Source: Burkholderiaceae bacterium
Lineage (GTDB): Bacteria; Pseudomonadota; Gammaproteobacteria; Burkholderiales; Burkholderiaceae_E
Length of the DNA: 64,000 nucleotides
Reading direction: 5' to 3'
Assembly: GCA_023954135.1 (NCBI GenBank)
Contig: JAMLIN010000017.1
Span: 1 to 64,000, forward strand
The translations under genes were made by a program, and so were the position numbers. Each line of letters begins with the position of its first letter. Within the stretch, counting starts at the first letter, position 1. Below the pieces are notes generated by a model, which saw nothing but the letters and a program-made list of their open reading frames with translations, did no database searches and was not told the origin of the DNA. This document shows positions 1-64,000 of the stretch, piece by piece.

Positions 1-440
1 ATGACCCCCGCCGCTGGTCATGTTCCCGTTGGCGTCGTACGCGTACGTCGCCCCCGTGATCCCGTCCTGCACCGTCCCGGAGACGCTGGAGACCGCGTGC
101 GGGCGCACGCTGCTCGGGCCGCTCGCCGGATACGTGTAGGTCCCCGCCCCCGTCTTGAAGGTCAGGTTGCCGATCGCGTTGTACTGGTACACCTTGCTCG
201 GCAGCCCCGCACCGTAGCTCGACGTCAGGCGGTTCAGCGCGTCGTAGCCGTAGCTCTCGGTGAAGCTGCCCACCTGCGTGGCCTCCACCTTGCTCGCCAC
301 GTTCTCGGCCAGGTCGTAGGTCAACTGCTGCGAGCGCACCAGCGTATTGGTCGGGCTGCGGTACGCCGTCGTCGTCGGCCGCCCGTGCTTGTCCCACAGC
401 CGCTGCTCCTGGAACCCGTCGCCGTACACATACCCCCGGA
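1..440 (-). pseudogene. RHS/YD-repeat protein fragment, running off the left edge
   Basis: Read on the minus strand from about 440 down to 1 the frame is open and gives YD-repeat sequence: YGDGFQEQRLWDKHGRP, then SYGYDALNRLTSSYGAG, then ATYAYDANGNMTSGGG. These are typical RHS/YD-repeat motifs of large secreted or polymorphic-toxin proteins. No start codon with a ribosome-binding site precedes it; going upstream the frame hits a stop near 488, inside the promoter of the toxin-antitoxin pair. The 5' part of the gene is therefore missing and the 3' part lies outside the window. I read it as a remnant, possibly a displaced RHS C-terminal cassette. It could be a legitimate tail fragment if the left side keeps a complete downstream end. 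Confidence 0.7.
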
Positions 441-447
441 TTGACTG

Positions 448-476
448 GGTATGGTAAGGTATTACCTCAAGATACC
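448..476. promoter_or_regulatory. Nested palindromic operator upstream of the antitoxin gene
   Basis: Two inverted repeats share exactly the same centre at base 462. The inner pair is AGGTA (457-461) and TACCT (463-467) around one base; the outer pair is GGTAT (448-452) and ATACC (472-476). The site ends 15 bp before the antitoxin ATG. Ribbon-helix-helix antitoxins usually autorepress through such paired palindromic half-sites, so this is the likely operator; that function is inferred. A TTGACT box at 441-446 could be a -35 element, but I see no good -10. Confidence 0.55.
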
Positions 477-491
477 ATCTGGGAGTTCATC

Positions 492-782
492 ATGGCCTCG
501 ACAAGCGCTCGCCCTGTCGCGATCAAGATCGACGCCGATATCAAGGCGCGCATGAAGCGCCTGGCCGAGGCACGCCACCGCACGTCCCACTGGCTGATGC
601 GCGAAGCGATCACGCAGTACGTCGAGCGTGAAGAGAAGCGCGAGGCTTTCCGGCAGGACACGCTCAAAGCGTGGGAGGAGTACCGCACCACGGGCCTGCA
701 TGCGACGGCCGACGAGGTGGATGCCTGGCTGGCAAGCTGGGGCACGGATGACGAACGGCCAGCGCCGGAATGCCACAAGTAA
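492..782 (+). CDS. Ribbon-helix-helix antitoxin (CopG/ParD-like) of a type II toxin-antitoxin pair
   Basis: A 96-residue protein starting at the ATG at 492 with GGGAG about 7 bases upstream; an upstream TTG at 441 would run through the operator and is less likely. The N-terminus (ARPVAIKIDADIKARMKRLA, followed by RHRTSHWLMREAITQYV) matches the ribbon-helix-helix DNA-binding fold of CopG/ParD antitoxins. The acidic, tryptophan-containing C-terminal tail would bind and neutralise the toxin. The last 13 bases overlap the toxin gene start at 770, as expected for a coupled antitoxin-toxin operon. It probably represses its own promoter through the palindrome at 448-476. Confidence 0.85.
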   Translation: MASTSARPVAIKIDADIKARMKRLAEARHRTSHWLMREAITQYVEREEKREAFRQDTLKAWEEYRTTGLHATADEVDAWLASWGTDDERPAPECHK

Positions 783-1060
783 GGTACGCGCCAGGCGCCA
801 TCCGAGATCTGCAGCGGCTGCGTGACTTCCTTCGACCGAAGAATCCTGTTGCAGCCCGGCACGCGGCTGAAACCGTCATGAAGGCCGTGCAGGTGCTTGG
901 CCTGCAACCCCATATCGGGCGTCCCGTCGAGGACTTGCCCGAGGAGTTCCGGGAATGGGTGATCGACTTCGGCGATAGCGGGTATATAGCGCGCTATCGC
1001 ATCGACGCGGATGCGGTCACCGTCCTTGCCGTGCGCCACCAGAAGGAGGTCGGCTTCTGA
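770..1060 (+). CDS. ParE/RelE-superfamily toxin
   Basis: A 96-residue toxin of the ParE/RelE fold. Family features are visible: AIRDLQRLRDFL in the first helix, NPVAARHAAETV in the second, the IGRP turn, REWVIDFGDSGYIARYR, and a C-terminal VTVLAVRHQKEVGF strand that ends the family domain. Length and ending look complete. ParE-type members poison DNA gyrase while RelE/YoeB-type members cut mRNA on the ribosome; the sequence alone does not settle which. It is translated from an ATG inside the antitoxin gene, so toxin synthesis depends on antitoxin translation. Confidence 0.85.
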   Translation: MPQVRYAPGAIRDLQRLRDFLRPKNPVAARHAAETVMKAVQVLGLQPHIGRPVEDLPEEFREWVIDFGDSGYIARYRIDADAVTVLAVRHQKEVGF

Positions 1061-1211
1061 CAGGGTCAGACCCCGCCTGCAGTGGGCGGACCGGAGACAA
1101 CTCGATACCGCTCGCTTTCACCTCCCTGTCCTCGATCATCTCGGAAGTGGCGTACGGGAACGTCACGCAGGACATGGCGTTCGATGCGTGGGGCAAGGTT
1201 TCACTCCCTGA
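1061..1211. other. Gene-free gap with possible coding debris
   Basis: No complete gene is visible between the toxin stop and the end of the ABC exporter gene. The plus-strand frame through 1088-1205 is open and reads, in part, VAYGNVTQDMAFDAWGKV, which looks like real protein sequence but has no start codon and ends in the 3' end of the opposite gene. I could not assign a family. It may be another remnant of the accessory patch that contains the RHS fragment. Confidence 0.3.
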
Positions 1212-3056
1212 TCAGCCGCGAGCGAGAACATCCGCCGCATCTCCGGCGGGCGCCGACCGCTGCATCGCCCAGAGCCGGGCGTAGGCGCCCCCGGCGGCGA
1301 CCAGCTCCTCGTGGCGACCGCGCTCGACGATCCGGCCTTCCTCCATCACCAGGATCTGGTCGGCATCGACGACCGTCGAGAGGCGATGCGCGATCACGAG
1401 GGTCGTGCGCCGATCGCTCGCCCGGGCCAGCGCCTCGGAGATCGCCTGCTCGTTGGCCGAATCCAGCGAGGAGGTCGCCTCGTCGAGCAGCAGAACCGGC
1501 GGATTCCGGAGCAGGACGCGGGCGATGGCGACCCGCTGACGCTCGCCGCCGGAGAGCTTCAGCCCGCGCTCGCCGACGACGGTATGCAAGCCCGCCGGCA
1601 GGCGCGCGACGAGATCGTCGAGGCGGGCATCGCGCAAGGCCGCCATGATCTCCTCGTCCGATGCGCCGGGACGCCCGTAGGCGACGTTGTAGCCCAGGGT
1701 GTCGTGGAACAGCACCGTGTCCTGCGGAACGATGCCGATCGCATCGCGCAGGCTGCGCTGGGAAATCGTTCGAAGATCATGCCCGCCGATGCGGATCGAC
1801 CCGCCGTCGACGTCGTAGAAACGGAACAACAGCCGCACCAGGGTCGACTTGCCGGCGCCGCTCGGGCCGACGACCGCGGTACGGGTGCCGAACGGGATCT
1901 CGAAGTCGATCCCGCGCAGGATCGGGCGGTCGGCCGAGTAGCCGAAGGAGACCCGGTCGAAGACGATCGCCGGCGGCGCATCGGTCCAGCGCGGCGAGGC
2001 GGCGTCGGGCGCATCATCGATCTCGCGGTGCTCTGCCAGCAGCCCGAACATCCGCTCGGCGTCGGTGAGGGCCTGGCGGATCTCCCGGTAGATCGAGCCG
2101 AGGAAGTTGAGCGGCAGGTAGAGCTGCATCATGAAGCCGTTGACCAGCACCAGGTCGCCGAGGCTCATCCGGCCCTCGGCCACGCCGACGGTGGCTCGCC
2201 AGGTCATCAGCGCGACGGCGCAGGAGATCACCAGGGCCTGGCTGACGTTCAAGGCCGACAGCGACCAGCGGTTGCGCAGCTTGGCGCGCTCGAAGCGCAG
2301 CAGGGCTTCGTCGTAGCGCTGCGCCTCCCACCGCTCGTTGCCGAAGTACTTCACCGTCTCGTAGTTCAGCAGGGAATCGATGGCCCGGGTGTTGGCCTCC
2401 GAATCGATCCGGTTCATCTCGCGGCGCAGCCGGGTCCGCCATTCGGTCATCGCGAAGGTGACGGCCGCGTAGAGCACCAGCGCGACGATCGTGATCGCCG
2501 CGAAATCGGCGTCGTAATTGATGACCAGGTAGCCGAGGACGAGACCGATCTCGACCAGCGTCGGCAGGATGCTGTAGAGCGTGTACGAGACCAGGGCGGT
2601 GATGCCCCGGGTGCCCCGCTCGATGTCCCGGGTCAGGCCGCCGGTCCGGCGCTCGAGGTGAAAGCGCAGGGAAAGGCCATGCAGGTGCTCGAACACCTGG
2701 CCCGATATGCGCCGCACCGCTCTCTCGGTCACGCTCGCGAAGACCACTTCGCGCAGCTCGGTGAACAGGGTCGTCGCGAACCTCAGCATTCCGTAGAGGA
2801 CCACCAGCGCGACCGGGACGACCAGCACCGGTCCCGCGAGCGCCGGGTCGAGCGCATCGACGACGTGCTTGAGCAGCACCGGCACGCCAACGGTGGCGAG
2901 CTTCGCCGCGACCAGGCAGGCGAGCGCCACCACCACGCGACCGCGCCAGGCCCAGAGATAGGGCAGCAGGCTGCGGATCGTGGCCCAGCCGCCCTGGTAA
3001 CCGGATGTTTCGCCTGGGCCGGAGGCCGGCATGTCGATCGGGCGGGAAACTCGCAT
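1212..3056 (-). CDS. Atm1/HMT-type ABC exporter (fused permease and ATPase)
   Basis: A 614-residue half-transporter that would work as a homodimer in the inner membrane. Residues roughly 30-330 form the six-helix exporter domain; the nucleotide-binding domain follows with Walker A GPSGAGKST (about 397-405), signature LSGGERQR (about 501), Walker B VLLLDEATSSLD and the switch histidine in IAHRLSTV. The transmembrane segment TETVKYFGNE-like stretch (here NYETVKYFGNE) is typical of Atm1/ABCB7-class exporters, which export glutathione-linked sulfur or metal compounds. The function in this organism is inferred. It is transcribed divergently from nrdJ with an 83-bp gap. The ATG at 3056 is preceded only by a weak AAGAAA. 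Confidence 0.85.
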   Translation of the reverse strand: MRVSRPIDMPASGPGETSGYQGGWATIRSLLPYLWAWRGRVVVALACLVAAKLATVGVPVLLKHVVDALDPALAGPVLVVPVALVVLYGMLRFATTLFTELREVVFASVTERAVRRISGQVFEHLHGLSLRFHLERRTGGLTRDIERGTRGITALVSYTLYSILPTLVEIGLVLGYLVINYDADFAAITIVALVLYAAVTFAMTEWRTRLRREMNRIDSEANTRAIDSLLNYETVKYFGNERWEAQRYDEALLRFERAKLRNRWSLSALNVSQALVISCAVALMTWRATVGVAEGRMSLGDLVLVNGFMMQLYLPLNFLGSIYREIRQALTDAERMFGLLAEHREIDDAPDAASPRWTDAPPAIVFDRVSFGYSADRPILRGIDFEIPFGTRTAVVGPSGAGKSTLVRLLFRFYDVDGGSIRIGGHDLRTISQRSLRDAIGIVPQDTVLFHDTLGYNVAYGRPGASDEEIMAALRDARLDDLVARLPAGLHTVVGERGLKLSGGERQRVAIARVLLRNPPVLLLDEATSSLDSANEQAISEALARASDRRTTLVIAHRLSTVVDADQILVMEEGRIVERGRHEELVAAGGAYARLWAMQRSAPAGDAADVLARG

Positions 3057-3139
3057 TTTCTTGACGTGTATCGGGGCGTCGAAACGACTGCGAGGTGTAT
3101 CGTAGAACGCTTCGCCCAGGCCCCCGGAGAGCCCTTCAG

Positions 3140-6097
3140 ATGACCGACGAGACCGCCGCCCGATCCCGCCCCGCGACCCGGCCGGCCGCCGCCCTCGAGC
3201 CGCAGTCGATCTCGACCGACGTGCTGCTCGAGAAGTACGCGAAGGCCGGCGAGCGCAGCATCGAGGAAGTCCGCGAGCGGGTCGCCGTCGCCCTGGCCGC
3301 GGCCGAGGCGCCGGCGGCCCGCGCCCGCTGGGCGGAGGAGTTCCGCCAGGCGATGGCCGCCGGCTTCATCCCGGGCGGGCGGATCAACTCCGCCGCGGGC
3401 ACGGATCTCGTGGCCACCCTCATCAACTGCTTCGTCCAGCCGGTCGACGACTGCATCCGGGGCGACGACGGGGTCGTCGGCATCTACGACGCGCTCGCCG
3501 AAGCCGCCGAGACGATGCGCCGCGGCGGCGGCGTCGGCTACGACTTCTCCCGCATCCGCCCGGCAAGCGCCTGGGTGCGAGGCACCAACAGCCGTGCCAG
3601 CGGCCCCTTGTCCTACATGTCGATCTTCGACCGCTCCTGCGAGACGGTCGAATCGGCCGGCGCGCGCCGCGGCGCCCAGATGGGCGTGCTGCGCTGCGAC
3701 CATCCCGACATCGAGGCCTTCATCCGCGCCAAGGACGGCGGGGCCTTCCGCAACTTCAACCTGTCGGTCGCGGTGACCGACCCCTTCATGCGCGCCGTGA
3801 TCGCCGACGAGGAATGGGAGCTCGTCCACGACGCCCGCCCCGGGCGCGACGGCGACGAACCGGTGCGACGCCGCGCCGACGGCAAGTGGGTCTACCGCAG
3901 CATCCGGGCGCGCGAGCTCTGGCAGACGATCATGGCCAGCACCTACGATCATGCCGAGCCGGGCGTGCTGTTCATCGACACGATCAACGCCGACAACAAC
4001 CTCGCCTACTGCGAGCGCATCGAGGCCACCAATCCCTGCGGGGAGCAGGCGCTGCCGCCCTATGGCTGCTGCGACCTCGGCAGCATCGACCTGTGCCGCT
4101 TCGTGCGCCGGCCTTTCGAGGACGACGCGAGCATCGACCTCGACGCCTTCGCCGAGGTCGTCGCCGTGGCGATCCGCATGCTCGACAACGTGCTCGACGT
4201 CACCGCCTGGCCGCTGCCCCAGCAGCAGGCCGAGGCCATGGCCAAGCGGCGCATCGGGCTCGGCTTCACCGGCCTCGGCGATGCGCTGGCGATGATGGGC
4301 CTGCGCTACGACAGCAACGAGGGCCGGGCCTGCGCCGCCCGCATCGCCGAGCGGATGCGCGATGCCGCCTACGCCGCTTCGGTCGGGCTCGCCCGCGAGA
4401 AGGGCGCGTTCCCGCTCTTCGATGCCGAGCGCTATCTCGCCACGCCGGGCTTCGCCTCGCGCCTGCCCGACACGATTCGCGCCGCGATCCGCGAGCACGG
4501 CATCCGCAACAGCCACCTGCTCGCGATCGCGCCGACCGGGACGATCTCGCTGGCCTTCGCCGACAACGCCTCCAACGGGATCGAGCCGCCGTTCTCCTGG
4601 ACCTACCAGCGCCGCAAGCGGATGCCCGACGACAGCATCCAGGTCTATCCGGTCGAGGACCATGCGTTCCGGATGTTCCGCCTGCGCCACGGCGCCGACG
4701 AGAACGTCCTGCCGGCCAGCCCGGAGGCGGCTGCGGGCCGGAAACCCGGCACGATCCTGTCCGACCCGGACGGCACCCGGCGCATCGTCCTGCCGCCCGC
4801 CTTCGTCACCGCGCTCGAGATGCGCGCGCTCGACCACATGGCCATGAGCGCCGCCGTCCAGCCCTACATCGACGCGGCCATCAGCAAGACGGTGAACGTC
4901 CCGGCCGACTACCCGTTCGAGCAGTTCGAGGATCTCTACACCGAGGCCTGGAAGGCCGGCCTCAAGGGCATCACCACCTACCGGCCCAACGCGGTGCTGG
5001 GCTCCGTCCTCGAGGCGCCCGGCCGCGAGGGGCCGCCCGAACGACCGGACGCCGACATCCTCGACGCCGACCGGCGGGTGAGCCTCGAGCACACGCCGTC
5101 ACCGCCCCTGGCGAGCCTGCGCTGGCCCGGACGCCCCACCCTGCCCAACGGCAACCCCAGCTGGACCTACGCGGTGCGCCATCCGCTCGGGCGCTTCGCG
5201 GTATTCATCGGCCATGTCGACGGCCCGCCACCGGTACCCTTCGAGGTCTGGGTCAACGGCGCCGAGCAGCCCCGGGGCCTCGGGGCGGTCGCCAAGACCC
5301 TGTCGATGGACATGCGGGCGGCCGATCGCAAGTGGCTCGGCATCAAGCTCGCCGCCCTCGAGGCGACCAGCGGCGACGACCGCTTCGACATGCCGATGCC
5401 GCCGGATGGCGGCACCGAGCACATGCCCAGCCTGGTGGCCGGCTTCGCCCGGCTGGTCCGCCATCGCTGTGACGTGCTGGGGGCACTGGTCGACGATGGC
5501 GCGCCGACCCCGGTGATCGACGCCCTGATCGGCCTGCGCGAGCCGAAGGCCGGCACCAACGGCACGCTCGCCTGGACGGTCGACGTCGCCAACGCGGTGA
5601 CCGGCGACGACTTCGTGCTGTTCCTGAAGGAGCTCACCCTGCCCGACGGCGAGCGCCGGCCATACTCGATCTGGCTCGCGGGCGAGTATCCGCGGGTGCT
5701 CGACGGCCTGTGCAAGCTGCTGAGCCTGGACATGCGGGTGTTCGATCCGGCCTGGATCGGGATGAAGCTGCGCAAGCTGCTCGACTACGCAGAGCCCAAC
5801 GGCGACTTCTTCGCCCCGGTCCCGGGGCAGGACCGCTCGGAGCGCTGGCCTTCGACCATCGCGTACATCGCCCGGCTGGTGATCCACCGCTACGCGATGC
5901 TGGGCATCCTCGACGAGCGCGGCTACCCGCTCGCCAATGCCGGAATCCTCGCCGTGCCGGCCGGCGAACGCGAGGCCGACGTGTCCCACCGGATCCTGCC
6001 GGGGCGCAAGTGCCCCGAGTGCGGCAACCGCAGCCTGATCCGCAAGGACGGCTGCGAATTCTGCACCTCCTGCGGCCATGTCGGCGCCTGCGGCTGA
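3140..6097 (+). CDS. nrdJ: Adenosylcobalamin-dependent (class II) ribonucleoside-diphosphate reductase
   Basis: A 985-residue class II ribonucleotide reductase, which makes deoxyribonucleotides with a B12-derived radical and needs no oxygen. Visible landmarks are Cys97 (LINCFVQP) and Cys186 ([12 protein letters not shown]) as the redox pair, Cys300 in NPCGEQ as the thiyl-radical site, and ISKTVNVP in the substrate domain. After the barrel come two related TSCPD-type repeats, about 657-774 and 807-917, each ending in a LS(M/L)DMR...KL motif. A zinc-ribbon tail has Cys at 958, 961, 972, 975 and 978 for re-reduction. The ATG at 3140 is chosen because a GGAGAG box lies about 10 bases upstream and the protein starts there in a natural position. 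Confidence 0.93.
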
Positions 6098-6147
6098 CAT
6101 CCATCGGCGAGCCTCGCCATGACGAGCACCGGCCCCCGGGGGATCTC

Positions 6148-7308
6148 GTGACGCGCCCGCGAAGCGGGCCCGGCGGCGAATCGCCGTCGGGCCGTGACAG
6201 TCTGCATCTGTTCGTCGACCGGGTACGCGACTACGCTATCTACCTGCTCGACCCCCGGGGCATCGTGACGAGCTGGAACGCCGGCGCGCTGCGATTCAAG
6301 GGCTACACCGCCGACGAGATCATCGGCCAGCATTTCTCCCGCTTCTACACCGAGGAGGACCGGGCGACGGGCGTACCGGCCAGGGCGCTTGCGATCGCCG
6401 AGCGCGACGGCGTGTTCGAGGCCGAAGGCTGGCGCGTGCGCAAGGACGGCGAGCGATTCTGGGCCAGTGTCGTGATCGATCCGATCCGCGACGACGACGG
6501 CACCCTGGTCGGCTTCGCGAAGATCACCCGCGACATCACCGAGCGACGTGAGGCGCAACGATCGCTCGACGAGGCGCGCGCCCAGCTTCACCAGGCGCAG
6601 AAGATGGAAGCGGTCGGTCAGCTCACCGGCGGTTTCGCGCATGATTTCAACAACATCCTCCAGATCATCGGCAACAACATCGAGCTGGCCACACGCGGGC
6701 TGGCGAGCGGTCGCGCCGACATCGGGCGACACCTCGCTGGCGCCAGCGATGCGGTCCGGCGCGGGACCCAGCTGACCGGCCGCCTGCTGGCGTTCGCCCG
6801 CAAGCAGCCCCTCGAGCCCGCAAGGGTCGACATCCGTCATCTCGTCGAAGGCATGCGCGACCTGCTCGAGCAATCGCTCGGCGATGGCATCGAGCTCGAG
6901 GTCAGGCTGCCACCGAAGCTCTGGCCCACCTGGATCGATGCCGGTCAGTTCGAGAACGCGCTGCTGAACCTCGCGGTCAATGCGCGCGACGCCATGCCCG
7001 ACGGCGGACGCCTCACGATTTCGGCAACCAACCAGAGCGTCGACGAGGACGATCGCCAGCCGGGCACTCGTGTCGGCGACCATGTCTGCCTCACCGTCGC
7101 CGATACCGGCACCGGCATGCCCCCGGAAGTGGCGGCACGCGCATTCGAGCCGTTCTTCACGACCAAGGCCCCGGGCCACGGGACCGGCCTCGGTCTGGCG
7201 CAGATCTATGGCTTCATCGGGCAATCCGGCGGAACCGTCCGGATCGAGTCGGAGCCGGGCCGAGGCACGACGATCGTCTTTTGCCTGCCGCGCCACCCCG
7301 AAGGCTGA
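6148..7308 (+). CDS. PAS-domain sensor histidine kinase
   Basis: A 386-residue kinase without membrane segments. An N-terminal PAS/PAC sensor (about 15-140; [19 protein letters not shown], then [13 protein letters not shown]) is followed by a dimerisation domain with phospho-acceptor His165 in [11 protein letters not shown], and an HATPase domain with N box [15 protein letters not shown]1 box VADTGTGM and G2 box [13 protein letters not shown]. The start is GTG 6148, which has GGGGGA six bases upstream; the ATG at 6119 is in another frame. No receiver domain and no adjacent response regulator are present, so it is an orphan kinase whose partner is unknown. A cytoplasmic redox or light PAS input is plausible but unproven. 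Confidence 0.85.
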
Positions 7309-7447
7309 TTCGCCGTTCTTGCGCCACGCTTCCGGGCTCGCCGGTTGCACCGCAGTCATTCGGCCTCATCTATCTGTTCCCGGACCCCGCGATTCGCCAT
7401 GCCCGCACCCGGCCGGCCGAGCCCGCGCGATGCGGGTGACATCACGG

Positions 7448-7484
7448 ATAGGGGCAGACTATCAATAGCATTGAAATATACTAA
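7448..7484. promoter_or_regulatory. OxyR-type operator upstream of ahpC
   Basis: Four tetranucleotides fall at the exact OxyR spacing: ATAG (7448-7451), seven bases, CTAT (7459-7462), seven bases, ATTG (7470-7473), seven bases, CTAA (7481-7484). This matches the known OxyR recognition pattern ATAG-N7-CTAT-N7-ATAG-N7-CTAT with two mismatches, and the site abuts the -35 box. Oxidised OxyR bound there would be placed to contact RNA polymerase and activate ahpC under peroxide. Confidence 0.75.
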
Positions 7485-7513
7485 TTGAATCATCAATAGT
7501 CTATTGCTATTAT
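7485..7513 (+). promoter_or_regulatory. ahpC promoter, sigma-70 type
   Basis: TTGAAT (7485-7490), a 17-bp spacer and TATTAT (7508-7513) form a good sigma-70 promoter directly downstream of the OxyR site. An extra ATAG-N7-CTAT pair at 7496-7510 lies in the spacer and overlaps the -10, so a second OxyR contact could cover the promoter. The region is strikingly AT-rich for this genome. Confidence 0.7.
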
Positions 7514-7571
7514 AAATCCATCGGACCCGGTTGTCCGACCGATTCAACGAGACGTAACCCAGGAGTGCTCA

Positions 7572-8135
7572 ATGTCCGTCATCAACACCGAAATCAAGCC
7601 CTTCAAAACCCAGGCCTACCAGAACGGCAAGTTCATCGAAGTCAGCGACGAAACGCTGAAGGGCAAGTGGTCGGTGGTCGTCTTCTACCCGGCCGACTTC
7701 ACGTTCGTGTGCCCTACCGAACTCGAGGACCTGGCCGAGAACCATGAGGAATTCAAGAAGCTCGGCGTCGAGATCTACAGCGTGTCGACCGACACCCATT
7801 TCTCGCACAAGGCCTGGCACGACAGCTCGGACGCGATCGGCAAGATCCGGTACGCCATGATCGGTGACCCCACCGGCGCCATCACCCGCAACTTCGATGT
7901 CATGCGCGAGGACCAGGGCCTGGCCGACCGCGGTACCTTCATCATCGACCCGGCCGGCGTCATCCAGGCCGTCGAGATCACCGCCGAAGGCATCGGCCGC
8001 GACGCCAAGGAGCTGCTGCGCAAGGTGAAGGCCGCCCAGTACGTGGCGGCGCATCCGGGCGAAGTCTGCCCCGCCAAGTGGCAGGAAGGCGCCAAAACGC
8101 TGACCCCGTCACTCGACCTCGTCGGCAAGATCTGA
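7572..8135 (+). CDS. ahpC: Alkyl hydroperoxide reductase subunit C (typical 2-Cys peroxiredoxin)
   Basis: A 187-residue cytoplasmic peroxiredoxin that reduces hydrogen peroxide, organic peroxides and peroxynitrite. Peroxidatic Cys47 sits in FTFVCPTEL and resolving Cys166 in GEVCPAKW, at the same positions as in the enterobacterial enzyme. Length is standard. AGGAG at 7561-7565 precedes the ATG. It is recycled by AhpF, encoded 132 bp downstream. The promoter with an OxyR-type site explains peroxide induction. Confidence 0.97.
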
Positions 8136-8158
8136 TCGCAGCCATCGGCAGATGGCCC

Positions 8159-8234
8159 GGGCGCCGGAGCGGCGCCCGGCGGCCCCGCCCTGAAGGCGGC
8201 GCCACCGACGCACCGGGCCGGCCATCGCCGGCCC
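8159..8234 (+). promoter_or_regulatory. Two GC hairpins between ahpC and ahpF
   Basis: GGGCGCC (8159-8165) pairs with GGCGCCC (8171-8177) across five bases, and GGGCCGG (8215-8221) pairs with CCGGCCC (8228-8234) across six bases and is followed by GTTTG. Neither has a proper T tract. Their likely role is partial attenuation or mRNA 3'-end protection that would leave AhpC more abundant than AhpF; this is inferred. Confidence 0.45.
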
Positions 8235-8267
8235 GTTTGCCAAGTGCCTCATGAACAGGATGGAACC

Positions 8268-9854
8268 ATGCTCGATGACAACCTCAAGGCCCAGTTGAAA
8301 GCCTATCTCGAACGGCTCACCAGGCCGGTCGAGATCGTCGCCTCGCTCGACGACCGCCCGCAGTCGCGCGAACTGCGCGAGCTGCTCGACGAGCTGGCGA
8401 GCGCCTCGGCCCTGGTCCGCGTCGACACCGGTGGCGACGACGAGCGCCGGCCATCGTTCTCGCTGCGCGGCGAAGGCACGGCGATGGCGATCCGCTTCGC
8501 GGCGATCCCGCTCGGACACGAGTTCGCCTCGCTGGTGCTGTCGCTGCTGTGGGCCGGCGGTCATCCGCCCAAGGTCGAGGATTCGGTCATCGATCGGATT
8601 CGCGCCATCGACACCGACCTCGCCTTCGAGGTCTACATCTCCCTGAGCTGCCACAACTGCCCGGACGTGGTGCAGGCGCTCAACATGATGGCGGTCATCA
8701 ATCCGCGCATCAGCGTGGTCACCATCGACGGCGGCCTGTTCCAGAACGAAATCGAGGACCGCAACATCATGGGCGTGCCCTCGGTCTACCTGGACGGAGA
8801 GCTCTTCGCCAGCGGCCGGATGAGCATCGAGGAGATCCTCGCGAAGCTCTCGACCGACGACGGCGCTGCCGAAGCGAAACGGCTCGACGCCCAGGCTCCC
8901 TACGACGTGCTGATGGTCGGCGGCGGCCCCGCCGGCGCGGCCGCGGCGGTCTACGCCGCCCGCAAGGGAATCCGCACCGGCGTCGCGGCGGAACGCTTCG
9001 GCGGCCAGGTGCTCGACACCCTCGCGATCGAGAACTACATCTCGGTCCCGCATACCGACGGACCGTCCTATGCGGTTGCCCTCGAGCAGCATGTCCGCGA
9101 ATACGAGGTCGACATCATGAACGGCCAGCGGGCCATCGAGCTCGTACCCGCCGCCGAGCCCGGCGGGCTGGCTACCGTGCGATTCGCCAATGGCGGCAAC
9201 CTGCGGGCGCGGGCGGTGGTTCTGTCGACCGGCGCGCGCTGGCGCGAGATCAACGTGCCCGGCGAATCCGAGTACCGCAACCGCGGCGTCGCCTACTGCC
9301 CGCACTGCGATGGCCCCCTGTTCAAGGGCAAGCGGGTGGCGGTGATCGGCGGCGGCAACTCCGGCGTCGAGGCGGCGATCGACCTCGCCGGCGTGGTCGA
9401 GCATGTGACGCTGATCGAGTTCCTCCCCGAGTTGCGCGCGGATGCCGTCCTCGTGGCCAAGCTGCGCAGCCTCGACAACGTGCGGATCATCACCAATGCC
9501 CGCACCACCGCGATCAACGGCGACGGCCAGCGAGTCACCGGCCTGACCTACGTCGACCGGGCCAGCGAGCAGACCCACGAGGTCCCGCTCGCCGGGGTGT
9601 TCGTGCAGATCGGCCTGGTGCCCAACACCGACTGGCTGCAGGGCACGGTCGAGCTGTCCCGCCACGGCGAGATCGTCGTCGACGAGCGCGGCCAGACCTC
9701 GGTGCCCGGCATCTTCGCAGCCGGCGACGCGACCACGGTGCCGTACAAGCAGATCGTCATCGCAGCCGGGGACGGGGCGAAGGCAGCGCTTTCCGCCTTC
9801 GACTACCTGATCCGTACGCCGGCTTCAGCCCGGGCAACGGCCGCGCTCGCCTAG
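8268..9854 (+). CDS. ahpF: Alkyl hydroperoxide reductase subunit F (flavoprotein disulfide reductase)
   Basis: A 528-residue flavoenzyme passing electrons from NADH to AhpC. The N-terminal tandem thioredoxin-fold domain carries the CHNC redox pair at Cys128/Cys131. The thioredoxin-reductase-like part has an FAD motif ([14 protein letters not shown]), the second redox pair CPHC at Cys344/Cys347, an NAD motif ([13 protein letters not shown]) and a C-terminal FAD-binding [16 protein letters not shown]. The ATG at 8268 matches the usual AhpF N-terminus [15 protein letters not shown] and has AGGA upstream. It follows ahpC in the same direction and probably shares its promoter. Confidence 0.97.
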
Positions 9855-9876
9855 GCAGGCTCTTTTCGGCCGATCC

Positions 9877-9920
9877 ACGGCCCGCGCGTCCCCTTCCGGA
9901 CCCGCGGGCCGTTTCCTTTT
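9877..9920 (+). terminator. Rho-independent terminator after ahpF
   Basis: ACGGCCCGCG (9877-9886) and CGCGGGCCGT (9903-9912) are perfect 10-base arms. The loop contains a further GTCC/GGAC pairing, and TTCCTTTTCC follows. Confidence 0.8.
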
Positions 9921-9995
9921 CCGCAGTTTGTGTATGCTCTGGCGTTCACGGCGCGAGTCGCCGCCCGCCAAACCCGCATACATCGCCATCGCCCC

Positions 9996-10946
9996 ATGAC
10001 GCCACACGAACTCAAGTCGCGCCTGCGCATCCCGGTCATCGGATCGCCGCTGTTCATCATCTCCAATCCCGATCTCGTCATCGCCCAGTGCAAGGCCGGC
10101 ATCGTCGGATCCTTTCCGGCGCTCAATGCGCGACCGGCGGAACTTCTCGAGGAGTGGCTGCAACGCATCACCAGCGAGCTCGACGCCCACAATCAGGCCA
10201 ATCCGGATCGACCGGCCGCGCCCTTCGCGGTCAACCAGATCGTGCACAAGTCGAACGTCCGGCTCGAGCACGACCTCGAGCTGTGCGTGAAGTACAAGGT
10301 ACCGCTGGTGATCACCTCGCTCGGCGCGCGTCCGGACCTGAACGAGGCGGTCCACAGCTACGGCGGCATGGTCATGCACGACGTGATCAACCAGAAGTTC
10401 GCCCACAAGGCGATCGAGAAGGGCGCCGACGGACTGATCCTCGTCGCCGCCGGCGCCGGCGGCCATGCCGGCACCCAGTCGCCTTTCGCCCTCGTGCAGG
10501 AAACCCGCGCATGGTTCGACGGCCCGATCGCCCTTTCGGGTTCCATCGCCAACGGCGGCGCGGTCCTCGCGGCACAGGCGATGGGAGCCGACTTCGCCTA
10601 CATCGGATCGGCCTTCATCGCGACGCACGAAGCCAACGCGAACGAGCGACACAAGCAGGCCATCGTCGATGCCACCGCGCAGGACATCATCTATTCGAAC
10701 CTGTTCACCGGCGTGCACGGCAACTACCTGCGCGCATCGATCGCCGCCACCGGGCTCGACCCCGACAATCTCCCGTCGGGAGACCCGAGCCAGATGAACT
10801 TCGAGACCGGCAAACCCAAGGCCTGGAAGGACATCTGGGGCTGCGGACAGGGGATCGGGGTGATCGACGAAGTCCGCCCGGCCGCCGAGCTGGTCGACAG
10901 GCTCGCCGCGGAGTACGCAGCGACGCGAGCGCGCCTGCTCGGCTGA
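9996..10946 (+). CDS. Nitronate monooxygenase / 2-nitropropane dioxygenase family FMN enzyme
   Basis: A 316-residue TIM-barrel flavoprotein. Family motifs are the N-terminal IPVIGSPLFIISNPDLV, the phosphate-binding region ILVAAGAGGHAGTQSPF, and SGSIANGGAVLAAQAMGADFAYIGSAFI, which holds the FMN. The GGHAGT segment contains the histidine commonly used as base in this family. These enzymes oxidise propionate-3-nitronate or related nitronates; some family members have other substrates, so the exact role is not fixed. The ATG at 9996 has no obvious ribosome-binding site, but upstream codons give no family sequence. It stands alone between two terminators. Confidence 0.85.
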   Translation: MTPHELKSRLRIPVIGSPLFIISNPDLVIAQCKAGIVGSFPALNARPAELLEEWLQRITSELDAHNQANPDRPAAPFAVNQIVHKSNVRLEHDLELCVKYKVPLVITSLGARPDLNEAVHSYGGMVMHDVINQKFAHKAIEKGADGLILVAAGAGGHAGTQSPFALVQETRAWFDGPIALSGSIANGGAVLAAQAMGADFAYIGSAFIATHEANANERHKQAIVDATAQDIIYSNLFTGVHGNYLRASIAATGLDPDNLPSGDPSQMNFETGKPKAWKDIWGCGQGIGVIDEVRPAAELVDRLAAEYAATRARLLG

Positions 10947-10988
10947 GCCCGCGACCGCGACCGCTCGAACGGTCGCCCTGCTCCGACG

Positions 10989-11020
10989 AATGGCGCCTCG
11001 CGGCGCCATTTTTCATTTTC
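10989..11020 (+). terminator. Rho-independent terminator after the nitronate monooxygenase gene
   Basis: AATGGCGCC (10989-10997), loop TCGC, then GGCGCCATT (11002-11010), followed by TTTCATTTTC. Perfect 9-base arms. Confidence 0.85.
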
Positions 11021-11205
11021 GTTGCAAGGCGCGGCGACGCGCCATCGCGTGACTCATGCCGCGCCATCCGCCGTCCCGATCTGCGCGGCGGTCACGCCGA
11101 TTGCGGCCAATACGTAGGTTCGATGCAGCACGACCTGCCGCCAGTCCCTCGGCTGCGACCGTTCATGACTTCCGGCCTCGGTCGATACCACCCTCGTCGC
11201 TAATC

Positions 11206-11280
11206 TGCCGTGAACAAATTCACGGCACGTCGTGTCTCCCAGCCAGGTGAGCAACCTCCTCTGCTTCACTGGAGACCAAA
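11206..11280 (+). ncRNA. Structured 5' leader with Shine-Dalgarno-sequestering hairpin, copy 1
   Basis: Stem 1 is TGCCGTGA (11206-11213) with TCACGGCA (11220-11227) and a 6-base loop. Stem 2 pairs GTCTCC (11234-11239) with GGAGAC (11271-11276), and GGTGAG (11246-11251) with TTCACT (11265-11270) using two G-U pairs. The GGAG of stem 2 is the only credible ribosome-binding site for the TTG at 11281, so the folded form would block translation. The same two stems precede the next gene. The stretch 11021-11205 upstream shows no gene or recognised signal. Confidence 0.55.
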
Positions 11281-12525
11281 TTGGCGACGAAAGCAGTAAC
11301 TACGTACGTTGCGAAAGCATCGGACGCGAACGGACACGCCAAAGCGCGGTTCAAACGATTCATCTCGCTGTCGTTCATCACGATGGCATCCGCGGCCCTC
11401 GTGGCCTGCGGTGGTGGTGGCGGCGGCTCGGCCAGTGGCGGATCCGGCACTTCGCTCGACCTGATCGGCACCTCCGTCGACGGGTCCGGAATCAACGCGA
11501 CGATTCCGCCGAAAGCGACCAATGTCGGCGACGCGGACTCGCCTGCCGGATCGGCCGTCGATCCGGGCCCGACCGACACCTCGAAGGACTCGAGCTCATC
11601 GAGCTCGCCCAGCCTCGGCGCGCAGGGAGGAAGCCCGTCGTCGGCCCAGACCGACTTCCTCGCCCGTCCGTTCGCGGCGGATTCCCCGTGGAACCAGCCG
11701 ATCCCCTCGAACGCGACCTATCGCAGCAGCGATCCACGCACGACGTCGCTGCGCAGCAGCTCGCCCTTCGGCGTCAACACCAGCAACTGGACCATCTGGG
11801 TCTGGCATGCCAAGGCCACCGATCCCACCGTCACCATCAACGTCTCGGTGCGCCACCTCACCAGCTCCGGCAACGCCAACGCCGGTGACGTCACCATCCG
11901 GATGCCGGTAGACGCTCATCCCGATCCGGCCAATGATTCCCACATGGTCGTCATCGACCCCGACGGCAAGCATGCCCACGAGTTCTGGTACGTCAAGAAA
12001 GGCGGGAGCTCGTACACCGCGGTGTCCTACGCCAAGGTCCCCCTGGACGGCAGCGGGGTCAACATCAGCGGCTACGCCGCCCACAACCCCGACTACTTCA
12101 CCTACGGCTGGGGTGCCACCCGCGCCTACGGCGGCTCGCAGCTCGGCGGCCTCATCCGCAAGGGCGAGGCTACCCAGGGGCCGATCGAGCATGCCATCGC
12201 GGTCGCGATCCCGGCGCGCTATCTCGGCGGCCGCGCCGTCTGGCCCGCCACCAGCGACGACCAGTCGTCGGACTACGCCGGGGTCATCCCGATGGGCACC
12301 CGCTTCGCGATCCCGCCCGACATCAACCTCGACTCCCTGGGGCTGTCGCCCGCTCACCTGCGACTTGCCCGGGCCCTGCAGAAGTACGGCCTGATCGTGG
12401 TCGACAAGTCGGGCTCGCCCTGCATGTACGCCGAGGGGCTCGAAGCGCAGGCCGACGGCCATGCGCTCAACGCGAACCGATCGCAGATGGCACTGATCCA
12501 CAGCCTGCTCACCGTCGTCGAGTAG
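11281..12525 (+). CDS. Exopolysaccharide-locus lipoprotein, copy 1 (function unknown)
   Basis: A 414-residue predicted lipoprotein with a TTG start; GGAG lies six bases upstream within a hairpin. The signal peptide ends in a lipobox (ALVAC, then a run of glycines), so the mature protein is membrane-anchored. A Ser/Gly/Asp-rich linker of about 80 residues leads to a roughly 285-residue globular domain beginning RPFAADSPWNQPIP, with GWGATRAYGGSQLGGLIR and a C-terminal LGLSPAHLRLARALQKYGL. The domain resembles secreted proteins of unknown function that I cannot name precisely; a carbohydrate-binding or lyase role near the polysaccharide genes is only a guess. The domain is almost identical to that of the next gene. 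Confidence 0.75.
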   Translation: MATKAVTTYVAKASDANGHAKARFKRFISLSFITMASAALVACGGGGGGSASGGSGTSLDLIGTSVDGSGINATIPPKATNVGDADSPAGSAVDPGPTDTSKDSSSSSSPSLGAQGGSPSSAQTDFLARPFAADSPWNQPIPSNATYRSSDPRTTSLRSSSPFGVNTSNWTIWVWHAKATDPTVTINVSVRHLTSSGNANAGDVTIRMPVDAHPDPANDSHMVVIDPDGKHAHEFWYVKKGGSSYTAVSYAKVPLDGSGVNISGYAAHNPDYFTYGWGATRAYGGSQLGGLIRKGEATQGPIEHAIAVAIPARYLGGRAVWPATSDDQSSDYAGVIPMGTRFAIPPDINLDSLGLSPAHLRLARALQKYGLIVVDKSGSPCMYAEGLEAQADGHALNANRSQMALIHSLLTVVE

Positions 12526-12528
12526 ACA
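11664..12528 (+). repeat. 865-bp direct repeat, copy 1
   Basis: Matches 13371-14235 at a constant offset of 1707 bases. I found no difference from 11664 to 12245. From 12246 to the stop codons there are about 16 substitutions, mostly silent. It encodes the shared C-terminal domain of the two lipoproteins. Confidence 0.95.
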
Positions 12529-12571
12529 CTTCCCCACCGGCACGCCGCCTGTGGCGGCGCGCACCCCGAGC

Positions 12572-12596
12572 AACGGCGCCTGCGGGCGCCGTTTTC
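12572..12596 (+). terminator. Rho-independent terminator after lipoprotein copy 1
   Basis: AACGGCGCC (12572-12580), loop TGCG, GGCGCCGTT (12585-12593), then TTCC. It separates the two lipoprotein transcripts, which implies that copy 2 has its own promoter. Confidence 0.75.
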
Positions 12597-12692
12597 CATG
12601 GGCCTGCGGCGCATGCGCAGTGCGCCGCTCGTCCCGCCACCACCGCCACCCATCGCCTCGCCGCTCGGCCACTATCATGCGCGCCGCTAGCC

Positions 12693-12780
12693 TGCCGTGA
12701 ACAAGATCACAAGAAAGATCACGGCATGTCCGCGTCTCCCAGCCAGGTGAGCAAGCTCCTCTGCCTCACCGGAGACGACA
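12693..12780 (+). ncRNA. Structured 5' leader with Shine-Dalgarno-sequestering hairpin, copy 2
   Basis: Stem 1 is TGCCGTGA (12693-12700) with TCACGGCA (12719-12726); its loop is 18 bases instead of 6. Stem 2 pairs GTCTCC (12734-12739) with GGAGAC (12771-12776), and GGTGAG (12746-12751) with CTCACC (12765-12770). The two G-U pairs of copy 1 are G-C here, so pairing is kept while sequence changes. GGAG lies six bases before the TTG at 12781. Confidence 0.55.
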
Positions 12781-14232
12781 TTGACGACAGTACCCTGCTC
12801 GAGCGCAACCAGCGCCCTGCATGCGAACGCATGCGCATCCACTGGCCTGCGGTTCCGCAGATTCTCCCGCCTCTGGCTCGTCATGATCGCCTGCGCCGGC
12901 ATGGCGGCCTGCGGCGACTTTGACAATGCTCCGGCCGCTTCCGGCGGATCGGACCCTGTGGTCCTCGATTCGGGCGCAGCCCTCGATCTGGGCACAACCT
13001 CGGTCCAGCAGACGGACATCAGCCAGACCAGGACAAGCCTGTCGAAGCCAACGCCTGCCGCCAGCATGGACAGCATCGCGAGCGTCTCGCCGCCACCCAC
13101 GGGTTCGAACCCTGCCAGCCCGCCGGCGGCGGCGAGCCCGGACAGCGGCAGTGATGCCATACGATCGTCGAACACGTCACGCGGGGAGCGCCAGTCGACC
13201 AGGCCTGCCGACGATCCGCCTCAGGCGGGCGCCACACCGGCAGGCGCCCCGGAAACAGTGGGCGACAGCGCATCGAACCAACCGGACGAGGATAGCTCCC
13301 CCGTCGATCGCGGCGAACCGAGCTCGCCACAGCAGCAGCCACCGGCCGCACAGCAGCACGACTACCTGAGCCGTCCGTTCGCGGCGGATTCCCCGTGGAA
13401 CCAGCCGATCCCCTCGAACGCGACCTATCGCAGCAGCGATCCACGCACGACGTCGCTGCGCAGCAGCTCGCCCTTCGGCGTCAACACCAGCAACTGGACC
13501 ATCTGGGTCTGGCATGCCAAGGCCACCGATCCCACCGTCACCATCAACGTCTCGGTGCGCCACCTCACCAGCTCCGGCAACGCCAACGCCGGTGACGTCA
13601 CCATCCGGATGCCGGTAGACGCTCATCCCGATCCGGCCAATGATTCCCACATGGTCGTCATCGACCCCGACGGCAAGCATGCCCACGAGTTCTGGTACGT
13701 CAAGAAAGGCGGGAGCTCGTACACCGCGGTGTCCTACGCCAAGGTCCCCCTGGACGGCAGCGGGGTCAACATCAGCGGCTACGCCGCCCACAACCCCGAC
13801 TACTTCACCTACGGCTGGGGTGCCACCCGCGCCTACGGCGGCTCGCAGCTCGGCGGCCTCATCCGCAAGGGCGAGGCTACCCAGGGGCCGATCGAGCATG
13901 CCATCGCGGTCGCGATCCCGGCGCGCTATCTCGGCGGCCGCGCCGTCTGGCCGGCCACCAGTGACGACCAGTCGTCGGACTACGCCGGAGTCATCCCGAT
14001 GGGCACCCGCTTCGCGATCCCGCCCGACATCAACCTCGACTCTCTGGGGCTCTCGCCCGCTCACCTGCGCCTTGCCAAGGCCCTGCAGAAGTACGGCCTG
14101 ATCGTGGTCGACAAGTCGGGCTCGCCCTGCATGTACGCCGAGGGGCTCGAAGCGCAGGCCGACGGCCACGCCCTCAACGCCAACATGTCCCAGATGGCGC
14201 TGATCCACAGCCTGCTCACCGTCGTCGAGTAG
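12781..14232 (+). CDS. Exopolysaccharide-locus lipoprotein, copy 2 (function unknown)
   Basis: A 483-residue predicted lipoprotein with a TTG start and the same leader structure as copy 1. The signal segment ends in a GMAAC lipobox. The linker is longer (about 160 residues) and rich in Ser, Pro, Ala and Gln, with no clear similarity to the copy 1 linker. The C-terminal domain, from RPFAADSPWNQPIP to the end, is nearly identical to copy 1, with only two residue changes seen (Arg to Lys and Arg to Met near the C-terminus). The different linker length suggests the same domain is displayed at two distances from the membrane. Function unknown. Confidence 0.75.
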   Translation: MTTVPCSSATSALHANACASTGLRFRRFSRLWLVMIACAGMAACGDFDNAPAASGGSDPVVLDSGAALDLGTTSVQQTDISQTRTSLSKPTPAASMDSIASVSPPPTGSNPASPPAAASPDSGSDAIRSSNTSRGERQSTRPADDPPQAGATPAGAPETVGDSASNQPDEDSSPVDRGEPSSPQQQPPAAQQHDYLSRPFAADSPWNQPIPSNATYRSSDPRTTSLRSSSPFGVNTSNWTIWVWHAKATDPTVTINVSVRHLTSSGNANAGDVTIRMPVDAHPDPANDSHMVVIDPDGKHAHEFWYVKKGGSSYTAVSYAKVPLDGSGVNISGYAAHNPDYFTYGWGATRAYGGSQLGGLIRKGEATQGPIEHAIAVAIPARYLGGRAVWPATSDDQSSDYAGVIPMGTRFAIPPDINLDSLGLSPAHLRLAKALQKYGLIVVDKSGSPCMYAEGLEAQADGHALNANMSQMALIHSLLTVVE

Positions 14233-14235
14233 ACA
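13371..14235 (+). repeat. 865-bp direct repeat, copy 2
   Basis: Partner of 11664-12528. The first 582 bp appear identical to copy 1; divergence begins at 13953. The sharp change suggests recent gene conversion. Confidence 0.95.
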
Positions 14236-14243
14236 TTCCGACA

Positions 14244-14270
14244 CCCCGCGCGGCGCCGTCCGTCGCGGGG
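14244..14270 (+). terminator. Possible terminator hairpin after lipoprotein copy 2
   Basis: CCCCGCG (14244-14250) and CGCGGGG (14264-14270) form a strong stem just after the stop codon, but no T tract follows. Confidence 0.35.
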
Positions 14271-14399
14271 GGCGGGCCTTCGGCTTGCATCCGTGATATT
14301 TTCAAATGGCCCGCTGGAACCCTGCGTGTACCGTAGCCGCGGGTTCACGCCAACTCCCGGACCGATGCCTCCGAATCCGCAAAACCCGACATCGCCGCA

Positions 14400-15878
14400 A
14401 TGACCGCGATCAGAACAGGCCCCAGGCTCCAGTCCTGGGCCGATGTCCTCGTACCGATCGGCTTCGCCGGTGCGGCGGCGCTCGTCGGGCTGGCGATCGC
14501 CGGCGGCAAGGTCACCCATATAGCGATCGTCCTCGGCGGCCTGCTCAGCCTGGTGCTGCTGCAGATGCCGGCCGTGGCGATGTGGCTGGTCCTGGTCGGG
14601 TCCCTCGCGATCATCGGCCCGGTCGCGTTCTTCATCCCCGCCCTCGACAAGATTCCCTGGCTGTTCGCCCTGCTGACCCTGTTCCTCGCGGGGGCCTCGG
14701 TGATCTACGCAGCGACGATGAATCGCTCGGCCAACGCGAGGATGCCGGCGTTCATTCCCCTGTTCGCCGCCTTCATCGCCTACGCGGCCGCCTCCATCCT
14801 CTGGAGCGACGGGATGCTCAACGAGGGGGCGTCGGGCCTCAAGCGGGTCGCCCAGGGCACGGGCGTGATGTTCGCTCTCGCAACCTATCCCTTCGCCAGC
14901 AAGAACGTGCGGCGCTGGATCCTGCTCATCCTCGTCATCTCGATCGCCCACCTGCCGATCGCGCTCTACCAGCGTCTGGAACTCGCGCAGGTGCTCGAAG
15001 GCGGGGCGGATGCGATCGTCGGCCTGCTCGAACTCGATCAGCGAGGCCGTGGCGCCTCGGGCGTCCTGGCCCTGATGCAGATGCTGGTCGCCGGCGCAAT
15101 CGTCGCCTTCGCCCGCGAATCCCTCCTCAAGTGGCCGGTCGCCGTCTTCCTGATCGGGCTCGTGCTGGCGCCGCTGATCTTCTCCGAGGTCAACGTCATC
15201 TTCATCCTGGCGCCGCTGGTGGTGATCACCGCCTACGCCGACCTGATCCGCAAGCGGCCGATGCTGCTCGTGTTCGGCCTGGGCATCTTCGCCGCCGGCT
15301 TCGTCATGCTGGGCAGCCTCTACCTCGTCTGGCAGCAGTCCGCCTGGGCCGGCGGCGAACAGATCTCGATGGAGAGGCGCCTCGAGAACGTCATCGCCTA
15401 CAACTTCGGGGACCGGGGCTACAACAATCAGGGCGATCTCAACCGCAAGACGGTCTTCACCTACTGGGCCGACAACCACGGCCTGCAGAATCCCGATGAA
15501 TGGGCCTTCGGCCATGGAGTCGGTTCGACCAACCTCTTCGGCGATGATTCCGTGCCGGTGCTCGCCGTCCGCCACGGCGGCAAGAGCCTCGGCCTGTCGA
15601 CGATCTCGCAATATCTCTGGGAACTCGGGATCGTCGGCACGGCCATCTTCCTGTTCGCCTGGTGGAGCGCCTTCACCACCGGGCTTAAGAACCTCCGACG
15701 CTCGACCCCGGGCTACTGGCGCGCGCTCGATCGCAGCCTGATCATCGCGATCGTCGTCCTCGGCATCGGTCTCGTCTACAACGCCTCGCTCAGCGGCATC
15801 CTCAGCGGCCAGGTCCTCGCCGGCCTGGTGCTCGGCCTGATCGCCTGGCGCACCCGTTTCTCCGAACCGTCGCGCTGA
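14400..15878 (+). CDS. Wzy / O-antigen-ligase-like polysaccharide polymerase membrane protein
   Basis: A 492-residue polytopic inner-membrane protein with about 11 hydrophobic segments. A large periplasmic loop (about 310-395) contains RRLENVIAYNFGDRGYNNQ and ends before a final group of helices, the usual layout of the Wzy/WaaL (O-antigen ligase) superfamily. Proteins of this type join polysaccharide repeat units or ligate glycans in the periplasm. Its position between lipoproteins and glycosyltransferases supports a role in exopolysaccharide polymerisation. Sequence conservation in this superfamily is low, so polymerase versus ligase cannot be told apart. The ATG at 14400 lacks a strong ribosome-binding site. 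Confidence 0.75.
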   Translation: MTAIRTGPRLQSWADVLVPIGFAGAAALVGLAIAGGKVTHIAIVLGGLLSLVLLQMPAVAMWLVLVGSLAIIGPVAFFIPALDKIPWLFALLTLFLAGASVIYAATMNRSANARMPAFIPLFAAFIAYAAASILWSDGMLNEGASGLKRVAQGTGVMFALATYPFASKNVRRWILLILVISIAHLPIALYQRLELAQVLEGGADAIVGLLELDQRGRGASGVLALMQMLVAGAIVAFARESLLKWPVAVFLIGLVLAPLIFSEVNVIFILAPLVVITAYADLIRKRPMLLVFGLGIFAAGFVMLGSLYLVWQQSAWAGGEQISMERRLENVIAYNFGDRGYNNQGDLNRKTVFTYWADNHGLQNPDEWAFGHGVGSTNLFGDDSVPVLAVRHGGKSLGLSTISQYLWELGIVGTAIFLFAWWSAFTTGLKNLRRSTPGYWRALDRSLIIAIVVLGIGLVYNASLSGILSGQVLAGLVLGLIAWRTRFSEPSR

Positions 15879-15943
15879 TCTACGCCTGCACGGCAAGGCG
15901 GCGCTCCGGCGCGCTCGTGCGGCCGGGAGCGAAACCGTGAGAT

Positions 15944-16423
15944 TCAGGCGAAGATGAACTCGCGTACCGCCCGGACCAGGGCGATACGCGTATCCGACTC
16001 GAAGTCGCCGACACCGTGCGAACCGACCACCTCGTCGATCTTCGCGGCGAGCTCGGTCTCCGTCTCGACGATGTGCACCCCGGGCCGCCCGGCCAGCCAC
16101 CTGGCGGTCGCCTGCTGATGGCGACTGGTGACCTCCTGCAGCTCCATCTGTCGCGGCAGCATCACCAGCGGCTTGCACAGCTCCGACGCGGTGATCACCG
16201 TCCCGATCCCGACATGGGACACCACGACATCGGCCTGCTCGAACATGCTGCGATACTCGGCCGGGGTCATCATCTGCCGGCTCTCCATGTGGGCAGGCCG
16301 ATGACGGGTATCGCCGATCTGCGCGAAGGCCTCGATATCCGGACGCGCAGCCACGAAATCATCGATCGTCCGCACGAGGCGATCGAAGGGCAGCATCGAA
16401 CCCACCGTCACGAAGAGCTTCAC
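15944..16423 (-). CDS. Alg13-like catalytic subunit of a split glycosyltransferase (PssE type)
   Basis: A 159-residue protein with a GTG start at 16423 that overlaps the stop codon of the Alg14-like gene by four bases (GTGA). It begins KLFVTVGSMLPFDRLV and carries the C-terminal nucleotide-sugar-binding half of a GT-B enzyme: VVVSHVGIGTVITASELCKPLVMLPR, then RHQQATARWLA. This matches the Alg13/PssE family, which needs its membrane partner Alg14/PssD to transfer a sugar to a lipid-linked acceptor. Sugar specificity is unknown; bacterial pairs often transfer glucuronic acid or glucose in exopolysaccharide assembly. Confidence 0.85.
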   Translation of the reverse strand: MKLFVTVGSMLPFDRLVRTIDDFVAARPDIEAFAQIGDTRHRPAHMESRQMMTPAEYRSMFEQADVVVSHVGIGTVITASELCKPLVMLPRQMELQEVTSRHQQATARWLAGRPGVHIVETETELAAKIDEVVGSHGVGDFESDTRIALVRAVREFIFA

Positions 16424-16875
16424 AGCACGCTGCCCCGGTAATGAGGCCCGTCCGGCTTGGCCAGATGCGACCATTGCGTCAGCCAGAGATGGGCGGCGCG
16501 GCCCGCCTTGAGACCCGACAGCGACATCTCCTCGATGTTGGCAACGCTGTCGATCCATACGGTACGGACCCCCAGCAACCTGGCCATGCGCAGCGCCAGC
16601 ATGCCCGGCGCCGATCCGGTGGTCACCAGTACCCCGGGCCGCTCGCGCAGCAGGATCCAGGCCAGGCGCGCGACGGTCGCGACGATCTTCCACTTGTGCA
16701 GGCGGCTGACGTCGGGAATCGCGTAGAAGCGGTGTCCGGCGACATCGTCCCGATACATGTCCTTCACGCTGACATAGGCGACATCGCAGCCCTCGAAGGC
16801 TTCGCGGATCCGCATCAGCTCGGTCCAGTGGCCGCCGCCCGAAGCGACGGCGAGGATGCGTGGCGCACCGCTCAT
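16420..16875 (-). CDS. Alg14-like membrane-anchoring subunit of a split glycosyltransferase (PssD type)
   Basis: A 151-residue protein starting at the ATG at 16875, which overlaps the preceding GT4 gene (ATGA). The N-terminus ILAVASGGGHWTELMRI is the diagnostic Alg14/PssD loop, followed by a hydrophobic segment near VARLAWILLRERPGVLVTTG and SAPGMLALRMARLLGVRTVWIDS. It supplies the acceptor-binding N-terminal half and recruits the Alg13-like partner, encoded next with a 4-bp overlap. Tight coupling suggests equal expression of the two halves. Confidence 0.85.
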   Translation of the reverse strand: MSGAPRILAVASGGGHWTELMRIREAFEGCDVAYVSVKDMYRDDVAGHRFYAIPDVSRLHKWKIVATVARLAWILLRERPGVLVTTGSAPGMLALRMARLLGVRTVWIDSVANIEEMSLSGLKAGRAAHLWLTQWSHLAKPDGPHYRGSVL

Positions 16876-18149
16876 GTCCGCCCCCTCGAGACATCGGCGT
16901 AGAGCTGCTCCAGCCGGGGCAGGACGGCCTCGCGCGAGAAGGACTCCATCACCTGATCGCGCCCGGCATCGCCCATGCGCTGGCGCAGTCCGGCGTCGCC
17001 GGCGAGCTCGACGAGCGAACGGGTGAGCGCCGGCACGTCGCCGGCCTCGATCAGGAATCCGTCGGTGCCGTCGCGAATCAGCTCGGGGATGCCGCCGACG
17101 GTGGTCGAAACCACCGGGACGCCCCAGCTCATCGCCTCGAGCAGGCTGATCGGCAGGCCCTCGTTGTACGACGGCAGCACGAAGATGTCGGCGGCGGCCA
17201 GTAGCTCGTCCTTGCGATCGCCGCCGACCCAGCCGAGAAACTCGACCGAATCGCCAAGGCCGAGCTCGGCGGCGCGTGCCCGCGCCTGCTCGACTTCGCC
17301 ATTGCCGCCGATCAGCAGCTTCATGCCGGGCCGGGCGGCCAGCGCCTTCGCGAAGGCGGGCAGGAGATCGTAGACCCCCTTGCGATGACCGATGATGCCG
17401 AGAAAGAGCACCTTGACCGGCCCGTCGCCGGGACGCCGGGCCTCGATCGCCGGCATCCGGACATAGTTGTGGAGCACGAAGACACGGGCGTCCGGCGCAA
17501 CCGAACGCACCCAGTCGGCCCAGCTCGGCGAGAGCACCACCACCGCCGAATAGCGCTCGAGGATCCAGCTGATCACACGCCGGATCGGGGCGGCCTGCGC
17601 GTCGTAGAAGACCTTCATCTCGGCGCCGTGCAGATGAAAGAGCACCGGAATGCCACGGGCGCGCGCAAGCAGTCCGAAGATCGACTTGCGCCAGAAGCTG
17701 CCGAGCTCGGCGGCATGGCAATGCACCAGGCTGACCCGGTGCGTCAGGATCTCGACGATGAATCGGAGGATCTCGACCGCCGCGAGGTAGAGGCGCCGCA
17801 CGAGACTGCCTTCGTCGTGCGGGGAGAACAGCCGCACGCCCCAGCGCTCGAAGAGGCCATCGAGCCGGTAACTCTCGATCACCGACAACATGCCGCCGCG
17901 CCCCGCGGTGCAGACCATCAGGACCCGTCGCGCCGTGCCCGTGTCGGCCCCTGTTCCCGTCGACACGGCCGGTCCGGGCGCTTCCTGCTTCCGGGCGGCC
18001 CCGGTTCCTTCCTTGCGGGCGGCACCAGCCTCTCCCCGGAGAGCGGGCTCGGTCCTTGGACCGGCCGTCCCGGGTGATTCGACCCGGTCCCTCCGGTCGG
18101 TGCCGCGCCGCGCATCGGTCGCGATCCCGGCATCCGGCGTACGGGTCAT
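16872..18149 (-). CDS. GT4-family glycosyltransferase
   Basis: A 425-residue GT-B enzyme. After an unusual N-terminal extension of about 75 residues rich in Ala, Gly, Thr and Arg, the catalytic core begins RRVLMVCTAGRGGMLSVIE. The C-terminal half has VKVLFLGIIGHRKGVYDLLPA, then VLPSYNEGLPISLLEAMSWG, which holds the EX7E motif that binds the nucleotide-sugar diphosphate. The ATG at 18149 was chosen because it is the first in-frame ATG after the neighbouring stop; a later start that removes the low-complexity part cannot be excluded. It sits 10 bp after the upstream GT4 gene and overlaps the next by four bases. Confidence 0.85.
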   Translation of the reverse strand: MTRTPDAGIATDARRGTDRRDRVESPGTAGPRTEPALRGEAGAARKEGTGAARKQEAPGPAVSTGTGADTGTARRVLMVCTAGRGGMLSVIESYRLDGLFERWGVRLFSPHDEGSLVRRLYLAAVEILRFIVEILTHRVSLVHCHAAELGSFWRKSIFGLLARARGIPVLFHLHGAEMKVFYDAQAAPIRRVISWILERYSAVVVLSPSWADWVRSVAPDARVFVLHNYVRMPAIEARRPGDGPVKVLFLGIIGHRKGVYDLLPAFAKALAARPGMKLLIGGNGEVEQARARAAELGLGDSVEFLGWVGGDRKDELLAAADIFVLPSYNEGLPISLLEAMSWGVPVVSTTVGGIPELIRDGTDGFLIEAGDVPALTRSLVELAGDAGLRQRMGDAGRDQVMESFSREAVLPRLEQLYADVSRGRT

Positions 18150-18159
18150 CGGCTCGGCC

Positions 18160-19401
18160 TCAGGCACGTTCAGTTTCTCCCGCCGGCACCACGGCCAGCA
18201 TCTCGTTGCGGACCAGGGTCGCAAGCCGGTCGTAGTTGCGATTCTCCAGCGCCCACTGTCGGCCTGCCTGGCCACGCCTGCGCGCCGCCTCGGGATCGGA
18301 CAGCAGCTCGATCATGGCGGCGGCGAAGGCATCGGGCTCGAGGGGGGTGCACAGCCCCCCGCCGCTGCGGCCGATCACGAATGCCTGGTCGGGCAGATCG
18401 TTGGCCACCACCGGCAGGCCGAGCGCCATGTATTCGACGGCCTTGGTCGGCGACGCGACGTCGTAGAGCACGCCGCGCGGACATGGCGAGAAGCCGACCC
18501 GGGCGGCGCGCACCAGCTGCCATGCCGTGGCCATGTCGAGCCAGCCGGTGAAGATCACCCGGGACGCGATGCCGAGCTCGCGTGCCAGTGTCTTGAGCTT
18601 CTCGATGTCGCCCGGCTCGTCGGCATTGCCGATGATCAGCAGCAGCGCCTCGGGCCGCACCCGCAAGACGGTGGCGAAGGCTTCCAGGGCCAGCTCGAGC
18701 CGGCGATTCTCCTCGACCGTGCCGAGGTAGACGACGGTTTCGAAAGTACGCGCCCGAGCCAGCCAGTCCGCCGCGGTGGGCTCGATGTCGGTATCGTCGC
18801 GCGCCATGATTCTCTCGATCGCTTCGCGATCGACGCCCATGGGGACCGGCACCGCATGCCGCATGCGGATACCCCGCGCCTGCAGGGTCCGCAGCATCTC
18901 GTCGCTCTGCACGAAGGCGATATCGGCTCGCGGCAGAACCACCTTGTAGAGTGTCCAGTAGCTGAGCAGGCCGCGGCCGTAGACGATCAGCCAGCGAAAC
19001 AGGCCGATCGAGGGGCCGCGCTCGCGGGCGAACTCGAGCGCGCTCTCGGGCAGCGGGAACGACATCCAGTAGGCGAACGGAACGCCGCGCAGCCGGGATA
19101 CGAGCCAGGCCCAGAGCGTGAACAGGGGCTTGTCGCGCACCAGCACCATGTCGTAGCGCGGGCCGATGCGCAGCAGCCCCCGGAAATCGTTCAGGAGCGC
19201 GGCAAGGTTGATCCGGAACCGTCCGCCGCTGGCAGGCGGCCCGAAGACCTCGCCACCGCCCCAGTCGACCTGCCGGCCGGGTTCCCGCAAGGTGACGAGA
19301 TCGGACGCGACGCCGAGACGGGACAGGAACTTGCCGAACAGCACCGTGACGTCGACACGGAAGGTCGGATGTCGTTCGCGGACGAAGAACAGGACTCGCA
19401 C
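18160..19401 (-). CDS. GT4-like glycosyltransferase
   Basis: A 413-residue GT-B glycosyltransferase with GTG start at 19401 and AGAGG upstream. Landmarks are VRERHPTF near the N-terminus, the interdomain segment VPVPMGVDREAIE, VVYLGTVEENRRLELALEAF at the start of the nucleotide-binding half, and SPTKAVEYMALGLPVVANDLPDQ, the family's sugar-nucleotide-binding loop. It is the first glycosyltransferase of the minus-strand set that continues with the second GT4 enzyme and the Alg14/Alg13 pair, so it probably adds a sugar in the same repeat unit. Donor and linkage are unknown. Confidence 0.8.
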   Translation of the reverse strand: MRVLFFVRERHPTFRVDVTVLFGKFLSRLGVASDLVTLREPGRQVDWGGGEVFGPPASGGRFRINLAALLNDFRGLLRIGPRYDMVLVRDKPLFTLWAWLVSRLRGVPFAYWMSFPLPESALEFARERGPSIGLFRWLIVYGRGLLSYWTLYKVVLPRADIAFVQSDEMLRTLQARGIRMRHAVPVPMGVDREAIERIMARDDTDIEPTAADWLARARTFETVVYLGTVEENRRLELALEAFATVLRVRPEALLLIIGNADEPGDIEKLKTLARELGIASRVIFTGWLDMATAWQLVRAARVGFSPCPRGVLYDVASPTKAVEYMALGLPVVANDLPDQAFVIGRSGGGLCTPLEPDAFAAAMIELLSDPEAARRRGQAGRQWALENRNYDRLATLVRNEMLAVVPAGETERA

Positions 19402-19509
19402 ACTACCTCTCGATGGACTCGCCGGCTGGTTTCGGCGCCTCGGTCCTTACCATGGCGGGCAGCCCGGAACCGGTCAACATGAGGTCGGCCGACGGCATGC
19501 GCGACCCGG

Positions 19510-20232
19510 TCAACGGCCGGCGCCGGCCCCGCCGGCCGGTTCGAGCAGCTCCGCCAGCTGCCTGGCAAGCATGACCCGGATGCCCTGGCCGGACGATCCG
19601 AACGCCCGCAGGGCGGCTCGGGCGACCTGATCGGAGGTCAGGGTCGGGATCGACTTCGGCGTCATCAGGAACTGCAGGCTCATGTAAGCGTTCACCACGC
19701 GGCGCAGCCAGTCGCCGCCCGAACTACCGCCGACCCGCACCGGCCGCAGGATCAGCACTGTCTCGAACGGTAGCTGCGCCAGCGCCAGTTCGTCGGCACC
19801 ACCGAGCGCGCGCTGCAACTCGCCGAGTTGCTGCCACGCCGGACTCGGGCGGATCACCAGCAAGCGCCGTGCCCCGGCGGCGCAGGCCGCATCCGCCACC
19901 CCGGCGGCTTCCTGGCCCGTCACTTGCACGAAGGGCGCATCGCGGCCATGGAAGGACCGCTCGCCTGGATCCCCTCCCTGGCCGACGAGCATCAGGACAT
20001 CGTCGAGCCGGGGCAGGTTTTCCAGCGTGCACAAGTCGAGCCGGTCGATGCCGAGGGCCATCGGCGCATCGGACAGGACATGGACCCGCGAATAGCCGCC
20101 GCGGGAGAGCACCGCGCCGAGCAATGCCTCGCCCTGGCGCCCGACGGCGCCGGCGACCAGCGCGACCCGGCCGGCCGGTCGGCTGGCACCGGGAGAATGC
20201 GAGGCGGACGCCGCATCGGTCAGGGCGGGCAT
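19510..20232 (-). CDS. NAD(P)-binding, atypical SDR / TIP30-like protein
   Basis: A 240-residue Rossmann-fold protein. The glycine-rich loop VALVAGAVGRQGEALLGAVL is near the N-terminus and the later ILRPVRVGGSS...AYMSLQFLM region matches atypical short-chain dehydrogenases of the HTATIP2/TIP30 type. The classical catalytic YxxxK is not seen, so it may sense or bind NADPH rather than catalyse. The start at 20232 is the ATG that leaves the Rossmann loop at a normal distance; an ATG at 20283 would add 17 residues. It lies upstream of the glycosyltransferases with a 108-bp gap and is divergent from yaeQ. Confidence 0.6.
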   Translation of the reverse strand: MPALTDAASASHSPGASRPAGRVALVAGAVGRQGEALLGAVLSRGGYSRVHVLSDAPMALGIDRLDLCTLENLPRLDDVLMLVGQGGDPGERSFHGRDAPFVQVTGQEAAGVADAACAAGARRLLVIRPSPAWQQLGELQRALGGADELALAQLPFETVLILRPVRVGGSSGGDWLRRVVNAYMSLQFLMTPKSIPTLTSDQVARAALRAFGSSGQGIRVMLARQLAELLEPAGGAGAGR

Positions 20233-20333
20233 GGTCGGGCGGGGATTCGGAACGGCTGAGCGTGCGTCGATGATGCCACGCATGGCCGCCGACTGTGGGA
20301 GACTCTCCCGGCCTTCGTGACGAAGTACCGGCC

Positions 20334-20879
20334 ATGGCACTGAAATCGACCATCCATCGAATCGAGCTCTCGATCGCCGACATCGATCGCGGCTACTACC
20401 ACGACCATCCGCTCACGCTCGCCCGGCATCCCTCGGAGACCGAGGAACGCATGATGGTGCGCCTGCTGGCGTTCGCGATGCATGCCGATCCGGCGCTCGC
20501 CTTCGGGGCGGGGCTGTCCGATGTCGAGGAACCCGATCTCTGGCTGCGCGACGACACCGGGGCGATCGATCGCTGGATAGAGGTCGGCCTGCCGGACGAG
20601 CGCCGGCTGCGGCGTGCCTGCGGGCGCGCCGTACGGGTCGTCGCGATCAGCTACGGCCGCAACGCTGCGCTCTGGTGGCGCCAGAACCAGCAGGCGCTCT
20701 CGCGGCTCGAGCGCCTGGCGGTCATCGAGCTGCCGGCGAAGGCCACCCTCGAGCTTGCCGCGCTCGCGCGGCGGACGATGCGGGTGCAGGCCAATGCGAG
20801 CGAAGGCCTCTGGTGGATCGGCACCGAGGACGGCTCGGTCTCGATCGAGCCGTCCCTGCGCAAGGAAGCCCTCACCTGA
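20334..20879 (+). CDS. yaeQ: YaeQ family protein
   Basis: A 181-residue protein with the YaeQ signature ALKSTIHRIELSIADIDRGY, then LTLARHPSETEERMMVRLL. YaeQ has a PD-(D/E)XK-nuclease-like fold, and the family's suggested role is indirect (linked to RfaH function in enterobacteria); no biochemical activity is established. The later WIEVGLPDERRLRRACG and VVAISYG segments belong to the same fold. The start at ATG 20334 matches the family N-terminus. Single gene, convergent with the beta-oxidation operon. Confidence 0.9.
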   Translation: MALKSTIHRIELSIADIDRGYYHDHPLTLARHPSETEERMMVRLLAFAMHADPALAFGAGLSDVEEPDLWLRDDTGAIDRWIEVGLPDERRLRRACGRAVRVVAISYGRNAALWWRQNQQALSRLERLAVIELPAKATLELAALARRTMRVQANASEGLWWIGTEDGSVSIEPSLRKEALT

Positions 20880-20903
20880 TGCGGCAAAGCCACTTCGTAC
20901 GGG

Positions 20904-20994
20904 TTCGGATTCGAGCGCAGGACAAGGCGGGGCGCCGCAGACAGTACGGTTGTACGGCAAGGCGCCCCAACGCAGTCATGCGCTCGAATCCGAA
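20904..20994. repeat. 91-bp imperfect palindrome between convergent genes
   Basis: Outer arms TTCGGATTCGAGCGCA (20904-20919) and its exact complement at 20979-20994, and inner arms GGGGCGCC (20929-20936) and GGCGCCCC (20961-20968), share one centre near 20949, with GTAC on both sides of the tip. As RNA it would fold into one long hairpin on either strand. It may serve as a bidirectional terminator or be an ERIC-like intergenic repeat. Confidence 0.7.
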
Positions 20995-20998
20995 GCCG

Positions 20999-21760
20999 TC
21001 AGAGGCGGCTGAAGTCGGGCTTGCGTTTTTCCATGAAGGCGGCAAAGGCTTCGCGAGCCGCCGGCTCGCGAAGCATGCGACGGAACTGCTCGCCTTCGGC
21101 CGCCATCGCCTCGTCGCAGGCCTGGCGCAGCGGGGCGCGCATCAGCCGCTTGGTGACGACCAGGGAAGATAGCGGTCGCGTCGCCAGCTCCGCGGCCCGC
21201 ACGCGTGCGCGGGCGATCGTGTCCGAGGCCGGCAGGACCTCGTTGGCAAGGCCCATCGCGAGCGCATCGTCGGCGCCGAAGGGCTCGCCGAAGAGCAGGA
21301 CCTCGGCCGCCTTCGGATGACCCGCGAGCCGCGGCAGGAGCAGGCTCGACGCCGCCTCGGGACAGAGTCCGAGATTGACGAATGGCGTCGCGAACTTCGC
21401 GTTGTCGCCGGCGTAGACGAGATCGCAGTGCAGGAGCATGGTGGTGCCGACGCCGACGGCGTGGCCGCAGACCGCGGCCACGAGCGGCTTGTCGAAGTCG
21501 AGCAAGCCCTGCAGGAAGCGCTGCACCGGGGTATCGGTCCCCTGGGGCGGATTGTCCCGGAAGTCCGCGAGGTCGTTGCCGGCGGTAAAGACGTTCTCGT
21601 CGCCGTGGATCAGGACCACGCGCACCGAATCATCCATCGCCGCCTGTGCCAGTCCGTCGGCGAGTTGCGCGTACATCGCGGCGGTGATCGCGTTCCTGCG
21701 TTCGGCGCGGTCGAAGACCAGGCTCATCAACCCGTTGGCCGTCTCGATGCGTATCGTCAT
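20999..21760 (-). CDS. Enoyl-CoA hydratase/isomerase
   Basis: A 253-residue crotonase-fold enzyme. The oxyanion-hole regions are visible as FTAGNDLADF and AAVCGHAVGVGTTMLLHCDLV, and ATPFVNLGLCPEAASSLLLPRLAG follows. The first catalytic Glu of classical hydratases is replaced here (HAVGVGTTML has no Glu), as in many isomerase-like or Eci/PaaG-like members, so isomerisation of enoyl-CoA is as likely as hydration. AGGAG precedes ATG 21760. It is the last gene of the TetR-led beta-oxidation operon, 11 bp after the thiolase. Confidence 0.85.
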   Translation of the reverse strand: MTIRIETANGLMSLVFDRAERRNAITAAMYAQLADGLAQAAMDDSVRVVLIHGDENVFTAGNDLADFRDNPPQGTDTPVQRFLQGLLDFDKPLVAAVCGHAVGVGTTMLLHCDLVYAGDNAKFATPFVNLGLCPEAASSLLLPRLAGHPKAAEVLLFGEPFGADDALAMGLANEVLPASDTIARARVRAAELATRPLSSLVVTKRLMRAPLRQACDEAMAAEGEQFRRMLREPAAREAFAAFMEKRKPDFSRL

Positions 21761-21771
21761 GGGATCTCCTG

Positions 21772-23001
<1,230 letters not shown>

Positions 23002-23022
23002 GGATGTTCCTTTCGCTGGCGC

Positions 23023-25431
23023 TCAATTGCGCGCCGGTTTGCCGGTCTGCATCATGGTCATGATGCGTTCCTGGGTCTTGGGATGCTCGATCAGGCCGAC
23101 GAAGGCCTCGCGCTCGAGCCGCATCAGCCACTCCTCGTCGACGATCGAGCCGGCCTCGACGTCGCCGCCGCACATGATCCGCGCGATCGTCTGCCCGAGA
23201 TGGAAGTCGTGTGCCGAGATGAAGCCGCCGTCGCGCATGTTGACCAGCTGCGCCATGATGGTCGCGGTGCCGCTGCGCCCGGCGACCCGGATGCGGGCCC
23301 GCCGCGGCGGCCGATAGCCGGCCTCGTGCATCGCCAGCGCCTCGCGGATCGCCACGTACAGCAGCTCCTGCGGATTGAACACCACTGGATCCGATTCGAG
23401 CAGGTAGCCGATCGCGCGCGCCTCGATCGCCGAGGTGGCGACCTGCGCGGTCGCCGCCGCCATCAGGTACTTCTTCAGGAAGTCGAGCAGGTAGGCATCG
23501 GGCGCCGCCTGCTGCTCCTCCGACGCGCGCCGCGCGCCATAGGTCAGGCCGCCCGCGCCGGGAATGAGCCCGACGCCGACCTCGACCAGGCCGATGTAGC
23601 TCTCGAGGTTCGCCACCCGGCGGGCACAGTGGATCGCGAGCTCGCAGCCGCCGCCCAGCGCCATGCCCGAGACCGCCGCGACCGTCGGCACCTGCGCATA
23701 GCGCAACCGCAGCATCGCCTTCTGGAGCTTCTCCTCGATCGGCCCGATCGCCTTGGCGCCGCCGCTCATGAAGACGGGCAGCATCGCCTGCAGGTCGGCA
23801 CCAACCGAGAAAGGCTCGTCCGGCGACCAGATCACCAGGCCCTTGCAACGCGCTTCGGCGATCTCCACGGCCTTCAACAAACCCTCGACGACGCCCGGAC
23901 CGATCGCATGGACCTTGGTGCGGATCGAGACGATCAGCACTTCGTCCAGACCCGCCTGGTCGACCGTCCATAGGCGGATCGACTCGTCCTCGAAGACGGT
24001 GGTGCCGGCGGTATGGCCGTTCGGCGCCTCGGCGCCCGCCACGCTCGTGCGGAACAGCTGGCGGCGGTACACGGGCAGTTCGCGCGGCGCCACGAACTCG
24101 CCGCGCGAGGCCGACCAGGAACCTTCGGGCTGATGCACCCCGCCGCGCTCGGCAACCGGGCCTTCGAACACCCAGGCCGGCAGCTCGACCGGCGCCATCG
24201 CCTCGCCCGCGGCGATGTCCTCGCGGATCCAGTCGGCGACCTGCCGCCAGCCGGCCCGCTGCCAGACCTCGAACGGGCCCTGCTGCTGGCCGAAGCCGAA
24301 GCGCATCGCGAGATCGAGATCGCGGGCGTTGTCGGCGATCTCGCCGAGCCTGGTCGCCGCATAGTGCATGCTGTCGCGCAGGATCGACCAGACGAAACGG
24401 GCCTGCGGGTTCTTCGATTCCCGCAGCAGGGCGAGCCGCTCGCCCCAGGTCTTCTTCTTGAGAATGCGGGCCACCGTCTCGTCGGCCTTGCCGCCGGCCG
24501 GGACGTACTCACCCTTCGCCGGGTCGAGCCGCAGGATCGCCTTGCCTTCCTTCCGATAGAAGCCGGCACCGCTCTTCTGGCCGAGCGCGCCCTGCTCGAC
24601 CAGCTTCGCCACCACGGGCGGCGTGCGGTAGGCGGTCGCGAACGGGTCGTCGGCGAGATTGTCCTCCATGGTCCGGATGACGTGCGCCAGCGTATCGATA
24701 CCGACCACGTCCGCCGTGCGGAAGGTGCCCGACTTCGCGCGGCCGAGCTTCGCGCCGGTCAGGTCGTCGACGACGTCGTACGGCAGGCCGAACTTCGCGG
24801 CCTCGTGGATCGTCGCCAGCATGCTGAAGATTCCGACCCGGTTGGCGATGAAGTTCGGCGTGTCCTTCGCCCGGATGCAGCCCTTGCCGAGCACCGTCGT
24901 TAGGAAGGTCTCGAGCCGGTCCACGATGGCCGGATCGGCGTCGGCGGTCGGGATCAGCTCGACCAGGTGCATGTAGCGCGGCGGATTGAAGAAATGCACG
25001 CCGCAGAAGCGCTTGCGAAGGCTCTCGTCGAAGCCCTGCGAAAGCGCCCCGATGGACAGGCCCGAGGTATTGGTCGCGAACACCGCGTCGGGCGCCAGGT
25101 GCGGCGCGACCTTCTCGTAGAGGGCATGCTTCCAGTCCATGCGCTCGGCGATCGCCTCGATCACGAGGTCACACTCGGCCAGCCTGCCGAGGTCCTCGTC
25201 GTAGTTGGCCGGGACGATCCAGTCGGCGAGATCCGGGTGGGCGAGCGGCGCGGGCTTGAGCTTGCGCAGCCCCGCGATCGCCCGCTCGATGCCGGCGTTG
25301 GGCGGACCCTCCTTCGCGGGCAGGTCGTAGAGCAGCACATCGACGCGCGCGTTCGCCAGGTGCGCCGCGATCTGCGCCCCCATCACGCCGGCGCCCAGCA
25401 CCGCGACTTTCCTGATGATCGGATCGGACAC
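23023..25431 (-). CDS. Multifunctional 3-hydroxyacyl-CoA dehydrogenase / enoyl-CoA hydratase (FadN-like order)
   Basis: An 802-residue fusion. Residues about 5-190 are the NAD-binding dehydrogenase domain (VAVLGAGVMGAQIAAHLA; HFFNPPRYMHLVELIP), then a dehydrogenase C-terminal domain (about 195-300; KDTPNFIANRVG), and the C-terminal part holds a crotonase domain (VSGMALGGGCELAIHC; GLVEVGVGLIPGAGG). The dehydrogenase-first order is that of FadN rather than FadB/FadJ. The GTG at 25431 has a perfect AGGAGG six bases upstream; an ATG at 25449 would sit on top of that site. It performs hydration and NAD-linked oxidation in the pathway. Confidence 0.92.
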   Translation of the reverse strand: MSDPIIRKVAVLGAGVMGAQIAAHLANARVDVLLYDLPAKEGPPNAGIERAIAGLRKLKPAPLAHPDLADWIVPANYDEDLGRLAECDLVIEAIAERMDWKHALYEKVAPHLAPDAVFATNTSGLSIGALSQGFDESLRKRFCGVHFFNPPRYMHLVELIPTADADPAIVDRLETFLTTVLGKGCIRAKDTPNFIANRVGIFSMLATIHEAAKFGLPYDVVDDLTGAKLGRAKSGTFRTADVVGIDTLAHVIRTMEDNLADDPFATAYRTPPVVAKLVEQGALGQKSGAGFYRKEGKAILRLDPAKGEYVPAGGKADETVARILKKKTWGERLALLRESKNPQARFVWSILRDSMHYAATRLGEIADNARDLDLAMRFGFGQQQGPFEVWQRAGWRQVADWIREDIAAGEAMAPVELPAWVFEGPVAERGGVHQPEGSWSASRGEFVAPRELPVYRRQLFRTSVAGAEAPNGHTAGTTVFEDESIRLWTVDQAGLDEVLIVSIRTKVHAIGPGVVEGLLKAVEIAEARCKGLVIWSPDEPFSVGADLQAMLPVFMSGGAKAIGPIEEKLQKAMLRLRYAQVPTVAAVSGMALGGGCELAIHCARRVANLESYIGLVEVGVGLIPGAGGLTYGARRASEEQQAAPDAYLLDFLKKYLMAAATAQVATSAIEARAIGYLLESDPVVFNPQELLYVAIREALAMHEAGYRPPRRARIRVAGRSGTATIMAQLVNMRDGGFISAHDFHLGQTIARIMCGGDVEAGSIVDEEWLMRLEREAFVGLIEHPKTQERIMTMMQTGKPARN

Positions 25432-25458
25432 GACGGCCCTCCTGTGCAATGGGTTGAA

Positions 25459-25929
25459 TCAGGGTTGGCGAACCCAGGTCTGGGTCCGGCCGAGGATCGG
25501 CATGCCGATGAAACCGCGTACCTCGAGCCTGCTGCCGCCCTCGATCGTGCGCAGCTGGCTGCGGTAGCTCTTGCCGTTGTTGGGATCGAGGATCGTGCCG
25601 CCCTCCCACCAGTCGCCGGCCTTGCGCAGTCCCTCGAGGATCTGCATGCCGCGGATCGGCTTGTCCTTGAGATCGCCCTCGCACTGCTCGCAGACCGCAT
25701 CGGCGCGCCCCGGGGTGAGCACCGATTCGATGCGCCCGCGCAGCTCGCCGTCGACCTCTTCGATGCGGACCAGCGCCTTCGCCTCGCCGGTCCTGTCGTC
25801 GATGTTCTTCCACAGCCCGACCGGCGAATCCGGCCCGGCCGTCGCCGGCGCCACGAAGGCGAATGCAAAGGCGATGCCCAGCCCCGCGGCGAGGGCGGGC
25901 AGGCGGCCATGGGAAATCACGTTGCGCAT
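25459..25929 (-). CDS. DUF2147 exported protein
   Basis: A 156-residue protein with an N-terminal signal peptide (AAGLGIAFAFAFVAPATAG) and the DUF2147 core: VGLWKNIDDRTGEAKALVRI, CEQCEGDLKDKPIRGMQIL, GGTILDPNNGKSYRSQL and the family ending PILGRTQTWVRQP. The family is a periplasmic beta-barrel-like domain of unknown function. It sits 11 bp after the acyl-CoA dehydrogenase gene and 27 bp before the hydratase/dehydrogenase gene, so it belongs to the operon. A role in handling exogenous fatty acids at the envelope is plausible but untested. Confidence 0.88.
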   Translation of the reverse strand: MRNVISHGRLPALAAGLGIAFAFAFVAPATAGPDSPVGLWKNIDDRTGEAKALVRIEEVDGELRGRIESVLTPGRADAVCEQCEGDLKDKPIRGMQILEGLRKAGDWWEGGTILDPNNGKSYRSQLRTIEGGSRLEVRGFIGMPILGRTQTWVRQP

Positions 25930-25940
25930 CGTCGCCCGCC

Positions 25941-27728
25941 TCAGAACAGTTCGGCGTCGAGCGCCAGCAGGTTGCCGGCCCCCGAACGCGCGGAACGCAT
26001 CAGGGCGGCGGTTTCGGGCATCAGGCGCGCGAAGTAGAAGCGCGCCACATGCAGCTTGGCCTCGTAGAAGCGATCGCCGGAATCCTGCTTCGCCAGCGCG
26101 ATCTTCGCCATGCGGGCCCAGAAGTAGCCGAGCACGAGGTGACCGATGACGCGCAGGTAGTCGGTCGATGCGGCGCCCGCCTCGTCCGGGTTCTGCATTG
26201 CCTTCATGCCGATCTCCATCGTGAACTTCTCGACCTTGCCGGCGAGATCGGCGAGCGGATCGATGAACTCGGCCATGTCCTCGTTCGTGCCCTCCGCCTC
26301 GATCAGCTCGCGCACCTGCTGGCCGAAGCGGCGCAGCTTCGCGCCGGCATCGCCGAGCACCTTGCGGCCGATCAGGTCGAGCGCCTGCACTCCGTTGGTG
26401 CCTTCGTAGATCATGTTGATGCGGGCATCGCGCACATACTGCTCCATCCCCCATTCACGGATGTAGCCGTGCCCGCCGAAGACCTGCTGGGCGAGCGTCG
26501 CCGCCTGGTAGCCGTTGTCGGTGAGGAAGGCCTTGACCACCGGGGTGAGCAGCGCGAGGGTGTCCCCGGCCTCGCTGCGCCGGTCCTCGTCGGGATGGCC
26601 GTGCGCGATGTCGGCCTGCAGCGCGAGCCACAGGGCGAAGGCCCGGGAACCTTCGATCCAGGCACGCTGGGTGAGCAGCATGCGTCGCACGTCCGGGTGG
26701 ACGATGATCGGGTCGGCCGGCTTGTCGGGCTCCTTCGGCCCGGACAGCGAGCGCATCTGCAGGCGATCCTTCGCATAGGCGGCCGCGTTCTGGTAGGCGA
26801 CCTCCATCAGGCCGAGCGACTGCATCCCGACGCCGATGCGCGCCGCGTTCATCATCACGAACATCGCGTTCAGGCCGCGGTTGGGCTCGCCCACGAGCGT
26901 GCCGACGGCGTTCTCGAAGGTCATCTCGCAGGTGGCGTTGCCGTGGATGCCCATCTTCTCCTCGATGCGGGCGCACTTCGCGCCGTTGCGCTCGCCGGGC
27001 CTGCCGTCGGCGTCGGGCAGGAACTTCGGCACGATGAAGAGCGAAATCCCCCTGGAGCCTTCCGGCGCATCGGGCAGGCGCGCGAGCACCAGATGAACGA
27101 TGTTCTCGGCGAGATCGTGCTCGCCCGATGAGATGAATATCTTGGTGCCGGTGATCCGGTAGGTACCATCGGCCTGGGGCTCGGCGCGGCTGCGCAGGAT
27201 CCCGAGGTCGGTGCCGCAATGCGGCTCGGTCAGGCACATCGTGCCGGTCCATTCCCCCGACACCAGCTTCGGCAGGTAGGCGGCCTTCTGCTCGTCGGTG
27301 CCATGGGCGAGAAGCGCCTCGTAGGCGCCGTGGGTCAGGCCCGGATACATCGTCCAGGCCTGGTTGGCCGAGTTGAGCATCTCCTGCAGCGCGAGCCCTG
27401 CTACCGAAGGCATGCCCTGGCCGCCGAACTCCGGCTCGCAGGTCAGGGTCGGCCAGCCGGCCTCGCGGAACTGGTCCCAGGCCGCCTTGAAGCCGGCCGG
27501 GGTGCGCACGATACCGTCGCCTTCGTAGCGGCAGCCTTCCTCGTCGCCGCTGCGGTTGAGCGGAAACAGGACCTCGCTGCAGAACTTGCCGCCCTCCTCG
27601 AGGATCTGGTCGATGAGCTCGCGGTTGACTTCGGCGTGCGCTGGCAATTGCGCGAGCTCGTTCTCGACGTCGAGGAGTTCGTGCAGGACGAACTGCATGT
27701 CGCGCAGGGGAGCTTGGAACTGGGGCAT
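25941..27728 (-). CDS. Acyl-CoA dehydrogenase with C-terminal extension (FadE-like)
   Basis: A 595-residue flavoprotein that introduces the 2,3-double bond into acyl-CoA. Visible are the FAD region CLTEPHCGTDLG, ITGTKIFISSGEHDL, the catalytic base in ARINMIYEGTNGVQALDLIG and the extra C-terminal domain (about 460-595) found in the long ACAD subfamily of Proteobacteria. GGAGA precedes ATG 27728. It is the second gene of the operon, 42 bp after tetR. Substrate is probably a medium or long chain acyl-CoA; the sequence does not define the length. Confidence 0.92.
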   Translation of the reverse strand: MPQFQAPLRDMQFVLHELLDVENELAQLPAHAEVNRELIDQILEEGGKFCSEVLFPLNRSGDEEGCRYEGDGIVRTPAGFKAAWDQFREAGWPTLTCEPEFGGQGMPSVAGLALQEMLNSANQAWTMYPGLTHGAYEALLAHGTDEQKAAYLPKLVSGEWTGTMCLTEPHCGTDLGILRSRAEPQADGTYRITGTKIFISSGEHDLAENIVHLVLARLPDAPEGSRGISLFIVPKFLPDADGRPGERNGAKCARIEEKMGIHGNATCEMTFENAVGTLVGEPNRGLNAMFVMMNAARIGVGMQSLGLMEVAYQNAAAYAKDRLQMRSLSGPKEPDKPADPIIVHPDVRRMLLTQRAWIEGSRAFALWLALQADIAHGHPDEDRRSEAGDTLALLTPVVKAFLTDNGYQAATLAQQVFGGHGYIREWGMEQYVRDARINMIYEGTNGVQALDLIGRKVLGDAGAKLRRFGQQVRELIEAEGTNEDMAEFIDPLADLAGKVEKFTMEIGMKAMQNPDEAGAASTDYLRVIGHLVLGYFWARMAKIALAKQDSGDRFYEAKLHVARFYFARLMPETAALMRSARSGAGNLLALDAELF

Positions 27729-27770
27729 GTCGTCTCCGTGGATCCGGGGTTCTGGTGCAGCCGTGCCGGT

Positions 27771-28436
27771 TCAGGCGGCACTGCGATCGGTGGCTAGGGA
27801 ATCGGTGGTCGATGCGGCGGGGCGCGGCTCGCCGCGACGCGAATCGATGGCCCGGGCGATGGCGAGGCGAGCCCGCTCGCCGGCCGACGGGCTGGCGAGC
27901 AGGCGGGAATCGTGGTGAAGCACGAGGATGACGCCGTAGATGTCGAAGATCATCTCCGAGACATCGGTATCGGCGCGCAACTCGCCCGTCTCGATGGCGA
28001 GCCGGATCGCCCGCGACAGGGCGTCCTTCCATGACCGGATCATGGCGACGAGCTCCTCGCGCACCGCTCCGGGACGGTCGTCGTATTCGGCGGCCCCCGA
28101 GATCCAGAGGCAGCCGTTCTCGGCCTCGCGAGTCGACTTCTCGATCCAGCGCCCGAGCATGGCCGAGAGCCGGGGCAGGCCCCGCGGCGCATCGAGGCTG
28201 GCGGCGAGGACATCCTCGGCGAAGCGTCGCTCGTATTCCTTCAGCACTGCGATCTGGAGATCCTCCCGCGAGCCGAAGTGGGCGAAGACGCCGCTCTTGG
28301 ACATGCGCATGCGCTCGGCGAGCGACCCGATGGTGAGGCCTTCGAGGCCATGGCGCGCGGCCTGGTCGAGCGCGGCGTCGATGATGGCCGCGCGGGTCTG
28401 CTCTCCCTTGCGCACCCGCTGCTCGGGCCTGGGCAT
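27771..28436 (-). CDS. TetR-family regulator of the beta-oxidation operon
   Basis: A 221-residue repressor starting at ATG 28436 with GGAGAG upstream. The helix-turn-helix (about 12-60) reads RAAIIDAALDQAARHGLEGL, then TIGSLAERMRMSKSGVFAHFGSREDLQIAVL. The ligand-binding part follows TetR_C patterns (WISGAAEYDDRPGAVREELV). Being the first gene of the operon it would autoregulate along with the structural genes; acyl-CoA is the likely inducer by analogy with FadR/PsrA-like TetR regulators. The C-terminus ends in a Ser/Ala-rich tail. Confidence 0.88.
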   Translation of the reverse strand: MPRPEQRVRKGEQTRAAIIDAALDQAARHGLEGLTIGSLAERMRMSKSGVFAHFGSREDLQIAVLKEYERRFAEDVLAASLDAPRGLPRLSAMLGRWIEKSTREAENGCLWISGAAEYDDRPGAVREELVAMIRSWKDALSRAIRLAIETGELRADTDVSEMIFDIYGVILVLHHDSRLLASPSAGERARLAIARAIDSRRGEPRPAASTTDSLATDRSAA

Positions 28437-28460
28437 CCGGAACTCTCCATGGGATAAAAC

Positions 28461-28487
28461 GAACGATCGTGCTAATCGAACGGTCGT
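28461..28487. promoter_or_regulatory. Candidate TetR operator, two direct half-copies
   Basis: GAACGATCGTGCTAATC is followed 17 bp later by GAACGGTCGTACTAT. Each copy contains a palindrome, ACGATCGT (28463-28470) perfect and ACGGTCGT (28480-28487) with one mismatch. The site is 25 bp upstream of the tetR start codon, where an autoregulatory operator is expected. Confidence 0.5.
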
Positions 28488-28638
28488 ACTATTTACGAAC
28501 TCGCGATCGATGTCAACCCTTTCCGGGCCAGGGAAAACACGCAAATCGCGCGCAATCCGCCGGGCCGAAGCCGGGCAGGCTCGCACGCCCGGAAGGACCG
28601 CGAATCCGCGAGCAGGCCTGGATGGCCAGTCGCAGGCT

Positions 28639-29556
28639 CTAGAAGCGCATCAGCGGCAGGTCGGGATCGGCGGGCGCGATCACCGGCTCCTGGTCGGGGC
28701 GCCGGTGACTGCCGCTTGCGGTGGGCGAGGGCATGGGCCGGGAATCGACCGGAGCGGCTGCCGGCATGCCGGGCGACGCGGCGTTCGCCGCGGCGGCGGC
28801 GCCGTCGGCTTGCGTCGGTACATCGAACCCGTGGGGGAGATCGGCCGCCACGACCAGCGAAGGATTGAGCTCGGTCAGGCGGACGGCGGTCTCCTCGCCG
28901 AAGCGCTGGGCAAGAACGTCGCGCGCGGCCCGCATCATCGGCGCACGGGCGCTCGCATCGGTTGCGCCGCTCGCGAGCACCGTGACCCGGCCGGCCTCGA
29001 TCAGGCGAAACGCGGTATCGCGCACCTGGGTGCCGTACCAGCCGAGCACCGAGCCGGCGTCGACCTGGATCAGGCAGCCGTCGCAGAGGAACAGCTCGAG
29101 GGCGGCAGGCGAACGCACCACGCCCGGGTTGCGCTCGGGGTGGGCAAGCATCGGCAGCACACCACGTGCGGCCATCTCCTGAACGGCGGTGATCGCGCCG
29201 ATCGGGATGAACTCCTCCGCCCAGCGCAGGAGCACGACGCGGCGCCCCTCCCACTCGCCGACGAAGGGAACCTCGCGGCGATCGAGGGCGCCGATGACGC
29301 CCGGCCCATGGACGAGCTCGGCGCCGAGCCGCAATCGCAGGCGGATCCCGCGGCGCTCCATGAGCTGGACGAACGCCGCGAACTTCTTCTCGAGCTCGAC
29401 GCGCAGGACCGGTGCACGCCCGGGGTCGAGGGTCGGTGTCAGCACCACCAGCCGTACGCCATCGGCTTCGGCCCTGCGCAGCATCAGCAGGGCCTCGTCG
29501 AGGCTGTCGGGGCCGTCGTCCACCCAGGGAAGATAGTGTCCGTGAAGATCGATCAC
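28639..29556 (-). CDS. CpsB/CapC-type PHP tyrosine phosphatase homologue with lost metal ligands
   Basis: A 305-residue PHP-domain protein with GTG start at 29556 and AAGGA upstream. The N-terminus IDLHGHYLPWVDDGP keeps His5 and His7, GAELVHG keeps a Glu, and LAHPERN keeps the later His. The conserved His of the TPHH/TSHRR motif is replaced (LTPTLDP, positions 39-45), the IEF/LIE glutamate is not seen, and the ASDxHN aspartate and histidine are replaced by ASGATD. CpsB enzymes use three metal ions bound by these residues to dephosphorylate capsule tyrosine kinases. The protein may be inactive, altered or regulatory. It also has a 70-residue Pro/Ala-rich tail. Confidence 0.7.
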   Translation of the reverse strand: MIDLHGHYLPWVDDGPDSLDEALLMLRRAEADGVRLVVLTPTLDPGRAPVLRVELEKKFAAFVQLMERRGIRLRLRLGAELVHGPGVIGALDRREVPFVGEWEGRRVVLLRWAEEFIPIGAITAVQEMAARGVLPMLAHPERNPGVVRSPAALELFLCDGCLIQVDAGSVLGWYGTQVRDTAFRLIEAGRVTVLASGATDASARAPMMRAARDVLAQRFGEETAVRLTELNPSLVVAADLPHGFDVPTQADGAAAAANAASPGMPAAAPVDSRPMPSPTASGSHRRPDQEPVIAPADPDLPLMRF

Positions 29557-29635
29557 ATCCAGTCCTTGCTCCTCCGGCGCTTCATACGGCTTCGTATCGG
29601 GCCGGTTGGGGGGCCACGGCTCACGACGGCAGCGA

Positions 29636-29721
29636 CCGGAAGGACGATTCTTCCGGCATCGCCCTGCTCCCGCAAGCCGTGCGTTTGCAATTCACAACGC
29701 AGCCGGAAGCAAGCTTCCGGC
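29636..29721. repeat. Two related hairpins in the 220-bp gap before cpsB
   Basis: CCGGAAG (29636-29642) pairs with CTTCCGG (29650-29656), and GCCGGAAGC (29702-29710) pairs with GCTTCCGGC (29713-29721). Both share the CCGGAAG core. The gap 29557-29776 otherwise holds only a doubtful 75-codon minus-strand frame (29553-29780) that joins both neighbours by GTGA overlaps but has low-complexity, non-protein-like sequence, so I do not call it a gene. Confidence 0.6.
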
Positions 29722-29776
29722 CCGGGGCGCGACGCCGTGCCGAGTCGAAAGTCCGGGGACGGAGGCGTCCGATCGT

Positions 29777-30742
29777 TCACGACCCGCGAGGCTCGGGCTG
29801 TGCACCTACGATCCAGCCTTCGAGCGGATCGATCGCGGCCGGCAGGCCGAAGCCGGTCGAACGCCGTTGCCAGGCCCAGCCGGCGGCGCTCAGGCAGAGG
29901 GCCGCATCGAGCGCATCGGCCGATGGCTCGGCAACCATGGCACGGGCCTGGTCATCGTCCATCTCGACGGCCACCCCCAGCCGCAGGCCCCCCTCGCGCA
30001 GGGCGTCGACGAGACGACACCGGACGGCCTCGTGCGCAGGAACCTGCCGCGAACGCTCGTCGCTCTTGTACGAGAGCCGGCCGAAGCTGCGGGCGAGCAG
30101 GCCGGGGTAGCCCTCGAGCGCGACTCGCGACGGATCGCCATGCGCCAGTCCGGGGATATCGACCCCGGCGGCGAGCAGGCGCGGCACGGCGGTCTCGTAC
30201 ATCCAGGCCACCGGCGGATTGACCCATTTCATCGAGGGGCTCGAACCGGCCGGCCCGTCCGTTGCCCGATGGGCGAACTTCCGGCCTGCCGGCCGGGCAT
30301 TGCAGTAGGCGGCGAAGCGTTCGCGCAACGCCGGACGGCCCATGGCGGCGACGATGCCCGCAACCCGGGCGAAGTCCTCCGGCCAGCCCTGGGCGAGGAT
30401 GAATTCGCGCGGCAGCCCGAAGGGCAGGTCGAACACACTCAGCCACGGGCCGGGTCGCGCAAGGAAGGCATCGAAGCCGGCGAGGTCGGCGATCCGCTCG
30501 ATCCGCGCAAGACGCACGCCGCCACGGCAGGGCCGGCCGACGGCTACCACGATCTGCTTGCGCGACGACGGCGCGGAGGTGAAGTCGACGCCATGGAGCA
30601 GCGCCGACCCGAGCGCATCACCCCGGCGCGGCGATGCGCTGCCCGGGGCGCCACGGGCAGCCACCGTCCCCTTCGCTCCGCCTCCGGCAGCGAGCCTGGA
30701 TCCCGGCCCGGACCCACCGGGCAGCGCTGCGGGCGGTGTCAC
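29777..30742 (-). CDS. DUF429 family protein (predicted RNase H-like fold)
   Basis: A protein whose recognisable core begins HGVDFTSAPSSRKQIVVAVG and continues with LSVFDLPFGLPREFILAQGW, ALEGYPGLLARSFG and DALDAALCLSAAGWAW, matching DUF429. Family members are predicted RNase H-like nucleases of unproven role. The GTG at 30742 overlaps the stop of the upstream gene by four bases and gives 321 residues with about 48 extra Gly/Ala-rich residues; a non-ATG start closer to HGVDF is possible, since no in-frame ATG exists there. I rate the family call above the start. Confidence 0.7.
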   Translation of the reverse strand: MTPPAALPGGSGPGSRLAAGGGAKGTVAARGAPGSASPRRGDALGSALLHGVDFTSAPSSRKQIVVAVGRPCRGGVRLARIERIADLAGFDAFLARPGPWLSVFDLPFGLPREFILAQGWPEDFARVAGIVAAMGRPALRERFAAYCNARPAGRKFAHRATDGPAGSSPSMKWVNPPVAWMYETAVPRLLAAGVDIPGLAHGDPSRVALEGYPGLLARSFGRLSYKSDERSRQVPAHEAVRCRLVDALREGGLRLGVAVEMDDDQARAMVAEPSADALDAALCLSAAGWAWQRRSTGFGLPAAIDPLEGWIVGAQPEPRGS

Positions 30743-31581
30743 GGGCCGAGAACCACGTCGGTGTAGACGTAGTGCTGGGCGACGTCCTGGCCGCGATGCC
30801 CGGTCAGGAGATAGACGCCGCTGCTGGCGATCCATGCGTAGGCAAGATGCCCCCCGCGAACGTCCGTCGCGGCGCTGCGCCGGCAGTCGACGCGCAGCAT
30901 CTCTCCGGGCAGTTCCGGATGCAGGCGGTTCGCCGGCTCGAACGCGGTGCCGGCCCGGCATGCGTAGCGCACCTCGGCGGCCAGGGGTACGCGGCCGATG
31001 GCGCCTTCGCCAGCCGGGATGGTACGGGTCTGCAGGACGATGCCGAATTCCGCGCCGGGGAGCGGCGCGCAGGGTTGGCCTTCGACCTGCAGGCCGGTGG
31101 CCCTCATGCGGGTGGTAGCCTCCAGGCGAGCCGCGTCGGTGAAGTGGACATCGTCGGAACGGGCCGGATCTCCCGGCAGGTAGGCCCGATCGGCCAGCGC
31201 GGTGTCGAGCCGCAGCGACACCAGTCCGCACAGGCCGATCGAGCGGCTCATGCCGAATACGCCCGCCCCCTGGCTGCCGGTGACCGAAACCAGCGAACCG
31301 TCGGGCAGCCAGGCCTGGCGGCCGAGGACATCGACCCGCCCCTCGGGGCCGGCTCCCAGGGTCTGGATCCGCAGGGCATAGGCATGCAGCATGCGTTCCG
31401 GCGGGGCTGAGGCCGAGGCCGATGCGGCGAGCTCGCGCACCGGAGAGTCGAGCCCGAAGCCGACCGACGGGCCTGGCAGCGGCATCGCGGCGCAGGCGGC
31501 CAGACCGGCGCACGACGCGAGGCCGGCGTACCGGATGAAGGTCGACGGACCAGGCGGGCTGCGGCGGCGGGGATCGCGCAT
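30739..31581 (-). CDS. Predicted lipoprotein of unknown function
   Basis: A 280-residue protein with strong ribosome-binding site GGAGGAGAAGGA before ATG 31581. The N-terminal hydrophobic segment ends in the lipobox LAAC (GLASCAGLAACAAMPL), so the protein is likely lipid-anchored, outer-membrane or periplasmic. The remainder contains several Cys residues and short beta-rich stretches, for example SIGLCGLVSLRLDTAL and EVRYACRAGTAFEP. I recognise no family. It overlaps the DUF429 gene by four bases and follows the AsmA-like gene by 80 bp. Confidence 0.65.
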   Translation of the reverse strand: MRDPRRRSPPGPSTFIRYAGLASCAGLAACAAMPLPGPSVGFGLDSPVRELAASASASAPPERMLHAYALRIQTLGAGPEGRVDVLGRQAWLPDGSLVSVTGSQGAGVFGMSRSIGLCGLVSLRLDTALADRAYLPGDPARSDDVHFTDAARLEATTRMRATGLQVEGQPCAPLPGAEFGIVLQTRTIPAGEGAIGRVPLAAEVRYACRAGTAFEPANRLHPELPGEMLRVDCRRSAATDVRGGHLAYAWIASSGVYLLTGHRGQDVAQHYVYTDVVLGP

Positions 31582-31661
31582 TCCTTCTCCTCCTGTGGCG
31601 GCCAATCTAGCATCGCAACGACGCTTGCGGTCGCGGCGAGCCAGACTGTCCGGACTAGGCC

Positions 31662-34600
31662 TCACGGGCCTCCCTGGAGCTCGAAGCCGCCCGGATCGAG
31701 GGGCGGCCAGAACGATGGCGATCCCTCTGCCGCCTCCTCCGCCGGATCCGCCCCCTGCGGATCCGCCCGCCCGGCGAACGGGGATTCCCCGCAGACGTCA
31801 GCGCCATCGTCCGGGGAACGGGCGCCGGCCAGCTTCATCACCGGCACCCAGACGACCGAGCCGAGCAGGCGCAGGCCGGTCATGAAAACGTCCCCGGCGC
31901 GCGGCCCGATCGTGTAGTCGTCGAAGCCGCCCCCGACCTCGATGGGCGTCGCGAGGCTGAAGAACGCGGCGCGCTTGGGCCAGGGGTCGAAGCGCAGCGC
32001 CAGGCTGGCGTCGTTGAAGTCGACCTCGCCCTTGCCGAGCACCCGCACCCGGGTGGTATCGATCAGCATCCGTCGCGCCTGGAGCACCCCGTCGGCAAGC
32101 TCGAACTCCCCGATCGCGCAGTTGACCGTCGTTCCGCCCTGCGCATCGAGCCGATCGACCAGCGCGACGAACAGGTTGCCCGCCCAGAGATCGAAGACAT
32201 CGGCGCGCATGCGCTGCGGACGAAGCAGGAAGCGCAACGACCCGTCCCCGTGGCGCATCGCCTGCGACAGGGCCGGGGTCAGGGCGCGGATCTCGAGCCG
32301 CGCATTGATCTCGCCCGCCATGTCGGTATCGGAGTCGACGCCATGCGCGAGCAGGCCGTAGTCGACGCGTTCGAGCATCAGCTCGATCGCTGCCTCGACC
32401 GCGCCCGACGCGAGCGGCGCATAGTCGAGAACGAGCCGGGCCCTGCCCTCGCCGATCGCGGCCTCCACGGGGTCGAAGCGGGCCCGACCGTCGGCGACCG
32501 ACAGGCGAAGGCGGGCATCGCCGAGCTGGATGTCCCCCGCCCGCAGCGACTCGATCACGACGTCGACGTCCGCGCCGAGCCGCGCGAGCGTACCGGCGCC
32601 GAGCAGTTGCTGCAGATCGTCGCCCGCCTTCGCGGCCTGCTCGCCGACTTCGGCGAGCGTCGCGCCCGGCCCCGACGCCGCCGCCGGCACCCGGCCGTCG
32701 CCGGCTCGCGCCGCGAAGGGCGACCATTCGGTATCGGTGAAATCGATCACGTCCAGCATCGGCACATCGAGACGAAGCGTGAGCCGGGGCGGCGAACGGG
32801 AAGTGTCCAGCCCGACGTTGCCGACCGCGTTCGAGCCGCCGACCGAGACGCGTGCATCCTCGACCCGATAGCCCGATCCGTCGATGACGACGTCGCCCGC
32901 GAGAGCGTACGGCCCCCAGCCGGGAAGATCGACGCCGGTCAGCGCCGACCAGCCATCGAGACGCTCGCCGGCGAGATCGACCGCCAATCGCAGGCCTGCG
33001 CCCAGCGGCCTCTCGACATCGCCCGACAGCGAGATGCGCGCCCCCCCGAGCGCGGCATGGACCGCAACCGGGATGCGCCGACCGGCATCGACCAGCTCGC
33101 GCAGGCTGGCGACCTGCAGCGCGACGGCCACCGGATCCGGGCCGGCCCGGCCTGACACCGCAACGCGCAAGGGCTCGCCCGGCGCCGCCACCATGCTGCC
33201 CGTCGCCAGGTCGAAGCCGGCGGCTCCGCCGGTGCCCGGGTCGCGCAGTCGGACCCGCCCGCCCGCGATCTCGGCGGTCATCGTCGAGGCGTCGAGCAGG
33301 TCGCCCAGCCGGCTGCCGCGCGCGGCCAGGTACAGGCCCAGGGAATCGAAGACGGCGTCGATGCGCTCGCCGAACCCGAGCCGGCGCAACAGGCCGCCCG
33401 CATCCACGTCGCTGCCGGCGAGCCACCAGTTCACCGCCGGAACCTCGCCGCGCAGGTCGACCTCGAGCGCCCCGGCAAGGGGCACGCCCAGCGCCGTCAG
33501 CGAGAGCGGCGAGGCGCTCATGTAGCCTTCCCGGATGCTGCTGGCGAAGTGCAGGTCGCGAAGCGACAGCGCGCTGCGGCTGAGCTCCCCGATTCGCAGC
33601 TCGAGATCGAGATCGGTGAGATCCAGGCGGGCCGGCAGGATGGGGATATCCAGCGACAGCCCGCCGGTATCCTCCGATGCGCGGGCGAACAGCCGGCCGA
33701 TCTCGTCGATGTCGATCAGCGGCGTCTCGAGCCGGACCGTCAGGGTGTCGTCGTCCCCCTCCCGATACGACACCGCGCCGCTCAGGCGATGCCGGCCCAG
33801 CGACGCCTGCAGCGGCTCGATCCGCCAGCGCTCCCGGATGCCGCGCAGCCGCGCCTTCAATGCCAGCGGCATCGCTGCGGCGAACTCGGCGCCGAGCCAG
33901 CGGGCCAGGTCGCGGGCATCGCCGCCATCGAGCTGCAGCGTCAGATCGGCCGCATCGCGGGCGGCGCCCGCGACTCCCGCCGCGATCCGCCCATCGAGCG
34001 CAAGACGAAGGCTGCGCGAAGCGGCGTTCAGGGTGAGCGAGGAGGCGCCGCTGCGCACGATCCTGTGCGGCGGATCGGTAGCGAGGCTGAGCTCCACCGG
34101 CTCGTCGAGCAGGCTGCCGTTCGCCTCGACCCGCAGCGGCTCGCCCGCCCCGCCCGACATCGCAAGACTGCCGAGCTCGAAAGCCACCGGACGCTGGCCC
34201 GGCGCATGACCATAGCTGAGCCCTCCCCTTGCCATGACCAGACGCAACTCCGTGGTATCGACGATCTCGCGCATCGACGCGCCGCGGGCAACGAGCCGCA
34301 TCGAGAAGCCGCCGAGGGCGCCGCGCAGATCCTCGATACCGAAGAGCCAGCGCGCCAGGCCACCGAGCGGCGTGTCGGCGGTACCCAGCGCGAGCTCGGC
34401 ATGGATCGTGTCCTGCGCGTCCACCCCGGCATGCAGCTCGCCGCCGAGATCCACCCCCGCGACGTGTGCCCGCAGGGGCGCATCGAGACGACCGTCGGCG
34501 AGCGAGATCTCCGCGCTCGCCGGCCCGACGTCCGCCGGCATCCCGATCCACCGCTCCACCGCGAGCGCGATGCGGGCATCGACGAGATGCAGGCCGCCGA

Positions 34601-35582
34601 CCGGCAGGCGTCCGTCATCGAGGCCGCGGTACCAGTCGACCAGCGTGCGCGGCGCCTGCGCCCGGTCATCCTCTCCGGGGCCGGCTCCCTGGCCGAGAAA
34701 AGGCCGCATGTCGAGAACCGCCGCGGCGATCCGACCGGTGATCCGTGGACGGACGGCCTGCGGGACGATGTCGAGCTCCCCGTCGAACCGACTGGCACCG
34801 GCGCTGCCGACGAGGTCCCGCAGCTCGATCCTGCCGGGCGCAACGCGCACTCGGCCCGCCAGGGCGCTCGCGCCGATTCCGGGCAGGTCCAGCGCGAGCA
34901 GACGGGCCGAGGCCTGCGCGTCGGGCGCGCCGATGCCGAACTCGAACTCGCCCGCGAAAGTCCTTCCATCCTGCGGGCCGGTGACCTCCAGCGCCCCGGC
35001 CAGCCGCAGGCTGGCACCGAGCACTTCGCCGAACGCCTCGACCGGCCAGGGCTCCCGCGCATCGGCCAGGGCGGCGAGCGCGCCGCCCTGGAGCTCCGCC
35101 CGCCAGGCCTGGCCCGCGATCATGCCGCTGGCCACCAGCTCGGTCGGACCTCCGACGGGCGCCCTGCCCTCGGCCCGCTCGACAGTGATGGCGATGGGCG
35201 TCCCGGCACCGGACGGGGCGTCGCCCTGCCATTCGATCCGGTCGGCCGAGAACCCCGTGACATGCGGCCAGCGTGCCGCCAGGCTCGCCAGCAGGCCCGC
35301 CCGCAGCTCGATCCGGGCGATCCGCAGCGTCCCGTCGGCCGCCTCGGGAGCCGGCCCGATCAGGACGTCCTCGAGGACCAGCACCGGTTCGGTCGACACG
35401 CGCAGGCGAACCGGCCCGGCCAGCGTGACCGGGCGTCCGGCGGTCTGCGCCAGCTCCCGCTCGAGCCGGCCGCGCCATCCCGGCTCGCGCCAGTCGAAAC
35501 CGATCGCGAGCACGGCGGCGAGGGCAAGCCCCATCGCGACCACCAGGCCGCCGGCGGCGAGAAGAGCGGCTCGGCGACGCAT
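31662..35582 (-). CDS. AsmA-like large envelope protein
   Basis: A 1306-residue protein with one N-terminal transmembrane anchor (LLAAGGLVVAMGLALAAVLA) followed by a long beta-rich periplasmic part. The start of the mature region, AQTAGRPVTLAGPVRLRVS, is the AsmA N-terminal domain, and the C-terminal region with ARLEIRALTPALSQAMRHGD and LRVRVLGKGEVDFNDASL-like strands fits the AsmA-like C domain. The final DYTIGPRAGDVFMTGLRLLG is also typical. Large AsmA relatives such as YhdP and TamB form lipid-transport bridges between membranes; that role is inferred. It stands 14 bp after a cardiolipin synthase, which fits an envelope-lipid task. Confidence 0.85.
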   Translation of the reverse strand: MRRRAALLAAGGLVVAMGLALAAVLAIGFDWREPGWRGRLERELAQTAGRPVTLAGPVRLRVSTEPVLVLEDVLIGPAPEAADGTLRIARIELRAGLLASLAARWPHVTGFSADRIEWQGDAPSGAGTPIAITVERAEGRAPVGGPTELVASGMIAGQAWRAELQGGALAALADAREPWPVEAFGEVLGASLRLAGALEVTGPQDGRTFAGEFEFGIGAPDAQASARLLALDLPGIGASALAGRVRVAPGRIELRDLVGSAGASRFDGELDIVPQAVRPRITGRIAAAVLDMRPFLGQGAGPGEDDRAQAPRTLVDWYRGLDDGRLPVGGLHLVDARIALAVERWIGMPADVGPASAEISLADGRLDAPLRAHVAGVDLGGELHAGVDAQDTIHAELALGTADTPLGGLARWLFGIEDLRGALGGFSMRLVARGASMREIVDTTELRLVMARGGLSYGHAPGQRPVAFELGSLAMSGGAGEPLRVEANGSLLDEPVELSLATDPPHRIVRSGASSLTLNAASRSLRLALDGRIAAGVAGAARDAADLTLQLDGGDARDLARWLGAEFAAAMPLALKARLRGIRERWRIEPLQASLGRHRLSGAVSYREGDDDTLTVRLETPLIDIDEIGRLFARASEDTGGLSLDIPILPARLDLTDLDLELRIGELSRSALSLRDLHFASSIREGYMSASPLSLTALGVPLAGALEVDLRGEVPAVNWWLAGSDVDAGGLLRRLGFGERIDAVFDSLGLYLAARGSRLGDLLDASTMTAEIAGGRVRLRDPGTGGAAGFDLATGSMVAAPGEPLRVAVSGRAGPDPVAVALQVASLRELVDAGRRIPVAVHAALGGARISLSGDVERPLGAGLRLAVDLAGERLDGWSALTGVDLPGWGPYALAGDVVIDGSGYRVEDARVSVGGSNAVGNVGLDTSRSPPRLTLRLDVPMLDVIDFTDTEWSPFAARAGDGRVPAAASGPGATLAEVGEQAAKAGDDLQQLLGAGTLARLGADVDVVIESLRAGDIQLGDARLRLSVADGRARFDPVEAAIGEGRARLVLDYAPLASGAVEAAIELMLERVDYGLLAHGVDSDTDMAGEINARLEIRALTPALSQAMRHGDGSLRFLLRPQRMRADVFDLWAGNLFVALVDRLDAQGGTTVNCAIGEFELADGVLQARRMLIDTTRVRVLGKGEVDFNDASLALRFDPWPKRAAFFSLATPIEVGGGFDDYTIGPRAGDVFMTGLRLLGSVVWVPVMKLAGARSPDDGADVCGESPFAGRADPQGADPAEEAAEGSPSFWPPLDPGGFELQGGP

Positions 35583-35596
35583 GGCCCGGGAGCCGC

Positions 35597-36901
35597 CTAG
35601 TAGCGCTCGCCGCTGAGCGAGACCGCCAGCCTCAGCAGCGCGAAGGTGAAGGAACGCAGCAGGCGCTGGTACCAGCGGCGGCGACGGTAGGTGTCGAGGG
35701 CGACCACGCTGCTGCCGGTGCGGATCGCGTGGTCGAGCCGCTCGCGCAGCTCGCCGGCGAACTGCGCATCGGCGATGAAGACGTTCGCCTCGCGCGCGAG
35801 GAGCAGCGAGAACGGATCGATGTTCGACGAACCCACCGTCGCATGGTCGTCGATGACCGCGACCTTGGCATGCAGGAAGCTGCTGCGGTATTCGTAGATC
35901 TCGATGCCGGCCGCGAGCAGCTCCCCGTACAGGGCCTGGGTCGCATAGTGCTGGAACCGGTACTCGACCCGCCCCTGCAGCAACAGGCGTACGCGCACGC
36001 CGCGCGCCGCGGCCAGGGTCAGAGCGCGCCTGAACCGGGTGCCGGGCAGGAAGTACGCATTCGCGATCAGGATGTCCTCGCGCGCCTGGGCGATCCGCCG
36101 CAGGTACCAGCGCTCGATCGTCCGGCGATGGCGGAAGTTGTCCCGGACCGCGAGCTGGGCGCGAATGGTGCCGACCGGGGTCACTTCGCTGCTGACCATG
36201 CGCGCCCGCGACCAGGCCTGCTGCAGCACGTCGCCGGTGCCCGCCTTGCCGCGCGCCGGCTCGCCGCCAGCCGGATCGAGTCCGTGGCGACCGCGATGCA
36301 GGGAGGTGTTGACCAGCTTGATCTCGTGCCAGAGCCGCTGCGCCGCCACGTTCACATGGGCGACCAGCGGTCCGCGCACCTGGACCGCGAAGTCGAGCCG
36401 GGGCGCGTCGAGCGGTCCGTGGTTCGGATCGACGTGGTCGTCGAGCAGGTTGATGCCGCCGACGAAGGCGAGCCGCGAATCGACGACCGCGAGCTTGCGG
36501 TGCAGCCGCCGCAGGCGGCGGCGGTCGAACATCAGCGCGTTGCGCTCGGGACGAAAGACCTCGACCCCCCCCGGGCAGGCCTCGAGCAGCGCGGCCACCT
36601 CGCCTTCGAAACGCCGGGTGCCGAAGCCGTCGACCGCCAGGTGAACGCGCACACCGCGCGCGAAGGCGGCGGCAAGGGCGCGCGCGACGCGCTGGCCGGA
36701 GGCGTCATCGTTGAGGATGTAGGTCTCGACGAAGACCGAGTCCCGCGCCGCGTCGATCGCCTCGACGAGCGCGGCGAAATAGGCGTCGCCCGATTCGAGC
36801 AGGATGACCTCGTGGCCGTCCTGCAGGCGGGTCTTGAGACTTCCGTAGAGCGGCAGCGTGACATGGACCGGCACGACATCCGGCCCGTCCGGACTGAGCA
36901 T
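35597..36901 (-). CDS. clsB: Cardiolipin synthase, phospholipase D family (ClsB-like)
   Basis: A 434-residue membrane-associated phosphatidyltransferase. Two HKD motifs are visible: HRKLAVVDS with His134, Lys136 and Asp141, followed by FVGGINLLDDH, and a second HAKVAVIDD followed by TVGSSNIDPFSL. The C-terminus ends in a hydrophobic segment (LRSFTFALLRLAVSLS). In enterobacteria ClsB is encoded next to the endonuclease-like YbhP, as here. The ATG at 36901 is directly abutted by a perfect inverted repeat, and no clear ribosome-binding site is present, so the true start may lie downstream. Confidence 0.9.
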   Translation of the reverse strand: MLSPDGPDVVPVHVTLPLYGSLKTRLQDGHEVILLESGDAYFAALVEAIDAARDSVFVETYILNDDASGQRVARALAAAFARGVRVHLAVDGFGTRRFEGEVAALLEACPGGVEVFRPERNALMFDRRRLRRLHRKLAVVDSRLAFVGGINLLDDHVDPNHGPLDAPRLDFAVQVRGPLVAHVNVAAQRLWHEIKLVNTSLHRGRHGLDPAGGEPARGKAGTGDVLQQAWSRARMVSSEVTPVGTIRAQLAVRDNFRHRRTIERWYLRRIAQAREDILIANAYFLPGTRFRRALTLAAARGVRVRLLLQGRVEYRFQHYATQALYGELLAAGIEIYEYRSSFLHAKVAVIDDHATVGSSNIDPFSLLLAREANVFIADAQFAGELRERLDHAIRTGSSVVALDTYRRRRWYQRLLRSFTFALLRLAVSLSGERY

Positions 36902-37021
36902 GTCAGTGGCGCCCGGCCGCCCGAAGCCACTGACGGCCTTGCAGGCCGCGGCGTTGCGACACGCAACGCCTCTTCGGTCCGTCCAGCCCCGCGCAGGCGG
37001 GCCTGGAGCCGCGGACCGAAG
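36902..37021. repeat. Three successive perfect inverted repeats in the clsB upstream gap
   Basis: GTCAGTGGC (36902-36910) with GCCACTGAC (36926-36934); GGCGTTGCG (36950-36958) with CGCAACGCC (36962-36970); CTTCGGTCCG (36972-36981) with CGGACCGAAG (37012-37021). The first ends at the base before the clsB start codon on the minus strand. The 157-bp gap contains nothing else recognisable. Confidence 0.75.
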
Positions 37022-37058
37022 CCCCCTCGGGTGGGAGTGAGCGTGGGGGTCGTTTCAT

Positions 37059-38060
37059 CTAGCTCCGCATTCCCAGGTCGGTCACCAGAGGGCTATGGTC
37101 CGACAGGCGAGCCCACTCGGGCCCGGCGAGAACCTGCGCGGCGCGCACCTCGAAGCCACGCTGGTAGATCCGGTCCATGCGCAGCCAGGGCACCAGCGCC
37201 GGATAGGTCCTGGCCGCCCGGACTCGCCGGGGCAGGCGCATCGCTTCCGGCTCCATCTCCAGACCGAGCCCGGCGAGCCGATCCCTGACGTAGTACATCA
37301 CCTGCTGGGTACGACGCGCCCGGCAGGCGTCGAACACTTCCTGGGCGCCCAGCGCCTCGCACAGGCGATCGGAGAGCTTGTTGCGCCAGTCGTTGAAGTC
37401 GCCGCCGATCAGCACCGGGGCGCTGCGCGGCACGAGGCGGTCGATCCATTCGATCAGCGCATCCACCTGGCGTTCGCGGCTGCGGGCGAAGAGCCCCAGG
37501 TGCACGACGAAGCAATGGGTCTCGAGACCGGCGATGTCGACGATGCAGTGCAGGACGCCGCGCTTTTCCAGGGCGTGGTCGGAGACATCGCGGTTCTCCC
37601 TGTGCAGGATCGGGAATCGCGACAGCAGCGCATTGCCATGGTGCCCGTGCAGATAGCTCGCGTTGTTGCCGTACGCGGTCTCGAAGACGTTCTTGAGGGA
37701 GGGAGAACGCGCCAGGAATACGTCCTGGGGTTCGCTCGGCCAGTAGGACTCGAAGCGGGTCGCGTGACGCGAGTTCCGACCCTGGACCTCCTGCAGGAAG
37801 ATCAGGTCGGCATCGAGCTCGTGCAGCCGTGCGCGCAGGTCGTGGATCACCGGAACCCGGCGCAATCCGAAGACGTCGCGCAACACACCCTTGTGGATGT
37901 TGTAGGTCGCCACCCGCAGGCGCCTGATCTCCCTGACCGGGGCGCCCGACGGCGTGCCGCCGGCGGTTTCGGGCCCGCCCTCGGTGGCCGGCTCTGACAG
38001 GGGTTCGGAGAAGATCCCGCCACCGCTGCGGTCGGCGGCGTCGATGGCGGCCTCAGTCAT
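37059..38060 (-). CDS. Endonuclease/exonuclease/phosphatase family protein (YbhP-like)
   Basis: A 333-residue EEP-fold protein. After an N-terminal Gly/Glu-rich stretch of about 50 residues, the core begins LRVATYNIHKGVLRDVFG, then LIFLQEVQGRNSRHA, ending in LIGGDFNDWRNKLSDRL and LSDHSPLVTDLG. These are the Asn, Glu, Asp/Asn and Asp-His metal and catalytic motifs of the EEP superfamily. The ATG at 38060 overlaps the nudB stop (ATGA). The pairing with a ClsB-like gene downstream matches the ybhP-ybhO arrangement, pointing to phospholipid or nucleotide phosphodiester chemistry; the substrate is unknown. Confidence 0.85.
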   Translation of the reverse strand: MTEAAIDAADRSGGGIFSEPLSEPATEGGPETAGGTPSGAPVREIRRLRVATYNIHKGVLRDVFGLRRVPVIHDLRARLHELDADLIFLQEVQGRNSRHATRFESYWPSEPQDVFLARSPSLKNVFETAYGNNASYLHGHHGNALLSRFPILHRENRDVSDHALEKRGVLHCIVDIAGLETHCFVVHLGLFARSRERQVDALIEWIDRLVPRSAPVLIGGDFNDWRNKLSDRLCEALGAQEVFDACRARRTQQVMYYVRDRLAGLGLEMEPEAMRLPRRVRAARTYPALVPWLRMDRIYQRGFEVRAAQVLAGPEWARLSDHSPLVTDLGMRS

Positions 38061-38509
38061 GGCCGCCCCCGTCCCGCCAGCCGTGCCGGGATCTCGCGGA
38101 TCGCGGCGATGTTCGTGGTCGAGAAGCACCGTTCGGCCGCCGCCCGCCAGTCGAGCCAGCAGCATCGCGTATGCTCGGCGGGCGCGAGGACGATCTCGCG
38201 CTCCCGGTCGAGTTCGAATCCGAATACATGCTCGGTATTGTGCGTCACGCCGGGCGCATACCGGGATCGCCAGTGCGGATAGATCGGATAGCGGTTGGTC
38301 CGGCCCCAGTCGGCGAGGTTCCCGTCGGCCTCGGCGAGGCCGGTTTCCTCGGCGAGCTCGCGCACGCAGATGGCCCGCAGATCGGGGTCGCCCGGCTCCC
38401 GGCTGCCGGTCACCGACTGCCAGAAACCGGGATGGTCGGCCCGTTCGAGAAGCAGCACCCGCGCCTGCACGGTGTAGACGACCACCAGCACCGACTCCGG
38501 GATCTTCAC
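38057..38509 (-). CDS. nudB: Dihydroneopterin triphosphate diphosphatase (Nudix)
   Basis: A 150-residue Nudix hydrolase that removes pyrophosphate from dihydroneopterin triphosphate in folate synthesis. The Nudix box runs from Gly35 through RELAEETGL; the first Glu position of the canonical box is Asp41 here (GSREPGD), a conservative change. Other NudB features are SVLVVVYT at the N-terminus and NTEHVFGFEL. It lies 13 bp after aspS, the usual betaproteobacterial order, and overlaps the next gene by four bases. Confidence 0.9.
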   Translation of the reverse strand: MKIPESVLVVVYTVQARVLLLERADHPGFWQSVTGSREPGDPDLRAICVRELAEETGLAEADGNLADWGRTNRYPIYPHWRSRYAPGVTHNTEHVFGFELDREREIVLAPAEHTRCCWLDWRAAAERCFSTTNIAAIREIPARLAGRGRP

Positions 38510-38522
38510 CGCCCCCTCCGGG

Positions 38523-40316
38523 TCAGGCTCCGGCGGCTGGCGCGCGCAGGCGGATGTGAAGCTCGCGCAACTGCTTCTCGTCGACCGGCGACGGCGCCTG
38601 GGTCAGCAGGCACTGGGCGCGTTGCGTCTTCGGAAAGGCGATCACGTCGCGGATCGATTCGGCGCCCGCCATCATGGTGACGATGCGGTCGAGCCCGAAC
38701 GCGATGCCGCCATGGGGCGGCGCGCCGTACTGCAACGCATCGAGCAGGAAGCCGAACTTGCTCGCCGCCTCTTCGGCATCGATCTTCAGGGCCCGGAAGA
38801 CCTTGCTCTGGACTTCGGCGCGGTGGATCCGGATCGACCCGCCGCCGATCTCCCAGCCATTGAGCACCATGTCGTAGGCCTGGGCAAGGCAACGCCCCGG
38901 ATTGCTGCCGAGCAGGTCTTCATGCCCCTCTTTCGGCGCGGTGAACGGATGATGGTTGGCCATCCAGCGCCCGCCTTCCTCATCGCGCTCGAACATCGGA
39001 AAGTCGACCACCCAGAGCGGCTTCCAGCCTGGCTCGAAGAGCCCGGTGCGCCGGCCGAACTCGGAATGGCCGATCTTGTTGCGCAGGGCGCCGATCGAAT
39101 CGTTGACCACCCGCGCGCTATCGGCCCCGAAGAAGATCAGGTCGCCGTTGCGGGCACCGGTGCGCGACAGCACGGCATCGATCGCCGTATCGTGCAGGTT
39201 CTTGACGATCGGCGACTGCAGGCCCTCGCGGCCCTTCGACGCGTCGTTCACCTTGATCCAGGCGAGACCCTTCGCTCCGTAGATGCCGACGAACTGGGTA
39301 TAGGCATCTATCTCGCTGCGCGACAGCTCGGCGCCGCCCGGCACGCGCAGTCCGACCACCCGGCCGGCCGGATCGTTGGCCGGCCCCGAGAAGACCTTGA
39401 AGGCGACGTCGCGCATGGCCTCGGTCAGGTCGGCGAACTGCATCTTCACCCGCAGGTCGGGCTTGTCCGAACCGTACAGGCGGATCGCCTCGGCGTGCGG
39501 CATGGTGGGGAACTGGCCGGGCAATTCGACCCCGATCGATTCGCGGAACACGACCCGGATCATCTCCTCGAAGATCGCCCGGACCTCGATCTCGCCGAGA
39601 AAGGACGTCTCGCAGTCGATCTGGGTGAACTCCGGCTGGCGATCGGCGCGCAGGTCTTCGTCGCGAAAGCACTTCACGATCTGGTAGTAGCGATCGAAGC
39701 CAGCCACCATCAGCATCTGCTTGAAGAGCTGCGGGGACTGCGGCAGCGCGAAGAACTCGCCCGAATGGACCCGCGACGGCACGAGGTAGTCGCGCGCGCC
39801 TTCGGGCGTGGAGCGCGTCAGCATCGGCGTCTCGACATCGATGAAGCCCAGCGCATCGAGGTAGCGGCGCACCGCCATCGTCACGCGATGGCGCAGGACG
39901 AGGTTCTGCTGCATCTGGGGGCGGCGCAGGTCGAGCACCCGATGGGTGAGCCGGGTGGTCTCCGAGAGATTCTCGTCGTCGAGCTGGAACGGCGGCGTCA
40001 CCGAAGGGTTGAGCACCTCGAGCCGGTGGCAGAGGATCTCGACCTCGCCGCTCGGCAGGTTCGGGTTCTCGGTTCCCTGCGGCCGACGCCGCACCAGGCC
40101 GTCGACCCGGATGCAGAATTCGTTGCGAAGGCTCTCGGCGACCCGGAACATCTCGGGGCGATCCGGATCGCAGACCACCTGGGCGAGCCCCTCACGGTCG
40201 CGCAGATCGATGAAGATCACCCCGCCATGGTCGCGGCGTCGATGGACCCACCCGCAGAGAGTCACGGTCTGGTCGAGATGTTCGGCCGACACCTTGCCGG
40301 CGTAGCTGGTGCGCAT
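38523..40316 (-). CDS. aspS: Aspartate--tRNA ligase
   Basis: A 597-residue bacterial-type class II synthetase. The OB-fold anticodon-binding domain begins at [19 protein letters not shown]; the catalytic domain contains motif 2 ([18 protein letters not shown]) and motif 3 ([13 protein letters not shown]), with the bacterial GAD insertion between. The ATG at 40316 matches the family start [10 protein letters not shown]; an upstream open stretch is not conserved. Whether it also charges tRNA-Asn cannot be read from the sequence. It lies between DUF502 and nudB in an operon order common to Burkholderiales. Confidence 0.97.
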
Positions 40317-40374
40317 CGATTCGATACTCCGTCTGTTTCCCGTCGCCGCCCGCTCGCGCAGGCGGCCGATTGTT

Positions 40375-41043
40375 TCAGTTCCCGCCCGGCTCCACCTGCG
40401 GCGCCGACCCGATGACGCCCGGCCCGCCGACGGCGAGATCACGTGCCGGCGGCGCCAGGACGCCCATCGACACGACGTACTTCAGCGCCTCGTCGACACC
40501 CATCGACAGCTCGATGACCTGGTCGCGCGGCATCATCAGGAAGAAGCCCGAGGTCGGATTGGGCGTCGTCGGCACGTACACCGACACCATGTCGACCATG
40601 ATGCGCTCGCCGACCTCGTCGGCCGGCGTGCCGGTCTGGAAAGCGATCGTCCAGACCCCCTGGCGCGGATACTGCACCAGCAACACCTTGCGAAAGGCCT
40701 GCCCGCTGCCGGTCAGCAGGGTATCGCTGACCTGCTTGACGCTCGAATAGATCGAGCGGACCACCGGAATCCGCTGCAGCAGGCCTTCCCAGGCGCGCAC
40801 CAGGCGTTCGCCGATGAAATTGCGCGCCAGCACGCCGGTCACCAGGATGACCAGCAGGGTCAGGATGACGCCCAGGCCCGGAATCTGCCGGCCGAGCAGC
40901 GCGCGCGGATGCCATTCGTCCGGCAGCAGCGACAGGCTCTGGTCCATCGTCCCGATGATCAGGTTCAGCACCCAGACCGTGATCGCCAGCGGCGCCCAGA
41001 TCAGGAGACCGGCGATGAAGTACGAGCGCAGGGTCTGCATCAT
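40375..41043 (-). CDS. DUF502 membrane protein
   Basis: A 222-residue protein with two transmembrane segments (about 8-28 and 55-75), starting [21 protein letters not shown] and containing [14 protein letters not shown] and [20 protein letters not shown], the DUF502 signatures. The family is a conserved inner-membrane protein of unknown function, often next to aspS in betaproteobacteria. Start is either of two consecutive ATG codons at 41043 or 41040. It follows the FmdB-type gene by 42 bp. Confidence 0.9.
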
Positions 41044-41085
41044 GGCCTTGGAGCGCCGGTCGGGTCGGGACGGACCGAGGGTCCG

Positions 41086-41451
41086 TCAGGAGGCCTTCGG
41101 AGCGTCGGCCCCCGCCGGCTTGCCGGCCGCCGGCCTGGCGGCGGTCGATTCCGCCGGGCTGCCGCCAGCGCCGGCCGAAGCCTGCCCGCCGCCCTCGCCC
41201 CCGGCACTGCCCGCGCCCTCGCCGCTCCCATTGCCGTTACCCTTGCCCGCGCCCGCTTCGCCGGCCTTGCCGCCGCGGAAATCGGTGACGTACCAGCCGG
41301 ATCCCTTCAGCTGGAAGGTCGGTGCGGTGACCATCCGGTGGAAGGCAGGCTGGTGGCACTGGGGGCAGTCCGAGAGCGGCGCGTCGGAGAACTTCTGCAG
41401 CACGTCCTTCTCGAAGCCACAGTCATTGCATCGATACGCATAGATCGGCAT
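41086..41451 (-). CDS. FmdB-family zinc ribbon protein
   Basis: A 121-residue protein with an N-terminal zinc ribbon: MPIYAYRCNDCG with Cys8 and Cys11, and CPQC with Cys29 and Cys32. The core is followed by WYVTDFRGGK and a long Gly/Ala-rich tail of about 60 residues, probably disordered. FmdB-type ribbons are putative regulators with unproven function. It is the first gene of the run to aspS and nudB, a typical betaproteobacterial arrangement. Confidence 0.9.
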   Translation of the reverse strand: MPIYAYRCNDCGFEKDVLQKFSDAPLSDCPQCHQPAFHRMVTAPTFQLKGSGWYVTDFRGGKAGEAGAGKGNGNGSGEGAGSAGGEGGGQASAGAGGSPAESTAARPAAGKPAGADAPKAS

Positions 41452-41490
41452 GTCGAACTCCAGAAGATCCCAGACCGGAGAAAACCTTTA

Positions 41491-41517
41491 ATTGTAGTCG
41501 ATGCCGGGAATTACAAT
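41491..41517. promoter_or_regulatory. Inverted repeat in the fmdB/DUF1415 divergent promoter region
   Basis: ATTGTA (41491-41496) and TACAAT (41512-41517) form an inverted repeat in an AT-rich spot between divergent genes. TACAAT reads as a -10-like box on each strand, so it could be a pair of back-to-back promoters or an operator. Confidence 0.35.
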
Positions 41518-41564
41518 GGGGCCCCGCGCCGGATCCCGGCGCACCGACCTGGCCGGACGGTCCG

Positions 41565-42140
41565 ATGGACGAGCCGACGAACGAGGACCGACAGCGCATC
41601 ATCGCCCATACCCGCGCCTGGGTCGACCGGGCGGTGATCGGCCTGAACCTCTGCCCCTTCGCCCGGGCGGCCCAGGCCGGCGGGCGGATTCGCTACGAGA
41701 TCAGCGCGGCCCGGGATCCGGGCGGGCTGCTCGACGACCTCGGCGCGGCGATCGCGGCGCTGGCCGCCGCCGATGCGCGGGAGATCGAGACGACCCTGCT
41801 GATCGCACCCTGGACCCTGGGCAACTTCCTCGACTTCAACGACTTCCTCGATCCGGCCGAGGCGCTGCTCGAGCGCATGGGCATGGCGGGCGAGTTGCAG
41901 ATCGCGAGCTTCCACCCAGACTACCGCTTCGTCGACACCGATCCGGACGACATCGGCAATGCGAGCAACCGCTCGCCCTACCCCATCCTGCATCTGCTGC
42001 GCGAATCGAGCATCGACCGGGCGGTCGCATCCGGCGCGGACGCCGAGACGATCGTGGCGCGCAATCTGAGGACCCTGGAGGAGCTCGGACCCCGGGGATG
42101 GGCACGGATAATGGCCGCCTGCCAGGCGGACGCAGGGTGA
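41565..42140 (+). CDS. DUF1415 family protein
   Basis: A 191-residue protein with DUF1415 signatures: TRAWVDRAVIGLNLCPFA near the N-terminus, FLDFNDFLDPAEALLE, and the strongly conserved IASFHPDYRFVDTDPDDIGN, then NRSPYPILHLLRE. The family is common in Proteobacteria and has no known function. It is a single gene divergent from the fmdB run and convergent with the DUF486 gene. Confidence 0.9.
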   Translation: MDEPTNEDRQRIIAHTRAWVDRAVIGLNLCPFARAAQAGGRIRYEISAARDPGGLLDDLGAAIAALAAADAREIETTLLIAPWTLGNFLDFNDFLDPAEALLERMGMAGELQIASFHPDYRFVDTDPDDIGNASNRSPYPILHLLRESSIDRAVASGADAETIVARNLRTLEELGPRGWARIMAACQADAG

Positions 42141-42159
42141 CGGCTACGCCTTGTCCTCC

Positions 42160-42510
42160 TCACATGAAGCGGCCGCGGAACATGAAATAGACCGCGCCGA
42201 CCAGGCACAGCCCCGCCCACAGGTAGTCGAGCTTCAGCGGCTCGCGCAGGTAGAACACCGAGAACGGGACGAACACCGCCAGGGTGATCGCCTCCTGGAG
42301 GATCTTCAGCTGGCCGACCGACATGACGGTATGGCCGATCCGGTTGGCCGGCACCTGGAACAGATACTCGAGCAGGGCGATGCCCCAGCTCGCCAGCGCC
42401 GCCACGATCCAGGGCTTGTGATTGAGCTCGCGCAAGTGCGCATACCAGGCGAACGTCATGAACACGTTGCTCGCACAGAGCAGCACGATGCTGAGGAGGT
42501 AGGGCCGCAA
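42160..42510 (-). CDS. DMT-superfamily small membrane protein (DUF486)
   Basis: A 116-residue protein with four transmembrane helices and the DUF486 pattern: CASNVFMTFAWYAHLREL, EYLFQVPANRIG and LKILQEAITLAVFVPFSVFY. The fold resembles one half of a drug/metabolite transporter, so it would need to oligomerise. Substrate is unknown. Confidence 0.9.
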   Translation of the reverse strand: MRPYLLSIVLLCASNVFMTFAWYAHLRELNHKPWIVAALASWGIALLEYLFQVPANRIGHTVMSVGQLKILQEAITLAVFVPFSVFYLREPLKLDYLWAGLCLVGAVYFMFRGRFM

Positions 42511-42616
42511 GATTCGACTCCGACACGATGGCCGACGCCAGGAGAGGCACGATGCGCGGAACGCGCGGATGCGAAGTATGCCCGCGCCCTGGGGTTTGCG
42601 CCGGCGCCCCGCGCGG

Positions 42617-43003
42617 TCAGGAGATCGTGGCGCCGCGTTCGGCCAGCAGCTCGCGCAGGATCGAGCGGTGGCAGCGGGCCTCGTCCTCGCAATAGCAGCC
42701 GACGGCGAAGTCCGCGTGCTGCGACAGGATGGCGAGCAGATCCAGCGAACGGCTCGCGTGCGGCTCCTTCATTTCCGCCCGGTACCGGCGGGCGAACCGC
42801 TTCCAGCCTTCCGCGTCCGGGGAGGCCTTGAGCAGGCCGATGGTTTCCTGGCTCGGGGCGACATCCGGAAACCAGACGTCGTACCAGTCATCCGAGGCGA
42901 AGCGGGATTTCGGGACGCCGCGCGGAGGCCGGCGCACCGTGCCGATCCGCGGTCCCTCGCCCGCTTCTCGAGGCGTGCCGAGCCGAACGATCCGGACTGC
43001 CAT
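42617..43003 (-). CDS. DUF488 family protein
   Basis: A 128-residue protein of the DUF488 family. Landmarks are IVRLGTPR near the N-terminus, WYDVWFPDVAPS, FARRYRAEM and a C-terminal CYCEDEARCHRSIL, where the Cys-rich CxCxxxxxCHR stretch is the family's most conserved part. Function is not established. It lies 48 bp after the carbonic anhydrase gene in the same direction. Confidence 0.9.
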   Translation of the reverse strand: MAVRIVRLGTPREAGEGPRIGTVRRPPRGVPKSRFASDDWYDVWFPDVAPSQETIGLLKASPDAEGWKRFARRYRAEMKEPHASRSLDLLAILSQHADFAVGCYCEDEARCHRSILRELLAERGATIS

Positions 43004-43051
43004 GATCGCCTCCGTTTGCGTCGCCCTGCTCCGTGCCCGACCCCGGGCCGC

Positions 43052-43687
43052 TCAGGCGCGGCCGGGAACGCCGTCGAAGAAGACGACCTCGCCGGTCTCC
43101 ACCGAGTATTCCGCGCCGACCACCAGCAGGCCGTCTTCGAGGATCAGCTCCTCGAGCACCTTCGACCCGTGCCGAAGGTGGTCCGCGGCGGCGCGGACGT
43201 TGGCGCGCACGGCGTGGTGGCGCAGGGCATGCGGATCCTCGGCCAGCGGCGTCTCGAGCAGCTCGGCGACCACGGGGCGGACGCGGTCGACGATCGAAGC
43301 CAGGTTGGGCGAGCCGGCGCCCCCCGGCCTGGCGAGCGCCTCGAGGGTCGCCTCGATCGCGCCGCACTGGGTGTGGCCGAGCACGACCACGAGCCGGACG
43401 CCGAAACGCTCGGCCGCGAACTCGACGCTGCCGATCTGCGACGGGGCGACGATGTTGCCCGCCACCCGGATCACGAACAGGTCGCCGAGCCCCTGGTCGA
43501 ACACGATCTCGGCCGGCACGCGGGCATCCGAGCAGCCGAGGATGATCGCGAACGGCCATTTCCGCTTGGTGAGCGTGTGGCGCCGGTTCAGCGACGACAG
43601 GTCGCCGGCGCCGCGCAGGTCGGCGACGAAACGCTCGTTGCCCTCGCGCAGGCGATCGAGGGCTTCGGGACCGGTGAGCTTGTTCAT
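43052..43687 (-). CDS. Beta-class carbonic anhydrase
   Basis: A 211-residue zinc enzyme interconverting carbon dioxide and bicarbonate. Zinc ligands are Cys52 and the Asp54/Arg56 dyad in ILGCSDARVPAEIVF, and His105 and Cys108 in LGHTQCGAIEATL. The RVAGNIV stretch is also conserved. Complete in length. It is followed by the DUF488 gene and preceded by a 2OG-Fe dioxygenase gene with a 62-bp gap. No signal peptide is present, so it is cytoplasmic. Confidence 0.93.
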   Translation of the reverse strand: MNKLTGPEALDRLREGNERFVADLRGAGDLSSLNRRHTLTKRKWPFAIILGCSDARVPAEIVFDQGLGDLFVIRVAGNIVAPSQIGSVEFAAERFGVRLVVVLGHTQCGAIEATLEALARPGGAGSPNLASIVDRVRPVVAELLETPLAEDPHALRHHAVRANVRAAADHLRHGSKVLEELILEDGLLVVGAEYSVETGEVVFFDGVPGRA

Positions 43688-43749
43688 GATTCGATGTCCG
43701 ATGAGGGAGAGGATACGCCGGGCGACAAAATATACCCCTCGGTCAACCG

Positions 43750-44559
43750 CTACGCGGCTGCCCGGTCCCCCGAGGGGACGCTTTTTGTCTTGGGGCGGCC
43801 CGGCGACAAAAAGCCGTCAGCCCGGAAAGTGAGCACCAGGGTGTCGCGCCAGCCGGCGCCGGCGCCGGCCGGCTGGATCGGTGTGGTCTCGTGGATGACC
43901 CGGGCGTCGTCGATCAGCAGGGCGCTCCAGGCATCGGTCACCGTGAAACGCATGCCCCGGGGCCCGTCGGCCTCGAACACCCGCGATTCGCCGCCGCGGA
44001 TGTTCATGCGCCCGACCAGCATGATCACCACGAAATCGACCCCGTCGCGATGCGCTCCCTCCGGCGTCGGCCGCCCGATGCCGCCGGTGGTGTCGATACG
44101 GAACTGGTGGGCCTCCACGTACCAGCGAGCCAGCGGCCGCAGGCGGGCGAAGAGCCGGCCGAAGCCGACGATCGCGGCCGTCCAGGCGGCGCTCGTCTCG
44201 ACGTCCGGCTCGATCGGCTCGAACCAGCGCTCGAAACCGCCGTGCAGCGCGTTGTAGTCGACCGGCTGCCAGTGGGCACGTCGCTCGGAACGCTCTATGC
44301 ATCCCCGGGCCACATCGACGACATAGGAACCGTGACGGCGTCGCCGGTAGCGGCCCCCGTCGCGCAGGTGGGCATCGGCGGGCAGGCGGCCCCAGCTGGG
44401 GCGAAGGGCATCGAGCCCGGCCCGCTCCACGCCGAGCAGAGCCGTCAGCGCCGGTGCCGCCACCCGGGCGAAGCCTGTATCGCGCAGCGCGGCGAGCACG
44501 CCGCCGGACCCGTCACCGGCCCGGCCGGCGACGCCTTCGTCCTGCAGCGGTTCGGGCAT
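43750..44559 (-). CDS. 2-oxoglutarate/Fe(II) dioxygenase family protein
   Basis: A 269-residue protein of the bacterial 2OG-Fe dioxygenase family. The facial triad is visible as His170 and Asp172 in EGAHRDGVDFVV and His223 in DDARVIHETTPI, with a C-terminal Arg for 2-oxoglutarate in WRDTLVLTFR. Relatives include free amino-acid hydroxylases. The last 20 residues are read from a sequence resembling an intergenic hairpin repeat (43753-43808), so the original stop may have been lost. It overlaps nothing and starts 7 bp from the clpP-like stop. Confidence 0.82.
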   Translation of the reverse strand: MPEPLQDEGVAGRAGDGSGGVLAALRDTGFARVAAPALTALLGVERAGLDALRPSWGRLPADAHLRDGGRYRRRRHGSYVVDVARGCIERSERRAHWQPVDYNALHGGFERWFEPIEPDVETSAAWTAAIVGFGRLFARLRPLARWYVEAHQFRIDTTGGIGRPTPEGAHRDGVDFVVIMLVGRMNIRGGESRVFEADGPRGMRFTVTDAWSALLIDDARVIHETTPIQPAGAGAGWRDTLVLTFRADGFLSPGRPKTKSVPSGDRAAA

Positions 44560-44566
44560 GATGGAA

Positions 44567-45169
44567 TCAGGAGAGTTCTTTCTGGTGGTTCACGATGCGC
44601 GAGACGATGCCGTATTCGATCGACTCCTCGGCGCTCATCCAGTAGTCGCGATCGATGTCGGCGCGGACCTTCTCGATCGGCTGGCCGGTCTGCGCCGCGA
44701 TCACCGCGGCGATCCGTTCGCGGATCTTGAGGATCTCGCGTGCCTGGATCGCGATGTCGGCGGCCCGGCCACCGGCGCCGCCGGCCGGCTGGTGGATCAT
44801 GAAACGGGTGTTGGGCAGGCAGAGCCTTCGTTCCTTCGGCGGCGCCAGGAAGATGTGCGCGGCGGCACTGGCGACCCAGCCGGCGCCGACGGTCACGACC
44901 GGAGCGCGCACGAAGCCGATCATGTCGTGGATCGCGTCGCCGGATTCGACATGGCCGCCGGGCGAGGAGATCAGCATCGTGATCGGCGCCTCGGAATCCG
45001 CCGACAGCGCGAGCAGGCGGCGGCACACCGCGTGGGCGAGCTTGTGGTCGATCTCGCCGAACACCATGATGTAGCGCGACTTGAAGATCAACTGCTCCTC
45101 GAGCCGCGGCGGCTCTGCCGGGGTCGGCTTGTCCTTCTCTTCGTCTTTCATCTCGAACGGCAACTGCAT
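44567..45169 (-). CDS. ClpP-family serine protease, paralogue-like
   Basis: A 200-residue ClpP-fold protease. The catalytic triad is Ser101 (GWVASAAAHIFLA), His126 (MIHQPAGG) and Asp175 (RDYWMSAEE). The nucleophile context differs from the usual AASMG, and the N-terminus has an acidic segment (EMKDEEKDKPTPAEPP) before the core. No tig, clpX or lon neighbours it, so it is probably a second, specialised ClpP rather than the main one. GGAG precedes ATG 45169; an upstream ATG at 45232 gives a non-conserved leader. Confidence 0.85.
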   Translation of the reverse strand: MQLPFEMKDEEKDKPTPAEPPRLEEQLIFKSRYIMVFGEIDHKLAHAVCRRLLALSADSEAPITMLISSPGGHVESGDAIHDMIGFVRAPVVTVGAGWVASAAAHIFLAPPKERRLCLPNTRFMIHQPAGGAGGRAADIAIQAREILKIRERIAAVIAAQTGQPIEKVRADIDRDYWMSAEESIEYGIVSRIVNHQKELS

Positions 45170-45293
45170 CAGGTTCTCCGGCGGCGGGCGGAACGGGGAT
45201 CGGCGCGGCGCGTGCCCTGGCCAGGCGGGCAACGCGCACCAGCATGCAAGCTTAGCGCAAACCCGCCGACAGCCCCGGAAGCCCCGGCGGGAG

Positions 45294-46052
45294 TCAGCGA
45301 TGCGCGAGCAGGCGCCCCGTCAAGCCCTGCACCACCACCGCCGCCGCGCTCGCCGCGATGAACGCCGGCGCCACGCCGGCGCGCGGCAGCAGCAGCGAGA
45401 GGACGACGAAGAAGCTGCAGAAGGCGTAGAGCCCGAAACACATGCCGCGGAACAGCTGGGCGACCTGACCAGGCCCGGCTTCGCGATGGGTGAATACCCC
45501 CAGTACCAGTGTGATCACCGGGAACGCGGTCAGCAGCCCGCTCCACGCCTCTCCCACCCGGCTCGCGACCGCGGTGACGAGCAGGGTGAGCAGGGCCCCT
45601 GCGAGCATTCGCAGGGGCAGGTCGAAGCGCGGCGGCGCGACCGGCAGGCGCGGCCGGGACTCCGGCGGCGGCATCAGGGCCGGCGCCACGAGCAGGGCCA
45701 CCAGGGCCATGCCTGTCGCCAGGCCGATCCGGCTCGGCAGGCTGGCGACGACGGATGCCGCGATACCCCAGGCGACCAGGCTGCAGGCGAGCGCCCCCGG
45801 CCATGCAAGACGGCGGCTCGCCCAGGCGTAGCCGAGAAAGAAGGCCATCAGCGCCACGACCGCCGCGATCGCTCCGACGGCGGCGTGGGCGCCGAACTCC
45901 GTCCCCTGCTCGAGCGTGAGGAACATCGCGATCGGGCCGGCGACGACCGGCATCGCGGCGAACATGCCGGCGATCCGCGCCCCCCAGCGTCTCCCGATCA
46001 TGGTGACGCCGGCGATCAGCAGCGGCACCAGCGTCAGCTTGAGGACGAGCAT
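45294..46052 (-). CDS. Integral membrane protein of unknown function
   Basis: A 252-residue protein with about eight hydrophobic helices, starting MLVLKLTLVPLLIAGVTMIG. A short conserved-looking motif GMFAAMPVVAGPIAMFL is repeated in spirit by GLLTAFPVITLVLGVF in the second half, which suggests a duplicated transporter-like fold. I recognise no family. It is divergent from csbD by 127 bp. The start at ATG 46052 places the first helix at the N-terminus. Confidence 0.7.
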   Translation of the reverse strand: MLVLKLTLVPLLIAGVTMIGRRWGARIAGMFAAMPVVAGPIAMFLTLEQGTEFGAHAAVGAIAAVVALMAFFLGYAWASRRLAWPGALACSLVAWGIAASVVASLPSRIGLATGMALVALLVAPALMPPPESRPRLPVAPPRFDLPLRMLAGALLTLLVTAVASRVGEAWSGLLTAFPVITLVLGVFTHREAGPGQVAQLFRGMCFGLYAFCSFFVVLSLLLPRAGVAPAFIAASAAAVVVQGLTGRLLAHR

Positions 46053-46179
46053 GGCAGGGCGGCTCTGGAATCTTTCATTGTGCCCGCTTCGCCGGATCGG
46101 CGCTCCGGCGACATCGGGCATGTCGATTGCAACCCTGCCGTATCGCCCCCGTGGGGCTGCAACACGACAGGAGCACGCA

Positions 46180-46377
46180 ATGAACCGGGATCGAATCGAA
46201 GGGAACTGGAAGCAGCTCAAGGGCAAGGTGCGCGAGCAATGGGGCAAGCTGACCGACGACGAGATCGATCAGATCGCCGGCAAGCGCGAGCAGCTGGTGG
46301 GACGCATCCAGGAAACCTACGGGATCGCGCGCGACGAGGCCGAGCGGCAGGTCGCCGACTGGGAATCGCGCCACTGA
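46180..46377 (+). CDS. CsbD family stress-related small protein
   Basis: A 65-residue hydrophilic protein, MNRDRIEGNWKQLKGKVREQ with GKLTDDEIDQIAGKREQLVG, the full CsbD-like pattern. CsbD proteins accumulate under general stress in many bacteria; their role is unknown. AGGAG precedes the ATG. Single gene, convergent with the carboxylase gene across a short palindrome. Confidence 0.95.
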   Translation: MNRDRIEGNWKQLKGKVREQWGKLTDDEIDQIAGKREQLVGRIQETYGIARDEAERQVADWESRH

Positions 46378-46416
46378 TGACGGCGCCGGCGCGGACTGCG
46401 CCGGCAACCGCCGTCA
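46378..46416. terminator. Bidirectional hairpin between csbD-type and carboxylase genes
   Basis: TGACGGCG (46378-46385) and CGCCGTCA (46409-46416) are perfect arms around an inner GCGCCGGC/GCGCCGGC pairing. The right arm includes the carboxylase stop codon. No T tract is present. Confidence 0.5.
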
Positions 46417-49400
46417 CCAGGCGTCGATGCAGGGGCGCTTGCGGCCCTCGCGAGGCGGCGTCGCCGGCGTCGCGTTCAGGCCGGCGAGCACCCACTGGCG
46501 CGTCCGCTCCGGATCGATGACCGCATCGATCTCCAGGACCGAGGCGATCGAGGTCGCCTTGCCGTTCTCGTAGAGCTTCGCGACCATCGACTCGTAGTAG
46601 GCCTGGCGCTGCGCCGGGTTCTCGATCGCCTCCATCTCCTTGCGGTAGCCGAGCTTCACGTAACCTTCGAGACCCATGCCGCCGAACTCGCCGGTCGGCC
46701 AGGCGATCGTGAAGGTGGAGTCGTGGAAGCCGCCCGCGGCCATCGCCTGGGCCCCCAGGCCATAGCCCTTGCGCAGCACCACCGTGAAGAACGGCACCGT
46801 CAGGCTCGCCCCGATGACGAACATGCGGCAGACATGGCGCACGATCGCGGTCTTCTCCGCCTCGGGGCCGACCATGAAGCCGGGCGTGTCGCACAGCGAG
46901 AGGATCGGGATGTCGTGCGCATCGCAAAGCTGCATGAAGCGGGAAGCCTTGTCGCCGGCAGCGGCGTCGATCGCGCCGCCGAGGTGCATCGGATTGTTCG
47001 CGATCAATCCGAAGGGGCGGCCCTCGATCCGCACGAACGCGGTGACGACACCGATGCCGTAGTCGCGCCGCAGCTCGAGCACCGAATCCTCGTCGGCCAG
47101 CATGTCGATCAGCTTGCGGATGTCGTAGACGCGCAGGCGGTTCTCGGGGATCGCATGGCGCAGCAGGCGCTGATCGGCGCAGCGCCAGTCGGTGACGGGC
47201 CCCTGGAAGTAGGAGAGGTACTTGCGAGCGGCGTCGGTTGCTTCGATCTCGTCCTCGACCAGCACGTCGATGACCCCGTTGGGCGCCATCACGCCGGTCG
47301 GCCCGACCTCGTCGGGGTGATAGACGCCGAGCCCACCGCCCTCGATCATCGCCGGCCCGCCCATACCGATCGAAGCGTTGCGGGTCGCGATGATGACGTC
47401 GCAGCAGCCGAGCAGCGCCGCATTGCCGGCGAAGCACCGACCCGAGACGACGCCGACCACCGGCACCAGACCGGAAAGACGGGCGAAACCGGAGAAGGTG
47501 GTGTTGTCGAGCCCCGTGAGACCGGTGCGATCGGTATCGCCGGGCCGCCCGCCGCCGCCCTCGGCGTAGAGCACGAGCGGCAGGCGCCATTTCGCGGCCA
47601 GCTCGAACATCCGGTCCTGCTTCTTGTGATTCATCTTGCCCTGCGTGCCGGCCAGCACGGTGTAGTCGTAGACGACCACCATCGCGCGGGCCCGCTGCGG
47701 GCCGAATTCGGCGGCATTGATCGTCCCGATGCCGGCGATGACGCCGTCGGCCGGCGTATTGAGGATCAGGTCCTCGAGCGGACGACGGGCACGCTGCGCC
47801 GCCACGGCGAGCGCGCCGTACTCGAAGAAGCTGCCCTCGTCGCAGAGCTGGGCGATGTTCTCGCGCGCCGTGCGCTGGCCGGTGGCGCGGCGCCGGGCCA
47901 CCGCCTTCGGCCGATTCTCGTCGAGCGTATTGCCAAGGCGCGCCAGCAGATCGGCGAGATCGGGCCGGACGTGCGAAGGATCGACCGTCTGGTCGATCAC
48001 GAGCGCATCCCCGCCGACCTCCGTGGGCTCGACATGCAGCAACACCTCGCCTTCCATCAGGGTCTGGCCTGCGCTCGCGACGACGGCGCGGACGATGCCC
48101 GCCGACGGCGCGGCCACCACGTGCTCCATCTTCATCGCCTCGAGAATCGCCAGGGGCTCCCCTGCCCGCACCGCCTGGCCGGGGCCGACGTCGATCGAGA
48201 CCACGGTGCCCTGCAGGGGCGCGACCACCGCCTGCGCGCCTTCCGGCACCGGCGGCGCCGCCGTCCTGGCGGGATCCTCGGCCGCCGATTCGCCGGCAGC
48301 CTCGAAGTACAGTCGCCGCGCCGGCTCGTCGTGCGCGACCAGCTCGGCGACATGCTCGTCGACGAAGCGGGTCGTCACCCGGTTGGCGACGACGGCCGGA
48401 TGCGCCAGCAGGGCCTCGAGGAAACCGATGTTCGTCTTCACGCCCTCGATGCGGAACTCGCGCAGCGCCCTGCGCGCGCGGGCGATCGCATCGGCGTAGT
48501 CCGGCGAGGCGCTGTGCACGACCAGCTTGGCGAGCAGGGAATCGAAGGCCGCACTGGTCCGGTAGCCCGCATAGCCGAAGGTGTCGACCCGCACACCGGG
48601 GCCGGTAGGGGGATCGAAGGCGCCGAGGGTGCCGCCCTGGGGCCGCGTGCTGCCGTCGGCCCCCATGGTCTCCATGTTGATCCGCAGCTGGATCGCATGG
48701 CCCCGCGGCGCGCCCACCCGGGAGTTATCGAGGCCGAGGCCGGCGAGCGTCGCGCCACCCGCGATCGCGAGCTGGGTGCGCACGAGGTCGATGCCGAGCA
48801 CCTCCTCGGTGACCGTGTGCTCGACCTGCAGGCGGGGATTCGCCTCGATGAACGCGAAGGCGTCGGGCGCATCCTCCTGGGCCTCGCTGTCGACGAGGAA
48901 CTCGAAGGTACCGAGATTGTCGTAGTGCGCCGCACGAGCGAGCTTCACGGCCGCCTCGAGGATCCGCTCGCGCAGCCGTGCGCCCAGCGAGGGGCTCGGG
49001 GCGATCTCGATCAGCTTCTGGTGGCGGCGCTGCACCGTGCACTCGCGCTCCCACAGGTGGGTGGCCGCGCCGGTGGCATCGCCGACCACCTGCACCTCGA
49101 TGTGCCGTGCCGCCCTGACCAGGCGCTCGACGTAGACCTCGTCGCTCCCGAAGGCGGCTTTCGCCTCCGACCGGCAACGGGCATACGCGTCGTCGAGACC
49201 GGCCTCGTCGAAGACCGCCCGCATGCCCCGGCCACCGCCCCCGGCGACCGCCTTGATCATCATGGCGCCGCCGGAACCCAGTCCGCGCATGAACTCGCGC
49301 GCCTCCTCGAGCGTCACCGGACCGGGGCTGCCCGCGATCAGAGGCAGGCCCTGCTCGCGGGCCAGCGCGCGCGCCTGCACCTTGTCGCCGAAGAGCGCGA

Positions 49401-49728
49401 GCGCATGGACGCTCGGGCCGACGAAACGGATCCCCTCCTGGGCGCAGCGCCTCGCGAGCTCGGCGTTCTCGCTCAGGAAGCCGTAACCGGGATGCAGGCC
49501 GTCGCAGCCGTTGCGAAGCGCCGCATCGACGATCGCCTCGATGTCGAGGTAGGCGCGCGCCCCCCGGCCGGGCAGGCGATGCACCGCATCGGCATGGCGC
49601 AGGTGCAGCGAGGCCGCATCGTCGTCCGGATGGACGGCAACCGTCGCGAGGCCGGATTCGGCGGCCGCGCGCGCGATCCGGATGGCGATCTCGCCGCGGT
49701 TGGCGATGAGGAGTCTGCTGATCGTCAT
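46414..49728 (-). CDS. Single-chain biotin-dependent acyl-CoA carboxylase
   Basis: A 1104-residue fusion. Residues about 1-450 are biotin carboxylase (LLIANRGEIAIRIARAAAES; GGGGRGMR; EANPRLQVEHTVTEEVLG), about 495-570 the biotin carrier domain with Lys533 in EAMKMEH, and the rest a carboxyltransferase (QGKMNHKKQDRMFELA; CDTPGFMVGPEAEKTAIV). Most acyl-CoA carboxylases split these over two or three chains; the single-chain, homohexameric type accepts a range of acyl-CoAs. It is 45 bp downstream of the importer permease gene, in the same direction, so it is probably co-transcribed and acts on a product of the imported substrate. The exact acyl-CoA is unknown. Confidence 0.92.
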   Translation of the reverse strand: MTISRLLIANRGEIAIRIARAAAESGLATVAVHPDDDAASLHLRHADAVHRLPGRGARAYLDIEAIVDAALRNGCDGLHPGYGFLSENAELARRCAQEGIRFVGPSVHALALFGDKVQARALAREQGLPLIAGSPGPVTLEEAREFMRGLGSGGAMMIKAVAGGGGRGMRAVFDEAGLDDAYARCRSEAKAAFGSDEVYVERLVRAARHIEVQVVGDATGAATHLWERECTVQRRHQKLIEIAPSPSLGARLRERILEAAVKLARAAHYDNLGTFEFLVDSEAQEDAPDAFAFIEANPRLQVEHTVTEEVLGIDLVRTQLAIAGGATLAGLGLDNSRVGAPRGHAIQLRINMETMGADGSTRPQGGTLGAFDPPTGPGVRVDTFGYAGYRTSAAFDSLLAKLVVHSASPDYADAIARARRALREFRIEGVKTNIGFLEALLAHPAVVANRVTTRFVDEHVAELVAHDEPARRLYFEAAGESAAEDPARTAAPPVPEGAQAVVAPLQGTVVSIDVGPGQAVRAGEPLAILEAMKMEHVVAAPSAGIVRAVVASAGQTLMEGEVLLHVEPTEVGGDALVIDQTVDPSHVRPDLADLLARLGNTLDENRPKAVARRRATGQRTARENIAQLCDEGSFFEYGALAVAAQRARRPLEDLILNTPADGVIAGIGTINAAEFGPQRARAMVVVYDYTVLAGTQGKMNHKKQDRMFELAAKWRLPLVLYAEGGGGRPGDTDRTGLTGLDNTTFSGFARLSGLVPVVGVVSGRCFAGNAALLGCCDVIIATRNASIGMGGPAMIEGGGLGVYHPDEVGPTGVMAPNGVIDVLVEDEIEATDAARKYLSYFQGPVTDWRCADQRLLRHAIPENRLRVYDIRKLIDMLADEDSVLELRRDYGIGVVTAFVRIEGRPFGLIANNPMHLGGAIDAAAGDKASRFMQLCDAHDIPILSLCDTPGFMVGPEAEKTAIVRHVCRMFVIGASLTVPFFTVVLRKGYGLGAQAMAAGGFHDSTFTIAWPTGEFGGMGLEGYVKLGYRKEMEAIENPAQRQAYYESMVAKLYENGKATSIASVLEIDAVIDPERTRQWVLAGLNATPATPPREGRKRPCIDAW

Positions 49729-49773
49729 GGCATTGCCCTGGTATCCCGTCTGCTGGACGGGCGGAGGATTGGC

Positions 49774-50607
49774 TCAGGTCTTCATCGTCGGATCGAGCGC
49801 CGCGCGCAGCGACTCGCCCAGCGTGTTGAACGCCAGCGCCGTGAGCAGAATGGCGAGCCCCGGCGGATACATCTGCTCCGGCGCGATCTCCATGTTCTGG
49901 TAGGCGCGAGCGAGCATCGCGCCCCAGCTGGGATCCGGCGGCTGGATGCCCAGGCCGAGGAAGCTCAGGCTCGCTTCGGCCAGCAGCGCCGCCGCCAGCA
50001 GCAGCGTCACCTGGACGATCACCGGCTGCACGGTGTTCGGCAGCACGTGATACCACAGGATGCGGCCGGTCCCGGCACCGAAGCAGCGCGCCGCATCGAC
50101 GTAGAGCTCCTGGCGGACCACCAGGGTGCGGGCACGCACGATGCGCGCGAGCTGGGGGCTGAACACGATCCCGACCGAGATCATCGCATTGGTCATGCCG
50201 ATGCCCAGCGCCCCGGTGACCGCGATGGCGAGCACGATCGCCGGGAACGAGAGCAGCGCGTCGATCACCCGGCTGATCGCATCGTCCACCCAGCCGCCGA
50301 CGTAACCCGCGATCAGGCCGACCGGTACACCGATCAGCACGGCGACACCGACGGCGAGGAAACTCGCATAGAGCGTGATTGCCGCACCGTGGATCAGGCG
50401 GCTGAGGACATCGCGCCCGAGATCGTCGGTGCCCAGCGGATAGCCGGGTTCGCCCTGGGAGAGGATCAGGTCGAAGTTCTGCTCGATCGGCGAATGCGGC
50501 GCGATCCAGGGCGCGGCGACCGCGAGCACCGCGAGCAGGAGCAGGAAACCCAGGCTCAATGCGGCCCGCAGGTCGCGCGCCAGCCAGCCGAAGAAACGGG
50601 CCAGCAT
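49774..50607 (-). CDS. ABC importer permease, DppC-type
   Basis: A 277-residue inner-membrane permease with about six helices. It begins RFFGWLARDLRAALSLGFLL and holds the GPLGTDDLGRDVLSRLIHG-like signature (here YPLGTDDLGRDVLSRLI), and the EAA loop region DAARCFGAGTGRILWYHVLP. The ATG overlaps the dppB-type stop (TGATG). It pairs with the DppB-type permease to form the channel of the peptide/nickel-class importer. Confidence 0.93.
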   Translation of the reverse strand: MLARFFGWLARDLRAALSLGFLLLLAVLAVAAPWIAPHSPIEQNFDLILSQGEPGYPLGTDDLGRDVLSRLIHGAAITLYASFLAVGVAVLIGVPVGLIAGYVGGWVDDAISRVIDALLSFPAIVLAIAVTGALGIGMTNAMISVGIVFSPQLARIVRARTLVVRQELYVDAARCFGAGTGRILWYHVLPNTVQPVIVQVTLLLAAALLAEASLSFLGLGIQPPDPSWGAMLARAYQNMEIAPEQMYPPGLAILLTALAFNTLGESLRAALDPTMKT

Positions 50608-51566
50608 CAGCGGATCCTCGGATCGAGGACAGTGTAGAGCAGGTCGGTCACCAGATTGACCGAGATCACCACCAGCACCATCACGAAGACCACGCCCTGG
50701 GCGACCGGCAGGTCGCGAAACAGGGCGGCATTGACGATCAGGCTGCCCATGCCGGGAATCGCGAACACGGCCTCGACGACCACCGTCGCGGCCAGGGTCC
50801 GGTTGAAGAGCAGCGAGGCGACCGTCAGCAGATTGACGCTGACGTTCTTCAGGCCGTGCTTCCAGAGGATCGATGCCGGGGTCAGCCCCTTGGCATGCAG
50901 TGTCCGGACCTGCGGCGAGGACAACACCTCGACGAGCGAGCTGCGCAATTGCCGCGAGACCTCCGAGATGCCGCCGGAAGCGAGCGCCAGGGCGGGCAGG
51001 AAGGCATGCCGGATCGCCTGGCCGGGGTCGTGGGTCAGGGGAACCGATCCGGTTGCCGGGAACCAGCCGAGCTCCAGGGCGAACCAGGCGACGAAGATCA
51101 TCGCCAGCCAGAAGTTCGGCACCGCGATGCCCAGCGACCCGATCGAGGTCACCAGGCGGTCGACGACGCTGTCGGGCCGGCTCGCGGCCAGGATCCCCAG
51201 CGGAATCCCGATCACGAGCGCGAAGCCCATCGCCATCACGACGATCAGCAGGGTGGTCGGGAAGCTGCGGGCGATCTGCACCGCGACCTCCTCGCCCGAG
51301 GCGAGCGAGCGCGACAGGTCGCCCTGTACCGCGTTCCATAGCCACGACCCGTACTGCACCAGGAAGGGCCGGTCGAGACCGTAGTTCCGGCGGATCTCGG
51401 CGATCCGCTCCTCGGTCGCGTTCTCGCCGGCCAGCGTGATCGCGATATCGCCCGGCATCAGCTTCAGGATGCCGAAGACGATGAAGGTCGCGAGCAAGAG
51501 CACCGGCACCGCATGAACCAGGCGGCGCCGGATGACCCGCAGCCGCGAAGCGGTCAGCATCGACAT
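50607..51566 (-). CDS. ABC importer permease, DppB-type
   Basis: A 319-residue permease with six helices, starting at ATG 51566 with GAGGGG upstream. Family features are PGDIAITLAGENATEERIAE near the N-terminus, then GLDRPFLVQYGSWL, the EAA loop around LHAKGLTPASILWKHGLKN, and VVVEAVFAIPGMGSLIVNA. It follows the first substrate-binding protein gene by 172 bp and overlaps the DppC-type gene. Confidence 0.93.
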   Translation of the reverse strand: MSMLTASRLRVIRRRLVHAVPVLLLATFIVFGILKLMPGDIAITLAGENATEERIAEIRRNYGLDRPFLVQYGSWLWNAVQGDLSRSLASGEEVAVQIARSFPTTLLIVVMAMGFALVIGIPLGILAASRPDSVVDRLVTSIGSLGIAVPNFWLAMIFVAWFALELGWFPATGSVPLTHDPGQAIRHAFLPALALASGGISEVSRQLRSSLVEVLSSPQVRTLHAKGLTPASILWKHGLKNVSVNLLTVASLLFNRTLAATVVVEAVFAIPGMGSLIVNAALFRDLPVAQGVVFVMVLVVISVNLVTDLLYTVLDPRIR

Positions 51567-51738
51567 TCCCGGCCCCTCAGAACCCGTGAACGGACCGGAC
51601 GCGCCCGAGCGGTGCGCCAGGGGGGTTCCGATCGAGGCGCAAAGCGCAGCCATGTCGGGTGACATGGCGAGCATTTGCAACGATGAGCGGGACCGCCATG
51701 GCGTGACGAGCGGGTGTGGCTGGTTCGTTCATGGGTTC

Positions 51739-53316
51739 TCACTGCGCCAGCGAGACGAACTCGTACTTCGGCTTGCCGATCAGGTTCGGCCGGTATCCCT
51801 TCACCGTCTTTCTCACCACGGTCATTTCGGCGTCGAAGGCGACGGGCAGGACCATCGCCTGCTCCATCACGATGCGCTGCAGACGCGACAAGACCTCCTT
51901 GCGCACCGCCATGTCCTCGCTCTCGCGGCTCTTGGCCAGCAGCTCGGTGAGCTCAGCCGAAACCTCGACCCGGCCGGCATTGAAATAGGCATCCTTGCCG
52001 TACATCAGCCCGTAGCTCATCGCCGGATCCGGCCGTCCGGTCCAGGCCGACACGAGGGCGTCGAACTTCTTCTCCTTGCCGAAGTACTGGGCGCTGATCT
52101 CGGCGACCGTCCCGTTGGTGAACTTCAGCCGGACCCCGACCTTGCCGAGCTGGTCCATCAGGATCTCGCCGCGGCGCACCGAATCGGCATCGGTATAGCC
52201 GCCGATCGTCAGGTCGAAGCCGTCCTTGAAGCCGGCCTCGGCGAGCAGCGCCCGGGCCTTGTCCGGATCGTGCGGATAGAGCTTGGCAACCTCGGGATCG
52301 TAGGCCCAGTGGCTGCTCGGCAGATTCATGTGGGCCGGTTCGCCATAACCGGATTGCGCCACCTTCACGAAGGCCTCGCGATCGATCGCGAAGTTCATCG
52401 CCCGGCGCACCCGGACGTCGGCGAGCGGCCCGCGCGACAGGTTCAGGTAGATCTGGCGACAGTAGAGCGTCGGGCCGGTGATCAACTCGACATCGTTCGA
52501 GCGATCGATCAGCGGCTTGAGCCGCGGCGGCAGCTGGTAGGCGAGGTCGTTCTGCCCCGCCACCACCGAGCGCAGGCCGGTGGCGCGCTCCGTCATGATC
52601 GAGAACTCGATGCCGTCGACGAAGCCGCGGTCGTCGCGCCAGTACTTGTCGTGGCGCACCACGCTGATGCTCTGGTTGTCGGCCCACCCAACCAGCTTCC
52701 AGGGCCCCGCACCGACGCCCTTTCGATCGTGCTCGTTGCCGAGCTTCCCGACCGCGGTCGGCGAGACCATCATGCCGGCGCGATCGGAAAGGATGGCCGG
52801 CAGCGCGCTGTCGGGGCGCTTGAGCTTGACCGTCACCTCCAGCGGACCGGTGACCGCAACCGAGTCGACGCTCGACAGATCGGCCTTGATGTTCGAGCGC
52901 TGATCCTCCCGGCCCCGGTCGAGGTTGAACTTCACCGCCTCGGCGTCGCAGGCGGTGCCGTCATGGAACAGGATCCCCGGACTGATCGTCAGGACCATCG
53001 TGGTCGGGTCGGGGTATTTCCATTGCGCCATCCCGGGCCTGGGCTCCAGGGTCTCGTAATCCCACTCGACCAGGGTGTCATAGATGGTCCAGAGAAAGGT
53101 ATGGTCGCTGCCGGCGCCGCCGGTGGCGGGATCGAGGCTCGACGGATTGGCGAACGCCGACACCCGTAGCGTGCCGCCACGCCGCGGCGCGCCCTGGGCG
53201 AGCACGGCGCCGGGGACCAGGGCGGCGGCGGTACCTGCGCCCATCATCATGAGCCACTCGCGCCGCGTCATCGCGGCGCCGGGCAGGCCAAGGCCGGATT
53301 TCCTTCCAGAACTCAT
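51739..53316 (-). CDS. ABC importer substrate-binding protein 1 (family 5), Tat-exported
   Basis: A 525-residue periplasmic binding protein of the peptide/opine/nickel class. The N-terminus has a twin-arginine signal (MTRREWLMMMGAGTAAALVP), so it is exported folded. The mature protein starts GGTLRVSAFANPSSLDPATG and includes VRRAMNFAIDREAFVKVA. It is nearly the same as the next gene, with the same length and most residues identical. The ligand is not deducible; family 5 proteins bind peptides, opines, glutathione, nickel or other small molecules. GGAG precedes the ATG. Confidence 0.92.
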   Translation of the reverse strand: MSSGRKSGLGLPGAAMTRREWLMMMGAGTAAALVPGAVLAQGAPRRGGTLRVSAFANPSSLDPATGGAGSDHTFLWTIYDTLVEWDYETLEPRPGMAQWKYPDPTTMVLTISPGILFHDGTACDAEAVKFNLDRGREDQRSNIKADLSSVDSVAVTGPLEVTVKLKRPDSALPAILSDRAGMMVSPTAVGKLGNEHDRKGVGAGPWKLVGWADNQSISVVRHDKYWRDDRGFVDGIEFSIMTERATGLRSVVAGQNDLAYQLPPRLKPLIDRSNDVELITGPTLYCRQIYLNLSRGPLADVRVRRAMNFAIDREAFVKVAQSGYGEPAHMNLPSSHWAYDPEVAKLYPHDPDKARALLAEAGFKDGFDLTIGGYTDADSVRRGEILMDQLGKVGVRLKFTNGTVAEISAQYFGKEKKFDALVSAWTGRPDPAMSYGLMYGKDAYFNAGRVEVSAELTELLAKSRESEDMAVRKEVLSRLQRIVMEQAMVLPVAFDAEMTVVRKTVKGYRPNLIGKPKYEFVSLAQ

Positions 53317-53350
53317 GTCCACTTCTCCTCGTATTGGATGATGATCGTCG

Positions 53351-54928
53351 TCACTGCGACAGGGAGACGAACTCGTACTTCGGCTTGCCAAGCAGGTTGG
53401 AACGATATCCGGCCACCCTCTTCGTCACCGCCGTCATCTCGGCCTCGAAGGCGATCGGGAGGACCAGGGCCTGTTCCATCACGATACGCTGAACTCGCGA
53501 CAGGACGCTCTTGCGGACCTCGAGATCCTCGCTCTCGCGGCTCTTGGCCAGCAGCTCGGTGAGCTCGGCCGAGACCTCCACCCGGCCGGCATTGAAGTAG
53601 GCGTCCTTGCCGTACATCAGCCCGTAGCTCATCGCCGGATCCGGCCGCCCGGTCCAGGCGGCCAGCAGCGTGTCGAACTTCTTCTCCTGGGCGAAGTACT
53701 GGGCGCTGATCTCGGGCACCGTACCGTTGGTGAACTTCAGGCGGATGCCGACCTTGCCGAGCTGGTCCATCAGGATCTCGCCCCGGCGCACGTTGTCCGG
53801 ATCGATGTAGCCGCCGGCCGTCAGCTCCAGGCCATTCTTGAAACCGGCCTCGGCGAGCAGCGCCCGCGCCTTGTCCGGATCATGCGGATAGAGCTTCGCG
53901 ACCTCCGGATCGTAGGCCCAGTGGCTGCTCGGCAGGTTCATGTAGGCGGGCTCGCCGAAGCCCGACTGCGCCACCTTGACGTAAGCCTCGCGATCGAGCG
54001 CGAAGTTCATCGCCTGGCGGACCCGGACATCGGCGAGCGGTCCTCGCGACAGGTTCAGGTAGAGCTGGCGGCAGTAGAGCGTCGGCCCCGTCACCAGCTC
54101 GACATCCTTCGAGCGCTCGATCAGCGGCACGAGCCGCGGCGGCAGCTGGTAGGCGAGATCGTTCTGTCCGGCGATCACCGAGCGCAGGCCGGTCGCCCGT
54201 TCCGGCATGATGGCGATCTCGATGCCGTCGACGAAGCCACGGTCGTCGCGCCAGTACTTGTCGTGGCGCACGAGGCTGACCCCCTGGTTGTCGGCCCAGC
54301 TGACCAGCTTCCACGGCCCCGCGCCGACGCCCTTTCGGTCGTGCTCGTTGCCAAGCCCGCCTATGGCGGTGGGCGAGGCGATCATGCCGGCCCGGTCGGA
54401 CAGGATCGCCGGCAGCGCGCTGTCGGGATGCTTGAGCTTGACCGTCACCTCCAGGGGACCGGTGACCGCAACCGAGTCGATGCTCGAGAGATCGGCCTTG
54501 ATGTTCGAGCGCTGATCCCCTCGACCCCGGTCGAGGTTGAACTTCACAGCCTCGGCGTCGCAGGCGGTGCCATCGTGGAACACGATACCCGGACGGATCG
54601 CCAGCACCAGCGTCTTCGGATCCGGATAGCGCCACTGCGCCATGCCGGGAATCGGCTGGAGGGTCTCGTAGTCCCACTCGACCAGGGTGTCGTAGATCGG
54701 CCAGAGAAAGCTGTGATCCAGTCCGGATCCTCCGGTCGCCGGATCCAGGCTCGAGGGATTGGCCGATGCCGACACGCGCAGCACGCCGCCGCGCCGCGGC
54801 CCGGCCTGGGCGCGCAAGGCGCCGGGGACCGCCGCTGCAGCGGCGCCTGCCCCCACCAACCGGAGCCATTCCCGCCGCGTCATCGCGATCGCCGCGTGGC
54901 GGGTATCGGAATCCGTCGAAACGCTCAT
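53351..54928 (-). CDS. ABC importer substrate-binding protein 2 (family 5), Tat-exported
   Basis: A 525-residue paralogue of protein 1, also with a twin-arginine signal (MTRREWLRLVGAGAAAAAVP). GGAGGAG precedes ATG 54928. Differences from protein 1 cluster near the signal and at scattered positions such as GGYIDPDN versus GGYTDADS and WADNQGVSLVRH versus WADNQSISVVRH, which could tune ligand range. Tandem binding proteins let one importer take related substrates. It lies 65 bp after the DppF-type gene. Confidence 0.92.
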   Translation of the reverse strand: MSVSTDSDTRHAAIAMTRREWLRLVGAGAAAAAVPGALRAQAGPRRGGVLRVSASANPSSLDPATGGSGLDHSFLWPIYDTLVEWDYETLQPIPGMAQWRYPDPKTLVLAIRPGIVFHDGTACDAEAVKFNLDRGRGDQRSNIKADLSSIDSVAVTGPLEVTVKLKHPDSALPAILSDRAGMIASPTAIGGLGNEHDRKGVGAGPWKLVSWADNQGVSLVRHDKYWRDDRGFVDGIEIAIMPERATGLRSVIAGQNDLAYQLPPRLVPLIERSKDVELVTGPTLYCRQLYLNLSRGPLADVRVRQAMNFALDREAYVKVAQSGFGEPAYMNLPSSHWAYDPEVAKLYPHDPDKARALLAEAGFKNGLELTAGGYIDPDNVRRGEILMDQLGKVGIRLKFTNGTVPEISAQYFAQEKKFDTLLAAWTGRPDPAMSYGLMYGKDAYFNAGRVEVSAELTELLAKSRESEDLEVRKSVLSRVQRIVMEQALVLPIAFEAEMTAVTKRVAGYRSNLLGKPKYEFVSLSQ

Positions 54929-54993
54929 GCTGTCTCCTCCTGGAGCATCTTCATGCAGGGACGACACCGGCGCCGCACGGTACGCATCCGTCG

Positions 54994-56031
54994 TCATTCG
55001 TTCGATCCGTCGGCCATGGGCGGCCCCTCGGGGCTGGAAAAATGGCAGGCGACCCAGTGGTCCGGCCGCAGCTCGCGCCAGGCCGGCACCTCCTCGGTGC
55101 AGCGCGCGCGGGCATGCGGGCAGCGGGTCCGGAACCGGCAGCCCGACGGCGGGTCGATCGGGCTCGGGATCTCCCCTTCGAGCACGATCCGGCGGCTCTC
55201 GCGCATCGAGGACGGCAGGGGAATCGGCTCGGCCGACATCAGCGCCTCGGTATACGGATGCAGCGGGTTCTCGGTGACGTCCTCGGCCGGACCGAGCTCC
55301 ATGAACCGCCCGAGATAGGTGACCGCGACACGATCGCTGATGTGGGAAACCACCGACAGGTCGTGGGTGATGAACACGTAGGTCAGCCCGAACTCGCGTT
55401 GCAGGTCCGCGAAGAGATTGAGCACGTCGCCGCGGATCGACACGTCGAGCGCGGCCACGACCTCGTCGCAGACGATCATCTTCGGGCGCAGGGTCAGGAC
55501 CCGGGCGATGTTGATCCGCTGCTTCTGCCCGCCCGACACCATGTGCGGATAGCGATCGGCCTGCTCGGGCGCGATCCCGACGCGGGCGAGCGCATCGAGT
55601 GCGATCCGGTCGATCTCGGCGGCCGACCTGCCGCCGACGATCGCAAGCGGCTCGCGCACGCTCGCGAGGATCGTCTGGCGCGGATTGAGCGCCGCATGGG
55701 GATCCTGGAAGATGACCTGGAACTGGCGGCGATACTCCCTCAGCCTGCCCGCGGACAGGGTGCGCAGGTCGACGCCATCGAGCTCGATCGAGCCGCTGCT
55801 CGGCTGCAGCAGCGATACCAGCGCCCTGCCGAGCGTCGTCTTGCCGGAGCCGGATTCGCCGATGATCCCGAAGGTCTCGCCGGCGCGCACCTCGAAGCTG
55901 ACACCGTCGACCGCCTTCACCGTCTCGGCGCCGTCACCGGTCGGGAACTCGATGCACAGGTCGCTCACCCGCACGAGCACGGGAGCCGGGGCCTTCGCGA
56001 CGCTCTCGGCCGCGGCCGGTGCCACGCTCAT
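54994..56031 (-). CDS. ABC importer ATPase, DppF-type
   Basis: A 345-residue ATPase. Walker A is GESGSGKTTLG, the signature MVSGGQKQRINIARVL, Walker B KMIVCDEVVAALDVS and the switch region FITHDLSVVSHI. A C-terminal oligopeptide-importer domain carries four Cys residues (CRFRTRCPHARARCTEE) that fit an iron-sulfur cluster of DppF/OppF type. The ATG at 56031 overlaps the stop of the DppD-type gene. The signature and Q loop identify it as the partner of the DppD-type ATPase. Confidence 0.93.
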   Translation of the reverse strand: MSVAPAAAESVAKAPAPVLVRVSDLCIEFPTGDGAETVKAVDGVSFEVRAGETFGIIGESGSGKTTLGRALVSLLQPSSGSIELDGVDLRTLSAGRLREYRRQFQVIFQDPHAALNPRQTILASVREPLAIVGGRSAAEIDRIALDALARVGIAPEQADRYPHMVSGGQKQRINIARVLTLRPKMIVCDEVVAALDVSIRGDVLNLFADLQREFGLTYVFITHDLSVVSHISDRVAVTYLGRFMELGPAEDVTENPLHPYTEALMSAEPIPLPSSMRESRRIVLEGEIPSPIDPPSGCRFRTRCPHARARCTEEVPAWRELRPDHWVACHFSSPEGPPMADGSNE

Positions 56032-57059
56032 CCGACGGCCCCCGGCAATTCGAGCGCCTCGGCCCGCACACAACGCACGAACCGGCCGGGTTCCAGCTCC
56101 CTCAGCACCTGCGGCGCGGCGCATTCGTCGAGCGCGTGGGGGCAGCGGTCCTTGAAGCGGCAGCCCGGCGGCATATGCGCAGGTTGCGGAACCCGCCCCG
56201 GAATCGACGGCAGGGCACCGCGCCGTGGCGCGAGTCTCGGCAGGGAACGCAGCAGTCCCGACGTATAGGGATGGAACGGACGAACCAGCGCCGCATCGAC
56301 CGGCGCATCCTCGACGACCTGGCCCGCGTACATCGTCAGCATCCGGGTGCAGGTTTCGGCGACCACCCCGAGATCGTGGGTGATGAACATCAGCGCGGTC
56401 CCGGCGCTCTCGCTCAACTCGCGCAGCAGATCGGTGATCTGCGCCTGGACGGTCACATCCAGCGCCGTGGTGGGCTCGTCGGCGATCAGCAGGCTCGGCT
56501 CGCAGATCAGCGCCATCGCGATCATCACCCGCTGGCGCATGCCGCCCGAGAGCTGGTGCGGGTATTCGTCGACCCGTCGCGCCGGCAATGGAATGCCGAC
56601 CTTCGCGAGCGCGTCGATCGCGCGTTCGCGGGCCTCCTCGCGCTGCTGCGGGAAATGGGTCCGCCAGGTCTCCGCGATCTGCTCGCCGACGGTGAATACC
56701 GGATCGAGCGCGGTCATCGGTTCCTGGAAGATCATCCCGATGCGGCGCCCGCGAATCGCCCGCAGCTTCGCCGCCGGCATCCGGATCAGGTCCTCGCCCT
56801 CGAAGAGGATCCGGCCGCTGACCTGCGACATGCGCCGCGGCAGCAGGCCGAGGATCGACAGGCCGGTGACGGTCTTCCCGCAGCCGCTTTCACCGACCAC
56901 ACCGAGTCGCTCACCCGCGGCGATGCGAAAACCCACATCGCGAGTCACCGCGACATGACCGGAGCCGACGCGGAAACTGACGGTGAGATCGCGAACGTCG
57001 AGCAAGCTCTGTCTCCAGGCGATGCCTCGCGGGCCGCCTTCTCGAATTTCCGGTGACAT
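56028..57059 (-). CDS. ABC importer ATPase, DppD-type
   Basis: A 343-residue ATPase with Walker [13 protein letters not shown], signature [16 protein letters not shown], Walker [16 protein letters not shown] and [11 protein letters not shown]. The C-terminus has the [14 protein letters not shown] cluster-type motif. It is the first gene of the importer operon, so the promoter lies in the gap to the GntR gene. The start at ATG 57059 has no strong ribosome-binding site; it is chosen as the nearest in-frame ATG to the core. Confidence 0.92.
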
Positions 57060-57090
57060 GACCGGATTGCTCGTGGCAATGTAGCACAGG

Positions 57091-57107
57091 ATTGTCGACA
57101 ATTGACA
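57091..57107. promoter_or_regulatory. Palindrome ATTGTCGACAAT and TTGACA box in the importer/gntR divergent region
   Basis: ATTGTCGACAAT (57091-57102) is a perfect 12-bp palindrome of the TTGTC...GACAA type used by FCD-class GntR regulators. It overlaps a consensus TTGACA (57102-57107) read toward the gntR gene. It lies 32 bp before the importer start codon, so it can serve both divergent units. No clear -10 was found for either direction. Confidence 0.6.
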
Positions 57108-57190
57108 TTCGTACATTCCGATTCGGACGAGAAAGGCGAGGTCCGGCAGATTTTCCGGTTTTCACCTATCTTCCACATCGTCGTCCACCC

Positions 57191-57979
57191 ATGCCCCGAA
57201 GCGCACCTGCGATGCAGCTCTCCGATCAGGACAGGCTCGAGATCGAGATCGCGACAGCCGTGGAGCCGCGGCTCCCGCGCAGCATTCCGGAGCAGATCGC
57301 CGAGGACATCGGCAGCGCGATCATCGGCGGACGCCATATCGTCGGCGAGCGGCTGATCGAGACGGACCTGGCGTCGCGTTTCGGGGTGAGCCGCGGCCCG
57401 ATCCGCGAAGCACTGCGGATCCTGGAGCGGCGCCGGCTCATCGACCTGATTCCCCGCCGGGGCGCCTATGTGCGGGAGGTTTCGCTCAACTCCATCGCCG
57501 ACCTCTTCAACACCCGCCTCGCCCTGACGACGTCGGCGGCGCGAATCATGGCGCTGCGGCAACCGCCCACCTATCTCGAGACCCTGCACCGGCGTGTCGA
57601 CGAGTTGCGACGCCTCGCCAGGGACAGCGATACCAGCCCGATGGCCTTCGCCTATGCCGTCACCCGCTCGGTCCGCGCGATCGCGCGCGGCTCGGGCAAC
57701 GAGATGCTCAACGACGTCCTGTCCGATCTCGCCAACCAGACGGTCTGGACCACGATCTGGAAGGCGCCGCTCGACTACCTGACGCCGGCGAGCCGACGCC
57801 GTACCGCCACCCGCATGGGACAGGTGCTCGACGCGATCGAGCGCGGCGCGGCCGACGAGGCCGAACGCCTGCTTCGCGAAATGCTCGAGCAGGATCGCGA
57901 CCAGGCGATCCGGCAGCTCGCCACCTTGCGCGGCGAGACCTGCGACCCCTACAGGATGCTGCGCACGCTTCCCGACTGA
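57191..57979 (+). CDS. GntR-family regulator, FCD type
   Basis: A 262-residue regulator. The winged helix reads EQIAEDIGSAIIGGRHIVGE, then SRFGVSRGPIREALRILERR, and the C-terminal FCD region contains the expected helices (FNTRLALTTSAARIMALRQ; REMLEQDRDQAIRQLATL). Divergent from the importer operon, it is the natural candidate to control it via the 57091 palindrome. Start is ATG 57191; ATG 57212 is also possible. It probably senses a small carboxylated metabolite, as many FCD regulators do. Confidence 0.85.
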   Translation: MPRSAPAMQLSDQDRLEIEIATAVEPRLPRSIPEQIAEDIGSAIIGGRHIVGERLIETDLASRFGVSRGPIREALRILERRRLIDLIPRRGAYVREVSLNSIADLFNTRLALTTSAARIMALRQPPTYLETLHRRVDELRRLARDSDTSPMAFAYAVTRSVRAIARGSGNEMLNDVLSDLANQTVWTTIWKAPLDYLTPASRRRTATRMGQVLDAIERGAADEAERLLREMLEQDRDQAIRQLATLRGETCDPYRMLRTLPD

Positions 57980-58021
57980 ACGGCCTCGCCGATCGAAGCG
58001 GGGCGATGTCGCCCCGGCCGG

Positions 58022-58690
58022 TCAGCCTGCCAGCCGGTAGGGGCCGCCCGCCTCGATGGCCCTCGCATAGGCGGGCCGGGTGTGGATCCGCGCCAGGAAA
58101 TCCTGCAGCCTCGGGAAACGGGCATCGAGCCCGCCCCGGGCCGCCGCCGCTTCGAGCGGAAAGCTCATCTGGATGTCGGCAGCGCTGAACTCGGCGCCGG
58201 CGAACCATGGCCGCTCGTTCAATTCGGATTCCATGAAGGCGAGTTGCCGCTCGATGTTCGGAGTGACCAGCATCGAGCGGATCTTGCGGGCGATGCCTGC
58301 GGCGACCGGGCGCACGATCCAGGGCGAACGGCTCTCGATCGAATCGGAAACCAGCTTCATCAGCAGGGGCGGCATCGCGCTGCCTTCCGCGAAGTGCAGC
58401 CAGTAGGTGTAGCGCAGGCGCTCGGGCGAGCCCTCCGGCGGGCGCAACCGACCCCGCCCGTGATGCTCGACGAGATACTCGATGATCGCGCCGGATTCGG
58501 CGATCACCCGGCCCCCGTCGGAGATCACGGGCGACTTGCCCAGCGGATGGACGGCCCGCAGCGCGGGCGGCGCCAGCATGGTGGCGGGGTCGCGCCGATA
58601 GTGCTCGATCCGGTACGGCACGCCCAGTTCCTCGAGCAGCCACAGCACCCGCTGGGAGCGGGAGTTCTCGAGGTGGTGGACGACGATCAT
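58022..58690 (-). CDS. Glutathione S-transferase
   Basis: A 222-residue thioredoxin-fold transferase. The N-terminal domain has HHLENSRSQRVLWLLEELG with the Ser typical of the active site, then GKSPVISDGGRVIAESGAII (glutathione-binding), and an alpha-helical C-terminal domain (MLVTPNIERQLAFMESELN). The substrate is unknown. It is 38 bp after the acyl-CoA dehydrogenase gene in the same direction, so likely co-transcribed. Confidence 0.9.
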   Translation of the reverse strand: MIVVHHLENSRSQRVLWLLEELGVPYRIEHYRRDPATMLAPPALRAVHPLGKSPVISDGGRVIAESGAIIEYLVEHHGRGRLRPPEGSPERLRYTYWLHFAEGSAMPPLLMKLVSDSIESRSPWIVRPVAAGIARKIRSMLVTPNIERQLAFMESELNERPWFAGAEFSAADIQMSFPLEAAAARGGLDARFPRLQDFLARIHTRPAYARAIEAGGPYRLAG

Positions 58691-58728
58691 CGCCCGCGCC
58701 CGGATGTCATCACGATACCCTCACCCGG

Positions 58729-59907
<1,179 letters not shown>

Positions 59908-60011
59908 CGAAAGTCTCCTTTGTCGTTCTCGAGCGTTCCGCTGCGCCGGCACGATCCCGTCAGGGCAGCCGGACCCGGATCGGGCGAACCCGGCATGGAA
60001 TCCGGGGCGGA

Positions 60012-60668
60012 TCAGCGGCCGTAGTACTTCACTCCGATGCGGATCGGCGGCCGGCCGCTGGCCGCCCGGTGGGCGTTGGTATCGCGCAGCGAGTAGACGC
60101 AGCCGCAGTACTCCTGCTGGTAGAACTGCTCGCGCTTGCTGATCTCGATCATGCGCGCCGAGCCGCCCTTCTTGCGCCAGTTGTACTCCCAGTACACCAG
60201 GTCCGGATAGTGCGCGGCCGCCCGCACGCCGCAATCGTTGATCTGCGCCATGTTCTTCCAGCGCGAGATGCCCAGCGAGCTGGTGATCACCGGGAAGCCG
60301 TGTTCGTGGGCATACAGCGCCGTGCGCTCGAAACGCATGTCGAAGCACATGGTGCAGCGCACCCCGCGCTCGGGCTCGTGCTCCATGCCGCGCGCCCGGG
60401 CGAACCATTCGTCCTTGTCGTAGTCGGCATCGATGAACTCGATGCCGTGCTTCTGCGCGAACTCGATGTTCTCGCGCTTGCGGATCTCGTACTCGGCGCG
60501 CGGATGGATGTTCGGGTTGTAGAAGAATATCGAGTAGTCGATGCCCGACTCGAGCATCGCCTCCATGACCTCGCCCGAGCAGGGTGCGCAGCAGGAATGC
60601 AGCAGCACCCGCGCGCCGGCGACCGGAGGCTCGAGCTTATCGCGCTGGGGGGTTGGACTATCGCTCAT
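60012..60668 (-). CDS. queH: Epoxyqueuosine reductase QueH
   Basis: A 218-residue enzyme of the QueH (DUF208) family, which reduces epoxyqueuosine to queuosine in tRNA. Cysteine motifs fit the metal/cluster enzyme: HSCCAPCS with Cys26, Cys27 and Cys30, [10 protein letters not shown], and EYCGCVYS. It also carries [14 protein letters not shown] and the DKDEWF region. It replaces the QueG-type reductase found in many bacteria. The ATG at 60668 is the nearest start to the core; a slightly longer product is possible. Confidence 0.93.
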
Positions 60669-60801
60669 TGCTTGCTGGATGCACGGCGCCGACCGACGGG
60701 AGCCGCGGCGGCAATATCGGTGATTGTACGTGCGCGCCGCCGGATCGGGTGACGCCGCCTTGCGCGGCGCACTCGAATGCCCGGACGGCGCTTTCGGGGC
60801 G

Positions 60802-61284
60802 CTATCGGCGGTGCTCGCCGCCGTGCCGGCCGCGATCGCCGCCCCGGCGGTCCTCGTGCCGCGACTTGCGCGGCGGCTGCGCATGGCGGCGATCATCGTG
60901 GCGCACCTGGCGATGCGGGTGCGCATGGCGATGCTCGGCGCGATGCCGGCGATGCTGCGCATGATGCTTGCGCACCCAGCTCTCCTGCACGAAGTAGACC
61001 GGCTGGCCGCAGGCCTGGTAACGATGGCAATGCCGGCTCCAGTTGCGCTGGTGGCCCGGCGGCACGTAGAGATAGATCGGGCGTCGGACCGGGGCATAGC
61101 GTGCCGGAGTGACGATGATCGGCTCGTGGTAGACCACCGCGGGCCGGACATCACCGACGACGACGCGGCCGTACACGCCGGGCTGGGCGATCTCGATCGA
61201 GATCGAGCCAGCGGCGACGGCCGGCTGGGATGCGACTGCGGCAAGCGCGACACCTGCCATCGCGACCGATGCGAGGAACTTCAT
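60802..61284 (-). CDS. Exported His/Arg-rich protein of unknown function
   Basis: A 160-residue protein with a clear signal peptide ([19 protein letters not shown], cleavage near AVAAG) and AGGAG before the ATG. The first half has short beta-rich stretches such as [19 protein letters not shown] and [20 protein letters not shown]. The second half is very rich in His, Arg and Gln ([20 protein letters not shown] and more), which suggests metal binding or a disordered cationic tail. Similar secreted proteins are common in Burkholderiales, without a known function. Confidence 0.75.
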
Positions 61285-61479
61285 GGCGATCTCCTGTCAA
61301 TACGCATGGCGCCCAGCGCCCGGCGAGGCCGGGCATCGTGGACGACGCGATTGTCGGGAGAGCCCTTGCAGGATCGCCGCGGCCAAACGTAAGCAGGCGT
61401 AAATCGGGTGACGCTCCGGCGCCGTGACGACCGTCTGTCGACCCGATCGTCGCCGGTCGGCCCGCGCCTTGCGCCGGGC

Positions 61480-62361
61480 TCAGTCGCGCTCCATCGGAAA
61501 TGCCGGATCGCTCGCCCATTCGTTGAGCGAGTTGTCGTACACCGCGACGCGGTCGTTGCCGAGCTGGTGAAGCATGAACGCATCCATCGAGGCCGCGATC
61601 CCGCCGCCGCAATAGACGATCACCGGCGTGTCGGCATCGACACCCACGGCGGCGAACGCCGCTGCCGCGGCATCGGGCGACAGCAGCTCCAGGGTATCGG
61701 GATCACGCAGCGAAGCGGCCGGCACGTTGACGCTGCTGGTTATCCGCCCGGGACGCCCGTAGCGGCGGCTCTGGCCGGCATGGGATTGCGGGCTGAGCGC
61801 GTCGACGATGCGGGTGCCGGAATCGCGGATCGCGGCGAGCACCGCGGCCGAATCGACGAAAAGGCCCTGGCGCGGGCGCGCCGCCAGGCTCGCGGCCGGA
61901 TAGCGCTCGTCGCCGTCGCGCACCGGCCTGCCCTCACGCTCCCATTTCTCCCAGCCGCCATCGAGGATCGCGGCGCGATCGAAGCCGATCGCCCGCAGCA
62001 TCCACCAGATCCGGGCCGACCACTGCAGGCTGCCGCGGCTGTAGAGCACGACCTCGCCATCCTCGCCGATCCCATGTCGCCCGAAGGCCGCGGCGAGCGC
62101 CTCGGGCCCGGGCATGGTGAAGCGGAACCGGGAGCTGGTGTCCGACAGCTCGGCCTGCAGGTCGAGGTAGGCCGAGCCCGGTATGTGCCCCTGCCGGTAT
62201 TCGGGCAGGGCGCTGACGACCCGGTAGGGATCATCGTCGGAATCGGCGATCAGCCAGGTGGTGCAATCGAAGATCCGCAGCCCCGGATCGTCGAGCCGCG
62301 CCGCGAGCGTGGCGGTGCTGCACAGGGCATCGGGGTTGCGGAAGCTGCGTGCTTTCGTCAT
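61480..62361 (-). CDS. Sulfurtransferase (two-domain rhodanese)
   Basis: A 293-residue thiosulfate or 3-mercaptopyruvate sulfurtransferase with two rhodanese domains. The N-terminal inactive domain has PEYRQGHIPGSAYLDLQ and GVVLYSRGSLQWSARIWW-like sequence; the C-terminal domain carries catalytic Cys251 in VYCGGGIAAS. Loop CGGGIA is neither the CRKGVT of rhodanese nor the CGSGVTA of mercaptopyruvate transferase exactly, so donor specificity is open. It follows an unassigned gene by 15 bp. Confidence 0.9.
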   Translation of the reverse strand: MTKARSFRNPDALCSTATLAARLDDPGLRIFDCTTWLIADSDDDPYRVVSALPEYRQGHIPGSAYLDLQAELSDTSSRFRFTMPGPEALAAAFGRHGIGEDGEVVLYSRGSLQWSARIWWMLRAIGFDRAAILDGGWEKWEREGRPVRDGDERYPAASLAARPRQGLFVDSAAVLAAIRDSGTRIVDALSPQSHAGQSRRYGRPGRITSSVNVPAASLRDPDTLELLSPDAAAAAFAAVGVDADTPVIVYCGGGIAASMDAFMLHQLGNDRVAVYDNSLNEWASDPAFPMERD

Positions 62362-62376
62362 CGATCGACTCCTGGT

Positions 62377-63333
62377 TCAGCCGAGATAGTCCGGCGCGCC
62401 ATAGACCTCGAACAGCACCCGGCGCCAGCCGGGATCGGTCGCCGGATCGCCCGGCTCGGCGAACGCGACGCCGCGTCGGGCGAGATCCTCGCAGAAGATC
62501 CGGGTGACCATGGCGGGCGTGAGATCGTGGCTGTGGTCGTCGTAGGACTCCGCCATGGCGCGAGTCTCGAAGCAGAAGGCCTTCCACAGGACCGAGAGCC
62601 GGACCTTGCGATACGGCAGGCGGGCGAGGACCTGCTCGCCATGGCGCAGCTCCCAGTCGCCGGCCGCATCCCGCCCGAGCCGGGCGTGATAAGGGACGGA
62701 ATCGGGCGCCCAGTATTCCTCCGGGGATCCGGTCGGACCGACCCGGTGGTACATGTACTCGTTGTCGGCCACCACGCTCGAGTTGCTGTAGGGCGGCGCC
62801 ACGGTCCGGGAAGGCGCATCGATACCGTCGGGCCAGTACTCGAACTCGCCGCCCTCCCCGTCGTAGAACCAGGTGATCGCCGATGCCACCGGAATCGCCC
62901 ATTCCTGGAACAGGCCCGAATAGCCCATCGGCGTCAGCATCCAGCCCGGCACCTCGCGGTTGTTCAGTCCCCGGAAGAAGGGCAGGTCGAGATGCGGCGG
63001 CGCCCCCGCCGCCGGCAGGTTGAGGTTGGTCATCATCGCCCAGGGACGGACCACCTCGGCGCGGAACGACCGCCTGGCGGCCTCGATGAAGTTGGGATTG
63101 TGGAAGAAGGGCTCGGCACCATCGAACAGGACCCGGCCGCCGAGCGCCCAGAAGTTGCGGAACCACGCCGCGCAGTTGCGCTCGTCCGGCTGACGCTGGA
63201 CCGCGGCGATCGTCTTGTACGGCGCGCCGCGATGGATCAGCTCGATGACGCCGTCGGGGTCGTCGAAGGCGCGCTCGAGCCGAACGGGCGGCGCGATCTG
63301 GGTGCTGGGCCGTACCGCTGGCATGACGGTCAT
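62377..63333 (-). CDS. Unassigned cytoplasmic protein with possible Fe(II)-oxygenase-like motifs
   Basis: A 318-residue protein with no family I can name, starting at ATG 63333 with AGGAGAC upstream. It contains PPHLDLPFFRGLNN (an HxD pair), PVASAITWFYDGEGGEFEYW, and YMYHRVGPTGSPEEYW with a later His followed by Arg. The order HxD ... H with about 75 residues between fits the facial triad of Fe(II)/2-oxoglutarate or related cupin enzymes; this is inference. No signal peptide. It precedes the sulfurtransferase gene by 15 bp, so the two are probably co-transcribed. Confidence 0.5.
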   Translation of the reverse strand: MTVMPAVRPSTQIAPPVRLERAFDDPDGVIELIHRGAPYKTIAAVQRQPDERNCAAWFRNFWALGGRVLFDGAEPFFHNPNFIEAARRSFRAEVVRPWAMMTNLNLPAAGAPPHLDLPFFRGLNNREVPGWMLTPMGYSGLFQEWAIPVASAITWFYDGEGGEFEYWPDGIDAPSRTVAPPYSNSSVVADNEYMYHRVGPTGSPEEYWAPDSVPYHARLGRDAAGDWELRHGEQVLARLPYRKVRLSVLWKAFCFETRAMAESYDDHSHDLTPAMVTRIFCEDLARRGVAFAEPGDPATDPGWRRVLFEVYGAPDYLG

Positions 63334-63389
63334 GACTTGTCTCCTGTCCTTGTATCTGTCCTGTCCGGTGCCGGGCCGCTCGCGGGCCC

Positions 63390-64000
63390 TCAATCGCCGG
63401 TCGGCGAGATCCGGAAGGCGTGAATCCGGGAATCGTGCGCCAGTGCGCCGGCCAGACGCGCATTATTGCCCGGATCGTTGGTGCGGATGATCATCCGGTA
63501 CTCGAAGAACTCGCCGTTGTCCGAGACGCGATAGCTGATGTTGGCGATGCTGAAGCCCAGCCCGGAGAGCAGCTCCCTCACTTCCGCCTCCGGCATGACG
63601 CTGTCGCGCCTGAACACCATCGCGTGATGCGAATAGTGATGCGCCGGCATCCGCGCCTCGATCATGCGGAACACCGAGAGGGTGCCGAGCGTGAATACGG
63701 TCGCGAGCACGGCGGGGGTGAAGAAGCCGACGCCGATCAGGATGCCGATCGCCGCCGTGGTCCAGATCGAGGCCGCGGTCGTCAGGCCGCGCACCGTGAC
63801 GCCCTCCTTGAAGATCACGCCGGCGCCGAGAAAGCCGATCCCCGTCATGATCCCCTGGGCCATGCGGGTCGGGTCGGTGCGCACCGTGTCCATCGGCACT
63901 CCCGGCAGCCATTTCCACTGGTAGAGCGTGACCAGCATCAACAGGCTCGAGGCGAGGCAGACCAGCGCATGGGTGCGAAAGCCGGCTGGCCGGCCATGGT
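63390..64000 (-). CDS. MgtC/SapB family membrane protein, cut by the right edge
   Basis: An open frame running from the right edge to a stop at 63390. It has the MgtC pattern GFRTHALVCLASSLLML, then PTRMAQGIMTGIGFLGAGVI and GVTVRGLTTAASIWTTAAIG, which are the family's conserved membrane segments, followed by a cytoplasmic C-terminal ACT-like domain (about 75-200 of the visible part). The N-terminal helix is outside the window. MgtC proteins are linked to growth in low magnesium and to virulence in some bacteria; here only the family is clear. Confidence 0.9.
   Translation of the reverse strand, partial: HGRPAGFRTHALVCLASSLLMLVTLYQWKWLPGVPMDTVRTDPTRMAQGIMTGIGFLGAGVIFKEGVTVRGLTTAASIWTTAAIGILIGVGFFTPAVLATVFTLGTLSVFRMIEARMPAHHYSHHAMVFRRDSVMPEAEVRELLSGLGFSIANISYRVSDNGEFFEYRMIIRTNDPGNNARLAGALAHDSRIHAFRISPTGD

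Follow-up and report, generated by a model that had tools for sequence, protein, structure and literature searches.

Two tandemly duplicated genes in the window (the whole 64,000-nucleotide stretch of DNA analysed here) are each preceded by a leader in which the Shine-Dalgarno (SD) sequence GGAG is predicted to be base-paired in the arm of a hairpin, downstream of a palindrome that resembles an operator. At slightly less than even confidence, we favour the reading that this SD-sequestering hairpin damps translation of both genes, behind the operator-like palindrome.

The two leaders occupy positions 11206-11280 (copy 1) and 12693-12780 (copy 2), each ending at a TTG start codon, and when the sequence was re-read their coordinates and letters were as a first-pass annotation of this DNA had given them. 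On the + strand, copy 1 opens with the palindrome TGCCGTGA-N6-TCACGGCA (11206..11227; arms 11206-11213 and 11220-11227, loop of 6 bases), which could be either the first stem of an RNA (stem 1) or a CRP-type operator. It is followed by hairpin 2 (stem 2; 11234..11276, + strand), in which GTCTCC (11234-11239) faces GGAGAC (11271-11276) and GGTGAG (11246-11251) faces TTCACT (11265-11270); the SD GGAG (11271-11274, + strand) lies inside this hairpin, and the TTG is at 11281. In copy 2, likewise on the + strand, TGCCGTGA and TCACGGCA again form the arms of stem 1 (12693..12726; arms 12693-12700 and 12719-12726), the loop being 18 bases and the element thus 12 bases longer than in copy 1, while hairpin 2 (12734..12776) consists of GTCTCC (12734-12739) with GGAGAC (12771-12776) and GGTGAG (12746-12751) with CTCACC (12765-12770), and encloses the SD GGAG (12771-12774) ahead of the TTG at 12781. 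Directly 5' of the copy 1 palindrome stands TAATCT (11201..11206, + strand), a putative weak -10-like hexamer, aligned with TAGCCT in copy 2 (12688..12693, + strand), its putative counterpart. The copies differ at 3 positions of a 43-base core, and the core pattern GTCTCCCAGCCAGGTGAGCAANCTCCTCTGCNTCACNGGAGAC has 2 matches in the window, against 0.00 expected from shuffles. Neither a DNA search nor a covariance model of stem 2 (R1) recovered any leader besides these two from the organism's own genome of 4.36 Mb.

Both genes lie on the + strand, start with TTG and encode 414 amino acids (copy 1, 11281..12525) and 483 amino acids (copy 2, 12781..14232). The N-terminus of each open reading frame is a signal-peptide-like stretch, followed by a lipobox-like LVAC or MAAC, which we take to be the lipobox motif, so that both products are predicted to be lipoproteins; neither matches Pfam at E values up to 1. 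The TTG starts are supported because the database homologues P0006 (MATKAVT...) and P0003 (MTTT...) begin at the residues matching the TTG of copy 1 and of copy 2, respectively. Counting against them, later starts are annotated for most other homologues and for the window's own entries (P0001 and P0002), probably because the gene caller passed over TTG. The pair, with its shared leader, adjoins sugar-polymer genes: glycosyltransferase genes lie downstream on the opposite strand (15947-16894, 16875-18275 and 18163-19401) and a CpsB-type gene is found at 28642-29556, which makes the label "EPS locus" of the first-pass annotation a fair one.

That pairing hides the SD, as had been claimed, is what folding predicts in both copies, and the effect is unusually strong among the genes compared. 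The predicted cost of opening the SD is 8.0 kcal/mol for copy 1 and 7.7 kcal/mol for copy 2, against a median of 2.9 for a comparison set of 51 SD-bearing genes, selected among 84 open reading frames that came from the window and from three further stretches of the same genome; in the first setting the copies hold the two highest ranks of the 51, the next values being 7.48 and 7.44. When the cost was recomputed with varied flank length and temperature, 18 of the 24 settings put both copies in the top five, and their worst ranks were 22/51 (copy 1) and 7/51 (copy 2). With the upstream sequence shuffled, the observed cost was reached in 37/500 cases for copy 1 and 25/500 for copy 2, rising to 93/500 and 49/500 when 40 upstream bases were used. 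As the two copies are homologous, the fold statistics of the two leaders are not independent tests. Both complete leaders are more stable than their dinucleotide shuffles (copy 1, z -4.82, 0/200; copy 2, z -3.04, 1/200). Taken by itself, stem 2 does not stand out in copy 1, where 66/200 shuffles are as stable (z -0.36), and takes an intermediate position in copy 2 (z -1.80, 10/200). The two-sequence consensus fold of the aligned core, that is of stem 2, beats 990 of 1000 column shuffles and is matched by the other 10.

The first-pass annotation had argued that the coding sequence beyond the start codon has diverged completely and that the leaders have been kept for their own sake. The former holds for the DNA, which agrees at 79/112 aligned bases, 26 gap columns being needed, and so matches no better than the flanks do when gaps are allowed (46/62 and 70/101), but not for the protein N-termini, which including their linkers still align at 52/120 residues between the copies. 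The latter is favoured by the conservation of spacer and stem 2, which at 44/49 with one gap exceeds both the partly kept stretch 5' of the palindrome (19/29) and the flank-like coding DNA, yet the leader may have undergone an older conversion. The annotation had also relied on changes that preserve pairing. The G-U and G-C changes do keep their pairs, but between the two copies 10 of the 12 stem 2 pairs never vary, the remaining 2 vary on one side and none on both, and in a simulation 20-35% of random triple changes to the core kept every pair; for these reasons the argument is weak. It is extremely unlikely that the leader owes its conservation to a short coding frame, SPSQVS[NK]LLC[FL]TGD..., that would overlap the gene start and couple translation. 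Neither copy has a stop in this frame across the core, but its start is not conserved (GTG at 11232 in copy 1, ATG at 12726 in copy 2, separated by a 1-base indel), two of the three core changes alter a residue, and beyond the gene start the two frames diverge at once.

The 3' portions of the two genes have a different history. A stretch covering the C-domain of copy 1 (11653..12533, + strand) is near-identical to copy 2 (861/882), includes 582 bases without mismatch (11664-12245) and ends just past the stop codon. A second genome probably has such a tandem pair too, P0003 and P0005, each with one entry on a contig of 59,897 bases that is presumably the same one. At the protein level the C-domains agree at 284/286 residues between copies 1 and 2 and at 281/286 between these two homologues, while identity across the two pairs is 84-86%. 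Because of this near-identity within pairs as opposed to across them, the C-domain is, by these alignments, evolving in concert, most simply through gene conversion. The N-terminal part of copy 1 groups by type, agreeing at 58/88 residues with P0005 and 81/116 with P0006, versus 52/120 with copy 2; that of copy 2 agrees with P0003 at 84/193 (44%), a value that barely exceeds the 43% seen between the copies, the linkers being long and divergent.

Such behaviour bears on a plainer account, which we regard as somewhat unlikely but deserving of weight, namely that descent explains the leaders: the duplication would have carried the promoter and 5' untranslated region along, their likeness would be due to shared promoter function and older conversion, and the hairpin would have no regulatory role. 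Concerted evolution of the C-domains, seen here and in the probable second pair, is consistent with this account, as are the partial conservation 5' of the palindrome (19/29) and the ordinary stability of copy 1 stem 2 alone. Speaking against it, the leaders match at 44/49 with one gap and are not identical, which places them outside the recent C-domain event and its mismatch-free tract of 582 bases, and few of the genes compared have an SD that is as costly to open.

As for the palindrome, GTGA-N6-TCAC is the core read by CRP-type proteins, and it is present in both copies (11210-11223 and 12697-12710). Re-reading bore out the observation that stem 1 keeps its arms as its loop grows from 6 to 18 bases, with the addition that copy 2 contains an alternative to the long stem 1: its 12 extra bases repeat GATCAC and leave intact both the outer arms and a GTGA-N6-TCAC core with the same spacing as in copy 1. 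The genome carries five HTH_Crp_2 genes over the cut-off, one of which (L088) has SREMVSR in its recognition helix, a motif that we take to read GTGA. The operator reading is limited by how common the bare core is, with 76 genome sites versus 10 for a backward control that differs in make-up; CGTGA-N6-TCACG occurs at 8 sites versus 1 for the control. Further limits are that the full promoter-palindrome pattern is confined to these two genes, apart from one match with 3 mismatches, and that the flanked palindrome does not exceed its backward control in the family genomes (3/74 versus 5/74). In both copies TAnnCT ends where the palindrome begins, a position that makes a transcription start inside the palindrome possible; a consensus scan of 10900-12900 yielded no promoter. 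Taken as sequence, the GTGA-N6-TCAC palindrome is likely the operator of a CRP-type regulator, and the stem 1 sequence may function in the DNA, as an operator, rather than as a helix of the RNA. Elsewhere in the genome, one CGTGA-N6-TCACG site lies just 5' of a presumably lipoprotein-like gene (L060) that has its own GGAGAC, and another lies between two frames (L066), one of them presumably flippase-like. We consider it very unlikely that stem 1 is an mRNA-stabilising 5' hairpin, with stem 2 merely tuning translation to a fixed level; the start of the copy 1 leader is indeed closed by a predicted 9-bp stem with a 4-base loop, but the same letters provide the operator-like core in both copies.

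The first-pass annotation had instead read the leaders as an RNA switch or thermometer, in which stems 1 and 2 together would make up a single regulated RNA, exposing the SD in response to a signal. The better-than-shuffled folding of the whole leaders, the constancy of the stem 1 arms despite the longer loop and the position of the SD in a paired arm all fit that proposal. Predicted folding of the full leader speaks against it, however, since between 5 and 60 °C GGAG has a mean unpaired probability of at most 0.014 in copy 1 and 0.005 in copy 2. The computed folds held no alternative that frees the SD, except in a copy 1 transcript starting at 11214, where GGAG is predicted to open slowly (about 0.12 to 0.36); in a copy 2 transcript starting at 12701 its unpaired probability stays at or below 0.006. 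A thermometer was thus set low, the SD of the full leader being predicted shut throughout this range, and the whole window had 0 matches in Rfam at gathering scores. A terminator was also set low: terminator-like sites are found at 10988-11011 (+ strand) and 12734-12720 (minus strand), with none 3' of stem 2 on the + strand.

We looked for further leaders with the covariance model R1, using Infernal's stricter filters for the family search. In 74 family genomes it returned 17 matches at E values up to 1, distributed over 14 genomes; two are the window's own, and the best of the others has an E value of 4.9e-4 (calculated for one genome). The GTCTCC/GGAGAC pairing was present in none of these other 15 matches when their DNA was inspected, and they are taken as chance. 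Applied to 24 contig loci, 13 other loci of distant homologues and the window, the model gave the two copies plus 14 weak matches (E 0.7 to 9.6). The model thus found no convincing copy outside the duplication as far as it was searched, an outcome that the first-pass annotation had itself named as one that would count against its reading; the missing copies are a lack of support for a switch, not a disproof. At the protein level 37 homologues were found, including the close homologues P0003-P0011, in a search that scored only the 7996 candidates sharing most words. In genome contigs a one-protein query detected no close DNA homologue, and an alignment query detected 24 loci at 25-39% identity; among the 74 family genomes, 12 besides the organism's own gave weak matches (E up to 0.001). 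At strict limits, only the organism's own genome matched in samples of the order (399 genomes, 1e-30), the class (369 genomes, 1e-30) and the phylum (398 genomes, 1e-40). Viral contigs, searched by protein and by leader pattern, contained no close DNA homologue, and plasmids yielded 10 records at less than 60% identity by protein and none by leader DNA. With no two-sided covariation, no Rfam match and no convincing copy outside the pair in the 74 family genomes, the switch reading is weak, and we hold a switch or thermometer to be quite improbable.

Under the reading that we prefer, a CRP-type regulator would bind the palindrome, transcription would begin at or near it, and the leader hairpin would pair the ribosome-binding site and keep translation of both predicted lipoproteins low, acting as a translational damper that either the ribosome or some protein, RNA or ligand could open. 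A broader proposition, which we consider improbable, is that the pair represents an undescribed two-layer leader (operator plus SD-sequestering hairpin) tied to a family of lipoproteins encoded in tandem at exopolysaccharide loci. Conversion would homogenise their C-domains but leave leaders and N-termini distinct, so that a single surface domain would be displayed from two separately tuned genes. If true, these readings would provide a short, testable leader controlling a family of surface proteins that Pfam does not name; they would also offer a clear example from nature of concerted evolution that affects a single domain in a tandem gene pair.

Among known systems, the operator-like half of the leader is best compared with CRP-type sites. 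The CRP consensus is TGTGA-N6-TCACA, from which the present element differs in its flanks, TGCC/GGCA. A regulator of a related setting is Bcam1349, which we take to be of the CRP/FNR type. In Burkholderia cenocepacia, Bcam1349 is described as a c-di-GMP responsive regulator of an exopolysaccharide cluster that binds promoter DNA of its own cluster, helped by c-di-GMP; the terms consensus, palindrome and inverted repeat do not occur in the main text of that report (PMC3584217), which leaves no described site to compare with the present one. The resemblance lies in a GTGA-N6-TCAC core 5' of genes beside an exopolysaccharide locus, in a genome with CRP-type genes.

For the hairpin half, hairpins that sequester the SD within a 5' untranslated region are a well-known kind of control, and the present leaders resemble them in carrying the SD in the 3' arm of a hairpin, predicted to be stable, just 5' of the start codon; they differ in coming from one gene pair alone, without a known ligand, protein or temperature response. 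In RNA thermometers such as ROSE and fourU, pairing likewise hides the SD, as is predicted here, but for the full leader no opening is predicted between 5 and 60 °C, and no Rfam match reaches the gathering score. On present evidence no new class of RNA regulation is opened by these leaders, which are likely a new example of the familiar SD-sequestering control.

DNA comparison of the two tandem lipoprotein genes showed that 861 of 882 bases are identical between positions 11653-12533 of copy 1 and the counterpart in copy 2, where the near-identical C-domain stretch ends slightly beyond position 14232; a run of 582 bases within it is devoid of mismatches. At the protein level, the C-domains of the database homologues P0003 and P0005, a probable second pair, are likewise near-identical. 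Concerted evolution confined to one domain, the C-domain, is what these sequences indicate for both the tandem pair and the probable second pair.

The source genome also harbors a third, distant homologue (37%; L017, G000:C48:38346-39164), for which a search with the covariance model of leader stem 2 (R1) did not find the leader. Elsewhere, the extended operator-like sequence CGTGA-N6-TCACG lies immediately 5' of another lipoprotein-like gene (L060 1501-1516, corresponding to G000:C23:54216-54231), which encodes a signal stretch followed by CGGGGGGS and has, as in the tandem pair, GGAGAC as ribosome-binding site. Two near-identical genes, which we take to be FNR-like, are located on separate contigs (L085, G000:C89; L086, G000:C110), each with a similar second frame on its 3' side; their near-identity may stem from a duplication, a mixture of strains or the assembly.

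The gene that separates the lipoprotein pair from the glycosyltransferase genes (14400-15878) encodes a 492-aa protein with no Pfam matches. The C-domain of copy 2 (13357-14229) yielded a confident structure model (mean pLDDT 92.7), with no Foldseek matches at E <= 0.001 and a weak resemblance to MltA, an expansin and barwin-like proteins.
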